From: Chloroflexota bacterium
Lineage (GTDB): Bacteria > Chloroflexota > Anaerolineae > J036 > Brachytrichaceae
Direction of reading: 5' to 3'
Assembly: GCA_021788625.1 (NCBI GenBank)
Contig: JAJYKL010000001.1
Location: 1-64,000 of the forward strand
Length of the DNA stretch: 64,000 bases
Part shown: one piece after another, positions 1 through 64,000 of the stretch
How the letters are laid out: each line of letters begins with the position of its first letter
Position numbering within the stretch: the stretch's first letter is position 1
Position numbers and translations under genes: made by a program
The notes under the pieces: generated by a model
Database searches by the model: none
Told to the model about the DNA's origin: nothing
What the model saw: the letters and a program-made list of their open reading frames with translations, nothing else

Positions 1-1450
1 GCTGCGTTGGTGGACGACGAAACAATACGAGCAGCATGCCCGCGGTGACCACAGCGAATGCAGCTACCCAGCCAGCCACCACAGATGTGGCAGGCACGTT
101 CCGATATTCCGCTTCCGGTGAAAACCGTGCGCCCAGTAGAAGTGCACCAACAAACGCCACTATCAGGACAGCCCATCCAATCAGCCAAAAGTGCCGATGC
201 CAGGAACTTAGCCCCTCCCATAGCATGTGCACCCCAAGTCCAGTGGCCAATGCAGCTCCAAGACTTAGCATGATGAGCCAGCGTGCCTGAGCGCGGAAAA
301 GGTCGAATCCTGGCATGATGCGATAGAGCACGCTGAATAATGGCGTGGCGATGCCCAACGCCAGCAGCGTGCCTGTCCCCATCAATACGATGGCCACGAT
401 GGCATAGTTACGGCGCGTGAAAGCATTGGTATCAGATGCCGTACCTGTCGCAGGTTTCACTGCGCCAAGGGCTCCCAGTAGTGCCAACGCCAGACCACTG
501 GCACCCAGATAGGTCACATACTCGGGGAAAAGAGGGTCCCCATAGGTTGGCATGAGCGCGCGGGCCACTACCCATGGACGCCACGAGAATGACCCCACCT
601 CGTTATACGGCAGCCCCCCTGCACGAGTGGACTGTGTTGCCAGCTCCAGGGTCGGGACTAATTGTATCGAGCTCATCAATACGCCGAGGGCAATCGCACC
701 TGCCAGAAGTCCGACTGAGGCGGCGGACGACCTGATCACACCATGCAGACCCGTATCGCGCTGACCTGCCATATTGTTGTATCGTGTCTCCCACAGCCGA
801 AGTAATGCTATGAGTATGAAGACCAGAACCACGATCCCCAGTATGACGAGACAAATGTAGAGTGACTGCGTGTGCCCGGCAAATATCTGCAGGCTCACCG
901 TTAACGCCAGGAGAACAGCGCGAGGCAGCAGGTGGATTCGCGAGGTCTGCGGTGGAATGACCAGCATCACCTGCCATGGTAACCAGGCCAGTACCTGAAG
1001 CTGGTTTAGGTGTTCGACCTGGGCGCCAAGATAACCACCCAGACCGAACGTGATAGCTGCCGCCAAGGAGGCCAGTATGCCCAACCGTAAGCCACGGCGG
1101 GCACAAATATACATGCCAAGCCCGGCGAGCATCAGGTGGGCTGTAATACTCCACGCTACAGCATGAGCCACTGGCACCCAGGCTAAAAGTAAGTTTAGAG
1201 GATAGAAAAAACCGACCTGTGAGTTGGCTAGAAATGGAGCGCCCATGAATGAATAGGGGTTCCATAACGGTAGCCGCGCAGCGCGCACCGCGGCCGATGC
1301 ATAATCGCGCAGTGGGTAGAAGTAAAGCAGCAGATCACCGCGTGCGATGATGCGGTTGGCGATGGTTAGTTTCCATGTTGCGGCAAAAGTAAGCACACAT
1401 ACCAGGATTCCCCCCAGCCAGACATGTAGTGGACGGAACCGCGCCATCAT
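1..1450 (-). CDS. YfhO-like multi-spanning membrane protein (partial, C-terminus beyond window)
   Basis: An open minus-strand frame runs from the ATG at 1450 to the left edge without a stop (about 483 codons seen). After a first membrane segment it reads RGDLLLYFYPLRDYA, then PLWNPYSFMGAPFLANSQ and GFFYPLN, the signature of YfhO/GT-C-like membrane proteins in which an acidic residue follows helix 1. Many further hydrophobic helices follow. Family members are thought to transfer sugars to envelope polymers or lipids; the substrate cannot be told. The start lies 30 bp after the RNase HI stop on the same strand, so the two may be co-transcribed. A second ATG follows immediately (1447). Family call is fairly secure, function is inference. 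Confidence 0.75.
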   Translation of the reverse strand, partial: MMARFRPLHVWLGGILVCVLTFAATWKLTIANRIIARGDLLLYFYPLRDYASAAVRAARLPLWNPYSFMGAPFLANSQVGFFYPLNLLLAWVPVAHAVAWSITAHLMLAGLGMYICARRGLRLGILASLAAAITFGLGGYLGAQVEHLNQLQVLAWLPWQVMLVIPPQTSRIHLLPRAVLLALTVSLQIFAGHTQSLYICLVILGIVVLVFILIALLRLWETRYNNMAGQRDTGLHGVIRSSAASVGLLAGAIALGVLMSSIQLVPTLELATQSTRAGGLPYNEVGSFSWRPWVVARALMPTYGDPLFPEYVTYLGASGLALALLGALGAVKPATGTASDTNAFTRRNYAIVAIVLMGTGTLLALGIATPLFSVLYRIMPGFDLFRAQARWLIMLSLGAALATGLGVHMLWEGLSSWHRHFWLIGWAVLIVAFVGALLLGARFSPEAEYRNVPATSVVAGWVAAFAVVTAGMLLVLFRRPPTQ

Positions 1451-1480
1451 GGTCGTACCGCGTCAGCCATGTTGCAGAGC

Positions 1481-1933
1481 CTACCTCGAAACACGGCCAG
1501 TATGTGCCATGCGGCTGGCCACAGCCGCCAGGTGATCACACCGCTCATTGAGCGGATTGCCAGAATGGCCCTTAACCCAGTGCCAGCTCACTATGTGCCG
1601 CGAGGTAAGGTGATCCAGCTCCTCCCATAGGTCCTTGTTTTTTACGGGTTGGCGGCTGGACGTGTGCCAGTTCCGAGCCTTCCAGCCCGGTAGCCAATCA
1701 GTGATGCCTTGACGCAGGTATTCCGAATCGGTATACAGGCTCACCTGATATGCCTCGGTTAATGCCTGCAAACCCTTTAGTGCCGCAGTCAACTCCATCC
1801 GATTGTTAGTGGTATTCGCCTCAGCACCGCTAAGCTCCTTGCGCACCTTTCCGAAGAGCAGAATCGCAGCCCAGCCACCATAGCCAGGATTTGGCTTGCA
1901 GTAACCGTCGGTGTAGAGGATGACTCCCTTCAT
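1481..1933 (-). CDS. rnhA: Ribonuclease HI
   Basis: A 150-residue protein of the usual RNase HI length. It hydrolyses the RNA strand of RNA-DNA hybrids in the cytoplasm (R-loops, primer remnants). The four acidic catalytic residues are visible: D9 in YTDGYCKPNPG, E47 in NNRMEL, D69 in YTDSEY and D133 in NERCDHLA. H123 in KGHSGNP matches the loop histidine that assists product release. The gene is divergent from rpsR and is followed 30 bp later by the YfhO-like gene. Nothing is missing from the family core. Confidence 0.95.
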   Translation of the reverse strand: MKGVILYTDGYCKPNPGYGGWAAILLFGKVRKELSGAEANTTNNRMELTAALKGLQALTEAYQVSLYTDSEYLRQGITDWLPGWKARNWHTSSRQPVKNKDLWEELDHLTSRHIVSWHWVKGHSGNPLNERCDHLAAVASRMAHTGRVSR

Positions 1934-2084
1934 GGCATGTGCTATTTTAAGACAGATGGCTCCACGGCGAGGTCAGGTAATGCACTTTGACGTTTATAGA
2001 CTTATATTTCCATGAGGAATTAGTGGTAAAATCACTTGCCCGATACGGATTGATATCGACTGGGCAATAACTCAAGGAGAAGCA

Positions 2085-2423
2085 GTGGAAGAGAATATTC
2101 CGAGCGCACTGAACACGGATGACGACAACAGCGAGCAACCCGCGCGTTATCGAGGCAAGCGGCAATATCGGCCTCAGGGTAATAACTACGACCGCAATGC
2201 GGTGCGTCCCAAGCGCATCGATGAATTTGCGTCCACCGGTACGGTACCTGACTATAAAGATTACGAGAAACTGCGGCGCTATGTGAACCCGCAGGGCAAA
2301 ATCCTGCCACGTCGCCGATCAGGGCTAAATGCCAAGAACCAGCGACTTCTGGCGCGGGCTATCAAGCGCGCACGGCACCTGGCGCTCCTGCCCATCGCAG
2401 GCGCCACACCGACATGGCTATAG
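2085..2423 (+). CDS. rpsR: 30S ribosomal protein S18
   Basis: S18 of the small-subunit platform. The core is visible in the second half: [20 protein letters not shown], then [19 protein letters not shown] and [14 protein letters not shown]. The protein is 112 residues against about 75 in E. coli because of an acidic then basic N-terminal extension of about 40 residues. The start is GTG at 2085, chosen because AAGGAGA lies at 2074-2080 just upstream. rpmG follows after 19 bp. The common partners rpsF, ssb and rplI are not adjacent, which is a departure from the usual gene order. Confidence 0.93.
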
Positions 2424-2442
2424 CCAGAAGGAGATGATTTAG

Positions 2443-2607
2443 ATGGCAAAGAAGAAAGGGAACCGCGTCGTGATCAAGCTCAAGAGCAGTGAAAGCGGTC
2501 ATGTCTACTGGTCCGAGAAGAACCGCAAAAATGACTCAACGCGCCTCGAGCTCCGTCGTTACGATCCAACCCTGCGCAAGCACGTCCTGTATAAGGAAGA
2601 GAAGTAA
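2443..2607 (+). CDS. rpmG: 50S ribosomal protein L33
   Basis: A short gene (54 residues) starting ATG at 2443 with AGAAGGAGA just upstream. It reads [19 protein letters not shown], later [10 protein letters not shown]-like (here [20 protein letters not shown]), the L33 signature. No CxxC pairs are present, so this is the zinc-independent form. It lies 19 bp behind rpsR and should be co-transcribed with it. A nested hairpin follows 20 bp after the stop. Confidence 0.95.
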
Positions 2608-2627
2608 CCGGTACAGAACCTTAAGAG

Positions 2628-2690
2628 CCTATCCCAGTAGATGTCTGACATCTCCGAGAAGTCAGACATCTGTGTGCCTATCGGGATAGG
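2628..2690. terminator. Nested inverted repeat after rpmG, probable bidirectional terminator
   Basis: An outer 8-bp stem (CCTATCCC at 2628-2635 with GGGATAGG at 2683-2690) encloses a perfect 11-bp stem (AGATGTCTGAC at 2639-2649 with GTCAGACATCT at 2661-2671, 11-nt loop). It lies between the convergent rpmG and sucD genes. There is no clear T-run on either side, so termination is inferred from position and stability rather than from a canonical intrinsic terminator. Confidence 0.5.
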
Positions 2691-2817
2691 TTATATGCCT
2701 GGATTCTGCCGATTCGAGCTTGCATCGGTCTCACGCATTCGGAGCGATCAAGCCGAATAACCAGTCTCCAGCCCGTAACCTCAAGATATTACGATCCAAT
2801 CGTTCGCCTGCCCCTGC

Positions 2818-3681
2818 TCACTCCTTCAGTAGATCTGGTATCTGTGTCGGTAAGTCAGCCACGCGGATACCAGCGGCGGTCATCGCATTCATTTTGCTTT
2901 GCGCCGTACCCATGCCGCCCTCGATGATTGCACCTGCGTGACCCATGCGCTTGCCCTCCGGCGCAGAGCGACCGGCGATGAACCCCACGACGGGTTTCCT
3001 AACATGCTCTTTGATATAGGCGGCGGCGCGCTCTTCGTCAGTACCCCCTATTTCTCCGATCATCACGATCTTCTCTGTCTGAGGGTCGGCATTAAAGCGG
3101 GTGATAACGTCGAGGAAGTCCAGACCGTGCACCGGGTCTCCGCCGATTCCAACGCAGGTGCTTTGCCCCATGCCTTGCTGAGTCAGTGCATTAATGACCT
3201 CATAGGTGAGGGTGCCGCTGCGTGAAACGAGTCCGACGTTTCCAGCCATGCAGATGGAGGCAGGGATAATACCGATCTTTGCCTGGTCTGGAGTGATCAG
3301 TCCCGGGCAGTTCGGGCCGATCAAGGAAACGGTCCTGGTGTCCAGGTAAGCGCGAACGCGAATCATGTCAAGCACCGGGATATTCTCGCTGATGCACACA
3401 ATCAATTGAATACCGGCATCAGCAGCTTCCAGAATGGCATCTGGTGCACCACTGGCTGGCACATAGATGACGGAAGCGTTGGCACCGGTCTCGCGAACCG
3501 CCTGTCCGACGGTATCAAAGACGGGCACTCCGTAGTCAGTGGTCGTGCCCCCTTTACCGAACCGTACACCACCCACTATGATGGGGCTGTAAGCCTGCAT
3601 CTGTCGCGAATGAAAATCCCCCTCGCGGCCTGTGATGCCCTGAACCAGTAATCGTGTATTTTTATCAGCCAAAATTGCCAT
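2818..3681 (-). CDS. sucD: Succinyl-CoA synthetase, alpha subunit
   Basis: Alpha subunit (287 residues) of the TCA-cycle ligase that interconverts succinyl-CoA and succinate with nucleoside triphosphate formation. The N-terminal CoA-binding Rossmann domain shows [13 protein letters not shown]; the ligase domain shows [10 protein letters not shown] and the phosphohistidine loop GHAGAI with H248. The start ATG at 3681 lies 44 bp after hisIE. Its partner sucC is 5.5 kb upstream on the same strand, with seven his genes between, instead of adjacent as usual. It is probably the last gene of that long transcript; no clear promoter is seen in the 44-bp gap. Confidence 0.95.
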
Positions 3682-3725
3682 GGATGATCTTCTCTTATCT
3701 AGGTAATAGCTTTTCGCGGACGGGA

Positions 3726-4370
3726 TTATAGGCTATGGCTGCTATGCCGGTCAGCCAATCGCTTCAGCACGTTCCGTAAAGACAGGCCACGCTCGTTAAG
3801 CAAGACAAGCAGATGGTAAAGCAGATCGGCCGATTCATCGACCAGCCGGTTGTCATCTTGAGCCACACCCGCCATTGCCACTTCCACTCCTTCTTCACCT
3901 ACTTTCTGCGCTATCTTGTGGCGTCCTTGAGCAAACAGATGCGCCGTGTAGCTCGTCGCAGGAGCGTCGATGCGCCGCTGCTGGATGATCGCGGCCAGAT
4001 CGTCCAGAAAGGTGGCGGGGGGAGCATCACCGATTTCATGACCTTCCACATCCTGCCAAAAGCAGCTTTCAGCGCCTGTATGGCAGGTGGGGCCTGCGGG
4101 TACCGCACGTACTAGGATGGCGTCGGAGTCGCAATCAGCACGCAACTCATGTACCTGTAATACATTTCCACTCGTGGCACCTTTATGCCATAATTCGCGC
4201 CGGCTTCGCGAATAGAACCACACTTCTCCACTTTGTCGCGTTAGCTCCAGCGACTCGGCATTCATATAGCCCAGCATTAAGACGCGCCCTGTGGTGGCAT
4301 CCTGAACGATGGCGGGTATGAGACCGGCTGGGTCAAACTTTACGCTTGTGGACATCGCAGACATGGTCAT
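3726..4370 (-). CDS. hisIE: Bifunctional phosphoribosyl-AMP cyclohydrolase / phosphoribosyl-ATP pyrophosphatase
   Basis: A 214-residue fusion catalysing steps 2 and 3 of histidine synthesis. The HisI half (about 1-115) holds [29 protein letters not shown], and the metal and active-site segment DCDSDAILV...GPTCHTG. The HisE half (about 120-214) holds [13 protein letters not shown] and [14 protein letters not shown], the acidic NTP-pyrophosphohydrolase motif. It starts 7 bp after hisF. The order of domains (I then E) is the usual one. Confidence 0.95.
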
Positions 4371-4377
4371 CCTGTGT

Positions 4378-5136
4378 TTACGCGCGCACGGGCACCCCGC
4401 GACCGCGGAGATACTCCTTCACCTGGCTTACCGTAAAAGTTTTGTAATGGAACACTGACGCAGCCAGCACAGCGCTGGCACCTGCGTCAATAGCGTCATA
4501 AAAGTGCTCCAGTTTTCCAGCTCCACCGGAGGCGATCACTGGAATACTCACAGCACTGCAAAGCATGCGCAATAACTTCAAGTCGTATCCATCCAGAGTA
4601 CCATCGGTGTCCATGCTGGTAAGCAGGATCTCGCCTGCACCGCGGCGCTCGGCTTCCACAGCCCAGGTTACGGCATCCAGTTCTGTGGGCACACGCCCAC
4701 CGTTCAGATACACCCGCCAGCCGTTTGTGCTATGGTCAGCTTTGGCATCGATCGCGACGACGACACACTGAGAGCCAAAGCGATAGGCCGCTTCGTTGAT
4801 CAAATCTGGGTTGCGAACGGCAGCACTATTGACACTCACCTTGTCCGCGCCGGCCAAAAGTAGCGCACGGAAATCCTCTGCCGCCCGCACGCCGCCTCCG
4901 ATGGTGAATGGAATAAACACCTCGTCGGCGACGCGGCGGGCCATTTCAACCATGGTACCACGGCCCTCATGGGACGCCATGATGTCCAGGAAAACCAACT
5001 CGTCAGCGCGCTCATCATTGTAGATGCGCGCCTGCTCCACCGGATCGCCTGCGTCGCGCAGGTGCACGAAGTTCACGCCCTTCACCACGCGGCCCTGGGC
5101 AACATCGAAGCAGGGAATGACACGCTTGGCCAGCAT
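4378..5136 (-). CDS. hisF: Imidazole glycerol phosphate synthase, cyclase subunit
   Basis: The cyclase (252 residues, TIM barrel) takes ammonia from HisH and PRFAR to give imidazole glycerol phosphate and AICAR. Visible are [20 protein letters not shown] with catalytic D11, [18 protein letters not shown] with the second catalytic aspartate, and the phosphate loop VIASGGAG. It begins 3 bp after the hisA stop and ends 7 bp before hisIE, so translation is likely coupled. Confidence 0.96.
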
Positions 5137-5139
5137 AGT

Positions 5140-5883
5140 TCAGATTCCCCTGGTGGCTTCGATGGCTTCGCGGAGTGAAAGTGTACCTTCATACACCGAT
5201 CGACCCACGATCACACCCGAAACACCGCGTGGGGCATACAGCATCAACTCCTTCACGTCAGCCAGATTACGAACACCCCCTGAAGCAATGACCTGCAGGC
5301 TGGTCAGTTGCGCCAGGGAAGCAGTCATTTCAGCGGCTGGACCATTCATCATGCCATCGCGGCCGACCTCGGTGTAGAGAGCGTGAACCACTCCCATCTC
5401 GTGCATCAGCATTCCCAGCTCTGATGCTGGCATGGCCGTCTCCTCCTTCCATCCTCGTGTCACGATCATGCCATCGCGCGAATCCAGGCCGACGACAATG
5501 CGCTCGGCTCCGTAGCGCGCCAACGAATCGGCTACCAGACGTGGGTCTTCCACGGCTGCGGTGCCCAGTACCACACGGTTGGCACCGCTGTCAAAGACGG
5601 CCTTCACGTCATCCATGCTGCGCACGCCACCTCCGAACTGGATGCTGACCCGAACGGCACTCGCGATCGACGCCAAGGCGCGACGATTGGACCGCGAAGC
5701 CGTGGCATCACCAAAGGCCCCATCCAGATTCACAACGTGCAACCAGGAAGCCCCTTCGCTTGCCCAGCGACTGGCGACGCCAGCGGGGTCTTCCGAGTAG
5801 GTGGTTTGCTGCGCCGGATCGCCCTGACGTAACCGTACGACACTCCCATTCCGGAGGTCGATAGCCGGGTACACGATGAACAT
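5140..5883 (-). CDS. hisA: ProFAR isomerase
   Basis: This beta/alpha-barrel isomerase (247 residues) converts ProFAR to PRFAR. The start is ATG at 5883 (MFIVYPAIDLRNGSVVRL), which overlaps the hisH stop by one base (TGATG). The longer upstream frame to 5961 lies inside hisH and is not used. Catalytic D in PAIDLRNG, the IQFGGGVR phosphate loop, the second aspartate in ALYTEVGRDG, and IASGGVRN are all present. Confidence 0.95.
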   Translation of the reverse strand: MFIVYPAIDLRNGSVVRLRQGDPAQQTTYSEDPAGVASRWASEGASWLHVVNLDGAFGDATASRSNRRALASIASAVRVSIQFGGGVRSMDDVKAVFDSGANRVVLGTAAVEDPRLVADSLARYGAERIVVGLDSRDGMIVTRGWKEETAMPASELGMLMHEMGVVHALYTEVGRDGMMNGPAAEMTASLAQLTSLQVIASGGVRNLADVKELMLYAPRGVSGVIVGRSVYEGTLSLREAIEATRGI

Positions 5884-6500
5884 CAGTCTGCCTCCACGAA
5901 ATTGCGTAGCATCTGCAGACCGACATCCTGGCTTTTTTCGGGATGGAACTGGATGCCCCATATATTCTCCCGGGCAACAATCGATGCGAAGGAGTAACCG
6001 TAATCGGTTGTCGCGATGACGTCACCAGGTTCAGATGCTACCGGATGGTACGAATGTACGAAATAGGCGTAGCTGCCAGCGGGCACACCACGGAGCAGTG
6101 GGTGCTCGCGGCGGGGTTCAACTTGATTCCATCCAATGTGTGGAACTTTCAGTCGCGCTGATCCATCGTTGAACTGGAACCGCACCACTTTCCCGGCAAG
6201 CAAGCCCAGTCCAGGCCAGTGGCCCATCTCTTCGCCGTACTCGAATAGCAGTTGCATGCCGACACATATACCGAGTAACGGCCTTCCTCCCAAGGCAACC
6301 TGGCGCAGCGGCTCAAAAAGATTTCGCGTCTGTAAACCATTCAGACAATCCGCGAAGGCACCCACTCCGGGCAGTACTATCTTATCGGCATGCTCCAGGT
6401 CGTGCCTGTCACTGGTCAGCACGGGTTGTACGCCAACGTGCTCCAGCGCCTTACAGACATTACGCAAATTCCCGGCGCCAAAATCAACTACGACTATCAT
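5883..6500 (-). CDS. hisH: Imidazole glycerol phosphate synthase, glutamine amidotransferase subunit
   Basis: A class-I glutaminase (205 residues) feeding ammonia to HisF. The start MIVVVDFGAGNLRNVCKAL is typical. The nucleophile cysteine is in LLGICVGMQLLFE; the His-Glu pair is in GIQFHPEKSQDVG. A GGTGAGG ribosome binding site lies in the 14-bp gap after hisB. Its stop overlaps the hisA start. Confidence 0.95.
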   Translation of the reverse strand: MIVVVDFGAGNLRNVCKALEHVGVQPVLTSDRHDLEHADKIVLPGVGAFADCLNGLQTRNLFEPLRQVALGGRPLLGICVGMQLLFEYGEEMGHWPGLGLLAGKVVRFQFNDGSARLKVPHIGWNQVEPRREHPLLRGVPAGSYAYFVHSYHPVASEPGDVIATTDYGYSFASIVARENIWGIQFHPEKSQDVGLQMLRNFVEAD

Positions 6501-6514
6501 GCAACGTCCTCACC

Positions 6515-7105
6515 TTACAAAACTCCCTTGGTGGATGGAATTCCATTACGACGCGGGTTTATGGCAACCGCCGCGCCAAGCGATCGACCAAGGGCTTTAA
6601 AGAGAGCTTCAGCCTTGTGGTGATCGTTATTTCCATAGAGTATGCGCGCGTGCACGGTGCTGCGGGCGTGCACCGCAATGGTCTCAAACACATGCCCGAC
6701 TAACGAAGTGCTGAACTGACCCATGCGTAGTGGGCTGAATTCTGCCTGAAAGACACAATAAGGTCTGCCACTCAGGTCGATGACGACCTGCGCCAGAGCT
6801 TCGTCCATACTGACAAACGCATCAGCTATGCGGGTGATGCCATTGCGGTCGCCCAATGCATGATCCAACGCCTGTCCCAGGGTGATGGCCACGTCTTCCA
6901 CCGTGTGATGCTCGTCAATGTGCAGATCGCCTGTAGCCTGTACGGTCAGGTCGAATAATCCATGATAGGCTACGTGCTGCAGCATATGGTCGTAAAACCC
7001 TATGCCGGTGCTGATGCTGGTTGTTCCTGACCCGTCGAGGTTGAGGGAGATGAGCACGTCGGTCTCGCGCGTCACCCGGTGGATCTCGCTGGTTCTGGCG
7101 TTCAC
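6515..7105 (-). CDS. hisB: Imidazoleglycerol-phosphate dehydratase
   Basis: A monofunctional dehydratase (196 residues) without the N-terminal HAD phosphatase domain of the E. coli enzyme. The two manganese-binding motifs are intact: [10 protein letters not shown] and [20 protein letters not shown] precedes them. The ATG overlaps the hisC stop (ATGA). The histidinol-phosphate phosphatase must therefore be encoded elsewhere. Confidence 0.96.
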
Positions 7106-8241
7106 GAGATGACCTCCTTGGCTCCTCTTGCCATGCCGTCATGGATTTGATGAAGGACACTGACTAGACGGTCTGTTTCCAACGCCCGCCCGACGCTGAC
7201 ACGGATGCAATTACGCAGGCCATCCCGGTTGAAGTGCCGTACTAATACTCCGTGTTGCTCGAGCGCCTGCTTCAGTTGAAAGGCCGAAATGCCCCACTGC
7301 TGCTCATCGATCCGGCAAAGCAAAAAGTTAGCCTCGCTTGGGTAGACGGTTAACCCCGCAAACTCACTGAGCAGTTCTCCCAATCGCGCGCGCTCGCCAA
7401 TCAGGGCTTTCACCGTTTGATGCAGGTAATCCGGGTCGCTTAGTGCGGCCTCGACAGCCAGGCTTCCTGCTGTGTTGGGAGTATAGGGTTGCTTGATTTT
7501 CCACAGGTGCCGGATGATCTGCTGCGGAACGATGCCGTAACCGACGCGCAACCCAGCCAGCCCCGCCAATTTACTGAAGGTACGCAGAACGATCAGATTT
7601 TCGTGCTGGAGCACCCAGCCAGCTCGACTCGGTTGACTGCTAAAGTCGATGTACGCCTCGTCCAGGATAACCATCAATGGCAAAGTGAGTAACCGCAGCA
7701 GGTCTTCATCTCGCACGGTGGATCCGTCGGGGTTGTTCGGGTTGCACACGAAGAGCAATTTCGCCCGTGGAGTGGTGCGTACCTGGTTGAGGACGGATTG
7801 AACATCGATTGAGAAATCGGCGTTACGCGGTACAGCCATGTATTGGGCGTTTACGATGTCAGCCTCGAAGCGATACATGCCGAATGTGGGAGGTAGATCG
7901 AAAATCGCTTCGCCGGGACTGACGAAGGCGCGGCTAATGATGTCGATCACTTCGTCGACGCCTGAACCACATAAGAGGTTTTCCGTTGGTACGCCCACGA
8001 AACTGGAGATTGCTTCGCGTAAAGCCGTCTGATCGGGGTCAGGGTAGATGTGCAGCGTGTCTGCGTTACGTAATGCCTCAAGCGCTCGTGGAGAAGGACC
8101 ATACGGGTTCTCGTTTGCGTCCAGCTTCACAATCTGCTCGCGCGGCAGTCCCAATCGCCTGGTCAACACATCGAAAGGGACAATGGGCGTATAGGGCAGC
8201 ATTTCCCGCAGGTGCGGTGAGATGAGATCTTCGACGTTCAT
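7102..8241 (-). CDS. hisC: Histidinol-phosphate aminotransferase
   Basis: A PLP-dependent fold-type I aminotransferase (379 residues). Visible are [22 protein letters not shown], the [11 protein letters not shown] substrate loop, ILDEAYIDF, the Schiff-base lysine in [17 protein letters not shown], and the C-terminal RVSVGRALE. Start and stop both overlap neighbours by four bases (ATGA with hisG upstream and hisB downstream), indicating translational coupling. Confidence 0.95.
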
Positions 8242-9242
8242 GGGATATGCCGTTTTGCCATTTCCCGTAATGCGCGCACGCGCTCGGGTTGTTCTTCAAA
8301 AATGTAGGTGACTGGTGTCACGACGACACCACTGCCACCAATGCTACGCAATTGTTGAATTGCCTCGGATAATTCATCACGTGGCACGACCAGATTGACA
8401 GCGAACCATGGTTCGTGCCCATGGCTGACGTAGACGGGAGACAAAGTCGGGCCTTGCAAGCCTCCCAATGTGGTCTGTGTGCGTAAGGCATGCGCCACGA
8501 CCTCAGCTGAATCGCCACGCATGTTGGCAAATACCATCACGTAGCGTTCCGCTCGCAAATGAGCTTCGAAGTATTCCAACAGCGTCACCGCGACATTCAT
8601 CACTTCGGGACGCGCCAGTGATTCGCGGTTGGCGACCAGACAGCCCTGCGTCTGTAAAATCACTCCATCCGAGACCGGGCGCAGACGATTCTGCTGAAGT
8701 GTTGATCCCGTCTCGGTGATGTCGACGATGATGTCGGCGTAACCAATTTCCGGTACGACTTCCAGAGAGCCTTCTGCATCGATAAGAGAAAAGGGTTCCA
8801 CACCATGACGGTGAAGGAACTCTGCCGTGAGCTGACGGTATTTTGTAACAACTCGCAATGGTCCGGCTAATTCACGGGTGTGCCGGGCTAAGTCGGTCAT
8901 GTTTTTCACGTCAAGCCAGCCCTCGGGTACGGCCACGACGACCTTGCACTTGCCAAACCCCAACGCGTCGTGTATGACGCATGAGTGTTGCTGAGAATCC
9001 GTATCCGCGATGACATCGTAGCCCGTGATGCCGAAATCCACACCACCATTAGCAACACTAACTGCGATATCGCGTGGTCGTTGAAACAACACCGTCACGC
9101 CTGGGAATTGGCCGATGCTTCCGAGGTAGCTGCGCGTAACGGACTGCTTGACGTCGAAGCCGCAATGAGCTAGAAACTCCAAAGTGGGCGCTTGCATGCG
9201 ACCCTTGGAGGGTAAAGCCAGCCGGATGTCGGTGCGCGTCAT
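8238..9242 (-). CDS. hisG: ATP phosphoribosyltransferase, long form
   Basis: Enzyme of the first committed step, joining PRPP and ATP. At 334 residues it is the long HisG_L type with a C-terminal ACT-like regulatory domain, so no HisZ partner is needed. Visible are LALPSKGRM, VDFGITGYDVI, the PRPP region ADIIVDITETGSTL and, at the C-terminus, GGSGVVVTPVTYIFEE, where histidine feedback is known to act in this form. The ATG shares a base with the sucC stop (TAATG), tying the his genes to sucC. Confidence 0.94.
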   Translation of the reverse strand: MTRTDIRLALPSKGRMQAPTLEFLAHCGFDVKQSVTRSYLGSIGQFPGVTVLFQRPRDIAVSVANGGVDFGITGYDVIADTDSQQHSCVIHDALGFGKCKVVVAVPEGWLDVKNMTDLARHTRELAGPLRVVTKYRQLTAEFLHRHGVEPFSLIDAEGSLEVVPEIGYADIIVDITETGSTLQQNRLRPVSDGVILQTQGCLVANRESLARPEVMNVAVTLLEYFEAHLRAERYVMVFANMRGDSAEVVAHALRTQTTLGGLQGPTLSPVYVSHGHEPWFAVNLVVPRDELSEAIQQLRSIGGSGVVVTPVTYIFEEQPERVRALREMAKRHIP

Positions 9243-10384
9243 TATTGTTTGGATAGCTCCACGGCTTTCTGAACAGCTTCGCTAAAGGTATTGGCGGTGG
9301 CAATATGTGCCCCTGCCAGGATCCGGTTCCCTTCCTCCTGATTGGTTCCTACGATGCGCGCCACCATCGGTACACTCGTTTTCACCTCTTCCAATGCCGT
9401 TACTATGCCGTGTGCCACTTCGTCTCCGCGGGTGATTCCACCGAAAATGTTAAATAGCACCACCTTCACTTTAGGGTCGGCCAGGATGATGCGAAGTGCT
9501 GCGGCCACTTTATCGGCACGCGCGCCACCCGCCACATCGAGGAAGTTCGCCGCTGTGCCACCATAAAAGCGGATGATGTCCAGGGTTGCCATAGCCAGAC
9601 CCGCACCATTAACCATGCAACCGATGTTGCCTTCCAGCGAGATGAAATTAAGCCCAGCCGCGCGTGCTTGTTTCTCAGCTTCGGATTCCTCATCCGGGTC
9701 GCGCATGGCTGCCAGATCGGGATGGCGAGGTATAGCGCTGTCGTCGATTACGATCTTACCGTCAAGCGCCATTAGTCTGGTGTGCCCGTCGACGCGTACC
9801 ATGGCTAATGGATTAATTTCTGCCAGTGAAGCATCGTTGGCGGCAAAAGCCTGCGCCAGGCTCCTGGCTATCTGTACAAACTCGGGCCAATAATCGCGTG
9901 GCAGGCCAATTTGAGCGGCAGCGTCGCGTGCATCATATTCAGGCAATCCCATGAAAGGGTCAATGGACATACGCACGATCTTCTCTGGCGTCCTGGCAGC
10001 CACTTCCTCTATCTCCATGCCACCGGCCGAACTGGTCATCATCGTCGCCCGGCGTGTAGCACGGTCTATGACAATTCCCAAATAAATTTCACCTTGTATA
10101 TCCGCGGCAGGATCGACCAGCACCTTCCGCACTGGCAGACCCTTTATGGTCAGGCTTAGAATGTCGCGCGCCCTGGTTTCGGCTTCATCAAGGGTCCTGG
10201 CAACCTTGACGCCACCAGCTTTACCACGCCCTCCCACCAGTACCTGAGACTTAATCACCACGGGTAAACCTATTTTTTCTGCGGCAGCACGAGCCGCAGC
10301 AGGGGTATCGGCTACCAATCCCTGCGGCACCGGTACGCCATATCGGCCAAACAATTGCTTTGATTGATATTCGTGCAGTTTCAT
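9242..10384 (-). CDS. sucC: Succinyl-CoA synthetase, beta subunit
   Basis: Nucleotide- and succinate-binding subunit (380 residues). It starts [20 protein letters not shown], followed by the ATP-grasp lysine region [20 protein letters not shown], the metal-binding EINPLAMV, the [18 protein letters not shown] loop and [14 protein letters not shown] of the flavodoxin-like domain. The stop overlaps the hisG start (TAATG). The usual downstream neighbour sucD lies beyond the his genes. Nucleotide specificity (ATP or GTP) cannot be read off safely. Confidence 0.95.
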
Positions 10385-10441
10385 AATTCACCCAAATCTA
10401 CAGCCAAGGATCGAATCTACGAATCGTAAGCGTAAATGATT

Positions 10442-11314
10442 TTAATGTAAAGAAGTTGCCTGGTTTTCAACAATGCGCTTGACACCATACCCCATGCTTT
10501 GCAGATTCGTGACCAGCTCGCCCTCAGCTTTAGTGATGTCGTCACGTAAAACCGACAGATTGTTACCACCCGCGGATAATACTACGGTCAGGTGGGCACC
10601 ATCTTCCAATAACTGGCCACGCGATTTGATATAGACCGCCGGATACGTAGCTTGCACCTCTTGCAATGAGGTGGCGATGCGCGATTCATCTCCTCGATCC
10701 AGCACCAGCGTATGCTCAACGTACCCACCGGAACCGATGGTGCGAGCCAGGATGGGCTGCAGCGAGGTGCCAAAAATATCTTTCATCTCTGCTGGCACCC
10801 CAGGCAGACTAACAATGGTCGTATCCGAGCTATTTACTTCCAATACCACGCCCGGTGCTGCACCATTGGGGTTTACGATGGGTGTGCCCGTACGCGGAAG
10901 AAGCGCCATCTTGCGCCGTGCTGTATTCAACTCAGCAGTAATGTTTGTGCGGGTTCTCGCCAGATTTTCATAGCGTTTTCGCACCATTTCCAAAGCCAGG
11001 GGATCTTCGACCAGGTCCAGACCCAATGCGCGGGCCAGGGCACGCATGGTCAGATCGTCATCGGTTGGCCCCAGTCCGCCGGTTGTAAGAATCAGACGCG
11101 GTCGCCGCTGAAGAGCGCTGGTCAGAGCATCAGCTATCTCATCATACTCATCGCGCAGTATTACCGCACGTCGCACACGTGCACCCAAAGCTGTGAGAGA
11201 CCGAATAAGCCAATAGCTGTTTGTATCCTGCACCTGCCCCACCAGTAGCTCATTACCAATGGCGAAGATCTCTACACAACGCTCGCATATGTCCGAGCCC
11301 ACTTCATTGTCCAT
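10442..11314 (-). CDS. CinA-like molybdopterin-binding (MoCF) domain protein
   Basis: A 290-residue protein with the CinA N-terminal MoaB/MogA-like fold: EIFAIGNELLVGQVQDTNS, LILTTGGLGPTDDDLTMRAL, and PNGAAPGVVLEV with VSLPGVPAEMKDIF. In CinA this domain acts as an ADP-ribose/FAD-type pyrophosphatase. The C-terminal nicotinamide-mononucleotide deamidase domain of full CinA is absent, so this is the short form. It lies 57 bp upstream of sucC on the same strand and may head the sucC-his-sucD transcript. Confidence 0.85.
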   Translation of the reverse strand: MDNEVGSDICERCVEIFAIGNELLVGQVQDTNSYWLIRSLTALGARVRRAVILRDEYDEIADALTSALQRRPRLILTTGGLGPTDDDLTMRALARALGLDLVEDPLALEMVRKRYENLARTRTNITAELNTARRKMALLPRTGTPIVNPNGAAPGVVLEVNSSDTTIVSLPGVPAEMKDIFGTSLQPILARTIGSGGYVEHTLVLDRGDESRIATSLQEVQATYPAVYIKSRGQLLEDGAHLTVVLSAGGNNLSVLRDDITKAEGELVTNLQSMGYGVKRIVENQATSLH

Positions 11315-11668
11315 AAGTAGGGTGATGATACACCTGCATAATGTCAGACTTTCGCCTCTGGCGGACTGTCACAATCACCATCGCTGGATGCTTATGCTGC
11401 AGCACCTTCCTTTTGTATCTCATGCTACGTCGAATGGCCTGGGGATGGGCACGCGCGTACTTTTGTAGTCTGCTCCACTTTATTCAGGACGTGCAGCGAC
11501 GGAGTAGACGAATGGGTTATCTCTGTACGTGCCTGCCAACCTAGCATGGCAGGCAGCGACTCGAGTAAGGACCGAGTCTGGTAGTTGGGGACTCACACTG
11601 CCGGTGATGGATCGTAGTCAACGACCTATCTACGGAGAACCTGGAAAGGGTTTGTCCAGTGCACCCAC
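11315..11668. other. Intergenic region with inverted repeats, no supported gene
   Basis: The 354 bp between the M20 peptidase and the cinA-like gene hold several inverted repeats: an 8-bp stem GCCTGCCA/TGGCAGGC (11531-11538 and 11547-11554), a 6-bp GACTCG/CGAGTC pair (11558-11563 and 11573-11578) and a distant 9-bp pair CTCACACTG/CAGTGTGAG (11592-11600 and 11670-11678). None has a T-run. They probably include the end of the peptidase transcript and the promoter of the cinA-like gene, but I cannot assign either. Confidence 0.4.
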
Positions 11669-13042
11669 TCAGTGTGAGAAGCAGAAGTTCCGGACCACCT
11701 CATAGAGTGTCTGCACGCCCCATGCCAACGACTCGATCGAGACACGCTCATCGTGGCCATGTACCATGTCGCTAAAGCGTTCACCAGGATGGAACTTCAT
11801 CGGTGAGAAGCCGTAGCAGATGGCGCCCAAACTGGCTACATGCTTGGCATCAGTTGCACCGGTGAGCATCGAAGGTAATGGAATGCCTGTGGGATCATGT
11901 TTGCGCAGTGTCTGGCTGATCAAACGATACAAAGGCGTATTCGTGTTGAACTCTACGGCTGGCGATACACTATCCACCTCAAAGGTAACATCGGCTGCAT
12001 CAGAGCCCAAGGCACGCCTTAACTCGTCGATCGTTTCCGGCGCCCCAAAGCCGGGTACAGTGCGGCAGTCCAGCATCGCCTCCGCAAAGGAGGGGATAAC
12101 GTTGATTTTCCTTCCTGCATTTAAGCCTGTTGGCGTGGCTGTGTTATGTGTTATGGCATGCAGCTCGCCAGACAAGCCTGGATCGCGTACTACGCGCTCA
12201 ATCAAAGGAGAGCCATTCTGATCACCAGCAGCCAGTAACGCCCGCATCCCTGCACCCTGTGCGCCGCCCAATCCATCAGCAAGGCCTGAGATAAATGTGC
12301 GTGCCGTAACACTCATGTGCATGGGCAAACGCACTCTGGAAAGCTTCTCCACAGCCCGTGCCAGATGCACGACCGCGTTGTCGTCATGTGGCACACTGGC
12401 GTGTCCAGGGCGACCCGTGGCTCGCATGCGCATCCAGACCGTGCCTTTTTCTGCCGCCTGGACAGGGTAAAAACATTTACCCGAGGCGTACATTGAATAA
12501 CCACCAAACTCGCTCAATCCGTATTCTGCGCGAATTAAGTCGGGATGATTTTTAACCAGCATGCCAATGCCCTGGTCCGTGTCTGTTTCTTCGTCAGCCG
12601 TGGCTGCCAGAATAATGTCCCGATCAGGCACCCAACCTGGCGTGCTCTTCATTTGCCGAGCCAAAGTCAGGAACACCGACAGTTGCATGGCGCCGATGCC
12701 TTTCATATCCAGTGCACCCCGCCCATAGACATAGCCATTATGGATTTCACCGCCGAACGGGTCGACGGTCCATCGGTCGCGTTCCACGGGTACTACATCG
12801 GTGTGTGAGTAGAGCAGGAGCGGCGGCGCATTACCGTTACCTTTAAGACGTGCAATCGTATTACCGCGCCCAGGAGCTGTCTCGATCACAATTGGCTGTA
12901 TGCCATTCTCGTTCAGGAGGTTTGCTATGAAACTGGCCGCTAACCCCTCATTCCCCGGCGGATTCGACGTATCCAGGCGAATTAACCCTTGAAGCATGTT
13001 GATGGTTTCGTCGACTATTGCGCTCCAATTCAGGTCGCTCAT
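11669..13042 (-). CDS. M20/M25/M40 family zinc metallopeptidase or deacylase
   Basis: A 457-residue amidohydrolase of the ArgE/DapE/CPG2 type. Metal ligands are visible in LLLYSHTDVVPVE (His-x-Asp), YGRGALDMKG (bridging Asp), ATADEETDTDQG (catalytic Glu pair) and, near the C-terminus, the last histidine in PMKFHPGERF. The dimerization lid occupies roughly residues 200-330. The ATG at 13042 (MSDLNWSAIVDE) is preferred to the frame's 13078 start because the latter lies in the promoter-like AT-rich stretch. It is divergent from proS. Substrate unknown; a dipeptidase or acyl-amino-acid hydrolase is possible. Confidence 0.88.
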   Translation of the reverse strand: MSDLNWSAIVDETINMLQGLIRLDTSNPPGNEGLAASFIANLLNENGIQPIVIETAPGRGNTIARLKGNGNAPPLLLYSHTDVVPVERDRWTVDPFGGEIHNGYVYGRGALDMKGIGAMQLSVFLTLARQMKSTPGWVPDRDIILAATADEETDTDQGIGMLVKNHPDLIRAEYGLSEFGGYSMYASGKCFYPVQAAEKGTVWMRMRATGRPGHASVPHDDNAVVHLARAVEKLSRVRLPMHMSVTARTFISGLADGLGGAQGAGMRALLAAGDQNGSPLIERVVRDPGLSGELHAITHNTATPTGLNAGRKINVIPSFAEAMLDCRTVPGFGAPETIDELRRALGSDAADVTFEVDSVSPAVEFNTNTPLYRLISQTLRKHDPTGIPLPSMLTGATDAKHVASLGAICYGFSPMKFHPGERFSDMVHGHDERVSIESLAWGVQTLYEVVRNFCFSH

Positions 13043-13148
13043 GCATGCATTGTCCCACAACGTATAATGCTCGCTCAAACTAATACAAAACCTATATGAA
13101 CCTTTGCGCGGAGCAGTACATGTACGCGTTCAGATAAGGCGAACTAAT

Positions 13149-14579
13149 ATGGCTATAATCACACCCCGATCACAAGATTACTCCGAATGGTATCTGGACG
13201 TAATTCGAGAGGCCGACATGGCCGACTATGCCCCGGTACGTGGATGCATCGTTGTAAAGCCGTATGGCTGGTCACTCTATGAGAATATGCGCGATCAGCT
13301 GGACCGGCGCTTTAAAGACACAGGCCATAGCAACGCTGCGTTCCCCATGTTTATCCCGATGAGCTTCCTACAGAAGGAGGCGCAGCACGTGAAGGGGTTC
13401 AGCCCCGAACTGGCTGTGGTGACGGTGGGGGGAGGGGAGCAATTGGAAGAACCGTTAGCGATTCGACCTACCAGCGAAACCATAATTGGCTACATGTACG
13501 CACAGTGGATCAAATCATATCGTGACCTGCCCATATTGATAAACTCCTGGAATAGTGTCGTGCGCTGGGAGAAACGAACACGCCCCTTCCTGCGAACAAC
13601 TGAGTTCTACTGGCAGGAGGGACATACTGCGCATGCCACTCATGAAGACTCCACGGCAGAAGTCATGCGCATGTTGGATGTGTATGCTGATCATGCTGTA
13701 CAGGAGTGTGCAGTTCCAGTCATCCGAGGTCGCAAGAGCTTAAGTGAGCGTTTTGCTGGCGCGGAAATAACTTACAGCATTGAAGCCATGATGGGAGATA
13801 AAAAGGCTCTTCAATCCGCTACCAGTCACGATTTGGGGCAAAACTTCGCCCGGGCCTTTGACATCAAATTCCTCGATCGTGATAACACTGAAAAGCTGTG
13901 TTGGACGACCTCTTGGGGTATGAGTTGGCGAATGCTGGGTGCTGTGATTATGGTGCATGGTGACGACCATGGTTTGCGTCTCCCCCCGAAAATCGCCCCC
14001 ATCCAGGTGATCGTGGTACCCATTTTCAAAAACGACTCAGAAAAAAGTAGCGTTATGGATACCGCAGACAGGATCTTCCACATCATGAAGACGGCCGGAT
14101 TGCGTGTAAAGCTGGATAGCCGTGACGAAACACCAGGCTATAAGTTTAACGATTGGGAAATGCGCGGCGTTCCGTTACGCATTGAAGTTGGGCCTAAAGA
14201 TGTGGCAAATAAAACTGTGGCAGTGGCGCGGCGCGATATCCCGGGTAAGGCAGGTAAAAGTTTCATTCCTCAAGAGAGCATTGCGCTGCGCGTACCCGGC
14301 CTTTTAGACGACATTCAAGCTGGATTGCTGGCACAAGCGACGGCTTTCCGCGATGCCAATATTCATGAGGTAAACACGTACGACGAATTCAAATCTGCCG
14401 TGGAAGATGGCTTTGCCCTGGCACCTCTGGTCGATGACCCTGCTGTCGATGCCAAAATCCAGGAAGAAACAAAAGCTACAAATCGCTGCTTCCCGCTGCA
14501 TCAGGCAGAGGGTGAATGGGAGTGCATCATTACCGGGCAGAAAGTGCATGAACGGGCACTCTTTGGTAAGGCTTACTAA
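13149..14579 (+). CDS. proS: Prolyl-tRNA synthetase, archaeal/eukaryotic type
   Basis: Class II synthetase (476 residues) charging tRNA-Pro. It is type 3: no insertion editing domain between motifs 2 and 3, and a C-terminal extension ending in tyrosine (LFGKAY). Motif 2 is in RWEKRTRPFLRTTEFYWQEG, motif 3 in HGDDHGLRLPPKIAP; LAIRPTSET binds proline. The anticodon-binding domain begins near IQVIVVPIF. The ATG at 13149 (MAIITPRSQDYSEW) is preferred over an upstream TTG. Some bacteria carry this type through ancient transfer. Confidence 0.95.
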   Translation: MAIITPRSQDYSEWYLDVIREADMADYAPVRGCIVVKPYGWSLYENMRDQLDRRFKDTGHSNAAFPMFIPMSFLQKEAQHVKGFSPELAVVTVGGGEQLEEPLAIRPTSETIIGYMYAQWIKSYRDLPILINSWNSVVRWEKRTRPFLRTTEFYWQEGHTAHATHEDSTAEVMRMLDVYADHAVQECAVPVIRGRKSLSERFAGAEITYSIEAMMGDKKALQSATSHDLGQNFARAFDIKFLDRDNTEKLCWTTSWGMSWRMLGAVIMVHGDDHGLRLPPKIAPIQVIVVPIFKNDSEKSSVMDTADRIFHIMKTAGLRVKLDSRDETPGYKFNDWEMRGVPLRIEVGPKDVANKTVAVARRDIPGKAGKSFIPQESIALRVPGLLDDIQAGLLAQATAFRDANIHEVNTYDEFKSAVEDGFALAPLVDDPAVDAKIQEETKATNRCFPLHQAEGEWECIITGQKVHERALFGKAY

Positions 14580-14703
14580 AGGGATGGCAGCCTGACATGT
14601 GTTCGTGGGTGTTGTGACAGACGAACGTCGGTGATGAGGCAGCCGCTCTCATGTACGGCTGCTACAATGATCAGGATTACAACGGATTGAGAGTGCCAGT
14701 TTA

Positions 14704-17685
14704 ATGAGCCCCCGACCTGTGCTCCGTACTACTCCAGCGCTGGTGACATCGCTGCTACTACTGTGTTCCATCTGCGCATCACCATTCAGTGTGGCAGCTC
14801 AGACGGCTACACCTCCTCCGACCTACGCACGTACTGTAGCCGCCATCATCAAAGGTATGACCGTCAACCAAAAAGTCGGCCAGCTCTTTATGATTGACTT
14901 TCCCGGTACGGATACATCCACCAATTCCGATATTGCCGACCTGATCACGAATTACAACGTGGGAGGTGTTCGGCTGAAAGCGTCCAACCAGAATATCGTG
15001 AACGGCCCCGACGGCACACTCAATCTGGCAGAATTGACCAATCGCCTGCAAACTTTGGCGGCCATCACTGCGACGCAGCCGATCACTCAACTGGCTTCCA
15101 CACCCGGTGCGAATAATGCAATACCACACCTGCCCAGCGGTACCGACTTCATTCCACTCTTCATCAGCGTCTCGCAGGAAGGGGACGGGGCTCCCTATTC
15201 AGAGATCACTCAAGGTGTGACCCAGGTACCCAGCCAATTGGCGGTAGGCGCGACCTGGAAGCCCGATAACGCGGACATCATCGGTCAAATTACGGGTAGG
15301 GAGTTGTCCACTCTGGGAATAAACGTATTGATTGGACCTGTACTGGATGTGTTGGATAACCCCAAACCAACCACACCTTATGACATCGGGACGCGTGTCT
15401 TTGGCGGTGATCCATACTGGGTTGGCAAGTTCGGTCAAGCTTATATTAGCGGCGTTCACGTTGGCAGCCAGGGACGTATGGCGGTGATAGCTTCCAGGTT
15501 TCCCGGACTGGGCTCAGCAGATCGCAATGTAGAGGACGAGATCCCAACGGTCGAAAAGTCCCTGGAGCAGCTCAAGCAGATTGAGCTGGCGCCATTCTTT
15601 GCCGTAACCCAGCTGTCTCCCGGCAATACTCCGCTGACCAGCACCACCGATGGACTATTGGTCTCGCATATTCGCTATCGTGGTTTCCAGGGTAACATTC
15701 GCGCAAGCACGCGCCCGGTAAGCCTGGACCCCGTGGCATACCAACTGCTCATGTCGCTCCCCGAAATTGCCCCGTGGCGTAACCATGGGGGTGTGACTTT
15801 TAGTGATGAGTTAGGTGTACGGGGTGTACGTCGTTTCTATGACCCACTGGATCAAACCTTTAACGCCCGGCGTGTCGCACAAGAAGCCTTTCTGGCGGGG
15901 AACGACGTGCTGCTATTAGGGAGCTTCGGCTTGAGCAACTCCTGGTCAGAGCAACTGGCAAACATCAAGGATGCAATCCAGTTATTCCGCGAGCGCTACG
16001 TCAGTGACCAGACTTTTGCCGCGCGCGTCGATGCCTCGCTCGCGCGTATTCTGGCACTGAAGCTGAAACTTTATCAGGGTCAACTTAATCTGGATAACGT
16101 TTTGATCTACCCCGCCGCTGCTTCTGAGATCACACCCAGTAACGAAATCATTCAGTCGATTGCAAACGATGCCGTTACACTCCTGTCGCCCAATGTGCGT
16201 GACCTGGCAGCCCTTGTTCCCACCTCTCCAACGAAGAATGAATCCATCGTCTTCATCACCGACGATCGCCAGATCAAAGAGTGCGCCAAATGCCAGCCGT
16301 ATGCGGCCATACCGCGTACGGCTTTGCAGACTATCGCCTTGAACCTGTACGGTCCGAATACGACAGGCCAACTAAACCCGCAGCACGTGTCGTCTTTTAC
16401 ATTCAGTGATCTGGCGGACTATATTAACTACACAGCAGGCTCGCCGAGCATTAGCGCTCCAGCCAACAGCCAATCACCGGTTATTACGGCAAGCGCCGTC
16501 ATGACTGGCGCCATCCCAATTACCCCGACTGCTGTCTCGAAATCTTTACTTGTGCAAAATGCCATTAACGGAGCGGATCTGATCGTTATCTCGATGTTGG
16601 ACCTGGATCCTTCCGTTAAGTCCACCACGATCTTCAAAGAGTTCTTATCGAAACGGGCGGATGCTTTGCGCGATAAACGTGTGGTGTTATTCGCGTTTGG
16701 CGCACCCTACTATCTGGACGCTACCAACATCAGCAAGCTGACAGCTTACTTTGGGGTATACAGCCGGATACCTGTGTTCCTCGAAGCGGCGATTCGCACA
16801 CTATTTGGAGAGCTGCCACCAAACGGGGCTTCACCCGTGTCGATCAGTGCATTGAACTACTCCTTATTGACGCAAACATCACCTGATCCAAACCAGGTGA
16901 TTCCTCTGGTAACGGGAAATACCATCACAGCCACTCAGCAAAGCGGTGCATCACTGGAGATGAAAATAGGCGACAAGCTCAAATTGCACGCAGGCCCGAT
17001 ATACGACCATAATGGCAACCTGGTGCCAGACGGCACGCCTGTCCAGTTCGTCCTGGCGTACCCTGCTGAACGCGTGGAACAACAGCAACCAGCAGTGTCC
17101 ACGCGGGATGGTATAGCCGAGACGACTGTGGTGATCGAGCGTAAGGGAACACTGGAAATCCGCGCTCTATCTGACCCGGCGTTGACATCATATGTAATAC
17201 GAATCAATATTGGTGACAATGCCGCATCCATCGAGACCATCAAGCCAACTGCGCTGCCCACACTTACGCCTGAGCCTACCGCGACACCGACCCAACGCCC
17301 TACGGCGCCAGCAACTGTTGCTCCCACTCCAACAGCTACGGTGGTCCCCGTGCAACCGCCTGAGCGCTCCAGCCTGGGCGGCTTTATTGTCACTGTGCTG
17401 GCTTTGCTGGTCATCTCACTCGTTTCCGTGTTAATGCTAAATGGCACGCGGCGCATCAGTGTTTTGATGCGTTGGCGTGTGGTACTCTTAAGCTGGAGCG
17501 CAGGATGGATTGCCTATGTCATCTACGCGACCGGTGTACCCGGTACCAAACAGCTCGCGTCCAGAATAGGCTGGTACGGCTCGGTACTTCTGGCAACAGG
17601 TATCTCACTTGTCGTTCTGGTTATAGCACTCGTCATCGTAGTGCGCTCCGAGGAGAGGCCCGCACATCCCACTGGCGGGCGTTGA
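14704..17685 (+). CDS. Secreted, membrane-anchored GH3-like protein (NagZ-type) with degraded catalytic loop
   Basis: A 993-residue protein. Residues 1-32 form a signal peptide. A GH3 N-terminal barrel (about 45-460) starts with MTVNQKVGQLFMIDFPG and keeps the nucleophile motif FSDELGVRGV with D368. The acid/base loop is altered: residues 264-277 read SRFPGLGSADRNVE where NagZ enzymes have KHFPGHG...DSH, so Lys, both His and the Asp-His dyad are replaced (N275, E277). A GH3 C-terminal-like domain (about 480-710) is followed by an Ig-like domain (about 745-840), a Pro/Thr-rich linker and three membrane helices. It heads a small cluster with a SIS isomerase, suggesting a role with amino sugars, as enzyme or sugar-binding protein. 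Confidence 0.8.
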   Translation: MSPRPVLRTTPALVTSLLLLCSICASPFSVAAQTATPPPTYARTVAAIIKGMTVNQKVGQLFMIDFPGTDTSTNSDIADLITNYNVGGVRLKASNQNIVNGPDGTLNLAELTNRLQTLAAITATQPITQLASTPGANNAIPHLPSGTDFIPLFISVSQEGDGAPYSEITQGVTQVPSQLAVGATWKPDNADIIGQITGRELSTLGINVLIGPVLDVLDNPKPTTPYDIGTRVFGGDPYWVGKFGQAYISGVHVGSQGRMAVIASRFPGLGSADRNVEDEIPTVEKSLEQLKQIELAPFFAVTQLSPGNTPLTSTTDGLLVSHIRYRGFQGNIRASTRPVSLDPVAYQLLMSLPEIAPWRNHGGVTFSDELGVRGVRRFYDPLDQTFNARRVAQEAFLAGNDVLLLGSFGLSNSWSEQLANIKDAIQLFRERYVSDQTFAARVDASLARILALKLKLYQGQLNLDNVLIYPAAASEITPSNEIIQSIANDAVTLLSPNVRDLAALVPTSPTKNESIVFITDDRQIKECAKCQPYAAIPRTALQTIALNLYGPNTTGQLNPQHVSSFTFSDLADYINYTAGSPSISAPANSQSPVITASAVMTGAIPITPTAVSKSLLVQNAINGADLIVISMLDLDPSVKSTTIFKEFLSKRADALRDKRVVLFAFGAPYYLDATNISKLTAYFGVYSRIPVFLEAAIRTLFGELPPNGASPVSISALNYSLLTQTSPDPNQVIPLVTGNTITATQQSGASLEMKIGDKLKLHAGPIYDHNGNLVPDGTPVQFVLAYPAERVEQQQPAVSTRDGIAETTVVIERKGTLEIRALSDPALTSYVIRINIGDNAASIETIKPTALPTLTPEPTATPTQRPTAPATVAPTPTATVVPVQPPERSSLGGFIVTVLALLVISLVSVLMLNGTRRISVLMRWRVVLLSWSAGWIAYVIYATGVPGTKQLASRIGWYGSVLLATGISLVVLVIALVIVVRSEERPAHPTGGR

Positions 17686-17709
17686 GGGGCGTGAAGTAAG
17701 AGGCTCATA

Positions 17710-18054
17710 ATGAGTTTCATAAAACGACTGTTTGGGTCGGGTGAATCGCCCGCGCACGGTGCAAAACCTGATTTGAACGGGATCTGGTATTTCGTGAAGG
17801 TACACAAGTGCGGCGCCATTGCCCGTGTACGCATTGACCGTAACAACGATCTAAGCCTGGATGACGATGCTGAAACATATGTTGTCCGCAAGCAAGTGGT
17901 GGACAACGTGTGTTATGGAATGGCCGAGCTGGAAGTACATTTTGATTCAAGCCGCAACGAAACCAATCGGCACGTCGAGAATGGTGAGTTTGTAACGCGC
18001 GAGGAATGGGATTCGCAAGAGAAATTACGCATCGCCCCGCATAATAACGAGTAA
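17710..18054 (+). CDS. Small conserved-looking protein of unknown function
   Basis: A 114-residue soluble protein, not recognised. It starts MSFIKRLFGSGESP, has a central beta-rich stretch (GIWYFVKVHKCGAIARVRID) containing one cysteine, an acidic NNDLSLDDD turn, and a second stretch with a cysteine (VVDNVCYGMAELEVHFDSS). An AGAGG sequence precedes the ATG. It lies 24 bp after the GH3-like gene and 6 bp before the SIS gene, so all three are very likely co-transcribed. The two cysteines in conserved-looking strands might bind a metal; that is a guess. Confidence 0.75.
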   Translation: MSFIKRLFGSGESPAHGAKPDLNGIWYFVKVHKCGAIARVRIDRNNDLSLDDDAETYVVRKQVVDNVCYGMAELEVHFDSSRNETNRHVENGEFVTREEWDSQEKLRIAPHNNE

Positions 18055-18060
18055 CACTTT

Positions 18061-19110
18061 ATGGAATTCCGACCGCCAGGCTCGTTGATGCTTACTGAGA
18101 TTCAGGAACAGCCTGCTGTACTGAACAACTTGATCGATTCCGCAGGTTCTGCATTACATAAAGTGGCCGAGCATGCACGAGGGTGTCGCTTCGCAGTACT
18201 AGTGGCGCGTGGCAGCAGTGACAACGCCTCCACCTACGGCAAGTATCTACTGGAAGGTCTCGCAGGCCTACCGACGGCTCTTGCCTCGCCATCTCTCTTT
18301 ACCCTTTACCACACTCCACCACGTCTGGCAGACGCACTGGTCATTGGTGTATCACAAAGCGGACAGGCCGCAGATGTCGTTGAGGTGGTTCATCAGGCAA
18401 GGCGGCAGGGAGCACTTACCCTGGCAATTACCAATACTCCCGATTCACCCCTTGCTGAAGCCGCCGAGCATGTGCTGCTTCTGGAAGCTGGTGTTGAGAA
18501 GGCACTTGCGGCGACGAAAACCGTCACAACCGAATGCGTGGCCTATGCACTATTAGCTACCACCATCACTCAAAACGTGGATCTGTTCGATGGTTTACAT
18601 CGCCTGCCAGATGCTATTTCGTCGGTGCTGGCTCAGGAAGATCACATCACCACGCTGGCACGCGAGTGGCTTGAAGCTGAGCGAACTATTATCCTCGGGC
18701 GCGGCTATTCGTATGGTGCTGCTCAGGAAAGCGCACTGAAACTCAAAGAGACCTGCTATATTAACGCGGAGTCCTTCTCGGCAGCTGACTTTATGCATGG
18801 CCCCCTGGCCATAATCGAACCTGGCTATCCGGTCCTAGCGTTGTTGAGTCACGATGCCACCCAGGATGCCATGCTGGCACTGATACGACAGGTACAATCG
18901 CGCGGGGCGCGTGTGGTTACTTTTGCCACTCGCCAGGCGGCGCCACTACCTGAGAATGGGCGTGTGCTCAACGTGGAATGCTCAACGGCGTTGTTGAGCA
19001 CTATACCCTTTATCGTCGCTGGACAGTTGTTTGCCATGCATCTGTCCGTCATGAAGGGTTTTGACCCCGATATTTCCCGCGGTTTACACAAAGTCACCAT
19101 CACTCTTTAG
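18061..19110 (+). CDS. SIS-domain sugar-phosphate isomerase/deaminase, GlmS C-terminal type
   Basis: A 349-residue double-SIS protein related to the isomerase half of GlmS and to AgaS/NagB2-type deaminases. It begins MLTEIQEQP after a short leader and shows VARGSSDNASTYGKYLLE, GVSQSGQAADVVE, AATKTVTTE, LGRGYSYGAAQESALKLKE, and AADFMHGPLAIIEPG. The N-terminal glutaminase domain of GlmS is absent, so it probably deaminates or isomerises glucosamine-6-phosphate-like substrates. It sits 6 bp behind the small unknown gene in the GH3-like cluster. Confidence 0.9.
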   Translation: MEFRPPGSLMLTEIQEQPAVLNNLIDSAGSALHKVAEHARGCRFAVLVARGSSDNASTYGKYLLEGLAGLPTALASPSLFTLYHTPPRLADALVIGVSQSGQAADVVEVVHQARRQGALTLAITNTPDSPLAEAAEHVLLLEAGVEKALAATKTVTTECVAYALLATTITQNVDLFDGLHRLPDAISSVLAQEDHITTLAREWLEAERTIILGRGYSYGAAQESALKLKETCYINAESFSAADFMHGPLAIIEPGYPVLALLSHDATQDAMLALIRQVQSRGARVVTFATRQAAPLPENGRVLNVECSTALLSTIPFIVAGQLFAMHLSVMKGFDPDISRGLHKVTITL

Positions 19111-19329
19111 TCACACTCTCACGTGCTCGACACCAGATAAGTGAGCGATGAGTTCAACTATCACCTGTGTCGACAACATCACAGTGGGTAGATTTACTGT
19201 AATCGGCCTCTGGTTTGCAGTTATTCATCATGTGGGTCATAAGGCGGAACCAGCTATGGAACAAAAACAGCTGTGTGCGCTTCGCTGACAGTTGGATATA
19301 CGGGCTTTGAATCGAGGTAAACTGTAAAC

Positions 19330-20277
19330 ATGAGCGCGTATTTTGATGACGACGATAACTCGATCCCAGTCTGGGCTCGTCCACTGGGGAGACAGGGCTA
19401 TCGATCTTTCCTGGGTCTCATCGAAAGCTATTTCGCCAATCGGCATATCTCGGTGGCCATCGACGACGAGGAAGGGCTGGTCAAACCGGATCAAAGTACC
19501 TTCCCCTACAGCAGCACGTTCGGCTTGCAGAATATTGCTCAGCTTTGCCAGCAGGCAGATCGGGATGAATGGCACGATCTCATAACGGCGCACTTCGATT
19601 CGATCTTCGAAGTGAACGATAGGGAAACTGCCCTACCAGTGCAGATGGAAGACTTTACGAACGTCAAATCGAAAATACGCGGGCGCCTGTATCCGGCGGA
19701 TGTTGTGAATCATGCCACAGACATCGTGCAGCGGCCTGGGCCAGAGGGAACACTCGAGGTGGTCGCTCTCGACCTGCCCTCCACAGTCCGAACCGTTTCA
19801 CGCTCGGAAGCGCTGAGTTGGGGACTGGATCCGGAAGATCTGTTTGAGATCGGTCGCAGGAATCTACGGCTCACTGGCAAGTTAAAGCCCAATACTATAC
19901 AGTTGGAACCCGGCACAGCCCTTACCATCTATACCGGCGATCCTTTTTATGCGGCCAGCCACGCCTTGATCCTGGAAGACTACATCCCAGAGGAAAATCA
20001 GCATGGCGTCCTGCTCGGTGTGCCTAAGCGTGACATCATGATCGTTCACCCCATCACGAACATCGGCGCAATGGAAGCAGCTGGCGCGATGCTGCAGGTA
20101 ATCGTGGGTATGCATCGCGATGGGCCAGGATCGATCAGTCCAAACTTATACTGGTACCACGATGGTCATTTCACGGTGCTGCCCTATGAACTGGAGGATC
20201 GGTCACTGCGATTCCTCCCGCCTGATCAGTTTGCAGAATTGCTGGACGAACTGGGAGAGGTTGCCAGCTACTCATGA
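19330..20277 (+). CDS. Conserved hypothetical protein, DUF1444 (YtpQ)-like
   Basis: A 315-residue soluble protein with no signal peptide and an acidic N-terminus (DDDDN). The second half, with EPGTALTIYTGDPFYAASHA and VPKRDIMIVHPITN, resembles the DUF1444 family as I recall it, a weak match. It is flanked by 219 bp upstream and 94 bp downstream without genes, so it may be a single-gene transcript. Role unknown. Confidence 0.65.
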   Translation: MSAYFDDDDNSIPVWARPLGRQGYRSFLGLIESYFANRHISVAIDDEEGLVKPDQSTFPYSSTFGLQNIAQLCQQADRDEWHDLITAHFDSIFEVNDRETALPVQMEDFTNVKSKIRGRLYPADVVNHATDIVQRPGPEGTLEVVALDLPSTVRTVSRSEALSWGLDPEDLFEIGRRNLRLTGKLKPNTIQLEPGTALTIYTGDPFYAASHALILEDYIPEENQHGVLLGVPKRDIMIVHPITNIGAMEAAGAMLQVIVGMHRDGPGSISPNLYWYHDGHFTVLPYELEDRSLRFLPPDQFAELLDELGEVASYS

Positions 20278-20371
20278 TTCATGGAGTCATCTGGTGTAGC
20301 TAATTGGTTTTACTGCTTTGGCGACTGTGGGTATGTTTTATCCTATTGTATGAATCTCAGGAATTAGTTGT

Positions 20372-21160
20372 ATGGATTTACAGTTAAAAGGTCGTGTTGC
20401 GGTTGTAATGGCAGCAAGTAAGGGTCTGGGCGCAGCGACTGCGCGTATCTTCGCTCAGGAAGGCGCCAGGGTGGTGGTCTCAGCGCGTAATGGTGAAGTA
20501 CTGGCACGCACTGCACATGATATTGCTGCCGAAACGGGAGCACAGGTGATCCCCGTCGTCGCTGATTCCTCGCGCGCAGAAGACATCGACCGCTTAATGG
20601 CTACGACGCGTGAGCGCTTCGCTCGCATAGATGCACTGGTCGTGAACGCGGGTGGCCCTCCGGCTGGTCAATTCATGGATTTCGATGACATGGCCTGGCA
20701 AGCGGCTATCCAATTGACACTCATGAGTGCAGTGCGGGCAGCACGCGCTGTCATTCCGGTTATGCGAACCCAGGGTGGTGGCAGTATCACGTTCATCGAG
20801 TCGTATGGAATTAAGCATGTGCTGGATAATCTCCTGTTCTCAAATAGCCTGCGTCTGGCTGTCATTGGCATGGCCAAGACCCTGTCGCATGAGTTGGGGC
20901 CGGAACATATTCGGGTGAATGTGATCTGCCCCGGCAGTACAGAAACAGATCGCATCCGATCACTGGCAAAAACCAATGCTCAGCGTAATGGCTCCACGGT
21001 TGAGGAGGAAATAACCCGCATGGGAAAGAGTATCCCGCTCGGTCGCATTGGTCAACCTGAGGAATTCGGTCGCGCATGTGTCTTTCTGGCTTCGCCAGTG
21101 GCCAGCTTTATTAATGGAGCCGCTCTCATGGTAGATGGCGGCGCGAGTCGCGTTATGTGA
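20372..21160 (+). CDS. Short-chain dehydrogenase/reductase-like protein with atypical active site
   Basis: A 262-residue SDR-fold protein. The cofactor motif is AASKGLGAATARIF in place of TGxxxGxG, and NAGGPPAG is present. At the catalytic position the canonical YxxxK is replaced by a segment LFSNSLRLAVIG: Tyr becomes Ser or Phe and Lys becomes Arg. A known subgroup of beta-ketoacyl-ACP-reductase-like SDRs has the same SN..R signature and lacks the standard tetrad, so this is a family trait rather than damage. The C-terminus (VNGAALMVDGG type) is normal. Substrate unknown. A GNAT gene follows after 30 bp. Confidence 0.85.
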   Translation: MDLQLKGRVAVVMAASKGLGAATARIFAQEGARVVVSARNGEVLARTAHDIAAETGAQVIPVVADSSRAEDIDRLMATTRERFARIDALVVNAGGPPAGQFMDFDDMAWQAAIQLTLMSAVRAARAVIPVMRTQGGGSITFIESYGIKHVLDNLLFSNSLRLAVIGMAKTLSHELGPEHIRVNVICPGSTETDRIRSLAKTNAQRNGSTVEEEITRMGKSIPLGRIGQPEEFGRACVFLASPVASFINGAALMVDGGASRVM

Positions 21161-21190
21161 GAACCGCTATGTACTGCCTGACTTGTTACT

Positions 21191-21712
21191 ATGATCATCA
21201 GACCAGCCACTCCAAACGATGTGCCCGCCATACTCGATATTTACAACGAGGCCGTTCTTAACACTACTGCTACATACGATTATGAGCCCAGTACTCTAGC
21301 AGAACGAATAACCTGGTTCGACGCACATATTTCACGGCGCTACCCCATCTATATCGCAGCAGACGTCAAGGATCGCGTCGTTGGCTGGAGTTCACTCAGT
21401 GAGTTTCGCTCTCGGGTGGGCTATCGGTATACCGCAGAAGATTCCATATATGTTGCGGCAGATTGGCGCGGGCAGGGCATTGGGAAACTGCTCTTACCAC
21501 CTCTTCTCGGAGATGCGCGAACGCTTGGGTTACGCGTTATTATTGCCGTCATCGATGCAGACTCCGCAGCCAGCCTGCACCTGCATGAGCTTTTTGGCTT
21601 CGAGCGCGTAGCTTACCTGAAACAAGTAGGATACAAGTTCAGTCGCTGGCTGGATGCAGTGTACATGGAGCTCTTGCTGGAAAGAAACGTTCCTGACAAG
21701 GAACGCAGTTAA
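21191..21712 (+). CDS. GNAT acetyltransferase, phosphinothricin acetyltransferase-like
   Basis: A 173-residue GCN5-related N-acetyltransferase. It starts MIIRPATPNDVPAILDIYNE and shows the family's VGWSSLSEFRSRVGYRYTAE, the acetyl-CoA loop WRGQGIGKLLL, and LHELFGFERVAYLKQVGYKF, all typical of the Pat/Bar/YncA group that acetylates phosphinothricin, methionine sulfoximine or amino acids. The real substrate in this organism is not evident. It lies 11 bp before the HAD gene. Confidence 0.9.
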   Translation: MIIRPATPNDVPAILDIYNEAVLNTTATYDYEPSTLAERITWFDAHISRRYPIYIAADVKDRVVGWSSLSEFRSRVGYRYTAEDSIYVAADWRGQGIGKLLLPPLLGDARTLGLRVIIAVIDADSAASLHLHELFGFERVAYLKQVGYKFSRWLDAVYMELLLERNVPDKERS

Positions 21713-21723
21713 CCAGGCTCGTC

Positions 21724-22383
21724 ATGTATCGAGTTATATTGTTTGACCTTGACGATACTTTGTATCCCCGATCTTCGGCTCTTATGCCGTCCATTGCGCG
21801 TCGGATCGAGCAATATGTCACCGAGCGGGTGGGGATCCCTCAGGAACGCGCCGACGAGTTGCGGTCGCGCTGGCGGACGATTTATGGTACGTCTTTGCGT
21901 GGACTGATCGAAGAAGGCTATGAATTCGACATTGATGACTACCTGTGCTATGTCCATGATGTACCGCTTGATGGGCTAATTGAGACCCAACCGGGCGTGC
22001 GGCGGATGCTGCTCGATATGCCACTTCGTCGTGCTGTTCTTACCAATTCTGATGCTCAACATGCTACGCGCGTATTGAGCCATTTAAACCTGCTGGACTG
22101 TTTTGAGCGTATTGTGGACATCCGAGCCCTAAACTTCCTTAATAAACCGGATCCCAGGGCTTACCAGCGAGCTCTGCAAATTATGAATGCAACAGCCGAG
22201 GAAACGATCCTGGTTGAAGATACGCCGGTCAACACCAAACCTGCAAAAGAACTCGGTATCAAGACAATCCTGGTGGATCATCCTTATACAGATGATGCGG
22301 ACTATTGTGTTTCGTCGCTAATAATGGTGGGCTCGGTCGTAAACCAAATACTTGCGACTGGTGCTAAGGGCACACAAAACTGA
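21724..22383 (+). CDS. HAD-family hydrolase, pyrimidine 5'-nucleotidase-like
   Basis: A 219-residue phosphatase. HAD motif I is FDLDDTLYPRS (nucleophile and acid Asp), motif II is LTNSD, the lysine is in FLNKPDPRAYQ, and motif IV is VEDTPVNTKPA. The helical cap and FDLDDTLYP signature match the SDT1/YjjG-like pyrimidine 5'-nucleotidase group. It is the last gene of the SDR-GNAT-HAD run and converges on a membrane protein gene; an imperfect 7-bp hairpin (22411-22433) lies between. Confidence 0.87.
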   Translation: MYRVILFDLDDTLYPRSSALMPSIARRIEQYVTERVGIPQERADELRSRWRTIYGTSLRGLIEEGYEFDIDDYLCYVHDVPLDGLIETQPGVRRMLLDMPLRRAVLTNSDAQHATRVLSHLNLLDCFERIVDIRALNFLNKPDPRAYQRALQIMNATAEETILVEDTPVNTKPAKELGIKTILVDHPYTDDADYCVSSLIMVGSVVNQILATGAKGTQN

Positions 22384-22472
22384 TACGCGCTCGATTGTTG
22401 ACAGCGCCTTCATCAGGAACAACACCCCTGATGGATATCCGGTTATAGTCCACGTCCAAGCAGTAGTCGGAT

Positions 22473-24587
22473 TCACTTAACCTGAAACCAGCGCAGCATT
22501 AAACTGTTGCCTGCGGCATCATGCTGCGGATCGTCAATGGCGCGTCGTTCGCCGGTTTTCGTGTTGTATACGCCGACCCGCACCTGATATACACCAGGCT
22601 TGAGGTTGGGAGGGAGCTCGATCCAACGTCGTTCGAGTACCACCTCACCTTTCTTCCATTGTGAGAACGGGTATGTTCCGTCGAAGGGTTGCTGATCGGC
22701 AATCAGTACAGCGTTGCCATTTGACTGGTCGATAATGTGCACCAGTTCCGTGTCATCGGTCTGGTGCTCGGACGTATTCAACCAATAGAGCCACAGAGCT
22801 ACCTCGTGCCGTGCTGGGTCGTACGCGGCATTCCCTCCCAGCAACGTCAGCCCCTCGGTGAAAATGGCGTTGCGTGTGGCCAGGGTGGGGGAGATCACGA
22901 AACTGCGCGGCGTGTCCACAGCGGTATAAATGAGAGTATTTTCGGCACCATCACGTTCGCGGATGACTTCCTGTAATACCAGGTCTTTGTGCATCTCAGC
23001 CGCTCTACGCTGCATTACCTCCAGATACCCTCCGAAAGCCGTAGTCCAGGGGGCATGGAACACATAGATGTTGGCGGGGTCGCGTAACATCACGGTAGCT
23101 ACATCGTTGAACTTGGGAGACGGTTCTGGCTGATATTCATACATCTCCCTCATATGCACCTGTTCTTGCGTAAGAAAGGCAATGCTCCGCTCAAATCCCC
23201 AGTCGAGTGCCATGACTGGTCTACCGGCATATCGAGTCAGCAAATCTTGCGCCAGGGTATTGAGGGCATCTGACCAAAGGCCTCGCCCACCCGTCGTTAC
23301 AAAGAACGATTGGATTGTGAAGTTGGTGACCAGGGCGTTGAGCGGGAGAATGACGACCAGCCCAACGCTGGCAATAACGGCCAGCCGCTGAGCGAGGTGA
23401 CGCTTGAACCAGTGCAGAGCATCGACAATGGTCAACGCCACAAGTAGCCATGCCAGTGGAACAATGATAAACAGATGCCGTGCGCCAATGCTGCTGACAC
23501 TGATGGTACCTAAAGGAATGGCCACCAGCACATTAAGCAGGAGCAGGAACCGGAGGCGTAGACCTGGCGGAGTATGCGAGCTGGTCTTCCCTGCAGGGAA
23601 AATGAGTTGGGAGTGATGCCGGACGCTCAGGTAAGCCGTATAGAGCAAGCTGATGATGATGGCGAATGTGCCAAAAGGTAATCCCGCAGGCGCGTCGAAG
23701 TGGAGCGTGTCACCGCCCATCATTCGCACGAACTCATCCGCCTCGAATCGCACATTGTTCACCACATCGAGGTTGTTGTGGCCATAGATGTGCGACTGCA
23801 CGGTATTGGCTAGCAGGAAGTGGAACGAGGCGCCGGATGGTATGTTGTAGATGATGAATGGAGCCAGACCTAACGCCAATGCAGCGGTACACCAGATCAG
23901 TGTTGCAGTGGGGATATTCCGCAGGGTTTTCCACAAACCAGGTAGACCCAGGACAATCAACGCAAAGATACCCAGTGACACCAGTTGCCAATAAAACAGC
24001 AACTTGGTGGTTAATCCCAGTCCAGCCATGAACGCGGCAGCGATGAGTAAAGCTGGGTTGCGCGTCTGCCACCACCGTCTCGTGAAAAACAGTAGAAGCA
24101 TCGCCAGAGCGAGTATGGGTAGAGTGAAGTTGGCACCCGCGCGGCTCCACCATACAAATGCCGGAGCGGTAGCGCATAATAAAACACTGATACCTCCGGT
24201 GAGCGGATCGAACCAGGCACGCGCCAGAAAGTATAAAAGCAAGAGAGTAAGGACACCTGCCAGCAGCATGGTTATGCGCAATCCAGCGACCGTCGTGCCG
24301 AAAACTGCCATACCTGCCCAGCTCAGATATATGGTGGTTGGCCCAATGTAGTAGCTCAACATGAGCGGCAGGCGCAGTCCGAAAAGGTTTATTGTGCTAA
24401 ATGCGCTATTCGGTAGGCTGCGCAGGAGTTCCATCGCCGGCACTGCATCAGCCGCTTCGTCATACTGCAAACCAGGCAGGTTCAGGTTCGCCAGGCCAAC
24501 AATCAGATATGAAGCAATGGCGATAACCAGGGCCAGCAGAGACAGCCAATTCTGGGACTTTTCCTTATGGCTAGTGTTGCGCATCAT
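22473..24587 (-). CDS. GT39-like (GT-C) membrane protein with C-terminal extracytoplasmic domain
   Basis: About 704 residues. The ATG at 24587 is preferred over a TTG at 24635 lacking a ribosome site. After helix 1 comes LNLPGLQYDEAADAVPAM, with the acidic pair typical of GT-C glycosyltransferases that use polyprenyl-phosphate sugars. About eleven membrane helices run to residue ~450. The rest is extracytoplasmic, and the last ~130 residues carry the beta-sandwich pattern seen in several neighbours (GTYPFSQWKKGEVVLER, then PGVYQVRVGVYN). It lies behind the GT-C gene ending at 24666 and is probably co-transcribed. Substrate unknown. Confidence 0.82.
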   Translation of the reverse strand: MMRNTSHKEKSQNWLSLLALVIAIASYLIVGLANLNLPGLQYDEAADAVPAMELLRSLPNSAFSTINLFGLRLPLMLSYYIGPTTIYLSWAGMAVFGTTVAGLRITMLLAGVLTLLLLYFLARAWFDPLTGGISVLLCATAPAFVWWSRAGANFTLPILALAMLLLFFTRRWWQTRNPALLIAAAFMAGLGLTTKLLFYWQLVSLGIFALIVLGLPGLWKTLRNIPTATLIWCTAALALGLAPFIIYNIPSGASFHFLLANTVQSHIYGHNNLDVVNNVRFEADEFVRMMGGDTLHFDAPAGLPFGTFAIIISLLYTAYLSVRHHSQLIFPAGKTSSHTPPGLRLRFLLLLNVLVAIPLGTISVSSIGARHLFIIVPLAWLLVALTIVDALHWFKRHLAQRLAVIASVGLVVILPLNALVTNFTIQSFFVTTGGRGLWSDALNTLAQDLLTRYAGRPVMALDWGFERSIAFLTQEQVHMREMYEYQPEPSPKFNDVATVMLRDPANIYVFHAPWTTAFGGYLEVMQRRAAEMHKDLVLQEVIRERDGAENTLIYTAVDTPRSFVISPTLATRNAIFTEGLTLLGGNAAYDPARHEVALWLYWLNTSEHQTDDTELVHIIDQSNGNAVLIADQQPFDGTYPFSQWKKGEVVLERRWIELPPNLKPGVYQVRVGVYNTKTGERRAIDDPQHDAAGNSLMLRWFQVK

Positions 24588-24665
24588 AGTGCGGGCGACA
24601 AGTATGACAGCATAACGGCTGATTGCACGCGGCAATCCGGTGCATTTTACATGGCTCTGAACGGT

Positions 24666-26705
24666 CTATGATGGCGTAATAGGCAGGTTCACTCCATCAT
24701 CCGCTAATTTGCCTGCCTGTGTAACCAGCACAGCGTGAACTTGCGGATAGCTATAGCAGCCTATGCGCACATAAGCTCCCTTAGCCGGCAGGGGGGTCGA
24801 TATGGGTACCACAAATCGCTGCAGCAAATCGTCGCCGGCTCGCCACGCCGTTGGGTGGATCCCGCTATCATCCATTTTGGCCACCTGCTTGTCGCCGACA
24901 AAAACATTGTTATACCAATGGAAGTCCACGCCGTCGGGTTGGTTCCAAAGAACATGGATCAGCGTTTCCACTACTATCGAAGTTGAACTCACGTTGATTC
25001 GATAACTCATCAGTTCGAGTCCATTGTCCCAGTAGGCCGGTGTTGCCGGAATAAACTGGTTCGCGTCGGGTAACTTTTGAACTTGCGCGTAGGTATATCC
25101 GACCGTGAGTGAATCGCGCAACGGAACCTCGCTCGTAATAACCTCTGAGGGCTTGTAGAAGCTATATAGATCCTGCAACAAACCCTCGGTGCCAGGGGCA
25201 AAGATATATGAAGTTCCGCCTGGGTCAAATACCCAACCCGAAACATTACTATTCAAAAAGCGATGAGGTAAGTCGGCAAGCATGACGTGCAGGGTGAGCC
25301 CTTGTTCATTCCAGGGAGTCATATAGTCTTTGATGACTGCTGCGACGTCACCCGTGATGCCCGACACTCGAGCCTGTATTGCCTTTTGTACGGCACTTAA
25401 TGCACTACGTGCGGGAAGACCATACCCCCCACTCGTATCGTAGGCTTCCACAAATGCATCGAAACGAAAGGTGGTATCAACCTGCCACGCAACGATAACG
25501 AGTAGACTACCAACTGCTAGCGCCGCCAGAACAGGCTTAGTCCATCGGAGTAGGGGGCTCGTCCGCCATCGAGCCAGGTTGAGACTGATAATGGCATCTA
25601 CACCCAGTGCCATAAGCAGAAACGGCGCCGGGAGTGTAATGGGCATGTACTGTAACTCGACGAACTGGCTGTGCCGTAACTGCACCACGATCGGCAGAAT
25701 CCACCACATCACGATGATCAATAAGCTGAGCGTGTGTTTCTTGTAGGGTGGATCGTTGCGTCGTGCAGAAGTGATCCTCATAAGAAGCGATATAACCGTT
25801 ATCGCAATCCCTAGGATCAGAATAGCCACCTGTAAAGTGTCGATGCTTTGCATCCAAGCTGGTGTTTGTGTCTTCCACTGGTTGATAGCCTTACCAGCCA
25901 GGTCGCTGAGATGCAAACCCCCGCTGAGCCAGACGGCGTTATTCAAGGCACTAAATGAGAACCTGGCAGGTTTACCCAACCACGATACGAGTGAGCGAAT
26001 ATTCTCAAAACTGTGTGCTGCATCATACAGAAGGTAGTCGATGGCAATGGCCATCATGGGTAGCGCACCAAGTACCATTGGCTGCCACTTGGCCTCTCGA
26101 CGCAGCAGCCACCAGCTGATCAAGGCCACAGGAAGTAGATAAATCCCAGCCAGATGTGTGCCCACACTCAATGCCAGGCCGAGTCCAGAGATGGTCCACC
26201 CCCATGGATTATGACGCTGGACCAGCTCTAAAAGGCCGATGATGAAAATGGCTGCAAACATAGGCTGCGGAACAGGCCACGTGTTGCGAGCGTTTTGCAC
26301 AGCCCAGGGACCTGCCGCATACAGGATCGCGGCAATGCTACCGACGCGCCAATTGAAGTAACGTGTCCCAATAACCCAGCACAAGGCGACTGACAGTACG
26401 TCCAACAAAGCATGCACGGTGACAATGGTCATAAAGTCGCGGGTGAAGAGGTACGGAATTGCCATCATGTAAAGGTAGACTGGAGGATGTGCAGCAACGG
26501 ATCCATACGGCTGCACTGCCCAAAGCCGGCCCTGGGTGATGTCAATGGCAAACTGCAATGGATATGCCTGGTCGAAGCGGAAGTCAATCAGATCAAGACG
26601 GTACAGGCGCAGCGCGCTGGCACCGATAAGTGCAATGCTGAGGCAAAGGACCGCAACGGCCCAATGTCCTGGTATGGAACGAAAACGGTGATGTAAACTT
26701 GGCAT
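24666..26705 (-). CDS. GT39-like (GT-C) membrane protein
   Basis: A 679-residue polytopic protein with DLIDFRFDQAYPLQFA after helix 1 (acidic GT-C motif) and GSVAAHPPVYLYMMAIP in the following loop. About eleven helices end near residue 430. The extracytoplasmic C-terminal part includes a terminal domain with WNQPDGVDFHWYNNVFV and GIHPTAWRAGDDLLQRFVV, a diverged copy of the module shared with neighbouring GT-C proteins. It is divergent from the gene at 26.8 kb and upstream of the GT-C gene ending at 22473. Confidence 0.82.
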   Translation of the reverse strand: MPSLHHRFRSIPGHWAVAVLCLSIALIGASALRLYRLDLIDFRFDQAYPLQFAIDITQGRLWAVQPYGSVAAHPPVYLYMMAIPYLFTRDFMTIVTVHALLDVLSVALCWVIGTRYFNWRVGSIAAILYAAGPWAVQNARNTWPVPQPMFAAIFIIGLLELVQRHNPWGWTISGLGLALSVGTHLAGIYLLPVALISWWLLRREAKWQPMVLGALPMMAIAIDYLLYDAAHSFENIRSLVSWLGKPARFSFSALNNAVWLSGGLHLSDLAGKAINQWKTQTPAWMQSIDTLQVAILILGIAITVISLLMRITSARRNDPPYKKHTLSLLIIVMWWILPIVVQLRHSQFVELQYMPITLPAPFLLMALGVDAIISLNLARWRTSPLLRWTKPVLAALAVGSLLVIVAWQVDTTFRFDAFVEAYDTSGGYGLPARSALSAVQKAIQARVSGITGDVAAVIKDYMTPWNEQGLTLHVMLADLPHRFLNSNVSGWVFDPGGTSYIFAPGTEGLLQDLYSFYKPSEVITSEVPLRDSLTVGYTYAQVQKLPDANQFIPATPAYWDNGLELMSYRINVSSTSIVVETLIHVLWNQPDGVDFHWYNNVFVGDKQVAKMDDSGIHPTAWRAGDDLLQRFVVPISTPLPAKGAYVRIGCYSYPQVHAVLVTQAGKLADDGVNLPITPS

Positions 26706-26785
26706 GCTTGGAGTATGCCATAGCGATATAAGTTTGCACCCCAGGGCGACCTGTGCTTGAGTGGCTTGCAGTGGGATTGTCCCGA

Positions 26786-28816
26786 ATGCAGTCTGGCAAT
26801 GTAATGCACAAACCTATCAGTGGGAAAACGCCGGCATATCAACTAATGTCGATCGGCGTTATCGTACTTGCTATCTTTGCCCTCTACGCGCCCGCCATCC
26901 GTCTGATGCTTTTCCATGATGACGCCGCCAATATTGTATGGATGAATGCCTTCAACATGCTGAGCATTTTTACCATGGCCGGGCAAACCGGTGCTTCAGC
27001 ACGGCCCGTTGTAAACTTGCTGTGGGTCCTCACGCGCGAGGTCTTCGGCTGGTATATCCCCGCCATTATCCACGCCTGGAATGTATGGCTGCATGTTTTA
27101 AATACTGCGCTGGTGGCTGCTCTGGCTTTACGCCTTGGCAGACGCTTTCATATAAGAGGGCTGCTTTTTCCAGCATTGAGTGCACTGATATTTGGTCTGT
27201 TTCCCTTCTCCTATCAAGCAGTACTCTGGGCGGGGGCTATCTATCACCCCGTTTTGACGTTGTTCGGGCTGTCCGCTGTTCATGCTTACCTGACAGCGCG
27301 GCATCGCAATCAACCAGCCTGGTGGCTGTTGTGCATAGCTTTTCTTGCGCTTGCCTGCCTGTCACATGAGGCAGGCTTCATGTTTGGTCCGCTCATCGTC
27401 ACAATGGAGTTGGTGATGAGCGTCGCGGGCCAGCGGCCAGTGCGACTCCGCGCCATTGCCATTGGCGTACTATGTCTTATCTACCCGCTGCAATACCGTT
27501 TATTGAGACCCGACTCATGGGGTTTATCGCAAATACGTAGTTTGGCAACTTTATCTTCGCGATTAGTGAGCAACATCCCCTATGTGCTCCAAGCCATGAT
27601 TAGCTGGCTGATTGTCCTATTGCGTTCGTGGATTGGGCTGGCACCATATAACGCATTGATTGTGAGCGCCATGTTTGTGGTGATTGTCCCGCTTACGCTG
27701 GTGTGGCTTGTTAAACGGAGAAATTTCGCTTTGGGTCTGCTTGCACTCGCGTGGTGGTTTACGCTTTCCGTGCCTTCGTTAATCTTGTCCGAAGGCTATC
27801 TTCCCATGAGCCCCCGCCTCTTATATGCCCCGTCCGTAGGTATTGCGCTCTTCTGGGCAGGTGCCCTGGCGCTGCTCCTGCAAAACCTGCGCCAGCGTGT
27901 TGTACAGGTAATTGCCGTCTTGCCGGTGGTGATCATACTCGGGTGGTGCGTACCTTATGTGGCCGATCGCATGAATGAAACGGCTCGCCTGACCCCAGCC
28001 ATGACGATGATTAACACTGACCTGCGTGCATCGTCGCCTGCGGCCAAGGTGCTGTACATCAACATGCCCTACTACAGTGCGCCAGCATACCCCGCCTTCC
28101 TCATTGGGGCTGAGGGAATGCCCATTTTTCAGAGTGATAACATCCCGGCCTGGACGTGGCTCGCCACGGTCAGCGGAACACGGCGCGACACGTCATATGT
28201 ACGGCACAACATCTCTCTGACTCGCGGTACGCATTTTGTCTATGGTATCCCCGGTCCGATAGTGAATGACATCGCTCTTCGCCAGGCGATTCTTGCATCC
28301 AATTACATTTACCGTTTTGACTATGACTCGCCAGGGCTTCGCGCTCGCAGGTTGGCCGTCATAGGTAACGATCGCACTAGCGCGCCTCCCCTGGCCAGGT
28401 TTGAACAGGGTGCCCTTGATGTGGCTTTACGACAGGCGAAGGCCACGATGTGCGAACAATTTGTGGCATTGGATCTGACGTGGTCCGATGTGCGTGATGT
28501 ACATCAACCGCTGGGTGTCTTCGTGCACGGCATCGACCATCTTGGTCAACAGGCGATTGTGGCCGATCGTGACTTGCTTGAGGGCTACCTGCCTCTGGAT
28601 CAGGTCCCAGCAGATCGGGTCATCACCGAAACACGCCGGATTGAACTTCCATCCGGCATTGCGCCGCTCAAGGAATTTCAGATAGGCGTATACCTGCGTG
28701 CCAATGGGAATCGGCTGACAACGCTCCGTGCTGACGGCAGTGCGTGGGTGGGAGACGCAGTAAACGTGCCGCTTGGTCCTTACTCACCTGCAGTGTGCCG
28801 TCGCAGCGGAGGTTGA
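26786..28816 (+). CDS. Polytopic membrane protein, GT-C-like
   Basis: About 676 residues. The start is uncertain: ATG at 26786 or 26804, or GTG at 26753; none has a good ribosome site. The first loop reads LMLFHDDAANIVWMN, the acidic pair of GT-C enzymes. About ten helices follow. The C-terminal ~120 residues have QALIVADRDLLEGYLPLDQV-like and IELPSGIAPLKEFQIGVYL segments, ending with GDAVNVPLGPYSPA, a relative of the module in neighbouring GT-C proteins. acs follows after 65 bp. Confidence 0.75.
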   Translation: MQSGNVMHKPISGKTPAYQLMSIGVIVLAIFALYAPAIRLMLFHDDAANIVWMNAFNMLSIFTMAGQTGASARPVVNLLWVLTREVFGWYIPAIIHAWNVWLHVLNTALVAALALRLGRRFHIRGLLFPALSALIFGLFPFSYQAVLWAGAIYHPVLTLFGLSAVHAYLTARHRNQPAWWLLCIAFLALACLSHEAGFMFGPLIVTMELVMSVAGQRPVRLRAIAIGVLCLIYPLQYRLLRPDSWGLSQIRSLATLSSRLVSNIPYVLQAMISWLIVLLRSWIGLAPYNALIVSAMFVVIVPLTLVWLVKRRNFALGLLALAWWFTLSVPSLILSEGYLPMSPRLLYAPSVGIALFWAGALALLLQNLRQRVVQVIAVLPVVIILGWCVPYVADRMNETARLTPAMTMINTDLRASSPAAKVLYINMPYYSAPAYPAFLIGAEGMPIFQSDNIPAWTWLATVSGTRRDTSYVRHNISLTRGTHFVYGIPGPIVNDIALRQAILASNYIYRFDYDSPGLRARRLAVIGNDRTSAPPLARFEQGALDVALRQAKATMCEQFVALDLTWSDVRDVHQPLGVFVHGIDHLGQQAIVADRDLLEGYLPLDQVPADRVITETRRIELPSGIAPLKEFQIGVYLRANGNRLTTLRADGSAWVGDAVNVPLGPYSPAVCRRSGG

Positions 28817-28830
28817 GCATCTGACGCTCA

Positions 28831-28836
28831 TATAAT
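28831..28836 (+). promoter_or_regulatory. Possible -10 element of acs
   Basis: A perfect TATAAT lies 45 bp upstream of the acs start codon in the gap after the preceding membrane gene. No convincing -35 hexamer is found 16-18 bp further upstream, so support is limited to the -10 match and position. Confidence 0.35.
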
Positions 28837-28881
28837 GCTGCCTGTAAATCCGGTTCGCGTGGTCTGCTGGAGGTACAGAGG

Positions 28882-30804
<1,923 letters not shown>

Positions 30805-30873
30805 GCTCCCGCCATCAGCTGTCGCATTGCGCGTGGCTCACATGGTTGCCACCCGAAAGGAAGCACGTTCGTT

Positions 30874-33042
30874 GTGGCAGATCCGGGGTTCCTTAGCAGA
30901 CACAAGCATCCTCTTGTAATCGGTGCCCTCTCAGTGGCATTCGTAGTTTTGGCTGTTGCCTACAACTGGGCGCTGCCACTCTTCGAAGGCCCTGATGAGG
31001 GCGCCCATTATTTGTACATAGACTACGTTGCCAATCACCATACGCTACCCGATCCGCTTCACAGCGTTTCGCACGAGACGGCGCAGACTCCACTTTATTA
31101 CATTTTCGGTGCACCCCTCATCGCATGGATCGATCGAAGTGACTATGGCGCAGTGTACCGACCTGATCCAACGTTTGGCAATGGCATTGTTTATGATCAC
31201 ACCTCCCAAGAGCTAGTTTTTCCGCCCTCAGGCACAACCCTCGCGATTAGGATCCTGCGGCTGTACTCCACCGTATTGGGATTACTCACGGTACTTTTTA
31301 TTTATGCCGGTGTGCGGGTGCTCTTCGACCGGGAAGACGTAGCGCTCGTGGCCCTGGCAGTGACAGCATTTAACCCCAAGTTCCTGCATATCAGCAGCCA
31401 GGTTGACAATGACATCGCACTCGCCTGTGCCTCAGCGTTTTGTATGTGGGTGCTGATGAAGGTCGTCAAGCGATCCGATCCACGGTCAAGCTGGTCATGG
31501 GTTGTACTCGGCCTGTCGTTTGGTATTGCGGTGACAACCAAGGTGAGTGGGCTTGTACTGGCTGCGCCAATCGCTCTGGTACTGGTGTGGTGCGCTGTAA
31601 AAGCGCGACGCTTATCAATCTGGTGGATGGCGCAGAGGAGCCTGCTGTGTATGTTGGGTTTCCTCCTTGCCTACGGTGGCTTGATGGCTGATTATGCGGT
31701 GCGCTACGGCAGCGTGTTGCCACTATTTCAGCAGGCGAATGCCACTGGTATCCGCCCCGTGCCATTATCCGCAATGGACATATTGGCGCGCATGCCACGT
31801 GTGATCGCGAGTTATTGGGGTGAGTTCGGGCACGGTGTGGAATTCCCGCCCTATGTTGATCTGGTGATGGGTGTTGTAGTAATCGTAGTGGCAGTTGGCA
31901 CTATACGGGCATTAATTCGACGCCAATTCCCTGCCGAAATGACCATACCCGCTTTCGGGTTGGTTGTGGTTTTCGTAGCTTTCATAGCCTGGATGCGCAA
32001 CCAGGACGGCTCGGAGAATCTGCGTCTGATATCACCCGGCTTTATGGCCGTATCGGCATTTACCGCAGCTGGATTGATGGCCTGGTTCCCCGTGCGAGCG
32101 CGTCAGACAGGTGCACTGGCTATAACTTTTCTATCAGTGATCGGCGCAGTGATTGGTTTAAGGTTATCGCTCGTATCGGGTTATGCTTTACCCGCATATC
32201 TTTCGGATGAACAGGTCGCAGTTATATCGCACCTGGCCAGTGTGCACTATCAAAACGGGATAGAGCTGGTCGGTGCCACCCTGTCAACCCGGCGTATTTC
32301 ACCGGGAGACACACTCCATGTGAGCGTTTACTGGCGTGCCACACGACCGATCACCGACGTTTATCGCGTGGTGGTTGAAGCTCGAAACGACAGCGACATG
32401 GCACTTGGGCGTATCACCACACTTCCCTTGGGAGGACGTTTTAACACCATGCAAATGGAGGTGGGGCGTGTCTTCCGCGACGATTATGAGATGCCTGTCA
32501 GTGCTACCGTTCGCAGTTTGGTGCATGTATATGTAGGCTGGTATCTGAATAAACCTCCCTATACCGTCTCGCACCTGGTGGAAAATAACGCAGCCAATGC
32601 CCAGATCGGACTGGTGAAGTTGCGTGGTCCGGAGCCTGCGGAGATCAAGCCAGGTATGCCGTTCACTAGCACCTTGGGCACACTGGGTATTTTGGAGGGC
32701 TATAAGGTACAGGGTGATGAGTTAACCCTGTACTGGCGTGCACGTTCGTGGGCCACACGAGACTATACCGTTTTCGTCCATGCACTGGATGCCAAAGGAC
32801 AAACCATTGGACAGGCTGACGCCCCTCCTGCGTACCCCACATCACTATGGGACAAAGGAGAACAGGTGATCACCACCTATCATGTGCCAGATCTGAATAA
32901 TGCCAGTGCCTTTAGTGTCGGGTTATACAATCCTGTGACCTCGCAGCGTGTTAAAGCATATCGGCCAGATGGCTCATCCTGGCCCGATGATGCTATCGTA
33001 ATCCCTGTGCGATTGGAAGATGGGGATTCGCCGAAGGGCTGA
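30874..33042 (+). CDS. GT39-like (GT-C) membrane protein with C-terminal extracytoplasmic domains
   Basis: A 722-residue protein starting GTG at 30874 with AAAGGA 12 bp upstream. After helix 1 comes PLFEGPDEGAHYLYIDYVAN, a strong GT-C acidic motif, then QTPLYYIFGAPL. About ten helices end near residue 425. Two extracytoplasmic beta-rich modules follow (about 450-570 and 590-710). The last has YTVFVHALDAKGQTIGQADA and YPTSLWDKGEQVITTYHV, then SVGLYNPVTSQRV, the clearest copy of the module shared with five neighbours. Donor and acceptor are unknown. Confidence 0.85.
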   Translation: MADPGFLSRHKHPLVIGALSVAFVVLAVAYNWALPLFEGPDEGAHYLYIDYVANHHTLPDPLHSVSHETAQTPLYYIFGAPLIAWIDRSDYGAVYRPDPTFGNGIVYDHTSQELVFPPSGTTLAIRILRLYSTVLGLLTVLFIYAGVRVLFDREDVALVALAVTAFNPKFLHISSQVDNDIALACASAFCMWVLMKVVKRSDPRSSWSWVVLGLSFGIAVTTKVSGLVLAAPIALVLVWCAVKARRLSIWWMAQRSLLCMLGFLLAYGGLMADYAVRYGSVLPLFQQANATGIRPVPLSAMDILARMPRVIASYWGEFGHGVEFPPYVDLVMGVVVIVVAVGTIRALIRRQFPAEMTIPAFGLVVVFVAFIAWMRNQDGSENLRLISPGFMAVSAFTAAGLMAWFPVRARQTGALAITFLSVIGAVIGLRLSLVSGYALPAYLSDEQVAVISHLASVHYQNGIELVGATLSTRRISPGDTLHVSVYWRATRPITDVYRVVVEARNDSDMALGRITTLPLGGRFNTMQMEVGRVFRDDYEMPVSATVRSLVHVYVGWYLNKPPYTVSHLVENNAANAQIGLVKLRGPEPAEIKPGMPFTSTLGTLGILEGYKVQGDELTLYWRARSWATRDYTVFVHALDAKGQTIGQADAPPAYPTSLWDKGEQVITTYHVPDLNNASAFSVGLYNPVTSQRVKAYRPDGSSWPDDAIVIPVRLEDGDSPKG

Positions 33043-33155
33043 TTTGGCCTAAAATGAATGCGGTGCTGTCACCGGTTATTGGTTGCCATGAACGGAGCGC
33101 GACCAGCGCTGTTACCGGGTGGGAGCAGAAAACATACTAAACGATGAGGAGAAAC

Positions 33156-33887
33156 ATGACTCAGTTAATAAACGTCACCGTGTGGGGCGAGTATCGGCAT
33201 GAAAAGACACATGAAGAAGTCGCGCGGGTTTATCCAAAAGGCATGCACGAAGCTATTGCAGAAGGGTTGCGCGAGTCTCCCGATTTTCATGTGAACACTG
33301 CCACGCTTGATCAACCTGAGCATGGGCTGACCAAGGAAGTTCTGGCACATACCGACGTACTAACCTGGTGGGGCCACATGGCGCACCATGAGGTGAAAGA
33401 CGAGATCGTGCAGCGTGTGTATGAGCGCGTGATGGCTGGGATGGGGCTGATCGTACTTCACTCAGGCCATATGTCAAAGATATTCTCCAGGCTCATGGGT
33501 ACGGGGTGCATGCTGAAATGGCGTGAGGCTAATGAGAAAGAACGCCTGTGGGTAGTGAACCCAGGGCATCCCATCGTACGAGGTATCGAAGAGTATATTG
33601 AGCTGCCGCACGAAGAGATGTACGGCGAGCATTTCGATATCCCTGCCCCCGACGATCTGGTGTTCGTAAGTTGGTTCGAGGGAGGCGAAGTGTTTCGCAG
33701 CGGCTGTTGTTTTTACCGGGGTGCCGGAAAAGTTTTCTACTTTCGCCCCGGCCACGAGACTTTTCCCACCTATTACAACCCGACCATCCGCAAGGTCATC
33801 GCGAACGCAGTACGCTGGGCGGCGCCTAATGGCAATGCTGAGCCGATTCGCGGCAATGTGAAGCCACTCGAAGTTATTCGCAGTTGA
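33156..33887 (+). CDS. ThuA-like protein (trehalose-utilization family)
   Basis: A 243-residue protein of the ThuA/class-I glutamine amidotransferase-like fold, without the catalytic triad of true amidotransferases. It reads [47 protein letters not shown] and [12 protein letters not shown], with [15 protein letters not shown] near the end. AGGAGA at 33147-33152 sets the ATG at 33156; the upstream ATG at 33144 overlaps it. Relatives act in sugar utilisation (a 3-keto-sugar link in rhizobia), but the reaction here is not established. A strong terminator follows. Confidence 0.9.
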
Positions 33888-33889
33888 TG

Positions 33890-33931
33890 AAAAGCAGGGT
33901 TCTGCTGGTGCACCGGCAGAACCCTGCTTTT
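33890..33931. terminator. Bidirectional rho-independent terminator
   Basis: A perfect 16-bp stem, AAAAGCAGGGTTCTGC (33890-33905) with GCAGAACCCTGCTTTT (33916-33931), encloses a 10-nt loop that itself contains the palindrome GGTGCACC. The T4/A4 ends serve both strands. It sits between the convergent ThuA-like and Bax-inhibitor-1 genes. Confidence 0.9.
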
Positions 33932-33952
33932 GATGGATGCCTGGACCCGGCT

Positions 33953-34675
33953 CTAGCGCCTGCGACCGAAGAGGCGGAGCAGGTTCAGAAACAGGTTGAT
34001 AAAATCCAGATACAGAGCCAGAGCCCCAATCACAGCGGCCTTGCGTAGCACTTCACCATCGGTGCCCACCCCCATGGCCATGCGCTTGATGCGTTGCGTA
34101 TCGTAGGCAATGAGCGCCACGAAGATGAGGACACCCACCGCGGAGAGGATGAAGCTCAGTGTGCTGCTGGCCAGAAAGATATTTACGATGAACCCAACAA
34201 CCAGACCGATGAGGGCCATGATAGCCAGGTTACCGATGCTCGTCAGGTCGCGCCCGGTGACGTAGCCATAAGCGCTGACCAGGCCGAATGTCCCAGCCGT
34301 GATGAAAAACACCTGTGCGACCGACGTTGATGTATAGACCAGGAACAGCATTGAGAAGGTCAAGCCGGTCAACGCTGCATAAACAACGAATAGCCCGGTT
34401 GCGACCCCGGCGTTGAGCCGGCGAATGACTGCGCTCAGGACGAGAACCAGCGCCAGTTGTGCGACGATGACCACCATGAACGCAGGAGTGTTGAAGAGCA
34501 GCGCCATCATATCCGGGTTCATAGCCGTAGCGACAGCAACCAGACCGGTGATGGCCAGGGCGAGCGTCATCCACCAATACACTTTGACAATAAAGCTACG
34601 CGCGGCGGCCTCATCAGTAACGATGCTTGAACTGGGTTGATTGGGGCCCACCTGATTCATTCCAAACCGATTCAT
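33953..34675 (-). CDS. Bax inhibitor-1/YccA family membrane protein
   Basis: A 240-residue protein with seven predicted helices. A short hydrophilic N-terminus (MNRFGMNQVGPNQPSSS) is followed by ARSFIVKVYWWMTLALAITG, a typical entry into helix 1. The C-terminal half holds IALIAYDTQRIKRMA and ALALYLDFINLFLNLLRLFG, the family signature with the aspartates of the pH-sensing calcium-leak site. Bacterial members are proton- or calcium-conducting or modulate membrane proteases. Single-gene transcript, convergent with ThuA. Confidence 0.92.
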   Translation of the reverse strand: MNRFGMNQVGPNQPSSSIVTDEAAARSFIVKVYWWMTLALAITGLVAVATAMNPDMMALLFNTPAFMVVIVAQLALVLVLSAVIRRLNAGVATGLFVVYAALTGLTFSMLFLVYTSTSVAQVFFITAGTFGLVSAYGYVTGRDLTSIGNLAIMALIGLVVGFIVNIFLASSTLSFILSAVGVLIFVALIAYDTQRIKRMAMGVGTDGEVLRKAAVIGALALYLDFINLFLNLLRLFGRRR

Positions 34676-34744
34676 TTCACTCCTTATTGCTAACAGCCTT
34701 TCGAGACTGCCGGATTCTATATCCGTATCCGTACACCTGGCATT

Positions 34745-37054
34745 CTACTTCACCCGTAAATCCTCCAGCACAACCTCTGTGCCGATGTAAATGCCGTCCT
34801 GGCCATAAGCACCCAGATGCATAAAGTTACCAGGGTTATACACCACCAGGAGCAGCCGATATACGCCAGGGGGCGCATCAGATGCAACCTGGAAGACATG
34901 GGTATCTGTAATTGGCTTCCCCACCTTCCACGTCGTGGTAGGTGCGTTTCCCTGTACCGGACCTGAATCATTTTGAGCGATTTTATTGGACCTGTCACCA
35001 AGTAGCTGCAAGGAGATGGTGTAATTCGTGTCGACATGCCGGGTGGCGCGCCAGTGCAGAGTTACGGTAATGGGCTGGCTAGCAGTCAGGACACCCGGTG
35101 TCACCTCATAATGCTCCAGAGTGATGCCATTGTCATAGTCCAGCAGCGTACCACGTGACGAACCTGTCACAAAGATCGTCCTGCCCAACACAATCCCTTG
35201 ATCAGTTTCCAACCCTTTTGTCGCGGTTAGCCGTTGTCCTGTCTGAAGATCATATATACCGACAGCCCAATGCAGTTCCTTGTCTATTGGGGTTAGTTGA
35301 GGTATCTGGACAGCGTAACGATCGTGCCAGGCATATCCTGCTGGGAGCTCGCTGGTGGCGATTAGTCCTTGACCAGGATACATATCACGTTGTGCGACGA
35401 TTACATCCTCAGTATTGAGTAAATGTACGAAGACACTGTAGTTATGTGTCATCGGTTTCACTACACGCCAATAGAGTTGAATCGTAACGTATTTACCTGG
35501 TTGAGTCGTGGCAGGTGGTGTGTCGTATCCGAGCAGGTCCAGAGCATTGCCAAAGGAAACGTCAAGCCGGTTAGCTGGTTGAGCTGTGGGAGTATTGGGA
35601 GGTTTAGTGTAGATGGGTTGGATGACTGCGAAGGGTATAACCAGTGTTAATGCAAGCAGGCCTGTTGCAGCGGCAAACATCAAATAGCGATGCAATTGGT
35701 ACAGGCCGTACGCCATGCTCATCGCGATCACAGCGATGCAGGGGAACAAAAGCCTGCCTTGCGAGGCAGGTGTCAACGATGTCCAGCGTAAGAGGGCAAT
35801 AAACGTGATCGATATCCAGGCTAAGCACAAGATGAAACTGGAATGGTCTGTTAAAAGGTAAGCCACTTTGCGATGCAAAGTGATACGGGGTGATCGGCTT
35901 GTGCTGACTTCGCCAGGGTGCAGGAATTCCCGCAGGGCGCCTGTCAGCAGGCCCGCAAACGCTACTATAGCCAATCCATTCAATACCATATAGACGATGG
36001 GTGGCATGATTACATTTAGCGCACCGAAGACACCCCAGTACGCCCAAACAAAACCCTCACGTTCGCTCCACAACTGTGCCAATGATGCAGGAGGGTTGCG
36101 CCTTCCAACGGCATCCAGAAAGGCGTTCCATCCAAGCCAATCGCCATATAGAAGCTGGTTACGGACAAACCACCAACCAGCCAGTGCAACCACGACGGCC
36201 ACAAAAACACCGCCAAACCGAACTGCTTTGCCCAGCCATGCCTCGGACTGTAGTCGCAACTTGATCGCTGTAAGAGCCACGGCAAGGCTAAACACACCTA
36301 TTAGCCCGAGCGTACTGGATTTGCTCAAGGCTGCCGCCGCGGATATAACACCAGCAATCAGGGCAGACCGCATCGATAGATTGCCTCGACTTACCAGGCG
36401 GAGAGCCCACCACAACCCAAGTGTAGTGAACAGGGCTGCTGCGTTGTCATTGTTCACCGAACCGCTGATGAATGCGAACATAGGAACGCCCGCCACAAAC
36501 GCCATGCTCCCCAGGCGTACCCAGGCTAGTGGATCAACTGATGGTGCAGGTTGTGATGGTGTGCCGAGAGTACGCGGGAACACCTCCCCAGCGGCTAGAT
36601 ACGTAAACATCACCGTCAAAGTGGAAAGCGCCACCGATAGTAATCGTGCTACATGCATGGCCAGTGTGGCATGTGTCCAGGGGAACTGCTCAGCGGATGT
36701 ATGCAGAACCGTATTGGAATTGCCATCTGGGGTGGGGCGGCCCATGTCACTATGAGGGTTGATCCGGCGCACCTCGCGCCAGTTCGATGCATCTATGGGT
36801 GCTGTCGCCAGTGCTGCCAGTACATAATAGAGTGGAGGCTGGCTGCCTTCCTGCCGCCACGGTGCCTGTTCGTCAGTTTGACCTATGCGCTGAATGGGCA
36901 ATCCCCCACCACTGGCCAGATGCTGGACCAGGGGGTAATGCCAGAATTCATCCGAAGCCTCAAACAGGGGGGTGGTGAAACTATAGAGGCTGAACAGGAC
37001 GAAAGCAGCCACCAGTGCCACGCGGGCGACGAATCTCTCGACGGAGGCACTCAC
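34745..37054 (-). CDS. GT39-like (GT-C) membrane protein with two C-terminal extracytoplasmic domains
   Basis: A 769-residue protein starting GTG at 37054, overlapping the stop of the upstream coiled-coil gene (GTGA). Helix 1 is followed by PLFEASDEFWHYPLVQHLAS, the acidic GT-C motif, then SQPPLYYVLAALA. About eleven helices end near residue 500. Two tandem beta-rich modules follow; the first contains NYSVFVHLLNTEDVIVAQRD and VGIYDLQTGQRLTATKG, the second WKVGKPITDTHVF and PGVYRLLLVVYNPG. These match the module in neighbouring GT-C proteins. Coupling to a coiled-coil gene is unexpected. Confidence 0.85.
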   Translation of the reverse strand: MSASVERFVARVALVAAFVLFSLYSFTTPLFEASDEFWHYPLVQHLASGGGLPIQRIGQTDEQAPWRQEGSQPPLYYVLAALATAPIDASNWREVRRINPHSDMGRPTPDGNSNTVLHTSAEQFPWTHATLAMHVARLLSVALSTLTVMFTYLAAGEVFPRTLGTPSQPAPSVDPLAWVRLGSMAFVAGVPMFAFISGSVNNDNAAALFTTLGLWWALRLVSRGNLSMRSALIAGVISAAAALSKSSTLGLIGVFSLAVALTAIKLRLQSEAWLGKAVRFGGVFVAVVVALAGWWFVRNQLLYGDWLGWNAFLDAVGRRNPPASLAQLWSEREGFVWAYWGVFGALNVIMPPIVYMVLNGLAIVAFAGLLTGALREFLHPGEVSTSRSPRITLHRKVAYLLTDHSSFILCLAWISITFIALLRWTSLTPASQGRLLFPCIAVIAMSMAYGLYQLHRYLMFAAATGLLALTLVIPFAVIQPIYTKPPNTPTAQPANRLDVSFGNALDLLGYDTPPATTQPGKYVTIQLYWRVVKPMTHNYSVFVHLLNTEDVIVAQRDMYPGQGLIATSELPAGYAWHDRYAVQIPQLTPIDKELHWAVGIYDLQTGQRLTATKGLETDQGIVLGRTIFVTGSSRGTLLDYDNGITLEHYEVTPGVLTASQPITVTLHWRATRHVDTNYTISLQLLGDRSNKIAQNDSGPVQGNAPTTTWKVGKPITDTHVFQVASDAPPGVYRLLLVVYNPGNFMHLGAYGQDGIYIGTEVVLEDLRVK

Positions 37055-37569
37055 GGTGCAGGTTGGACTTCGTCTGCCGGTATATCGGCAGGCTCATTTT
37101 GGGTGATCGAAGCGGCCCGAGCGCTCCTTTCGGCATCGAGTTTCGAAACGCCATTCGACACGACACCCATGATATGGTCCAACTCGTCGCGCAGGCGCGA
37201 CAGGGTGTCGAGTGCGTAAACATCAGCTTCCGCTCGCATGCGCTCAACCTCGCGGCGCGTGCGCTCCTCCAGGGCTTGCGCACGGCTCTGTGCGATGGCC
37301 ATGATTGCCGTGTCATCAGCCAGATGGGCTGCGTCCTCCCGAGCATTGTCTCGGATGCGGTCAGCTTCTTCCTTGGCTTGAGCCAATATGCGGTCGTGTT
37401 CCTGCTGGATTCGCTGTGCTTTTTTAATTTCTTCGGGGATGGCTAACACCATTTGGTCGATGAGCTGGAAGCAGCGATCTGCGTCGACCAGGCGCATTTT
37501 TGTACCAGGAAAGCGCCGGCTTTCAAGGAGGATTGCCTCGAGTCGTCCCAGCAGATGTTGAATATCCAT
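37051..37569 (-). CDS. Coiled-coil protein, possible DivIVA/SepIVA-like
   Basis: A 172-residue soluble protein. Residues ~45-140 form a long charged coiled coil (KKAQRIQQEHDRILAQAKEE, then QALEERTRREVERMRAEADV). The N-terminus MDIQHLLGRLEAILLESRRF resembles proteins encoded beside coaD in Actinobacteria that belong to the DivIVA/SepIVA-like group. A division or envelope-growth role is inference. It lies 80 bp downstream of coaD and overlaps the next membrane protein gene. Confidence 0.75.
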   Translation of the reverse strand: MDIQHLLGRLEAILLESRRFPGTKMRLVDADRCFQLIDQMVLAIPEEIKKAQRIQQEHDRILAQAKEEADRIRDNAREDAAHLADDTAIMAIAQSRAQALEERTRREVERMRAEADVYALDTLSRLRDELDHIMGVVSNGVSKLDAERSARAASITQNEPADIPADEVQPAP

Positions 37570-37649
37570 AAGGCACCTGTGCCACTTTGAAAAAGCCTGT
37601 CTGGGTCCAATGAGGTGTGCATCGAACCCTACTTATTATCGCTCGAAAT

Positions 37650-38204
37650 TCACTTCGATGAGCCCGAGTCGATCCTGCTGCGGGATCCGGCTCGCATTGC
37701 CATAGTGGTATCGCTGGGTTTCTGTTGCTTTCGCGTGATGGCCGCTGCCACACAGGGTGGAACCAGGTCGTCAACATCACCACCCAGGGTTGCCACTTCG
37801 CGTATGAGTGAGGCATTGACGAAGGTATTCGGTTCGTTAGCAAAAAGGCAAACGATCTCCACATCATTGGCCATCCAGTGGTTGGTCTGTGCCATTTGCC
37901 ACTCGTAGTCGAAGTCGACACCGTTGCGCAGTCCTCGCACAATGACTTGTGCACCCTGTTCGCGCGCAAATTGCACGGTTAGTCCTGCATATCCTATCAC
38001 CGTCACACGGTCATGCCGATCTAGCGCAGCCAACGCTTCACGTGCCAGTGCAATTCGCTCGGAGTGCGTGAATAGAATCTGCTTCACCGGAGCTGTATAC
38101 ACAGCAACGATGACATGATCAAATAAAGCCAGGGCTCGCTGAGCGATGTTCAGGTGTCCGTTATGGAACGGGTCAAATGTACCCGGATAGACTGCGGTGA
38201 TCAT
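37650..38204 (-). CDS. coaD: Phosphopantetheine adenylyltransferase
   Basis: Penultimate enzyme of CoA synthesis (184 residues; the last ~22 are a basic, Ser-rich extension beyond the usual ~160). It shows AVYPGTFDPFHNGHLNIAQR with the HxGH nucleotidyltransferase motif at residues 14-17, VIVRGLRNGVDFDYEWQMA, and a NASLIREVATLGGDV segment standing in for the usual SSS-x-VRE. The ATG overlaps the recG stop (TAATG). The gene rsmD, often between recG and coaD, is missing. Confidence 0.95.
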   Translation of the reverse strand: MITAVYPGTFDPFHNGHLNIAQRALALFDHVIVAVYTAPVKQILFTHSERIALAREALAALDRHDRVTVIGYAGLTVQFAREQGAQVIVRGLRNGVDFDYEWQMAQTNHWMANDVEIVCLFANEPNTFVNASLIREVATLGGDVDDLVPPCVAAAITRKQQKPSDTTMAMRAGSRSRIDSGSSK

Positions 38205-40879
38205 TAACTTGCATCTCCATGGTTCTCGTGAGCTGACCAGAATGTGTTGATCTTCTCAACGAGCGGCAGCAGCTCCGGTGCGTCTAGATTGGGACTACGC
38301 TTGAAAACATCCTGAGCCTGCTCGCGAGCGAGCATCAACAAGTCGCGATCACTCAGACTTACCAGCCTTAACTCTGGCTCACCACTCTGGCGTGTACCGA
38401 AGAACTCGCCAGGACCTCGGAGCTCAAGATCTTTTTCCGCCAGCGTGAACCCATTTTGGGTGTTCACAATCGCTTGCAGGCGCTCATCACTTATCGCGTC
38501 ACTTTTATCAGCTATGAGGAGGCAGTAACTGCGAAACTCGCCGCGCCCGACGCGACCACGGAACTGGTGCAACTGAGACAGTCCGAAGCGCTCAGCACCC
38601 TCAATCATCATAACGGTTGCATTCGGTACGTCGATGCCCACCTCCACTACCGAGGTACTGACTAAAATATCCAGTTCTCCACGCGCAAAAGCACTCATTA
38701 CCTCGTCCTTTTCCGTCGGCTTCATTCGCCCGTGCAGCAGCCCAAGTTTCAGGTTTGGGAAGATATCACGTTGTAAGCGGGCATGTTCCTCAACAGCGGC
38801 TTTGGCTTCCACCTTTTCCGACTCCTCCACAAGTGGGCATATGATAAACGCCTGGCGCCCTGTCGCTGCCTGCTGCTGGACGAATGAATATGCGCGTTCG
38901 CGCTCGACAGGTGCAAACCAATGCGTCTCGATTGGCTGGCGGCCGGGTGGCATCTCATCCAATATCGTATTGTCCAAATCACCGTACAGGGTCAGCGAAA
39001 GTGTGCGGGGAATCGGAGTGGCTGTCATGACAAGGGTATGGGGATTGGCTTCGTAACCTTTAGATCGCAGCGCTTTACGCTGTTCGACGCCGAAGCGGTG
39101 TTGCTCATCTACCACTACGAGTCCCAGGCGTTTAAAGGCTACCCCCTCCTGGATGAGTGCATGAGTGCCAATAGCCACCTGTGCAGTACCCTCGGCCAGG
39201 CTATCATAAATATCGCGCTTATCACTCGCCCGAACGCTTCCCGTTAACAGACGAACCTGAGGTGGTTGGATTACACCTTTTTCTGCCATGGCGTCGAAGA
39301 GCTTCTTGAGGTTGGCATAATGCTGCTCTGCCAGTATTTCGGTTGGCGCCATCAGAGCCGATTGGGCCCCAGCATTGGAGGCGAGTGCCATAGCCAGTGC
39401 AGCGACAGCCGTTTTACCAGATCCCACGTCACCCTGCAGAAGACGGTGCATTGCGATGGGACGCTGCAGATCCAAAGCAATTTCCTGGATCGCTCGATCC
39501 TGAGCGCTGGTGAGTACGTAGGGTAGGGAGCCTTTCAACGCCGTAAGCAGGTCTGGATCGAAAGCCAGCGCCTGGGCAGGTTCGCCTTGCCAATCCTGGC
39601 GTTGTTTGAGCACTGCCATCTGCAGGATAAATAATTCGTCGAAAGCCAGTCGACGACGCGCCCGCTCCTTTAGTTCCAGATCGCGCGGCCAGTGAATTTC
39701 ACGCAGCGCGTCGGTAATGCCCATGAGGCCCACGGATCGCCGTACCTCGACAGGCAGGAACTCCGGCACCTGTGAGGGCCAATAGTCCACTAACCTTTTC
39801 ATCATGCGGCGCACGAATAGGGGTTGTAGCCCCTCCGTCAACCGGTATATGGGTACGATATTGCCGCCGATGACCCACTCCTTCTCGGCTGGTTCATACG
39901 CCGGGTTCTGAAAAGTAAGCTTGCCTAAATACTCGGTTACCTGGCCGCTGATGACAAGCTCGCGTCCTACCTGAAAATTCCTCATCATCAGGTCCACCAT
40001 GCGTTCACTGGTGAACCACGAACATTCAATTGAGCCTGACTGATCCTCCAGTACGACACGAATGATGAACAAACCTGATTTCGTGCGGTGTTTCCATGAC
40101 GATGAGATTCTGCCGATGAGGGTCACTGATTCGCCATAATTGAGCTGGTTGATCGTTTTAAGCGTGCTGTAATCGTCATAGCGGACCGGGAAAAAGTACA
40201 GCAAATCGCGAATTGTGGAAACACCTAACCTGGCAAAACGTTGGGCGTTGATCTCACCGACACCGAACAGGCTACTCACAGGTGCATCCAGACCCAAGCC
40301 AGGATATTGGCGTACGTTGGTATGGGAGGTATGTCGGGGTTGTAATTGATCAAGCTGTCGCCGTGTAGGCACGGGACGAGTAGTTCTGGATAGTGGCTTG
40401 ACAGCCGGTTGAGCTGACAAGTTCTCAGCCTGGTTGGCTATCGGTTTGGATTCCTCCGCAGAAGTTACCGGTGCGAAATCTGGCGGCGTGCCACGGGCAG
40501 TCCGGTCGTGTTCGATACGATGGGAAAACTGTGGCGCAGAGTGTGAAACTTCACTCTTCGGTGGTGAGGCAGGTGGCTCATTTCTGGCAGATGCCTGCGG
40601 CGCGCGAGTAGCATGTGACTGTAAAACGGGCGCTTGCAGCCGGTTAATAAGCGCTGACAGAGCTGCCCTGCGGGTCGAGACATCGGCTGCAGCGCTATAG
40701 GCGCGCATCTCATCAGCAATGGTCTGGGCCCAGACGGAGTCGATGCCGAACTTGGCGGCGTCGGCAAGCCAGGCATTGGTAAAAGAAGCCAGACCGCGCG
40801 TGACAGCCTTATCCTGATAACCTCTCTCTGCCTCAAGTTTTAGAACCTTTGCGAGTTTATCTGTGGCGCTGTTTGGCAT
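38204..40879 (-). CDS. recG: ATP-dependent DNA helicase RecG with N-terminal extension
   Basis: An 891-residue branch-migrating helicase that reverses stalled forks. The wedge (OB) domain contains LIGRISSSWKHRTKSGLFII. Helicase motifs: Walker A GDVGSGKTAVA with K489, Walker B VVDEQHRFGV, MTATPIPRT, and QFRGRVGRGEFRSYC (motif VI). The C-terminal TRG-like segment has LRGPGEFFGTRQSGEPEL. About 190 extra residues precede the core compared with E. coli; residues ~100-190 are Ser/Pro/Ala-rich and probably disordered. Confidence 0.95.
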   Translation of the reverse strand: MPNSATDKLAKVLKLEAERGYQDKAVTRGLASFTNAWLADAAKFGIDSVWAQTIADEMRAYSAAADVSTRRAALSALINRLQAPVLQSHATRAPQASARNEPPASPPKSEVSHSAPQFSHRIEHDRTARGTPPDFAPVTSAEESKPIANQAENLSAQPAVKPLSRTTRPVPTRRQLDQLQPRHTSHTNVRQYPGLGLDAPVSSLFGVGEINAQRFARLGVSTIRDLLYFFPVRYDDYSTLKTINQLNYGESVTLIGRISSSWKHRTKSGLFIIRVVLEDQSGSIECSWFTSERMVDLMMRNFQVGRELVISGQVTEYLGKLTFQNPAYEPAEKEWVIGGNIVPIYRLTEGLQPLFVRRMMKRLVDYWPSQVPEFLPVEVRRSVGLMGITDALREIHWPRDLELKERARRRLAFDELFILQMAVLKQRQDWQGEPAQALAFDPDLLTALKGSLPYVLTSAQDRAIQEIALDLQRPIAMHRLLQGDVGSGKTAVAALAMALASNAGAQSALMAPTEILAEQHYANLKKLFDAMAEKGVIQPPQVRLLTGSVRASDKRDIYDSLAEGTAQVAIGTHALIQEGVAFKRLGLVVVDEQHRFGVEQRKALRSKGYEANPHTLVMTATPIPRTLSLTLYGDLDNTILDEMPPGRQPIETHWFAPVERERAYSFVQQQAATGRQAFIICPLVEESEKVEAKAAVEEHARLQRDIFPNLKLGLLHGRMKPTEKDEVMSAFARGELDILVSTSVVEVGIDVPNATVMMIEGAERFGLSQLHQFRGRVGRGEFRSYCLLIADKSDAISDERLQAIVNTQNGFTLAEKDLELRGPGEFFGTRQSGEPELRLVSLSDRDLLMLAREQAQDVFKRSPNLDAPELLPLVEKINTFWSAHENHGDAS

Positions 40880-40916
40880 AAATAAGAATGTTTCCCACGA
40901 TGATTACGCGTGCGAA

Positions 40917-41765
40917 TTATACGTCGGCTAGCATCGCCAACCCAATTGCCATCGGTCCTACATGTGCACCGAGGACCGGTGTTACCTGAATGTCATATTG
41001 TTTATTGTGTGGCACCAGGTCAGTGCAGTTTTCCCGCAGCATGGTGATATCGTGCCCCTGACCCATCGTCGTGTATAAAACGGAAAGATGCTGTACATGG
41101 CGATGCATGTGTGCCAGTTCAACCAGCCGGCTCAATCCGCGAGCCCGTGTACGGACGCGGTCAATCTGCTCGACCAGTCCGTTTCGTACACAGAGCAGTA
41201 TCTTTAGTTGCAGCATGTCTCCCAAGCCGGCCAGCATGGCATTCGCCCGTCCACTGCGTCGCAGATATCGCAATGTATCGACGACAGCATAGATACGGAC
41301 GTGCGGACGTAGCATTTCTATCTGACGAACCACCTCGTCTGTGGGAGATCCGTGCTGGGCCATTTGCGCCGCCCTGATCACCAAGGAGCCGAGGCCCATG
41401 GTAACCGATTCGGAGTCGACGATGGAAACATGAATTCCTTCATCCGCGACTTCATGGGCGGCCATGCCTGCTACCTCGGGCAGTACGCTAAAGCGCCTGT
41501 TCAGGTGAATGGAGATGACCTCACTGGCTCCTGTTGCCTTCGCCGCGCGGTAGGCGCTCTTGAAGACGTCGACGGATGGAGCGGCGGTGCGAGGAATTTC
41601 ACGATAGGCATCCAGGTGCCTATAGAACTGCTGGCGACTGAGCGTCACGCCATCCAGGTAGGAAGTGCCGTCGATCTCGACAATAACGGGCACCATGCCT
41701 ATATCCAGTTCACGCGCGGCATCGAGAGGAACGTCGGATGTCGAGTCGGTGACGATTTTAACCAT
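40917..41765 (-). CDS. DegV family fatty-acid-binding protein
   Basis: A 282-residue DegV protein. It starts MVKIVTDSTSDVPLDAAREL, with the DSTSD motif that binds the fatty-acid carboxylate together with later serines. PRTAAPSVDVFKSAYRAA, SIHLNRRFS, VSIVDSESVTMGLGSLVI and YLRRSGRANAMLA are standard family blocks. In Firmicutes such proteins (FakB) present fatty acids to the kinase FakA; no fakA is seen here. It stands 37 bp from recG on the same strand. Confidence 0.93.
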   Translation of the reverse strand: MVKIVTDSTSDVPLDAARELDIGMVPVIVEIDGTSYLDGVTLSRQQFYRHLDAYREIPRTAAPSVDVFKSAYRAAKATGASEVISIHLNRRFSVLPEVAGMAAHEVADEGIHVSIVDSESVTMGLGSLVIRAAQMAQHGSPTDEVVRQIEMLRPHVRIYAVVDTLRYLRRSGRANAMLAGLGDMLQLKILLCVRNGLVEQIDRVRTRARGLSRLVELAHMHRHVQHLSVLYTTMGQGHDITMLRENCTDLVPHNKQYDIQVTPVLGAHVGPMAIGLAMLADV

Positions 41766-41836
41766 AGAGGCGAGTTATCATGCGTGTCCTGCGGGCGCCA
41801 GCAAGCTCATGCGGCCGTTTTCCACTGTCTCCAAGT

Positions 41837-42874
41837 CTAGCTTTGAGCAAACGTGTCAATCATGAGCTTTACGTCACTCAATGGATACAGGACCGGGCAT
41901 GTGCAGCCATTCGCGCGGTAGTCCTCCACTTTACGACGCACCTCATCGGGTGTTCCGCTGGCCGTGATCAACTGAACAACATTATCGGGCACCAGTGTAG
42001 CCGCGCGATCGATCTGCTCTTCCGTAGCAGGCCATGTAAGTACTCGTTGGATGGCTTCCAGCAGGTCACGATCAACCCCACTGGCGCGCATGATATGAGG
42101 TTGTTGGCCCAGGTATTGGGTTACCAGTCTACGTGCGCCATCCAGCGCCTTCTTTCGGTCGTGATCGACGCTACACACTACCAGCTGAGGTCTATCGATA
42201 TCATCCAGCACTTTACCCGCGCGCTGAGCTCCTTTTTCCAGCAGGTGAAGTGCTCGTTCATTGTAACCAGGCGCTACGAGGTAATTCAATACGATTCCAT
42301 CACCAATCTCACCTGTCAATTCCACCATCTGATCACCCGTGGCACCGATGTAGATGGGTATATGGCGTGCCTCACGCCGGCCGTGCACAATGTCCAATTC
42401 CACCCCTTCCATGTTGACAAACTCACCGTGGAATGTGACTCGTTTCATGGCCAGCAGGTCACGTACCACCGTGACGCACTCGCGCATTGCCTTGAGAGGT
42501 CTGCTTCGAGTGATGCCTACATTTTTAGCCAGCGGATCCCACCAGGCTCCGATTCCGCAGATAATGCGCCCTGGCGCTAGATCGTCGAGGGTCAGGAATG
42601 TCGCGGCGATCAGCGCCGCGTTACGCGTCCAGTTGTTGATGACGCCGCTCCCCACTTTGATACGATCCGTCACTGCGGCATATGCCGACATGGGTACGAT
42701 GGCGTCGCGTACCAGGCGCGACTCAGCCTGCCAGACGGCCTCAAAACCTTGTCTTTCAGCATACTGAACATATTGCATGCTTTCGCGTAAGGGGTGCGCA
42801 TCCTGTAAATACAGTGCAATGCGGGAACGGGAAGTAATTGGTTGGGGACTTTTCAGTGTACTATTGACCGGCAT
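41837..42874 (-). CDS. LLM-class flavin/F420-dependent oxidoreductase
   Basis: A 345-residue luciferase-like barrel. The segment [20 protein letters not shown] starts the barrel; [34 protein letters not shown] and [20 protein letters not shown] match the F420-dependent methylene-tetrahydromethanopterin-reductase-like subgroup. ATG at 42874 is chosen; the frame's farther start (43057) would lie inside infA on the other strand. The first codons overlap the -35 element of the infA promoter. Substrate unknown. Confidence 0.88.
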
Positions 42875-42892
42875 TTTACTGTCGCCTATAAT
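42864..42892 (+). promoter_or_regulatory. Sigma-70-type promoter of infA
   Basis: TTGACC (42864-42869) and a perfect TATAAT (42887-42892) are separated by 17 bp. Predicted transcription starts near 42899, giving a leader of about 42 nt before the infA ATG. The -35 hexamer lies inside the first codons of the opposing oxidoreductase gene. Confidence 0.85.
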
Positions 42893-42940
42893 GACAATAA
42901 CTGTTTTTTGCAGTTGACCAATTTTTATATAAAGGACCAA

Positions 42941-43213
42941 ATGGCACGAAATCAAAAGGACGAATATAAACAAAAAGAAGGCATGATTGAGGTCGAGGGT
43001 GAAGTGATTGAAGCCTTGCCCGGGACCATGTTCAAAGTACGTATCGAAGGCGGGCACGAAGTGCTCACTACACTGGCTGGGAAATTGCGCAAATATTACA
43101 TCCGCATACTCCTGGGCGACCGGGTAAAAGTGGAGCTTTCACCTTATGATCTCACACGCGGGCGCATTACCTATCGTATGCATTCCAATCGCGGCAGTAG
43201 TCAGCAAATGTAG
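42941..43213 (+). CDS. infA: Translation initiation factor IF-1
   Basis: A 90-residue S1/OB-fold protein that binds the ribosomal A site during initiation. The start is ATG at 42941 ([20 protein letters not shown]) with AAAGGA at 42931-42936; a longer upstream frame is not used. The core [40 protein letters not shown] and TRGRITYR is diagnostic. It is monocistronic here, away from the ribosomal-protein operons where infA usually sits, and converges on prmA with a 10-bp gap. Confidence 0.96.
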
Positions 43214-43223
43214 CCAGTTAATC

Positions 43224-44135
43224 TCATCGGACGCTCGCTTCACATACCAAGCAAGCCCAATCTGAGATTTGCTTTATCTCAGTTAGTCGCATTCCCGACC
43301 GACTTATGGCATCTTTTACTTGCGGCGTTTGTGCCTCCAGAATCCCCGAAAAGACAAAACGCCTGCCAAACCTGGTCAGTCCGTTATCGATCATTTTCGT
43401 TATGACACCGGCCAGAATATTGGCAACCACAATGTCATAAACACCAGTTCCTCGTTCGAAAGAGCCTGCCTCGATCTGCACCTGTCTCTGAACATCATTT
43501 TTCTGGATGTTCTCGCGGCTCACCCGCACAGCCTCCTCATCGATATCTACACCCAACACTTCATTAGCTCCCAGACGGGCAGCCAGAATGGATAACAGAG
43601 CTGATCCGCTCCCCACATCCAGCACGCGCATCCCAGGCTTTACTAACTCTTCGAGCGCCATCGCACACAACTGAGTGGTGGGATGCAGCCCTGTGCCAAA
43701 GGCAAGTCCTGGGTCAAGAGAAATAACGATATCGCCAGGCTCGGGGGCAATCTCGATCCAGGACGGCCGCACCATGATGTGTTTACCGATGTGGAGCGGC
43801 TTGAATGCAACCTTCCACGCTTCGGACCAATCCGAGTTTGCAATGGTGCGGTACGATGGAAGAGGTACGGGGAGTACCAGGTTCAAGCAGCGCAAGGCAT
43901 ATTCCACCTTCTGACGGCGCTCTTCCGTGGAACCGTCTAATGGAAGGTATCCGCGCACAATCACTGGACCTTTGGCCACCTCATCTTCCCAGCGATCGAT
44001 TGTTGTGTCATCGGTGTTTATCTGTTCCATCGCCACACCGCCTTCGACATAGGGATAGATCGCTTCACTGATTGCCTCGGCAATTTCGTGGTTTGTCTTG
44101 ATGGATATTTCCAGCCATTGCGTATTGTTACTCAC
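43224..44135 (-). CDS. prmA: Ribosomal protein L11 methyltransferase
   Basis: A 303-residue SAM-dependent enzyme that trimethylates L11. The N-terminal substrate-recognition domain (about 1-95) precedes the Rossmann domain with DPGLAFGTGLHPTTQLCAMA, VLDVGSGSALLSILAARLGA, VDIDEEAVRVSREN and the catalytic-region motif VVANILAGVI (NxLA). Length matches the family. Divergent from ppk1. Confidence 0.94.
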   Translation of the reverse strand: MSNNTQWLEISIKTNHEIAEAISEAIYPYVEGGVAMEQINTDDTTIDRWEDEVAKGPVIVRGYLPLDGSTEERRQKVEYALRCLNLVLPVPLPSYRTIANSDWSEAWKVAFKPLHIGKHIMVRPSWIEIAPEPGDIVISLDPGLAFGTGLHPTTQLCAMALEELVKPGMRVLDVGSGSALLSILAARLGANEVLGVDIDEEAVRVSRENIQKNDVQRQVQIEAGSFERGTGVYDIVVANILAGVITKMIDNGLTRFGRRFVFSGILEAQTPQVKDAISRSGMRLTEIKQISDWACLVCEASVR

Positions 44136-44235
44136 TTACGCACCACCACCTGCGCCGCAACCATCTGGCGCTACCCCCGATTGTATCAAGCCTCGAGCTG
44201 ATGAGCCACAGGCGCGAACAGATACAATACGGGTG

Positions 44236-46290
44236 ATGTTTGAGCGGTTCCCATCATCCAGCTATATTAATCGCGAGCTGAGCTGGATAGAGTTCAACGA
44301 GCGTGTGCTGCAGGAGGCGTGCGATACCAGCCACCCGCCCTTGGAGCGCGCCAAATTTCTATCCATTTTTGCTACGAACCTCGACGAATTCTTCATGATT
44401 CGCGTCTCGGGCTTAAAAAAACAGATCGCCGCCGAAGTCACCGAAGTTACCCCTGATGGCAACACCCCCGGTGCCACACTGGATCAAATCGTCAGCAAGC
44501 TGACACCGTTGCTCGAGGAGCAAACACGTGTATGGAACGACGACGTGAAGCCGCTTCTGTGCGAGCACGGTGTGTGTGTGCTCAACTATGACGAGCTGGA
44601 TGAAGTTCAGCGTGCCCGGTCTAAGGAGTATTTTAATAGCGAGGTGTTCCCGGTTCTCACCCCGCTGGCTTTCGATCCGGGTCACCCCTTCCCATTAATC
44701 AGCAACCTCAGCCTGAGCCTGGCGGTCGTAGTCCGTGATGACAAGGATCGGGAGCGATTCGCCCGGGTTAAGGTACCTCCTTCGTTGCCGCGCTTCGTCC
44801 AGCTCAGCGACTGCGCAGAGGCGGTTGACGACGGATGCCGGCACTACTTTGTCTGGCTGGATCAATTAATTGCTGAGAATATCGCCGCGCTTTTTCCCGG
44901 CATGGCTGTTCAGGGTACCTACGCCTTCCGTGTCACTCGAGATACGGATATTGAGTTGCAGGAAGATGAGGCAGGTGATCTGCTGTCGACCATCGAGCGT
45001 GTCATGCAGGATCGCCGGTTCGGGTCGGTGGTGCGGTTGGAAGTCGCTCAGAATATGCCCGACCGTGTGCGCGATATTCTTGTTCAAAACCTGGAGATTG
45101 ATCTGCGCGATGTATATCGGGTCGATGGTGCGCTTAGCTTAAGTAATCTGATGGAGTTGACCCGGCTTCCGCTGCCTAAACTGAAGGATCCACTTTTTAC
45201 ACCACGCCTGCCTCCAGCCCTGGCTTCTGGAGAAGATATCTTTAGCCAGATTCGGCAAAGTGACATCCTGCTGCACCACCCATACGATTCGTTCGCGCCT
45301 GTGGTGGACTTCATCCGCGCGGCTGCACGCGACCCATTGGTGCTCACGATCAAAATCACGCTCTACCGCGTGGGAACCAACTCGCCTGTGGTGCAGGCGC
45401 TGATTGACGCAGTACAGAATGGCAAGCAAGTTGCTGTCCTGGTTGAGCTGAAAGCGCGTTTTGATGAGGAGAACAACATTCAATGGGCCAGGGCACTGGA
45501 AGATGAGGGGGTGCATGTCGTATATGGTCTGCAGGGGTTGAAAGTGCACTGCAAGGTGGCACTGGTAGTGCGACGCGAGCATGACGGGTTACGCCGCTAT
45601 GTGCATCTAGGTACTGGTAACTACAACGCCACCACGGCACGTATCTATACCGATCTCGGCATGTTTACGTGTCGCACCGATATCGGCGAGGATGCTTCCG
45701 ATGTATTCAATCTGCTGACAGGCTACTCGCGCCAGCGCGAGTTCCGTGAGTTGCACGTGGCGCCGGTGAATCTGCGCAGCAAACTCATTGACCTCATTGA
45801 GCGTGAAATTGAACTGCATAACAAGTATGGAGGCGGGCATCTTATTTTCAAAATGAACTCGCTGGTGGATCCTGAGATGATTGGCGAGTTGTATCACGCT
45901 TCGCAGGCAGGTGTTCGAGTCGATCTGATTGCGCGAGGCATATGCTGCCTACGCCCGCAACAACCTGGTATCAGTGACAACATCCGGGTCATCAGTATTG
46001 TAGGTCGCTTCCTGGAACATACGCGTGTCTATTATTTCCACAACAATGGTGATGAAGAGGTCTACGCCGGCAGTGCTGACCTCATGCCCCGAAACCTGGA
46101 CCGTCGAGTCGAGACGGTGTGGCCAATTAGCGACCCACGGCTACGTAATCGTGTACGCGACGAGATCCTGCTGCTGGAATTACGTGACAACGTCAAAGCA
46201 CGTGAACTGGATGCGGGCGGCACCTACCATTTCGTTGCTCACCGGGATGGTGCGCCGCTTGTTAATGCACAGGAGGAGTTACTCAGGTAA
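44236..46290 (+). CDS. ppk1: Polyphosphate kinase 1
   Basis: A 684-residue enzyme that reversibly polymerises the gamma phosphate of ATP into polyphosphate. It starts YINRELSWIEFNERVLQEA with FATNLDEFFMIRVSGLKKQI. The autophosphorylated histidine is H457 in YVHLGTGNYNATTARIYTD; the second conserved histidine is H595 in FLEHTRVYYF, followed by AGSADLMPRNLDRRVE. ATG at 44236 is chosen; the frame to 44098 would run into prmA. A ROK-kinase/GmhA fusion follows 36 bp later on the same strand. Confidence 0.96.
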   Translation: MFERFPSSSYINRELSWIEFNERVLQEACDTSHPPLERAKFLSIFATNLDEFFMIRVSGLKKQIAAEVTEVTPDGNTPGATLDQIVSKLTPLLEEQTRVWNDDVKPLLCEHGVCVLNYDELDEVQRARSKEYFNSEVFPVLTPLAFDPGHPFPLISNLSLSLAVVVRDDKDRERFARVKVPPSLPRFVQLSDCAEAVDDGCRHYFVWLDQLIAENIAALFPGMAVQGTYAFRVTRDTDIELQEDEAGDLLSTIERVMQDRRFGSVVRLEVAQNMPDRVRDILVQNLEIDLRDVYRVDGALSLSNLMELTRLPLPKLKDPLFTPRLPPALASGEDIFSQIRQSDILLHHPYDSFAPVVDFIRAAARDPLVLTIKITLYRVGTNSPVVQALIDAVQNGKQVAVLVELKARFDEENNIQWARALEDEGVHVVYGLQGLKVHCKVALVVRREHDGLRRYVHLGTGNYNATTARIYTDLGMFTCRTDIGEDASDVFNLLTGYSRQREFRELHVAPVNLRSKLIDLIEREIELHNKYGGGHLIFKMNSLVDPEMIGELYHASQAGVRVDLIARGICCLRPQQPGISDNIRVISIVGRFLEHTRVYYFHNNGDEEVYAGSADLMPRNLDRRVETVWPISDPRLRNRVRDEILLLELRDNVKARELDAGGTYHFVAHRDGAPLVNAQEELLR

Positions 46291-46326
46291 CCGACATGGG
46301 CGGTGCTGACCTGACCTAGACTACTC

Positions 46327-47850
46327 ATGGACACAATCATTGGACTGGATATTGGCGGAACTAAAACGGCCATCCTGGAAGGTACCTACGAGGCTGACAT
46401 ACTGCAGCGGCATGAGATCCCAACCCAGGCACAAGATGGTTTTCCCGTCACCTTCGAACGAATATGTGCAGAAGTCGAATCCATCATGCAGACCGCCAAG
46501 CAATTGGGGCGCATGATCGGTGCTGTGAGTGTCTCAATCGGAGGGCCGCTCAAGATTGACGAAGGCATCATCCTCGCGCCACCACACCTGCCCCATTGGG
46601 TAAACGTGCCACTGAAAACCCTCCTCGCCCAACGCTTCAACCTGCCTGTATTCGTAGAACATGATGGTAATGCCGGCGCGCTGGCAGAGTATTTTTTTGG
46701 AGCAGGTCGAGGCGCTCGAAATATCATTTTTCTCACGGCCGGTACAGGGCTGGGAGGCGGTTTCATCATCGAAGGACAGCTGTATCGAGGGACGACCGAC
46801 ACCGCCGGAGAGGTTGGCCATATCCGTCTCGCCAATGAAGGACCCATGGAATATGGCAAGGCTGGATCATGGGAGGCTTTTTGTAGCGGCGAGGGAATGT
46901 TGAAACTGGCGCAATCGATGTTCCCAGGGCATTATCCTGATGCACTGACCACGCGTGACCTGGTTGATGCGGCGCTCGAAGGAGACGAGATCGCCAGGCA
47001 GGTAATCCATAAATCGGGCGAGTGGTTGGGCCGTGGGCTGGCCGTGCTGATTGACACGCTGAACCCGCAAGTGGTGGTATTGGGCAGTCTGGGCGGAGCC
47101 CTGGGCGACTTGTTTTTACAGCCTGCACGTGATGTAGTATTGGCCGAGTGCCTGCCGCAGCCTGCGGATGCATGCCGCATCGTGCCAGCGCAACTGGGCA
47201 CCCGGCTGGGCGATGTGGCGGCACTGATCGCGGCGATTCACATGCACCGGCAGTCTACGGCGGCTCCGAGTCCCACCATCTCGACGCCGTCTAGCGCACT
47301 GGCTGTAACCTTGCAGGATAGCCTGCGAGTTCAGATGCGCATGAGCGATATTGCCGAGGTGATTGAGAAGTCGGCCAGAGCAATATGCCGGGCCTTGCAG
47401 GACGGGCGCAAGGTGATTGTTTTTGGGAATGGAGGGAGTGCCACTCAGGCACAACATCTGGCAGGCGAGCTGGTGGGCAAATATGGTCCAGCTCGTAAGT
47501 CACTACCGTCCATCGCATTAACAGCCGACTCGGGTGTTGTGACCTGCATTGCGAATGACTTCGGTTATGAGCATGTTTTCTCGCGTCAGGTCGAGGCGTT
47601 CGCCCAACCCGGTGACGTGGTGATCGGCATTACTACCAGTGGCAGGTCTTTGAATGTGATTCAGGGATTGGATGCCGGACGAGAGAGAGGTGCAGTGACG
47701 GTTGCCATGACTGGAGAGCGCGGTCTGGTCGGCTCCAGTGCGGATTTTGTTATCCCTGTACCCAGTGGTAATACAGCGCGCATCCAGGAAGGGCATGCCT
47801 TCATCGTTCACTACTGGTGTGATGTCATCGATGCAGAGTTTACCAAGTAG
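46327..47850 (+). CDS. ROK-family sugar kinase fused to GmhA-type phosphosugar isomerase
   Basis: A 507-residue two-domain protein. The ROK domain (about 1-305) has the phosphate loop GLDIGGTKTAI, catalytic D113 in VEHDGNAGALAEY, TAGTGLGGGFII and GEVGHI. The zinc-binding CxCGxxGC motif of most ROK kinases is replaced by a stretch with Met-Glu-Tyr-Gly and Gly-Ser. After a linker (about 306-335), the SIS domain has VIVFGNGGSATQAQHLAGEL, IANDFGYEHVFSRQVEAFA, GITTSGRSLNVI and TARIQEGHAFIVH, as in sedoheptulose-7-phosphate isomerase. It is downstream of ppk1 (36 bp). The pairing suggests phosphorylation and isomerisation of one sugar; which sugar is unknown. Confidence 0.9.
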   Translation: MDTIIGLDIGGTKTAILEGTYEADILQRHEIPTQAQDGFPVTFERICAEVESIMQTAKQLGRMIGAVSVSIGGPLKIDEGIILAPPHLPHWVNVPLKTLLAQRFNLPVFVEHDGNAGALAEYFFGAGRGARNIIFLTAGTGLGGGFIIEGQLYRGTTDTAGEVGHIRLANEGPMEYGKAGSWEAFCSGEGMLKLAQSMFPGHYPDALTTRDLVDAALEGDEIARQVIHKSGEWLGRGLAVLIDTLNPQVVVLGSLGGALGDLFLQPARDVVLAECLPQPADACRIVPAQLGTRLGDVAALIAAIHMHRQSTAAPSPTISTPSSALAVTLQDSLRVQMRMSDIAEVIEKSARAICRALQDGRKVIVFGNGGSATQAQHLAGELVGKYGPARKSLPSIALTADSGVVTCIANDFGYEHVFSRQVEAFAQPGDVVIGITTSGRSLNVIQGLDAGRERGAVTVAMTGERGLVGSSADFVIPVPSGNTARIQEGHAFIVHYWCDVIDAEFTK

Positions 47851-47898
47851 ATGAGGATGCGTGCACCATAGAGCTGCGCATTCTCGATCCGGTTGAAA

Positions 47899-47983
47899 TA
47901 GGGCGGGTGGGAGTCGAACCCACACGCTACTTCCGTAGCAGAAGATTTTAAGTCTCCGGCGTCTGCCATTTCGCCACCGCCCC
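47899..47983 (-). tRNA. tRNA-Leu (anticodon UAA)
   Basis: An 85-nt cloverleaf with a long variable arm typical of class II tRNA. The D-region GGCGAAATGGCAGACGC, anticodon stem GGAGA/TCTTC with loop CTTAAAA (anticodon TAA), variable arm TGCTACGGAAGTAGC-like, and T-stem GTGGG TTCGACT CCCAC are visible. The acceptor stem is GGGGCGG paired with CCGCCCT, giving a G1-U72 wobble at the end; the discriminator is A. CCA is not encoded. Confidence 0.93.
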
Positions 47984-48097
47984 AGAGCCCAGCGCCGACC
48001 TAAACGGTGCGCCCGAAAATTGTAGCACCATGCCAGGCGCGTGCGATGAGCTGGAAAGGCGCACCTGGTTGGAGATAATCGATACCCGGAGGAATGA

Positions 48098-49258
48098 ATG
48101 CGGATCACAGATGTAAAAACCTACATCGCGGGGAATCCCTGGAAGAACTGGGTGTTCACGCGGGTGGAGACGGATGAAGACGTGTATGGCATTGGCGAGG
48201 CTACCTTGAACGGGTTCGCCAGGACTGTAGAAGCCGCTATTCACGAATTAAAGCAGTTTGTAATTGGCCAGGATCCATTCGACGTGGAGTCGCATTCGTT
48301 GCGCCTTGCTCGTGATGTTTTCTCTGACGGCGGACAGGTACAGGGCTGTGCCCTGGCTGGCCTGGAGTATGCATGTTGGGATATTATGGGCAAAGTGACG
48401 CGCCAGCCGGTCTTCAAGCTGTTGGGTGGGCGGTGCCATGATCGGTTACGCGTCTACGCCAATGGCTGGTATCGTGGACCTCGCACTCCCGAAAGCTTCC
48501 ACCAGAAAGCCCGCGAGGTGGTTGCACGAGGCTACACAGCGCTCAAGTTTGACCCATTTGGTTCAGCCTGGCGTGTGGTGGACCGTGAAGACTTTGCGTT
48601 GGCAATAGAGATCATCGCCGCCGTCCGCGATGCTGTCGGGCCTAATGTGGATGTATTGGTAGAAGGACACAATCGATTCAGTGTTCACACCGCATTACAG
48701 TTTGCAGATGCGATGGCGCCCTACAAACCTACGTGGTTTGAAGCGCCGGTACCACCGCAGCGTATTGCGTCCACCGTCGCGGTTGCCAGTCGCAGCCCTG
48801 TCTCCATTGCGTGCGGCGAAGACTATTACTGTCGAGAGCAATTTTCTGAGCTACTGATGCATGACGCGGTTCATATCATCCAACTCGAACCGCAATTCCT
48901 GGGAATGACCGTGGCGAAGCAAGTATGTGGCATGGTAAACGCATACGGCGGCGTAACCGCTCCGCATAGCGCACAAGGTCCGCTCTGCTCGGTGGCTTGT
49001 GCACACCTGAATACGGCTACACCCAACTTCTATATCCATGAGATCTTTGACGACTTCAATGACGATTGGAGTACCAATATTCTCAGTAACCCGGTGAAGG
49101 TAGAAGATGGCTATATAACCCTAAGTGATGATCGGGTGGGTTGGGGTACGGATTTGAATTACGAGGAAATTGCCAGACATCCCTACAACCCCCACAATTT
49201 CCTGCCCTTGTTCAGGCAGGGCTGGGAACGCCGTAAACCAGTAGATGCTGATGAATGA
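48098..49258 (+). CDS. Mandelate racemase / muconate-lactonizing (enolase) superfamily dehydratase
   Basis: A 386-residue enolase-superfamily protein resembling galactonate and related sugar-acid dehydratases. The lid domain starts MRITDVKTYIAGNPWKNWVF. In the barrel, YTALKFDPFG carries the first base region, VLVEGHNRFSVHTAL and IACGEDYYCREQF the metal ligands, and VTAPHSAQGPL the histidine of the second half. GGAGGA (48088-48093) supports ATG at 48098. The substrate is probably an aldonate, but the loop residues that decide this cannot be read safely. A GT-C gene follows after 7 bp. Confidence 0.9.
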   Translation: MRITDVKTYIAGNPWKNWVFTRVETDEDVYGIGEATLNGFARTVEAAIHELKQFVIGQDPFDVESHSLRLARDVFSDGGQVQGCALAGLEYACWDIMGKVTRQPVFKLLGGRCHDRLRVYANGWYRGPRTPESFHQKAREVVARGYTALKFDPFGSAWRVVDREDFALAIEIIAAVRDAVGPNVDVLVEGHNRFSVHTALQFADAMAPYKPTWFEAPVPPQRIASTVAVASRSPVSIACGEDYYCREQFSELLMHDAVHIIQLEPQFLGMTVAKQVCGMVNAYGGVTAPHSAQGPLCSVACAHLNTATPNFYIHEIFDDFNDDWSTNILSNPVKVEDGYITLSDDRVGWGTDLNYEEIARHPYNPHNFLPLFRQGWERRKPVDADE

Positions 49259-49265
49259 GGGTCCC

Positions 49266-51662
49266 ATGTGGGATCAGGATCGGCCTCACTTGACACACGG
49301 TATAGTGAATTCTCTACTGCCACAACGGGCGTCCAGCCGTTATGCCCTGATTGCCCTATTTATCTATGCTTTGGGCGCTGGCGTGATTGGCTGGCTGGTG
49401 CATGGAATCCGATTCGACGACCCTTTTATCACCTACCGTTACGCCGCTCACCTGGCTCATGGGCAGGGTTTTCGTTTCAACGTTGGCGAGACGACACTGA
49501 TCACCACTGCGCCACTTTATGCACTGATCCTCGCGGCCATGAGCATGTTCGGACTCCAGCCAGAGCAAATCAGTGTATGGATAGGAATTGCGTCTCTGGC
49601 GCTGGCCGCGTGGGCTCTGTTACTGCTGGGCGAAAGACGCGGGCAGACCATTGGTGGCTTTGTTGCAGGTTTGTTACTCTTGCTCTGCCCACTCGCGTGG
49701 CTCACCCTGGGCTTTGAAACACCCCTCTTCATCGCGGTAGCGCTTTTTACTTATCTTGCCGTAGATTCACATCGACCTGTCTGGGCAGGCATTGGCGCCG
49801 GAATTGCATTGGGGTTGCGTGGTGATGGAGCAATTGTTCTGGCCGTGGCACTGCTTTTTGCCTTTGACTGGGAGACATTTCGACGGGCACTCCGTACAGG
49901 GATGCCAATTAAAGCGTGGTTTGCCTGCAGCGTTAATGCCCTACGAATCTTGCTTATTGCCGTTCTGGTGTACCTGCCACTCGCGGTCTGGCTAATGGTT
50001 CAGTTTGGTTCGCCGATCCCAACTACGTTGCAGACCAAATCCGCTCAGGCTATCTCAGGACTGACAGGCTTCTACCCTTATACCTCTTTCCTGCAAGGGG
50101 GCTGGATGCTGGTACAGGCACTGGTGATGCAGAGTCCGCTCCTGATAGCTCTATTACCTTTGTGCCTGATAGGGATTGTTGCCGTCATCTGGAAACGCCA
50201 TGCCGATTTCCATTTTCCGATCGTCTGGGGTGTAGCCCATCTGGTGGGGTACACTTTGCTGAGCGTCTCTCCATATGTATGGTACTACGCGCCAGCGCTG
50301 CCAGGCCTGCTAAACTTATCGACCGAGGGCATCAGGGTACTGAGTAAGGCTGGACGCAGTCGTCTTCGTCCGGTTACTGTCTTTGCTGGGCTGACAGGAT
50401 TATTGGTTATCGGATCCATCGCCGCTGATCTACCCATCATATCGGTTGTTCATGGTGCCACTCCACCTCCTCCCACTGATCTGCGTGCCAAGCTCTTGCC
50501 CGAGACCAAAGTTGACATCTACAAGCGGGTGGGTACGTGGATGCACGATCACACCCCTCCAACAGCTACCTTCGGCGTGACTGAATTGGGTGTGATGGGC
50601 TACTACTCCGACAGGCGCATGATTGATTTTCTGGGGCTGACCCAACCTCAATATCTGGCGGCCATCCGGCACGATGACTATCTGCAAGCACTAATACGCG
50701 AGCAACCCGACTACGTGGCGCTCAGTAACGTCAACGCACTCTACGATGTTGATCCGCAGCGTTCAGCCTGGTTCACGGCACTGTACACTCCTGTTGTCTC
50801 TTTTTCTGATGAGCGTTTCTGGGGTTCACCCATGGTGGTCTGGAGGCGTCTCGGCGCACCCGTATCTACCAATATCGTGCTTGACGACACACCGCATGAC
50901 CTGGGTGATGGGTGGCAAATCATGGCCGTGCGTGCCAACTCCAGTGTCATTACACCCGGATCACCATTATTCACGCAACTGCTATTACGAGCAGGGCAGG
51001 CAGATGGTACACGCACTTTACGCGTACAGGCGGTGCTCATTCAAGGTGGTGACGGTTTGCCTGTCACAAGCCGGTTGATTCATACGGACCTATGGAAGAA
51101 TGGCGAACAGGATTGGGTCGACTTCCCCATTGTGCCACAGCAAAATCCGCCGCCAGGGGGATATGTCATACAGGCAAATTGGCTGGGGAGTGGTCGTCAG
51201 GTACAGACAGGTTATCTGAAAGTCGGACTCGGCGTGCATGAACCTGCTGATGCCACGTTCGCGCCGCTCAGCGATGGTGTGAAGGTGCAGGTGCTATCAC
51301 AACCCATAACGGCCTGTATTGGTGGACAGATGCCAGTTACAGTCACCTGGCGTGGTGGAACAAGTGGGTTGATGCCGTACACGGCGTTCGTCCAGTTGCG
51401 CTCAGGCGAAACAGTTATTTCTTCCGCTGATGCACCCCCTCGCCAGGGCACATATCCGACTCCAGTCTGGTCGGTGGGTGAGGTGATACCAGATGTTCAT
51501 GTGCTGATGATTCCTGCGGACGTCGCACCGGGTGCCTACGATCTGGTGGTGGGGCTTTATTTGCCAAAAGGAAATAAAAGATTGGCAGTGGATGCATCGG
51601 CTTTCCGCACGCCTGATGGTGGAGTGAGAATTGCCGTTATCCAGGCGCGGTCATGTCAATAA
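49266..51662 (+). CDS. GT-C membrane protein, arabinofuranosyltransferase-like, with C-terminal domains
   Basis: About 798 residues. GAGGG at 49257-49261 points to ATG at 49266; ATG at 49245 lies inside the preceding gene. After helix 1 comes IRFDDPFITYRYAAHLAHGQ, then GFRFNVGETTLI, a signature close to mycobacterial AftB-type transferases. About eleven helices end near residue 410. A soluble region and two beta-rich modules follow; the last has YTAFVQLRSGETVISSADAP, TYPTPVWSVGEVIPD and PGAYDLVVGLYLPKG, the module shared across this window. Donor and acceptor are inferred only. Confidence 0.85.
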   Translation: MWDQDRPHLTHGIVNSLLPQRASSRYALIALFIYALGAGVIGWLVHGIRFDDPFITYRYAAHLAHGQGFRFNVGETTLITTAPLYALILAAMSMFGLQPEQISVWIGIASLALAAWALLLLGERRGQTIGGFVAGLLLLLCPLAWLTLGFETPLFIAVALFTYLAVDSHRPVWAGIGAGIALGLRGDGAIVLAVALLFAFDWETFRRALRTGMPIKAWFACSVNALRILLIAVLVYLPLAVWLMVQFGSPIPTTLQTKSAQAISGLTGFYPYTSFLQGGWMLVQALVMQSPLLIALLPLCLIGIVAVIWKRHADFHFPIVWGVAHLVGYTLLSVSPYVWYYAPALPGLLNLSTEGIRVLSKAGRSRLRPVTVFAGLTGLLVIGSIAADLPIISVVHGATPPPPTDLRAKLLPETKVDIYKRVGTWMHDHTPPTATFGVTELGVMGYYSDRRMIDFLGLTQPQYLAAIRHDDYLQALIREQPDYVALSNVNALYDVDPQRSAWFTALYTPVVSFSDERFWGSPMVVWRRLGAPVSTNIVLDDTPHDLGDGWQIMAVRANSSVITPGSPLFTQLLLRAGQADGTRTLRVQAVLIQGGDGLPVTSRLIHTDLWKNGEQDWVDFPIVPQQNPPPGGYVIQANWLGSGRQVQTGYLKVGLGVHEPADATFAPLSDGVKVQVLSQPITACIGGQMPVTVTWRGGTSGLMPYTAFVQLRSGETVISSADAPPRQGTYPTPVWSVGEVIPDVHVLMIPADVAPGAYDLVVGLYLPKGNKRLAVDASAFRTPDGGVRIAVIQARSCQ

Positions 51663-51772
51663 GAAATTGCTTACAGAAGGCTATCTTGCGGTACAATTTG
51701 CGCAATAGGTTCCTCTTTGTATTTTTGTATTCGGTGCGCCAAGGGCATGCTGTTAATAGAGGAGTTGCAAAG

Positions 51773-52273
51773 ATGAGAAAGGGTTTTTCACGCAGGGAGT
51801 TATTGCGATCGACGGTTATTATGGGTGGTTTGGGAGTAGGTTCCATCGTTTTGGAAGCATGTGGCAGCGCGGGACCGAGTGCGACACCAACTCCCGCTGC
51901 TGGTCTGGGAAAAACATACACCTTTACCTTGGATGCAGGTAACACGGTGGCGTTCAGTCAGCAAAAACTGACAGCAGAGGCCGGTTCTAAAATAACTGTC
52001 ACCTTCACGAATAAATCCACAGATAAGCAATATAACTGGGTTCTTTCTCAACCAGGTAAAATGCTACGTGTGGTGACGGACGGACAGTCGCAAGGGTCAA
52101 GCAGTGGTTATGTCGTACCCAATGACCCCAATGTAATTGCCCATACAAAGCTACTGAAGCCTGGCGAAAGTGATACGATCACGTTTAATGCGCCGCCACC
52201 CGGCAGTTACCCTTTTTTCTGTACATACCCGGGATTTTATACACGACTGAACGGTACTCTGATTATAACGTGA
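51773..52273 (+). CDS. Azurin-like cupredoxin-fold lipoprotein lacking most copper ligands
   Basis: A 166-residue lipoprotein. ATG at 51773 has AGAGGAG at 51758-51764. The N-terminus carries a twin-arginine motif (SRRELLR) and a lipobox ending at C30 (VLEACG), so it is exported by Tat and lipid-anchored outside. The mature part (about 45-166) aligns by eye with azurin: VVTDGQSQG, VIAHTKLLKPGESDTITF, FFCTYPGFYTRLNGTL. Azurin's copper ligands His46, Cys112, His117 and Met121 correspond to Y87, C150, F155 and L159: only the cysteine remains. An electron-transfer role is therefore doubtful. A strong terminator follows. Confidence 0.9.
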   Translation: MRKGFSRRELLRSTVIMGGLGVGSIVLEACGSAGPSATPTPAAGLGKTYTFTLDAGNTVAFSQQKLTAEAGSKITVTFTNKSTDKQYNWVLSQPGKMLRVVTDGQSQGSSSGYVVPNDPNVIAHTKLLKPGESDTITFNAPPPGSYPFFCTYPGFYTRLNGTLIIT

Positions 52274-52304
52274 TATTTCCGCACCGGTTTACTGATGCCA
52301 TAAT

Positions 52305-52346
52305 AACAAAAACATCGTCCGCATGAATGCGGACGATGTTTTTGTT
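52305..52346. terminator. Bidirectional rho-independent terminator
   Basis: A 19-bp perfect stem (52305-52323 with 52328-52346) around a TGAA tetraloop; the core is ACATCGTCCGCA. T-runs flank both sides (TTTTTGTT on the plus strand, and its complement on the minus strand). It separates the convergent cupredoxin and permease genes. Confidence 0.93.
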
Positions 52347-52376
52347 TACGGTGTTTCAATAAGTGAAACACGTTTG

Positions 52377-53285
52377 TCAGCCTGTACGCTCTGATGAGGG
52401 ATCCAGTGCGTCGCGTACACCGTCTCCGAAGAAGGAAAAGCCGATGAACACGATCATCAACAAGGCTGTTGGGTAAGCCCCCAGGTAGACGAAGCTCTGC
52501 ACGTACTGGCCGGCGTTCCCCAGCATCTTGCCCCAACTGGGCGTCGGGTCGTTGATGCCATAGCCCAGGAAGCTCAAGCCGGCCTCTGCGACCATAAAGC
52601 CAGGAATGCCGAAGGCGATGCTTACCAAAATGGGGTTGATGATGTTGGGGAGTATGTGACGCAATGCGATGAAGCGTGTGTTGGCACCCAGGCTGCGCGA
52701 TGCTTCCACGAACTCGCGATCCTTATAGCTGAGCACCTGGGCGCGTACCAGACGCACCATGCCAGGCCAGGACAGAATTGCGATCGCGAAGGTCACGTTG
52801 AGCGTGCCGTTGCCGATCATGGTCATAATCAGGATCTGGAACAGCAAACCTGGCATGGAACCCACTATTTCAAGCATACGGTTTACGACGAAATCGATGG
52901 TTCCCTTATACCAGGCGGCCAGAAACCCCAGTACGATGCCAACTAGTAGTGCAAACGTCATGGACGTTACACCTACGATCAAGCTGGTATTCGCACCCCA
53001 GATCAGGCGGCTGAGGAAGTCGCGCCCCGCGTCGTCCGTGCCCAGCAGGTGACCAGGTAACGTGCCGGGAGGTGCAAATGTATAGATGCTTGTTTTGTCG
53101 AATGGATAGGGGGAGATGATGGGTGCGAAGACGCCGGTGAAGAGGAAGAGGAAGACGATGACTCCGCCAAGGATGGCAAGCTTATTCTTGCGGAAACGAC
53201 GCCACGCCAAATAGAACGGCGAAAGCACTTTGTATTCCGTCGGTGCTGCCTTTTTTTGAGTTCGAGCGAGATTTACGGTTGCCAT
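52377..53285 (-). CDS. Oligopeptide-type ABC transporter permease (OppC/DppC family)
   Basis: A 302-residue inner-membrane permease. The cytoplasmic N-terminus ends with SPFYLAWRRFRKNKLAILGG, helix 1 follows, then the domain LLGTDDAGRDFLSRLIWGAN. The EAA loop is VEASRSLGANTRFIALRHIL. GLSFLGYGINDPTPSWGKML is a family block. It starts 13 bp after the OppB-like gene. The terminator lies just beyond its end, so no ATPase gene (oppD/oppF) follows. Confidence 0.93.
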   Translation of the reverse strand: MATVNLARTQKKAAPTEYKVLSPFYLAWRRFRKNKLAILGGVIVFLFLFTGVFAPIISPYPFDKTSIYTFAPPGTLPGHLLGTDDAGRDFLSRLIWGANTSLIVGVTSMTFALLVGIVLGFLAAWYKGTIDFVVNRMLEIVGSMPGLLFQILIMTMIGNGTLNVTFAIAILSWPGMVRLVRAQVLSYKDREFVEASRSLGANTRFIALRHILPNIINPILVSIAFGIPGFMVAEAGLSFLGYGINDPTPSWGKMLGNAGQYVQSFVYLGAYPTALLMIVFIGFSFFGDGVRDALDPSSERTG

Positions 53286-53298
53286 TCTATTCTCTTGT

Positions 53299-54228
53299 TC
53301 AGGTCAGCCGGATGCGTGGATCAAGGATGGTGTAGGCAATGTCCGTCAGGAGGTAGGTCAGAGTCAGGATGACTGCAATGATCAGCACGCTGGCCATGAT
53401 GACTGGGTAGTCGCGGTTGGTGATGCTGTCCAGGTAGAAGTGGCCGATGCCAGGGATGACGAACCACTGTTCGACGAAAGCGGATCCCGTGATGGCATTG
53501 GTCAATACAGGACCGAAGATGGTCACGATGGGCACCAGCATGTTGCGCATGGCGTGCTTCACGATGACCTTGGCTCTGGATACGCCCTTGGCGCGCGCCG
53601 TGCGGATGTAATCTTGGCCGAGCACGTCAAGCATGCCGTGGCGCATGTAGCGCGCCAGGGACCCGACAGTGCCCAGCCCGAAGATAATGACGGGCAGCAC
53701 CAGCGTCTTCGGATTACCACTGGGATTCCACCCGCCGTAGGGGAACCAGCGCAGGTCGACGGCGAAGATGGCCAGGGCGAAAAACGCCAGGGCGAAGGAG
53801 GGCAAGGTGACGGTTACGAGTGCGAACACCGTGATGATCTGGTCTAGGAGCTGGTTGCGGTGCAGCGCCGCCACGATGCCCAAAACCGCGCCGAGGGGGA
53901 AGCTCCACAGGACGGCCAACCCACCCAGCAGCAGGCTATTGGGCCAGTACTTAAAGAACAGGTCAGTGACCTTCTGGCCAGGGTACTTGTACGAGTAGCC
54001 AAAATCGCCATGCACGGCGGCGATCATATACTTGGCCCACTGCACGTAGAAGGGTTGGTCCAGACCGTACTTGGCGATCATGTTGGCCTTGGCAACCGGC
54101 TCCAGTGGCATGTTCGTCTCGTCGAACGGTCCTCCGGGTGTTTTCCACATCAGGAAGAACGTAATGAATGACACGGCCAGAACAACAAAAACAAAACCGA
54201 GTAGCCGTTGTAGCAGGTATCGCGACAT
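53299..54228 (-). CDS. Oligopeptide-type ABC transporter permease (OppB/DppB family)
   Basis: A 309-residue permease. It starts MSRYLLQRLLGFVFVVLAVS and includes the family's GPFDETNMPLEP loop, YGLDQPFYVQWAKYM and GDFGYSYKYPGQKVTDLFF; the EAA loop is YIRTARAKGVSRAKVIVKHAMRN in pieces. It pairs with the OppC-like protein to form the membrane channel. The gap to the binding-protein gene upstream holds a 10-bp hairpin (54259-54289) that may reduce transcription into the permeases. Confidence 0.93.
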   Translation of the reverse strand: MSRYLLQRLLGFVFVVLAVSFITFFLMWKTPGGPFDETNMPLEPVAKANMIAKYGLDQPFYVQWAKYMIAAVHGDFGYSYKYPGQKVTDLFFKYWPNSLLLGGLAVLWSFPLGAVLGIVAALHRNQLLDQIITVFALVTVTLPSFALAFFALAIFAVDLRWFPYGGWNPSGNPKTLVLPVIIFGLGTVGSLARYMRHGMLDVLGQDYIRTARAKGVSRAKVIVKHAMRNMLVPIVTIFGPVLTNAITGSAFVEQWFVIPGIGHFYLDSITNRDYPVIMASVLIIAVILTLTYLLTDIAYTILDPRIRLT

Positions 54229-54258
54229 GGATATTCTATCTTTGCACTAACATCGATC

Positions 54259-54289
54259 TGGTCCGGGGCAGGTGTGCTACCCCGGACCA
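54259..54289 (-). promoter_or_regulatory. Intercistronic hairpin between binding protein and permease genes
   Basis: A 10-bp perfect stem TGGTCCGGGG/CCCCGGACCA (54259-54268 with 54280-54289) with an 11-nt loop and no T-run. Such hairpins often stabilise the upstream message or partly terminate, giving more binding protein than permease. That role is inferred from position. Confidence 0.6.
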
Positions 54290-54305
54290 ACTGGAAACGT
54301 ACGAC

Positions 54306-56249
54306 CTATGGGATGGTGCGCTTGGCGGCGGCTACTTCTGAGGTGATGTACATCGATGAGAAGTAAGGTGTGAAGCCTGCGTTCGCCGGCCAGGCCCAAC
54401 CAGGGTTGGTGTTGACCTTGCCAGGCAGGAAACCGGGGCCTTTCAGATAGGGCTTCCACAGGTTGACGGGTGTGCGGTGATAGATCCACACGAACGCGCA
54501 ACTCTCCGTCAAGATCTTTTCAGCCTGCTGGTAGAGCTGCGTGCGCTCGGGCTCCTGGCTCATCGGGCCAGCTTTGGCTAGCAGGTCCTGGTACTGCTTG
54601 TCGTTCCAGGTGTGGCGTCCACCCAACTTGTTTCCCTTAAACACGCCCAGCATGTTCGATGGGTCCAGGTAGTCCATACCGTAAGAGACGCAGCCGAACG
54701 GGATGGAAGGCGTGGCCAGCGTGTCAGCCGTGAAGGTCTTCCCGTCCATCGCCTTGACGTCTACATTGATCCCCAAGTTTGTCTTGATGGCGTCAGCGTA
54801 GGTGCTGCAGATGGCATTGTAGGGTGGGTTATCGTTGCGGTAGATGATGGTCAGGTTGGTCACCTTCAAACCCGATTGCTGGTAGAGCTGTTTGGCCATG
54901 TCCGGGTTGTAAGCCTGGATGTCCTTCAGGGCTTCTTCGTTGGAGGCGGGGAAGCCGGGGGCCAAGAAGCCGTAAGCCGGGCGGCCCAGGATGGGCTTGA
55001 CGATGTTCTTGACGATGTTCTCACGATCCAGCAGGTGCGCCAGCGCCTGGCGGAACTTCAGGTTGTCATACGGTTTTTGCAGAACATCGAAGAAGAAGTA
55101 ATCGGTGCGGAAGTCGCCCACATCGGGTGTGGCATCCTTGCTGAGAGTCGGGCTGTTTAGCACCGTCTCAATATCAGCGGCGGAGCCAATACCAACGTTG
55201 TCGATCTGACCAGCCTGGTAGGCTTGGAAGGCGTTCTGGTAGGGCACGAAGATGACGCGCTCCAGGAAGGGCATGATGTCGGGAGCAGCCTTGGTGTTGA
55301 TGACGGCCTCAAAGCGTGTAGGCGACCAGTTCTTGACAAGGAACTGACCACAGGAAACGCACTTGGCCGGGTCGGTGATATACTGCGCGCCGATCTTGGG
55401 ATCTTTGTTGGGAGCCGCGGCGGTGGCGGCCGCCAGTGCCTTGGCGTTGAAGGGCATGTAATAGATGGTCAGGCGCGGCATGTAAGGCGTTGGCACGCTG
55501 GTTTCCATAATCAGCGTGTAGTCGTCTGTCTTGTTTACTCCAAGCTGATCCATCGTTGCTTTCTTCGCGACGACTTCTCCAAAGTTCTTGATGTTGCCAG
55601 TGCCCTTGTCCCAGTACCATGTGAAGTCGTAGGCGACTGCAGGGTCGGCCATGTGCTGCATGGTGGCAATGAAGTCGTCGGCGTTCAGGTTGCCGGAGCC
55701 ATCAGACCAGGGCAGGTCGTTGCGCAACTTGAATGTCCAGGTCAGTCCGTCAGCGGAAACGGACCATGTGGAGGCTGCACCGGGCACCATCTCGAAGTCG
55801 TGATTGATACGGGTGAGGGGTACGGCGTATACATCGGCGAGACCTGAGCGGTTATACACACTGCCGGTAATCTGGCCATCGGTACCAGGACCAGCCGCGC
55901 CACTCAAAAGGTATACCTGCTGGTCGGGCGGAGCAGCATCTGCTGGTAATACCTTGCCACCGCTATTGGCAGCCGCGGCTGCAGTGGCGGTAGCAGCCGG
56001 CGTGTCGGTGGCTGCCGGTGCAGCGGGGGTGTCTGTTGCAGCAGTCGTCGCAGTTGCAGCAGGGGCGGACGTGTCTGTCGCGGCGGGGGCTGAAGTATTA
56101 GTTGCGGCTGGTGCGGTAGTGGGAGCAGGTGTTGGTGTGGCACCGCATGCGACTAGGGCAGCTGTGGCGCCTGTCGCACCCAGCACCTTCAGCATTTGCC
56201 GGCGAGTTACCACGGTCTTGCTGATCTTGCGTGTTACGGACGAACTCAT
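54306..56249 (-). CDS. ABC transporter substrate-binding lipoprotein, family 5 (peptide/oligopeptide)
   Basis: A 647-residue extracytoplasmic binding protein. A Tat-like motif (TRRQMLK at 15-21) and a lipobox ending at C35 (LVACG) give an anchored lipoprotein. Residues ~36-100 are a low-complexity Ala/Thr/Pro linker with recurring AATDT and APAAT units. The SBP_bac_5 body follows, with FKLRNDLPWSDGSGNLNADD and FRQALAHLLDRENIVKNIV as signatures. AAGGAGGA at 56257-56264 sets the start. A consensus promoter and a ~200-nt leader precede it. Substrate (peptide, sugar or nickel) cannot be read from sequence. Confidence 0.93.
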   Translation of the reverse strand: MSSSVTRKISKTVVTRRQMLKVLGATGATAALVACGATPTPAPTTAPAATNTSAPAATDTSAPAATATTAATDTPAAPAATDTPAATATAAAAANSGGKVLPADAAPPDQQVYLLSGAAGPGTDGQITGSVYNRSGLADVYAVPLTRINHDFEMVPGAASTWSVSADGLTWTFKLRNDLPWSDGSGNLNADDFIATMQHMADPAVAYDFTWYWDKGTGNIKNFGEVVAKKATMDQLGVNKTDDYTLIMETSVPTPYMPRLTIYYMPFNAKALAAATAAAPNKDPKIGAQYITDPAKCVSCGQFLVKNWSPTRFEAVINTKAAPDIMPFLERVIFVPYQNAFQAYQAGQIDNVGIGSAADIETVLNSPTLSKDATPDVGDFRTDYFFFDVLQKPYDNLKFRQALAHLLDRENIVKNIVKPILGRPAYGFLAPGFPASNEEALKDIQAYNPDMAKQLYQQSGLKVTNLTIIYRNDNPPYNAICSTYADAIKTNLGINVDVKAMDGKTFTADTLATPSIPFGCVSYGMDYLDPSNMLGVFKGNKLGGRHTWNDKQYQDLLAKAGPMSQEPERTQLYQQAEKILTESCAFVWIYHRTPVNLWKPYLKGPGFLPGKVNTNPGWAWPANAGFTPYFSSMYITSEVAAAKRTIP

Positions 56250-56453
56250 CTGACTATCCTCCTTAACGTTGTAAAGGTTTTCCTTTCTCGAATCAAATTG
56301 AAATGCAATGACCGCTGTGAAAGCTAATGCATTACAGGCGTCATGAATTTAAAACCCAGATGCTGTTCACCTCCTTATGCCTACAGGTGGAGAGCCTGTG
56401 CACTTGCTGGCTCGGTAGTCGGGTGAGGCCCTTTACCGGCGAATAAAGACATA
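56250..56453 (-). promoter_or_regulatory. Long structured 5' leader of oppA-like gene, riboswitch-like
   Basis: The leader predicted from the promoter at 56460-56488 is about 200 nt. In transcript order: stem CGGTA/TACCG (56438-56434 with 56417-56413) enclosing GGG/CCC; stem AGCC/GGCT (56412-56409 with 56396-56393); and CACCT (56389-56385) able to pair with AGGTG (56372-56368). The last pairing covers AAGGAGGTGA (56376-56367), a full 10-nt complement of the usual 16S 3' end, located ~120 nt before the real start codon. No convincing gene follows that site; only a 9-codon GTG frame and a 6-codon ATG frame do. I cannot assign it to a known riboswitch class. Confidence 0.55.
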
Positions 56454-56459
56454 GGTGGA

Positions 56460-56488
56460 ATCATACGAATAGGACCTCACTTTGTCAA
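56460..56488 (-). promoter_or_regulatory. Sigma-70-type promoter of the oppA-B-C-like genes
   Basis: On the minus strand TTGACA (complement of 56483-56488) and TATGAT (complement of 56460-56465) are spaced 17 bp, an 11-of-12 match to consensus. Transcription should start near 56453. Confidence 0.85.
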
Positions 56489-56812
56489 TCGAAAGCTGTG
56501 GAAGTCCACCATATCTCTTATTGGCTATGAATTACCATAACACGCAAAGTATACAACAAACCATATATCAACCATTAACGTGGTAGGGGTGGATTGTACT
56601 GCAGTTTTCTGGCATTCAGCATAACGGATTCGATCAGAGCAAGTTGCCCCTACTTTTTATATATGGAAACAGACGAATATCAGTATTTGTATTTGCCGAC
56701 GGATTTTACGTCACGAGGCGTCTGGTTCAGGTGGCTGTATCCGTATTTTCAGGTAGGAAGAGATTAATACGAAAATGATGCGGCCTTTGGTTAATTCGCC
56801 GATGTTAAGATA
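56489..56812. other. AT-rich intergenic region upstream of carB, no gene seen
   Basis: These 324 bp are clearly AT-richer than the surroundings and hold no supported gene. They should contain the carB promoter, but no well-spaced -35/-10 pair stands out (a TATATA near 56660 lacks a matching -35). No PyrR-type attenuator or T-ended hairpin was recognised. Confidence 0.4.
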
Positions 56813-59800
56813 ATGCCCATGCCGAAGAGAAGCGACATCAAGACTATCCTGATCATCGGCTCGGGCCCCATCGTCATTGGACAAGCATGCGAGTTCGATT
56901 ACGCCGGCGTACAGGCATGCAAGGTATTGAGGCGAGAGGGTTATCGCGTCGTGCTGGTGAACTCCAATCCAGCCACCATCATGACTGACCCGGAGTTCGC
57001 TGACGCCACTTATGTGGAACCGCTTACGCCAGAGCTGGTGGAGAAAATCCTCGAGAAGGAGCACCCCGATGCGTTGCTGCCTACCGTCGGTGGTCAGACG
57101 GGGCTAAACCTTGCAACCGAGATGGAGCAGGCAGGCATCCTGCAACGTTATGGCGTGCAATTGATTGGTGCCAGAGTCGATGCGATCCAGATTGCCGAAG
57201 ACCGTCAGCGCTTTAAGGATGCCATGTTGGCGAACGGCCTGCAGGTGCCACGCGGCGATACTGTCACCAGCATCGACACTGCCCTGCAAATCGCCGACCA
57301 GCTCGGTTATCCAGTCCTGATTCGTCCCTCTTTCACGCTGGGTGGTAGCGGCGGCGGCATCGCCTATACGCCCGATGACCTGCGCGCCAAATGCTATAAG
57401 GGCCTTCACGAGAGCCCTGTGCATCAGGTGCTGATCGAACAGAGTGTGATCGGTTGGAAAGAGTATGAGCTGGAGGTGATGCGTGACCACAAAGATAACT
57501 TTGTGGTGGTGTGCTCAATTGAGAATGTGGACCCAATGGGAGTCCATACCGGCGACAGCATCACCGTTGCTCCTGCGCAGACCCTGACGGACAAAGAGCT
57601 GCAACGATTGCGTGACATGGCCCGGGTGGTCATGAATGCCGTGGGTGTGGAGACAGGTGGCAGTAATGTGCAGTTCGCCGTGAACCCACAAACGGGTGAA
57701 GCGTTGGTGATTGAAATGAATCCCCGCGTCTCGCGCTCGTCTGCGCTGGCGTCGAAGGCAACAGGCTTTCCCATTGCCAAGATCGCCGCTTTGCTGGCCG
57801 TGGGCTATTCACTGGATGAGATCCCGAATGACATCACCCGGAAAACACCCGCTTCGTTTGAGCCCTCGCTCGATTACGTGGTGGTCAAGATGCCACGCTG
57901 GACGTTCGAGAAATTCCCCGGCGCGGATACCACCCTGGGTCCGCAAATGAAGTCTGTCGGCGAAGTCATGTCGATCGGGCGCACTTTTAAGGAGGCATTG
58001 AACAAGGCGATTCAAGGATTGGAAATAGGTCGCCTGGGTCTGGAAGCACCCGTCGAGAAAACTCGAAAGTCACCGGGTGAAACAGCGACTGAGCAGACGG
58101 ATAGACTACGCTACACCACACCGGACGGGCTCGATTACCACACCCCGACGGCGCAGCGGTTGTTCAACGTAATCCAGGCACTGCGTGAGGGATGCACACC
58201 CGAAGAAATAAGCCAGGCCAGTGGGTACGATGAATGGTTTATTCATCAGGTGCTGGGCCTGCTGGCAACAGAGCGCGAGTTAAGTCAGTACACGCTTGAG
58301 GCGTTACCGGCTGAGTTATTGCGATTCGCGAAGTCCGAAGGTTTTGGTGACGCCTACATCGCCCGCCTGGTCGGAGCGGGTAAACCGGGCACTTCGCCCG
58401 TTACGCCCGCGCGCGTGCGGGCTCGCCGCAAGTCATTAGGCATCGTGCCATCCTTCTACCGCGTGGACACATGCGCCGCCGAGTTTGAGTCGAACACGCC
58501 TTACCTGTATAGCAATTACGACGGCTTTGACGAATCGGAACCGACCCCACGTCCAAAGGTCATGATTCTTGGTAGTGGACCCAATCGAATCGGCCAGGGC
58601 ATTGAGTTTGATTATTGTTGCGTGCACGCGTGCTTCGCGCTCAAGGCACTGGGGTTCGAAACGATCATGGTGAACTGCAACCCCGAAACAGTGAGCACTG
58701 ACTACGACACGGCGGACCGGCTTTATTTCGAGCCACTTACGCTCGAGCACGTTCTGAATGTGTGGGAAAACGAGTGCCGTGGCCGTGATGGAGCCGGCGC
58801 TGTACCCGTGCTCGTACAATTTGGCGGGCAGACGCCACTAAACCTGGCGCGTGCTTTGCAGGCCGCTGGCGTGCCCATCTGGGGGACATCGCCCGATGCC
58901 ATCGCTTTAGCTGAAGACCGCAAGTTATTCTCTGCCGTGCTGGACGAGTTGGAAATCCCACAACCTGAAAATGGCACAGCCATGTCGCTGGACGAGGCGC
59001 GAGTCGTGGCCAAGCGAATTGGCTACCCCGTTTTGGTACGGCCGTCGTACGTTCTCGGCGGGCGGGCGATGGGTATAGTGTATGACGACGAAGACCTGGC
59101 TACGTACATCGGCGAAGCCACCCGGGTCTCTCCTGATGCGCCGGTGCTTATTGATCGCTACCTGGAAGACGCGTACGAGATTGACGTCGATGCTGTAGCC
59201 GATGGCGAGCGCCTGGTGATCGGCGGCATTATGCAGCACATCGAAGAAGCAGGTGTTCACAGTGGCGACAGTGCCTGCGTGCTCCCTCCGTTCAAAATCA
59301 GCGAATATCACCTGAACACAATCCGGGACTATGTGGAACGCATCGGCTTGCGTCTCGACGTGCGCGGGCTGATGAACATCCAGTTAGCCATCAAAGACGA
59401 TATCGTCTATGTCCTGGAGGTTAATCCGCGTGCCAGCCGCACCACGCCGTTCGTCAGCAAATCGACCGGGGTACCGTTGGCAAAGATCGCTGCGCGTATT
59501 GCAGCCGGGCAGACCCTGCAGGAGATCGGCTTTATGCGGGAACCCAAACTGGATGGCTTCTTCGTAAAAGAAGTGGTATTGCCCTTTAATAAATTCCCAG
59601 GTGCCTTCGTGCGCCTGGGGCCTGAAATGCGCAGTACCGGTGAGGTCATGGGGCATGCCTCGAATTTTGGGCACGCATTCGCCAAAGCGGAGATGGCTTC
59701 CGGTGGCACCCTGCCCACCACCGGGGATGTGCTCATCACGGTGAACGACTTCGACAAGGGAGCTGTGACCAAAATAGCACGTGATCTGTATCGGCTGGGT

Positions 59801-60130
59801 TTCCGGATCATGGCAACTCATGGCACAGCCGACTGGCTTAATCGCCTGGGCATCCCGACTCAGCGGGTCAACAAGGTAAGTGAGGGATCCCCACACGTCG
59901 TTGACCTGATCACTCAAGATAAGGTTGCGCTGGTAATCAGTACACCGTTGGGCCGCCAGGCCTATACCGATGGACAGGCCATCCGCGCCGCCGCAACGAT
60001 GAACCGTGTGCCATTATTGACCACGCTCAGTGCGGCGGCAGCAGCCGTGAACGGCATCCGGGCTATGCGCGATAAGGAGCTAAAAGTGCGCAGCCTTCAG
60101 GTGCACCATCACATGGCGGCTAATACATAG
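56813..60130 (+). CDS. carB: Carbamoyl-phosphate synthase, large subunit
   Basis: A 1105-residue enzyme (E. coli 1073) making carbamoyl phosphate for pyrimidines and arginine. The duplicated ATP-grasp halves begin [19 protein letters not shown] near residue 15 and [20 protein letters not shown] near 587. Each holds the [36 protein letters not shown] block. Between them lies the oligomerisation region; after ~960 the MGS-like allosteric domain starts ([20 protein letters not shown]). ATG at 56813 or 56819 may be used; the ribosome site is weak. carA is not adjacent. Confidence 0.96.
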
Positions 60131-60149
60131 GGCGGATGATCGGCTCGCT

Positions 60150-61037
60150 TTATAGGCTCCTTGCAATCGCGATTGCTGATGCTTCACTTTCGGGTTGAGG
60201 GATGTTGGCATGTAATTGCCAAGTCTCCACATGAACTGCAGTTGCTCCAGGTGAAAGTGCAGCCAGGGGGCCCAGCGTTTCGATTTCGACAAAGCGATCA
60301 TTGCAATAACACTCCGTGTTGCAGCCGAAGTCAGGATGATGGGAGTGCAATTGCGGGTCGAATCGCTTGGTAAAGAGCGAGCCATCCAGCCAATAGCCAG
60401 CCCATCCTGCGTGGTTGAGATAACCGAGCTTGGTAGGGGGTGCGGCTTTTGCATAAAGTAGCGTGATCTCGTTACCCAGCACGATACGTCCATCGTTGAA
60501 ATTGGTGTAGGGCCAGAAGCTATAACGTTTGTTTGGCAATAGACTTTCGGTGTCAGCTGGCTGCACAGGTTGGGGCAGTAACACGATACCTCCCAGCCTG
60601 CACTGCGTGATCGCCCAGGGGGCGAGCTCCACTGGCCACAGCCCAGTATTACGCAGGCGGTGTGTCACAGTCACGACAGGTTTATCCGCGTCCATTACGA
60701 ATTGCATCGACTTCTCGATACCAGCCCCGTCAGTGGGCAGCGTCACACTCACGCCATCGCTCCGAGCAGCCACGCTGATTGTCTGGGTCTCAGGCCAGTA
60801 GGTTCGCGTGCTCCACTCGGGCGCATGCCAGAGGCGATGTCCACCCAATAATTCATAGGGGCCGTTTGCGGAAGGGATGGCGACACCAGGTAACTCAGCG
60901 AACACATTTCGCCCGTTCTGCCAGCCAAAAAAGATCCCACGCGGTCCGCGGTGGGTGGTGACAGCCAGTTTCACCTGATTATTGCTCACCCAATCCACCG
61001 CCAGTCCGTTGTACTCGCCATGATCGACTTTCACCAT
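60150..61037 (-). CDS. DUF4380-like protein (galactose-mutarotase-like fold)
   Basis: A 295-residue beta-rich protein. GAGGAGG upstream supports ATG at 61037 (MVKVDHGEYNGLAVDWVSNN) rather than 61064. Family-type blocks are GIFFGWQNGRNVFAELPG, GPYELLGGHRLWHAPEWSTR and VTVTHRLRNTGLWPVELAPW, ALSPGATAVHVETW. DUF4380 proteins resemble aldose 1-epimerases, but clear catalytic residues are not evident. It converges on carB with a 19-bp gap and is divergent from the aminotransferase. Confidence 0.75.
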   Translation of the reverse strand: MVKVDHGEYNGLAVDWVSNNQVKLAVTTHRGPRGIFFGWQNGRNVFAELPGVAIPSANGPYELLGGHRLWHAPEWSTRTYWPETQTISVAARSDGVSVTLPTDGAGIEKSMQFVMDADKPVVTVTHRLRNTGLWPVELAPWAITQCRLGGIVLLPQPVQPADTESLLPNKRYSFWPYTNFNDGRIVLGNEITLLYAKAAPPTKLGYLNHAGWAGYWLDGSLFTKRFDPQLHSHHPDFGCNTECYCNDRFVEIETLGPLAALSPGATAVHVETWQLHANIPQPESEASAIAIARSL

Positions 61038-61264
61038 GTTTATGCTCCTCCTCGTTCCGTGCACCCGTTTGGGCGGCAGAACGTGATACCATAGGCACGC
61101 GGTTGAACCTTAGTGCAAACGAGCAACCAGGCTATGGCGCGGTAATCTCAGTGCCGTCGCAGTATCACCGCATCAGACCCACACTGTAAAGTCCGGCAGG
61201 TCTTGTCTGGGCTATGTTCGCACAGCTTTCCTTCATCGCTTGTAAAGAGAGTAGAGCAGACATT

Positions 61265-62512
61265 ATGATTTTAGCGGAACGACTCAAAAACCTGGGAACC
61301 GAAACAGCCTTCGCGGTGTCTGAAGCAGCGGCAACCTGGGCAGCACAGGGGCATCATGTTTACCCCTTCCATCTGGGCGATATTAACATCCCAACACCAT
61401 CCAACATCGTCCAGGCGCAACAGCGTGCCATCGCGGATGGAAAAACAGGCTATGCGCCTTCCGCTGGCATCCTGCCATTGCGCCAGGCTCTGGCAGCCGT
61501 GGTGGGCAGGCAGCGCGGTTTGAGCTATACCGCGGAGAACGTGGTGGTACAGCCGGGTGGTAAACCCGTGGTAACCAAGTTTATCCAGGCCATGATGAAT
61601 CCAGGCGATGAAGTCCTGTACCCCAATCCTGGCTATCCCATTTACGAGTCGCAGATTGAGTACCAGGGTGGGGTGGCAAAACCCTATCGATATGTACAGA
61701 CAGCGTCGGGATTCGAGATTGACCTTGATTACCTGGCTCACCTTATCACGCCGCGCACGCGCATCTTCATCTATAACAACCAGCAGAACCCTCTGGGTGC
61801 CGAATCAGCACAGGCGGAAATGCAACACCTGGCTGAAATGGCGCTGCGTAACAATCTGATAGTACTTTCCGACGAAGCCTACTTCGATATTCGTTATTCC
61901 GGTGGCAGTGCCAGTATTGCCAGCCTGCCGGGCATGCAGGAACACACAGTCATCCTGTACACCTTTTCCAAAAAGTATGCCATGACAGGATGGCGCCTGG
62001 GAGCAGCCATCGGCCCGCGAGAGGTGGCACAGGCCATCACCAGGTTAAATACCAATGATGAGTCATGCACGGCTCACTTCGTGCAATGGGCAGGTGTGGA
62101 AGCACTGCAGGGAGATCAAGCTGGCGCTGAGCATATTGTGCGGACGCTGCTCGAACGGCGAGATGTGGCCGTACAGGCACTGCAGGAGATTGACGGCATC
62201 ACGTTGCATAAACCGGAGACTACGTTCTACTTATATCCTAACGTCACGCGTGTGATGCAGAAGCTGGGATATACCGATGTGGCTGACTTCGCGGATGCCG
62301 CACTGCACTATGCCAATGTGTCGTTCTGCACGCGGAAACACTTTGGCCGGCCACAGCCCGGCGAAACTGATCACTACATCCGCCTGGCTTATTCGGGTAT
62401 CAATGTCGATGAGATTCACGCGGGGTTGGGTGAGCTTAAAAGTTGGATCAACTCAGCCAGCCATGCCGTGACTCAATTAAACGATCGTTCCTATGTTAGT
62501 GAAGTGCGATAG
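61265..62512 (+). CDS. PLP-dependent aminotransferase, class I/II
   Basis: A 415-residue fold-type I aminotransferase of the aspartate/aromatic/alanine type. Visible: FHLGDINIPTPSNIVQAQQR, GKTGYAPSAGILPLRQALA, PNPGYPIYESQIEYQGG, NNQQNPLGAESAQAEM (substrate loop, normally NPxNPTG), LSDEAYFDIRY, Schiff-base lysine in YTFSKKYAMTGWRLGAAIG, and HYIRLAYSGINVDEI with the carboxylate arginine. ATG at 61265 is preferred to 61214. A 2-hydroxyacid dehydrogenase gene follows 42 bp later; together they could interconvert an amino acid, its keto acid and hydroxy acid. Confidence 0.9.
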   Translation: MILAERLKNLGTETAFAVSEAAATWAAQGHHVYPFHLGDINIPTPSNIVQAQQRAIADGKTGYAPSAGILPLRQALAAVVGRQRGLSYTAENVVVQPGGKPVVTKFIQAMMNPGDEVLYPNPGYPIYESQIEYQGGVAKPYRYVQTASGFEIDLDYLAHLITPRTRIFIYNNQQNPLGAESAQAEMQHLAEMALRNNLIVLSDEAYFDIRYSGGSASIASLPGMQEHTVILYTFSKKYAMTGWRLGAAIGPREVAQAITRLNTNDESCTAHFVQWAGVEALQGDQAGAEHIVRTLLERRDVAVQALQEIDGITLHKPETTFYLYPNVTRVMQKLGYTDVADFADAALHYANVSFCTRKHFGRPQPGETDHYIRLAYSGINVDEIHAGLGELKSWINSASHAVTQLNDRSYVSEVR

Positions 62513-62554
62513 CCACTTTCATAAGCGGTTTCGTACGGACCATGGGGAGTGAAA

Positions 62555-63535
62555 ATGCCCAAGCGAAAGGTTTTTGTGACGCGTGTCATTCCTGATCGGG
62601 GTCTGCATAAGATCCTGTCTGCAACCGATGCAACCGTGTGGCAGGACGAATTGCCACCTCCGCGTGCGACATTTTTGAAGATGGCACACGAGTGCGCTGG
62701 CCTGGTGACGCTCCTTACCGACAGAGTGGACGATGAGCTCTTCGATGCAGCGCCTGGTCTCAAGGTTGTGGCGAACTATGCAGTCGGATTCGACAACATC
62801 GACGTACAGGCGGCCACACGGCGCGGTATCCCAGTGACCAACACGCCAGGAGTCCTGACCGAGACCACCGCCGATTTTGCCTTTACCCTGCTAACGGCTG
62901 CAGCACGACGTGTGGGTGAAGGTCGCGATTATGCCAGGGCGGGCAAGTGGAAGACCTGGGGTCCCATGCTCTTGATGGGTCAGGACTTATTTGGGGCAAC
63001 CCTGGGCATAGCAGGCATCGGACGCATTGGGTTTGCTGTCGCCCAACGAGGTAAGGGCTTTAGTATGCAGATCATCTACAACGACGCGGTACGCAGCGAG
63101 CGGGCCGAGAAGGAACTGGGAGCACGGTATGTTTCCAAAGATGAGCTGCTTCGCCAGTCGGACTTCCTGTCTTTACATGTTCCCCTATCCCCGGATACGT
63201 ATCACTACATTGATAAGCAGGCTCTGTCATTAATGAAGCCAACGGCAGTGCTGGTGAACACTTCGCGTGGACCAGTCGTGGACACCATGGCAATCTACGA
63301 GGCCTTAAAAGCCAGGCAGATTTTTGCCGCAGCCCTCGATGTCACGGACCCGGAGCCATTGCCACACGACCATCCACTCTATAGTCTCGATAATGCGCTG
63401 ATCGTGCCACATATTGCCAGCGCCAGCTTTGAGACGCGAAACAGTATGGCCGAGTTGGCCGCCGATAACCTCCTGGCCGGATTGGAGGGCAGGCAGCCGC
63501 CCAACTGTCTGAATCCAGAGCTATTTCGTAAGTAG
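62555..63535 (+). CDS. D-2-hydroxyacid dehydrogenase (glyoxylate/hydroxypyruvate reductase-like)
   Basis: A 326-residue NAD(P)-dependent enzyme. GGGGAG at 62544-62549 sets the ATG at 62555. The N-terminal catalytic domain ends with [20 protein letters not shown]; the nucleotide motif is [17 protein letters not shown]; the catalytic arginine is in [11 protein letters not shown], the glutamate in DVTDPEPLP, and the histidine in [28 protein letters not shown] is typical of glycerate dehydrogenases. It is downstream of the aminotransferase gene. Confidence 0.93.
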
Positions 63536-63567
63536 TGCTCCGCCAGGATACGGTAAATGGAAATGGG

Positions 63568-64000
63568 TCAGGCCCATTGGCAGAGGCTTTCTACATAGGC
63601 GGCTGAGCCGTCGCGTAGCCAGCCGTCCAGTTGGGCCTGATCCTTGAGCTGCTGCCCGCGCATGCGAGGCACCACCACAAACCGTGAGTTCACTTCTGGG
63701 AGTGACGTCATGTCACCCCACAACTTCTCATACTGCACGACAGGATAGACATCCTCCTGACCCTGTCCCCAACGTTTTTTAACATCCTTTAGGGTGATGT
63801 AGGTGGGCATGCGGGCCGCGAGTGTGCGGATGCTGGCAAGCACCTTATCCTGATCGCTCAGATCACCGCGCTTAAGTCCGAATGCCGCCAGCAGTTTGTC
63901 CACATCGATCCATGTGGTCATCGAGTTGTAGTACGAGAGCCTGAACTCATCTTCCTCATGCGGCATGGCTAGCCCTTCCACCAACCGTAGACGACCGTCC
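63568..64000 (-). CDS. UTP--glucose-1-phosphate uridylyltransferase-like protein (partial, N-terminus beyond window)
   Basis: An open minus-strand frame reaches the right edge; the last ~143 residues are seen. [53 protein letters not shown] and [15 protein letters not shown]-like segments fit the C-terminal part of the eukaryote-type UDPGP/UAP family, where the sugar-contacting and NTTxIW-type strands lie. It would supply UDP-glucose for glycan synthesis. The assignment is moderate because the nucleotide-binding half is outside the window. Confidence 0.6.

Follow-up and report, generated by a model that had tools for sequence, protein, structure and literature searches.

What does an azurin-type protein do once the residues that hold its copper have gone? 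The question is raised by a gene at 51773-52273 of the window, by which we mean the whole analysed stretch of 64,000 nucleotides from a Chloroflexota bacterium. The original prediction described the product as an azurin-like lipoprotein, and its open reading frame, start, RR signal, lipobox and coordinates agree with the sequence and the translation. The frame opens with ATG, AGAGGAG lies a short way 5′ of this codon, and the features needed below are as follows.

51773 to 52273, plus strand: gene for a ligand-less azurin-like lipoprotein of 166 aa (open reading frame and translation; Pfam, NCBIfam and PDB matches; family alignment)
51773 to 51862, plus strand: N-terminal RR signal peptide (SRRELLRS) up to lipobox Cys30, whose codon is 51860-51862 (from sequence; route and lipidation are predicted)
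52031 to 52033, plus strand: codon 87, TAT, Tyr, at the position of azurin His46 (azurin alignment and clade table)
52220 to 52249, plus strand: former copper loop, codons 150-159, CTYPGFYTRL, with Cys150 retained, Phe155 at His117 and Leu159 at Met121

Searches with phmmer matched the protein to Roseiflexus auracyanin (6kol, 2.5e-21), auracyanin A (2aan, 1.3e-19) and solved azurins (about 1e-18), and auracyanin and azurin matches together spanned 2.5e-21 to 1e-15. The Pfam Copper-bind profile (PF00127) was passed with an E-value of 5.8e-10 and 39.9 bits against a cut-off of 21.2, and Cupredoxin_1 was also passed. The NCBIfam azurin model TIGR02695 gave 7.1e-18 and 65.1 bits, which is below its equivalog cut-off of 105.1. 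In a gapped alignment to azurin 1gr7, Tyr87, Cys150, Phe155 and Leu159 fall on His46, Cys112, His117 and Met121, exactly the assignment that had been made by eye. A type-1 site requires two His, a Cys and an axial Met, and the window protein reads Y-C-F-L in their place. The protein aligns with azurin over most of its length and shares the NWVL, VIAHTKL and CTxPG blocks, but it scores below the azurin cut-off and lacks ligands 46, 117 and 121.

The fold had been expected to survive this loss, and the predicted structure supports that expectation. An AlphaFold2 (AF2) model built from six sequences had a mean pLDDT of 67, which is moderate, with core blocks at 80-90 and eight strands. Foldseek placed Roseiflexus auracyanin 6kol on top (E 2.1e-9, TM 0.76 by target length), with auracyanin B next and many azurins after it. 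Together with the Copper-bind profile, the strands and the Foldseek matches place the protein in the cupredoxin (plastocyanin/azurin) superfamily. The nearest solved relatives in both sequence and fold are the auracyanins (Chloroflexus auracyanin A and B, Roseiflexus 6kol), with which it has the azurin-type blocks in common. However, auracyanins hold copper through His-Cys-His-Met (HCHM), whereas in the window protein and its closest relatives both His are replaced and the docking face is altered.

These relatives belong to one Chloroflexota family, which contains the genome of the window (G000), Candidatus Roseilinea and Thermoflexales bacteria, and a relative was found in 25 of 28 family genomes. 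Alignment and tree were made from 43 full-length rows of this family. HCHM is present in 26 rows, and 14 rows, from genera g1, g5, g7 and g8, have Phe or Tyr at 46 and Tyr, Phe or Met at 117. The 14 ligand-less genes formed a single clade (support 99/92) nested among HCHM paralogues, and the clade persisted at 98/91 when the four ligand columns were removed. The nesting and the auracyanins at the top of the PDB matches support the proposed descent from auracyanin-type copper proteins, and the clade probably arose when an auracyanin/azurin-type copper protein was duplicated inside the Roseilinea/Thermoflexales family. Identity to the HCHM paralogues (for example L030, L033 and L031) is about 42-51%, and the signal and lipobox are the same, with R7, R8 and C30 unchanged in all 14 clade members; the paralogues differ in their intact ligands, hydrophobic patch and different genomic neighbours. 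A sequencing error at the two His codons is ruled out by 13 further full-length genes from other genomes, which also lack both His.

Within the clade, codon 87 specifies Phe in 12 members and Tyr in two, and 13 of the 14 combine one Phe with one Tyr at 46/117, the g5 member having Tyr/Met. The window pair is Tyr/Phe and 12 other members have Phe/Tyr, so exactly one Tyr is found in every pair (14/14). This regularity suggests two side chains in contact with one hydroxyl kept, although few evolutionary events lie behind the pattern. A separate observation concerns genus g2, in which three azurin-like lipoproteins (L066 476-838, L067 481-927, L068 472-831) have Gln at His46, two of them also with Ser at Cys112. 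They lie apart from the 14-gene clade in the tree, although their placement beside a long branch is unsure, and they probably represent an independent loss of the copper site.

Downstream of the gene, and facing it, lies an Opp-type ABC operon.

52305 to 52346, no strand assigned: 19-bp perfect hairpin with A-rich/T-rich flanks between the convergent genes (RNA fold -29.3 kcal/mol, z -9.3)
52377 to 53285, minus strand: OppC/DppC-type ABC permease, the convergent neighbour (Pfam BPD_transp_1 and OppC_N; conserved adjacency)
53299 to 54228, minus strand: OppB/DppB-type ABC permease (Pfam BPD_transp_1)
54306 to 56249, minus strand: SBP_bac_5 substrate-binding lipoprotein, in the operon of the OppC/OppB permeases (Pfam 1.5e-58; orthologues)

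A tail-to-tail arrangement with OppC-OppB-SBP_bac_5 was found in 13/13 loci with enough contig, from four genera, the SBP gene of one locus lying beyond the contig end. Gaps between the ligand-less gene and the operon range from roughly 26 to 220 bases, and the adjacency holds despite upstream genes that vary between genera. In G024 (L194, L195) the ligand-less gene is cut after residue 148, the operon is absent and CarB comes next instead, and G017 has neither gene nor operon. The protein might be an extracytoplasmic accessory lipoprotein of the importer, for example in substrate capture or presentation or in contact with the SBP or permease. We regard this as rather unlikely. A common operon with the transporter is rejected, as the genes are convergent and in the window a strong hairpin, probably a bidirectional terminator from its sequence although a simple terminator consensus scan did not flag it, stands between them, so that they would not be co-transcribed. 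In G011, and in genus g2 with lower identity, orthologous operons stand without an azurin-like gene, and a second SBP-OppB-OppC copy in the genome of the window (C187, L193 6694-10580), 73-95% identical to that of the window, likewise has none adjoining. Synteny is conserved to a comparable degree around the copper paralogue, whose neighbours are plainly unrelated to it, and the adjacency may therefore be positional inheritance; for this reason the functional link to the operon is weak and can serve as a lead only. The more specific proposal, in which the azurin-type fold is now dedicated to an Opp-type ABC importer, as an accessory or receptor lipoprotein that would bind through its former electron-transfer face, with the aromatic pair in place of copper, is a shade more doubtful again.

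Could the protein still hold a metal at the old site? The predicted ligand loss has to be divided here. Replacement of both His applies throughout the clade, but the loss of Met121 is confined to the window genome, where Leu159 is peculiar, and the other 13 members keep Met. Cys occupies the Cys112 position in 10 of the 14, and Thr replaces it in three g8 members and the g5 member. Copper ligands at other positions, the case that the original prediction had named against itself, were not found: no His is conserved across the 14 members, and three of the four that lack the Cys (L007, L008, L018) are devoid of both His and Cys past the lipobox, in the mature chain. An alternative ligand set is rejected, as the clade conserves no such set of His, Cys or Met. 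Given the absence of a conserved His and the pattern at Cys112 and Met121, some members cannot form a type-1 copper site at all, and for the others such a site is implausible. Binding of another metal, or weak binding of Cu(I) through Cys150, Met121 and Tyr, could draw on the Cys of 10 members and the Met of 13, residues with which some members might bind a soft metal weakly. As a function of the clade it is nevertheless quite improbable, considering the Thr in two genera, the Leu of the window protein at 121 and the lack of any conserved substitute set.

Thiol redox chemistry by a lone cysteine, which had been offered as one possible role, is even less probable. Cys150 is the sole cysteine of the mature window protein apart from that of the lipobox, and it is the residue kept in 10 of 14 members; however, where Thr replaces it in g8 and g5, the rest of the clade signature is unchanged, and a redox role for the family is not supported. 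Replacement of both His together with loss of the Cys in four members argues strongly against both a type-1 copper site and a cysteine-redox role. Hence, on the evidence of its residues, the ligand-less protein should not be classified functionally with the azurins or auracyanins.

Purifying selection acts on the ligand-less genes with the same strength as on their copper paralogues. For genus g7, the mature part gave a median dN/dS of 0.066 in ligand-less genes (21 pairs) and likewise 0.066 in copper paralogues (28 pairs). The truncated copy in G024 and the missing copy in G017 might suggest a gene decaying toward a pseudogene, but this can hardly be the case with 14 intact open reading frames in four genera and dN/dS of about 0.07, and the earlier view that the changes are not random decay is borne out.

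The surface has changed as well. When the 14 ligand-less proteins were compared with 26 copper paralogues, position 85 (azurin 44) was Lys or Arg in 13/14 against mostly Leu, Val or Met in the copper paralogues, position 105 (azurin 64) was Gln in 11/14 against Ile, Leu or Met, and position 158 (azurin 120) was Thr or Arg in 13/14 against Leu; the window protein has Lys85, Gln105 and Arg158. Azurin positions 44, 64 and 120 are part of the hydrophobic patch around His117 that serves docking and electron transfer. The hydrophobic docking patch of an azurin-type electron carrier is thus missing, and the polar change extends across the clade. In addition, Leu/Phe98-Arg99 is newly conserved and specific to the clade. 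The electron-transfer face has changed together with the ligands, as expected from a change of job.

Judged by sequence comparison, then, the type-1 ligands are lost and the docking face is changed, with the fold kept and selection strong. The reading that we consider probable is a cupredoxin lipoprotein, copper-free and neofunctionalised, whose former metal site is filled by aromatic residues and which would act by binding a partner and not by electron transfer. The RR signal would export the protein, and a lipid on Cys30 would anchor it on the outside of the membrane. The former copper site may be filled by packed aromatic residues, a Phe/Tyr pair in 13/14 members, which would stabilise it instead of the metal. 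The polar and charged face, with the conserved 97-105 segment and the Tyr/Arg loop, could then bind an extracellular protein or small-molecule partner, and carrying electrons would no longer be among its roles. Most likely the protein works without copper, as a module for binding or structure that is tethered to the membrane, and very probably the fold has been reused for a copper-independent job in filamentous relatives of Candidatus Roseilinea that span several genera.

When the whole G000 genome was searched with the window protein, no further copy turned up. In two congeners (G008, G010), genes for peptidases of types S49 and M28 flank the copper paralogue; in G000 both peptidase genes are present, about 265 bases apart, with no coding remnant between them. 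The assembly is 92% complete, and since this syntenic site is intact, loss of the paralogue in assembly is unlikely. Of the two versions, the bacterium of the window retains the copper-free one and has lost the other. Genomes that carry both copper and copper-free paralogues, together with the one that kept only the copper-free form, offer a natural experiment on what the blue copper fold can do once copper is gone. There is also a warning for annotation: the gene passes a Pfam copper-binding cut-off, and an auracyanin label would wrongly provide G000 with an electron carrier. A link to phototrophy was considered and rejected. Photo_RC was detected in 16 of 28 family genomes and was not found in G000, G008 and G012, all three of which have the ligand-less gene.

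Ligand loss in small cupredoxins is already known from plants, in which early nodulin-like phytocyanins (ENODLs) are reported to be unable to bind copper (PMC4499708). ENODLs are a precedent for this mode of evolution, as a cupredoxin branch without copper binding, but they form a separate plant phytocyanin lineage and a subfamily other than the azurin-like clade described here. The literature searched offered little on copper-less cupredoxins and no description of a conserved bacterial ligand-free azurin/auracyanin subfamily. In the parts consulted, a survey of azurin genes describes Chloroflexi sequences as divergent, with the p28 region often missing and the MGHN tetrapeptide less conserved, and those parts contain no description of ligand loss (PMC8779525). 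For the Roseilinea relative JP3_7, an auracyanin was reported and Alternative Complex III was absent (PMC5826079), and Roseilinea has likewise been described without Alternative Complex III (PMC8446752).

Beyond the family, the stronger matches that were read contained no clear case of the ligand-less form. A class-level search of 396 genomes gave hits at 1e-12 in 37 genomes, 25 of them from the family of the window, and a phylum-level search of 400 genomes gave 46 with matches at 1e-14. Among the 72 aligned out-of-family stretches of the phylum search, in which a few loci are counted twice, 63 were HCHM and none clearly lacked both His. By eye, the stretches without HCHM are alignment slips or fragments; L134 and L140 are the exceptions. 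These are two cupredoxin copies of one genome (G708) from another Chloroflexota family; both have Ser for the copper Cys, and one additionally has Gln for His117. Elsewhere in the window, a single open reading frame at 46327-47850 apparently joins, as judged by eye, a ROK-type sugar kinase to an SIS/phosphoheptose-isomerase-like domain.
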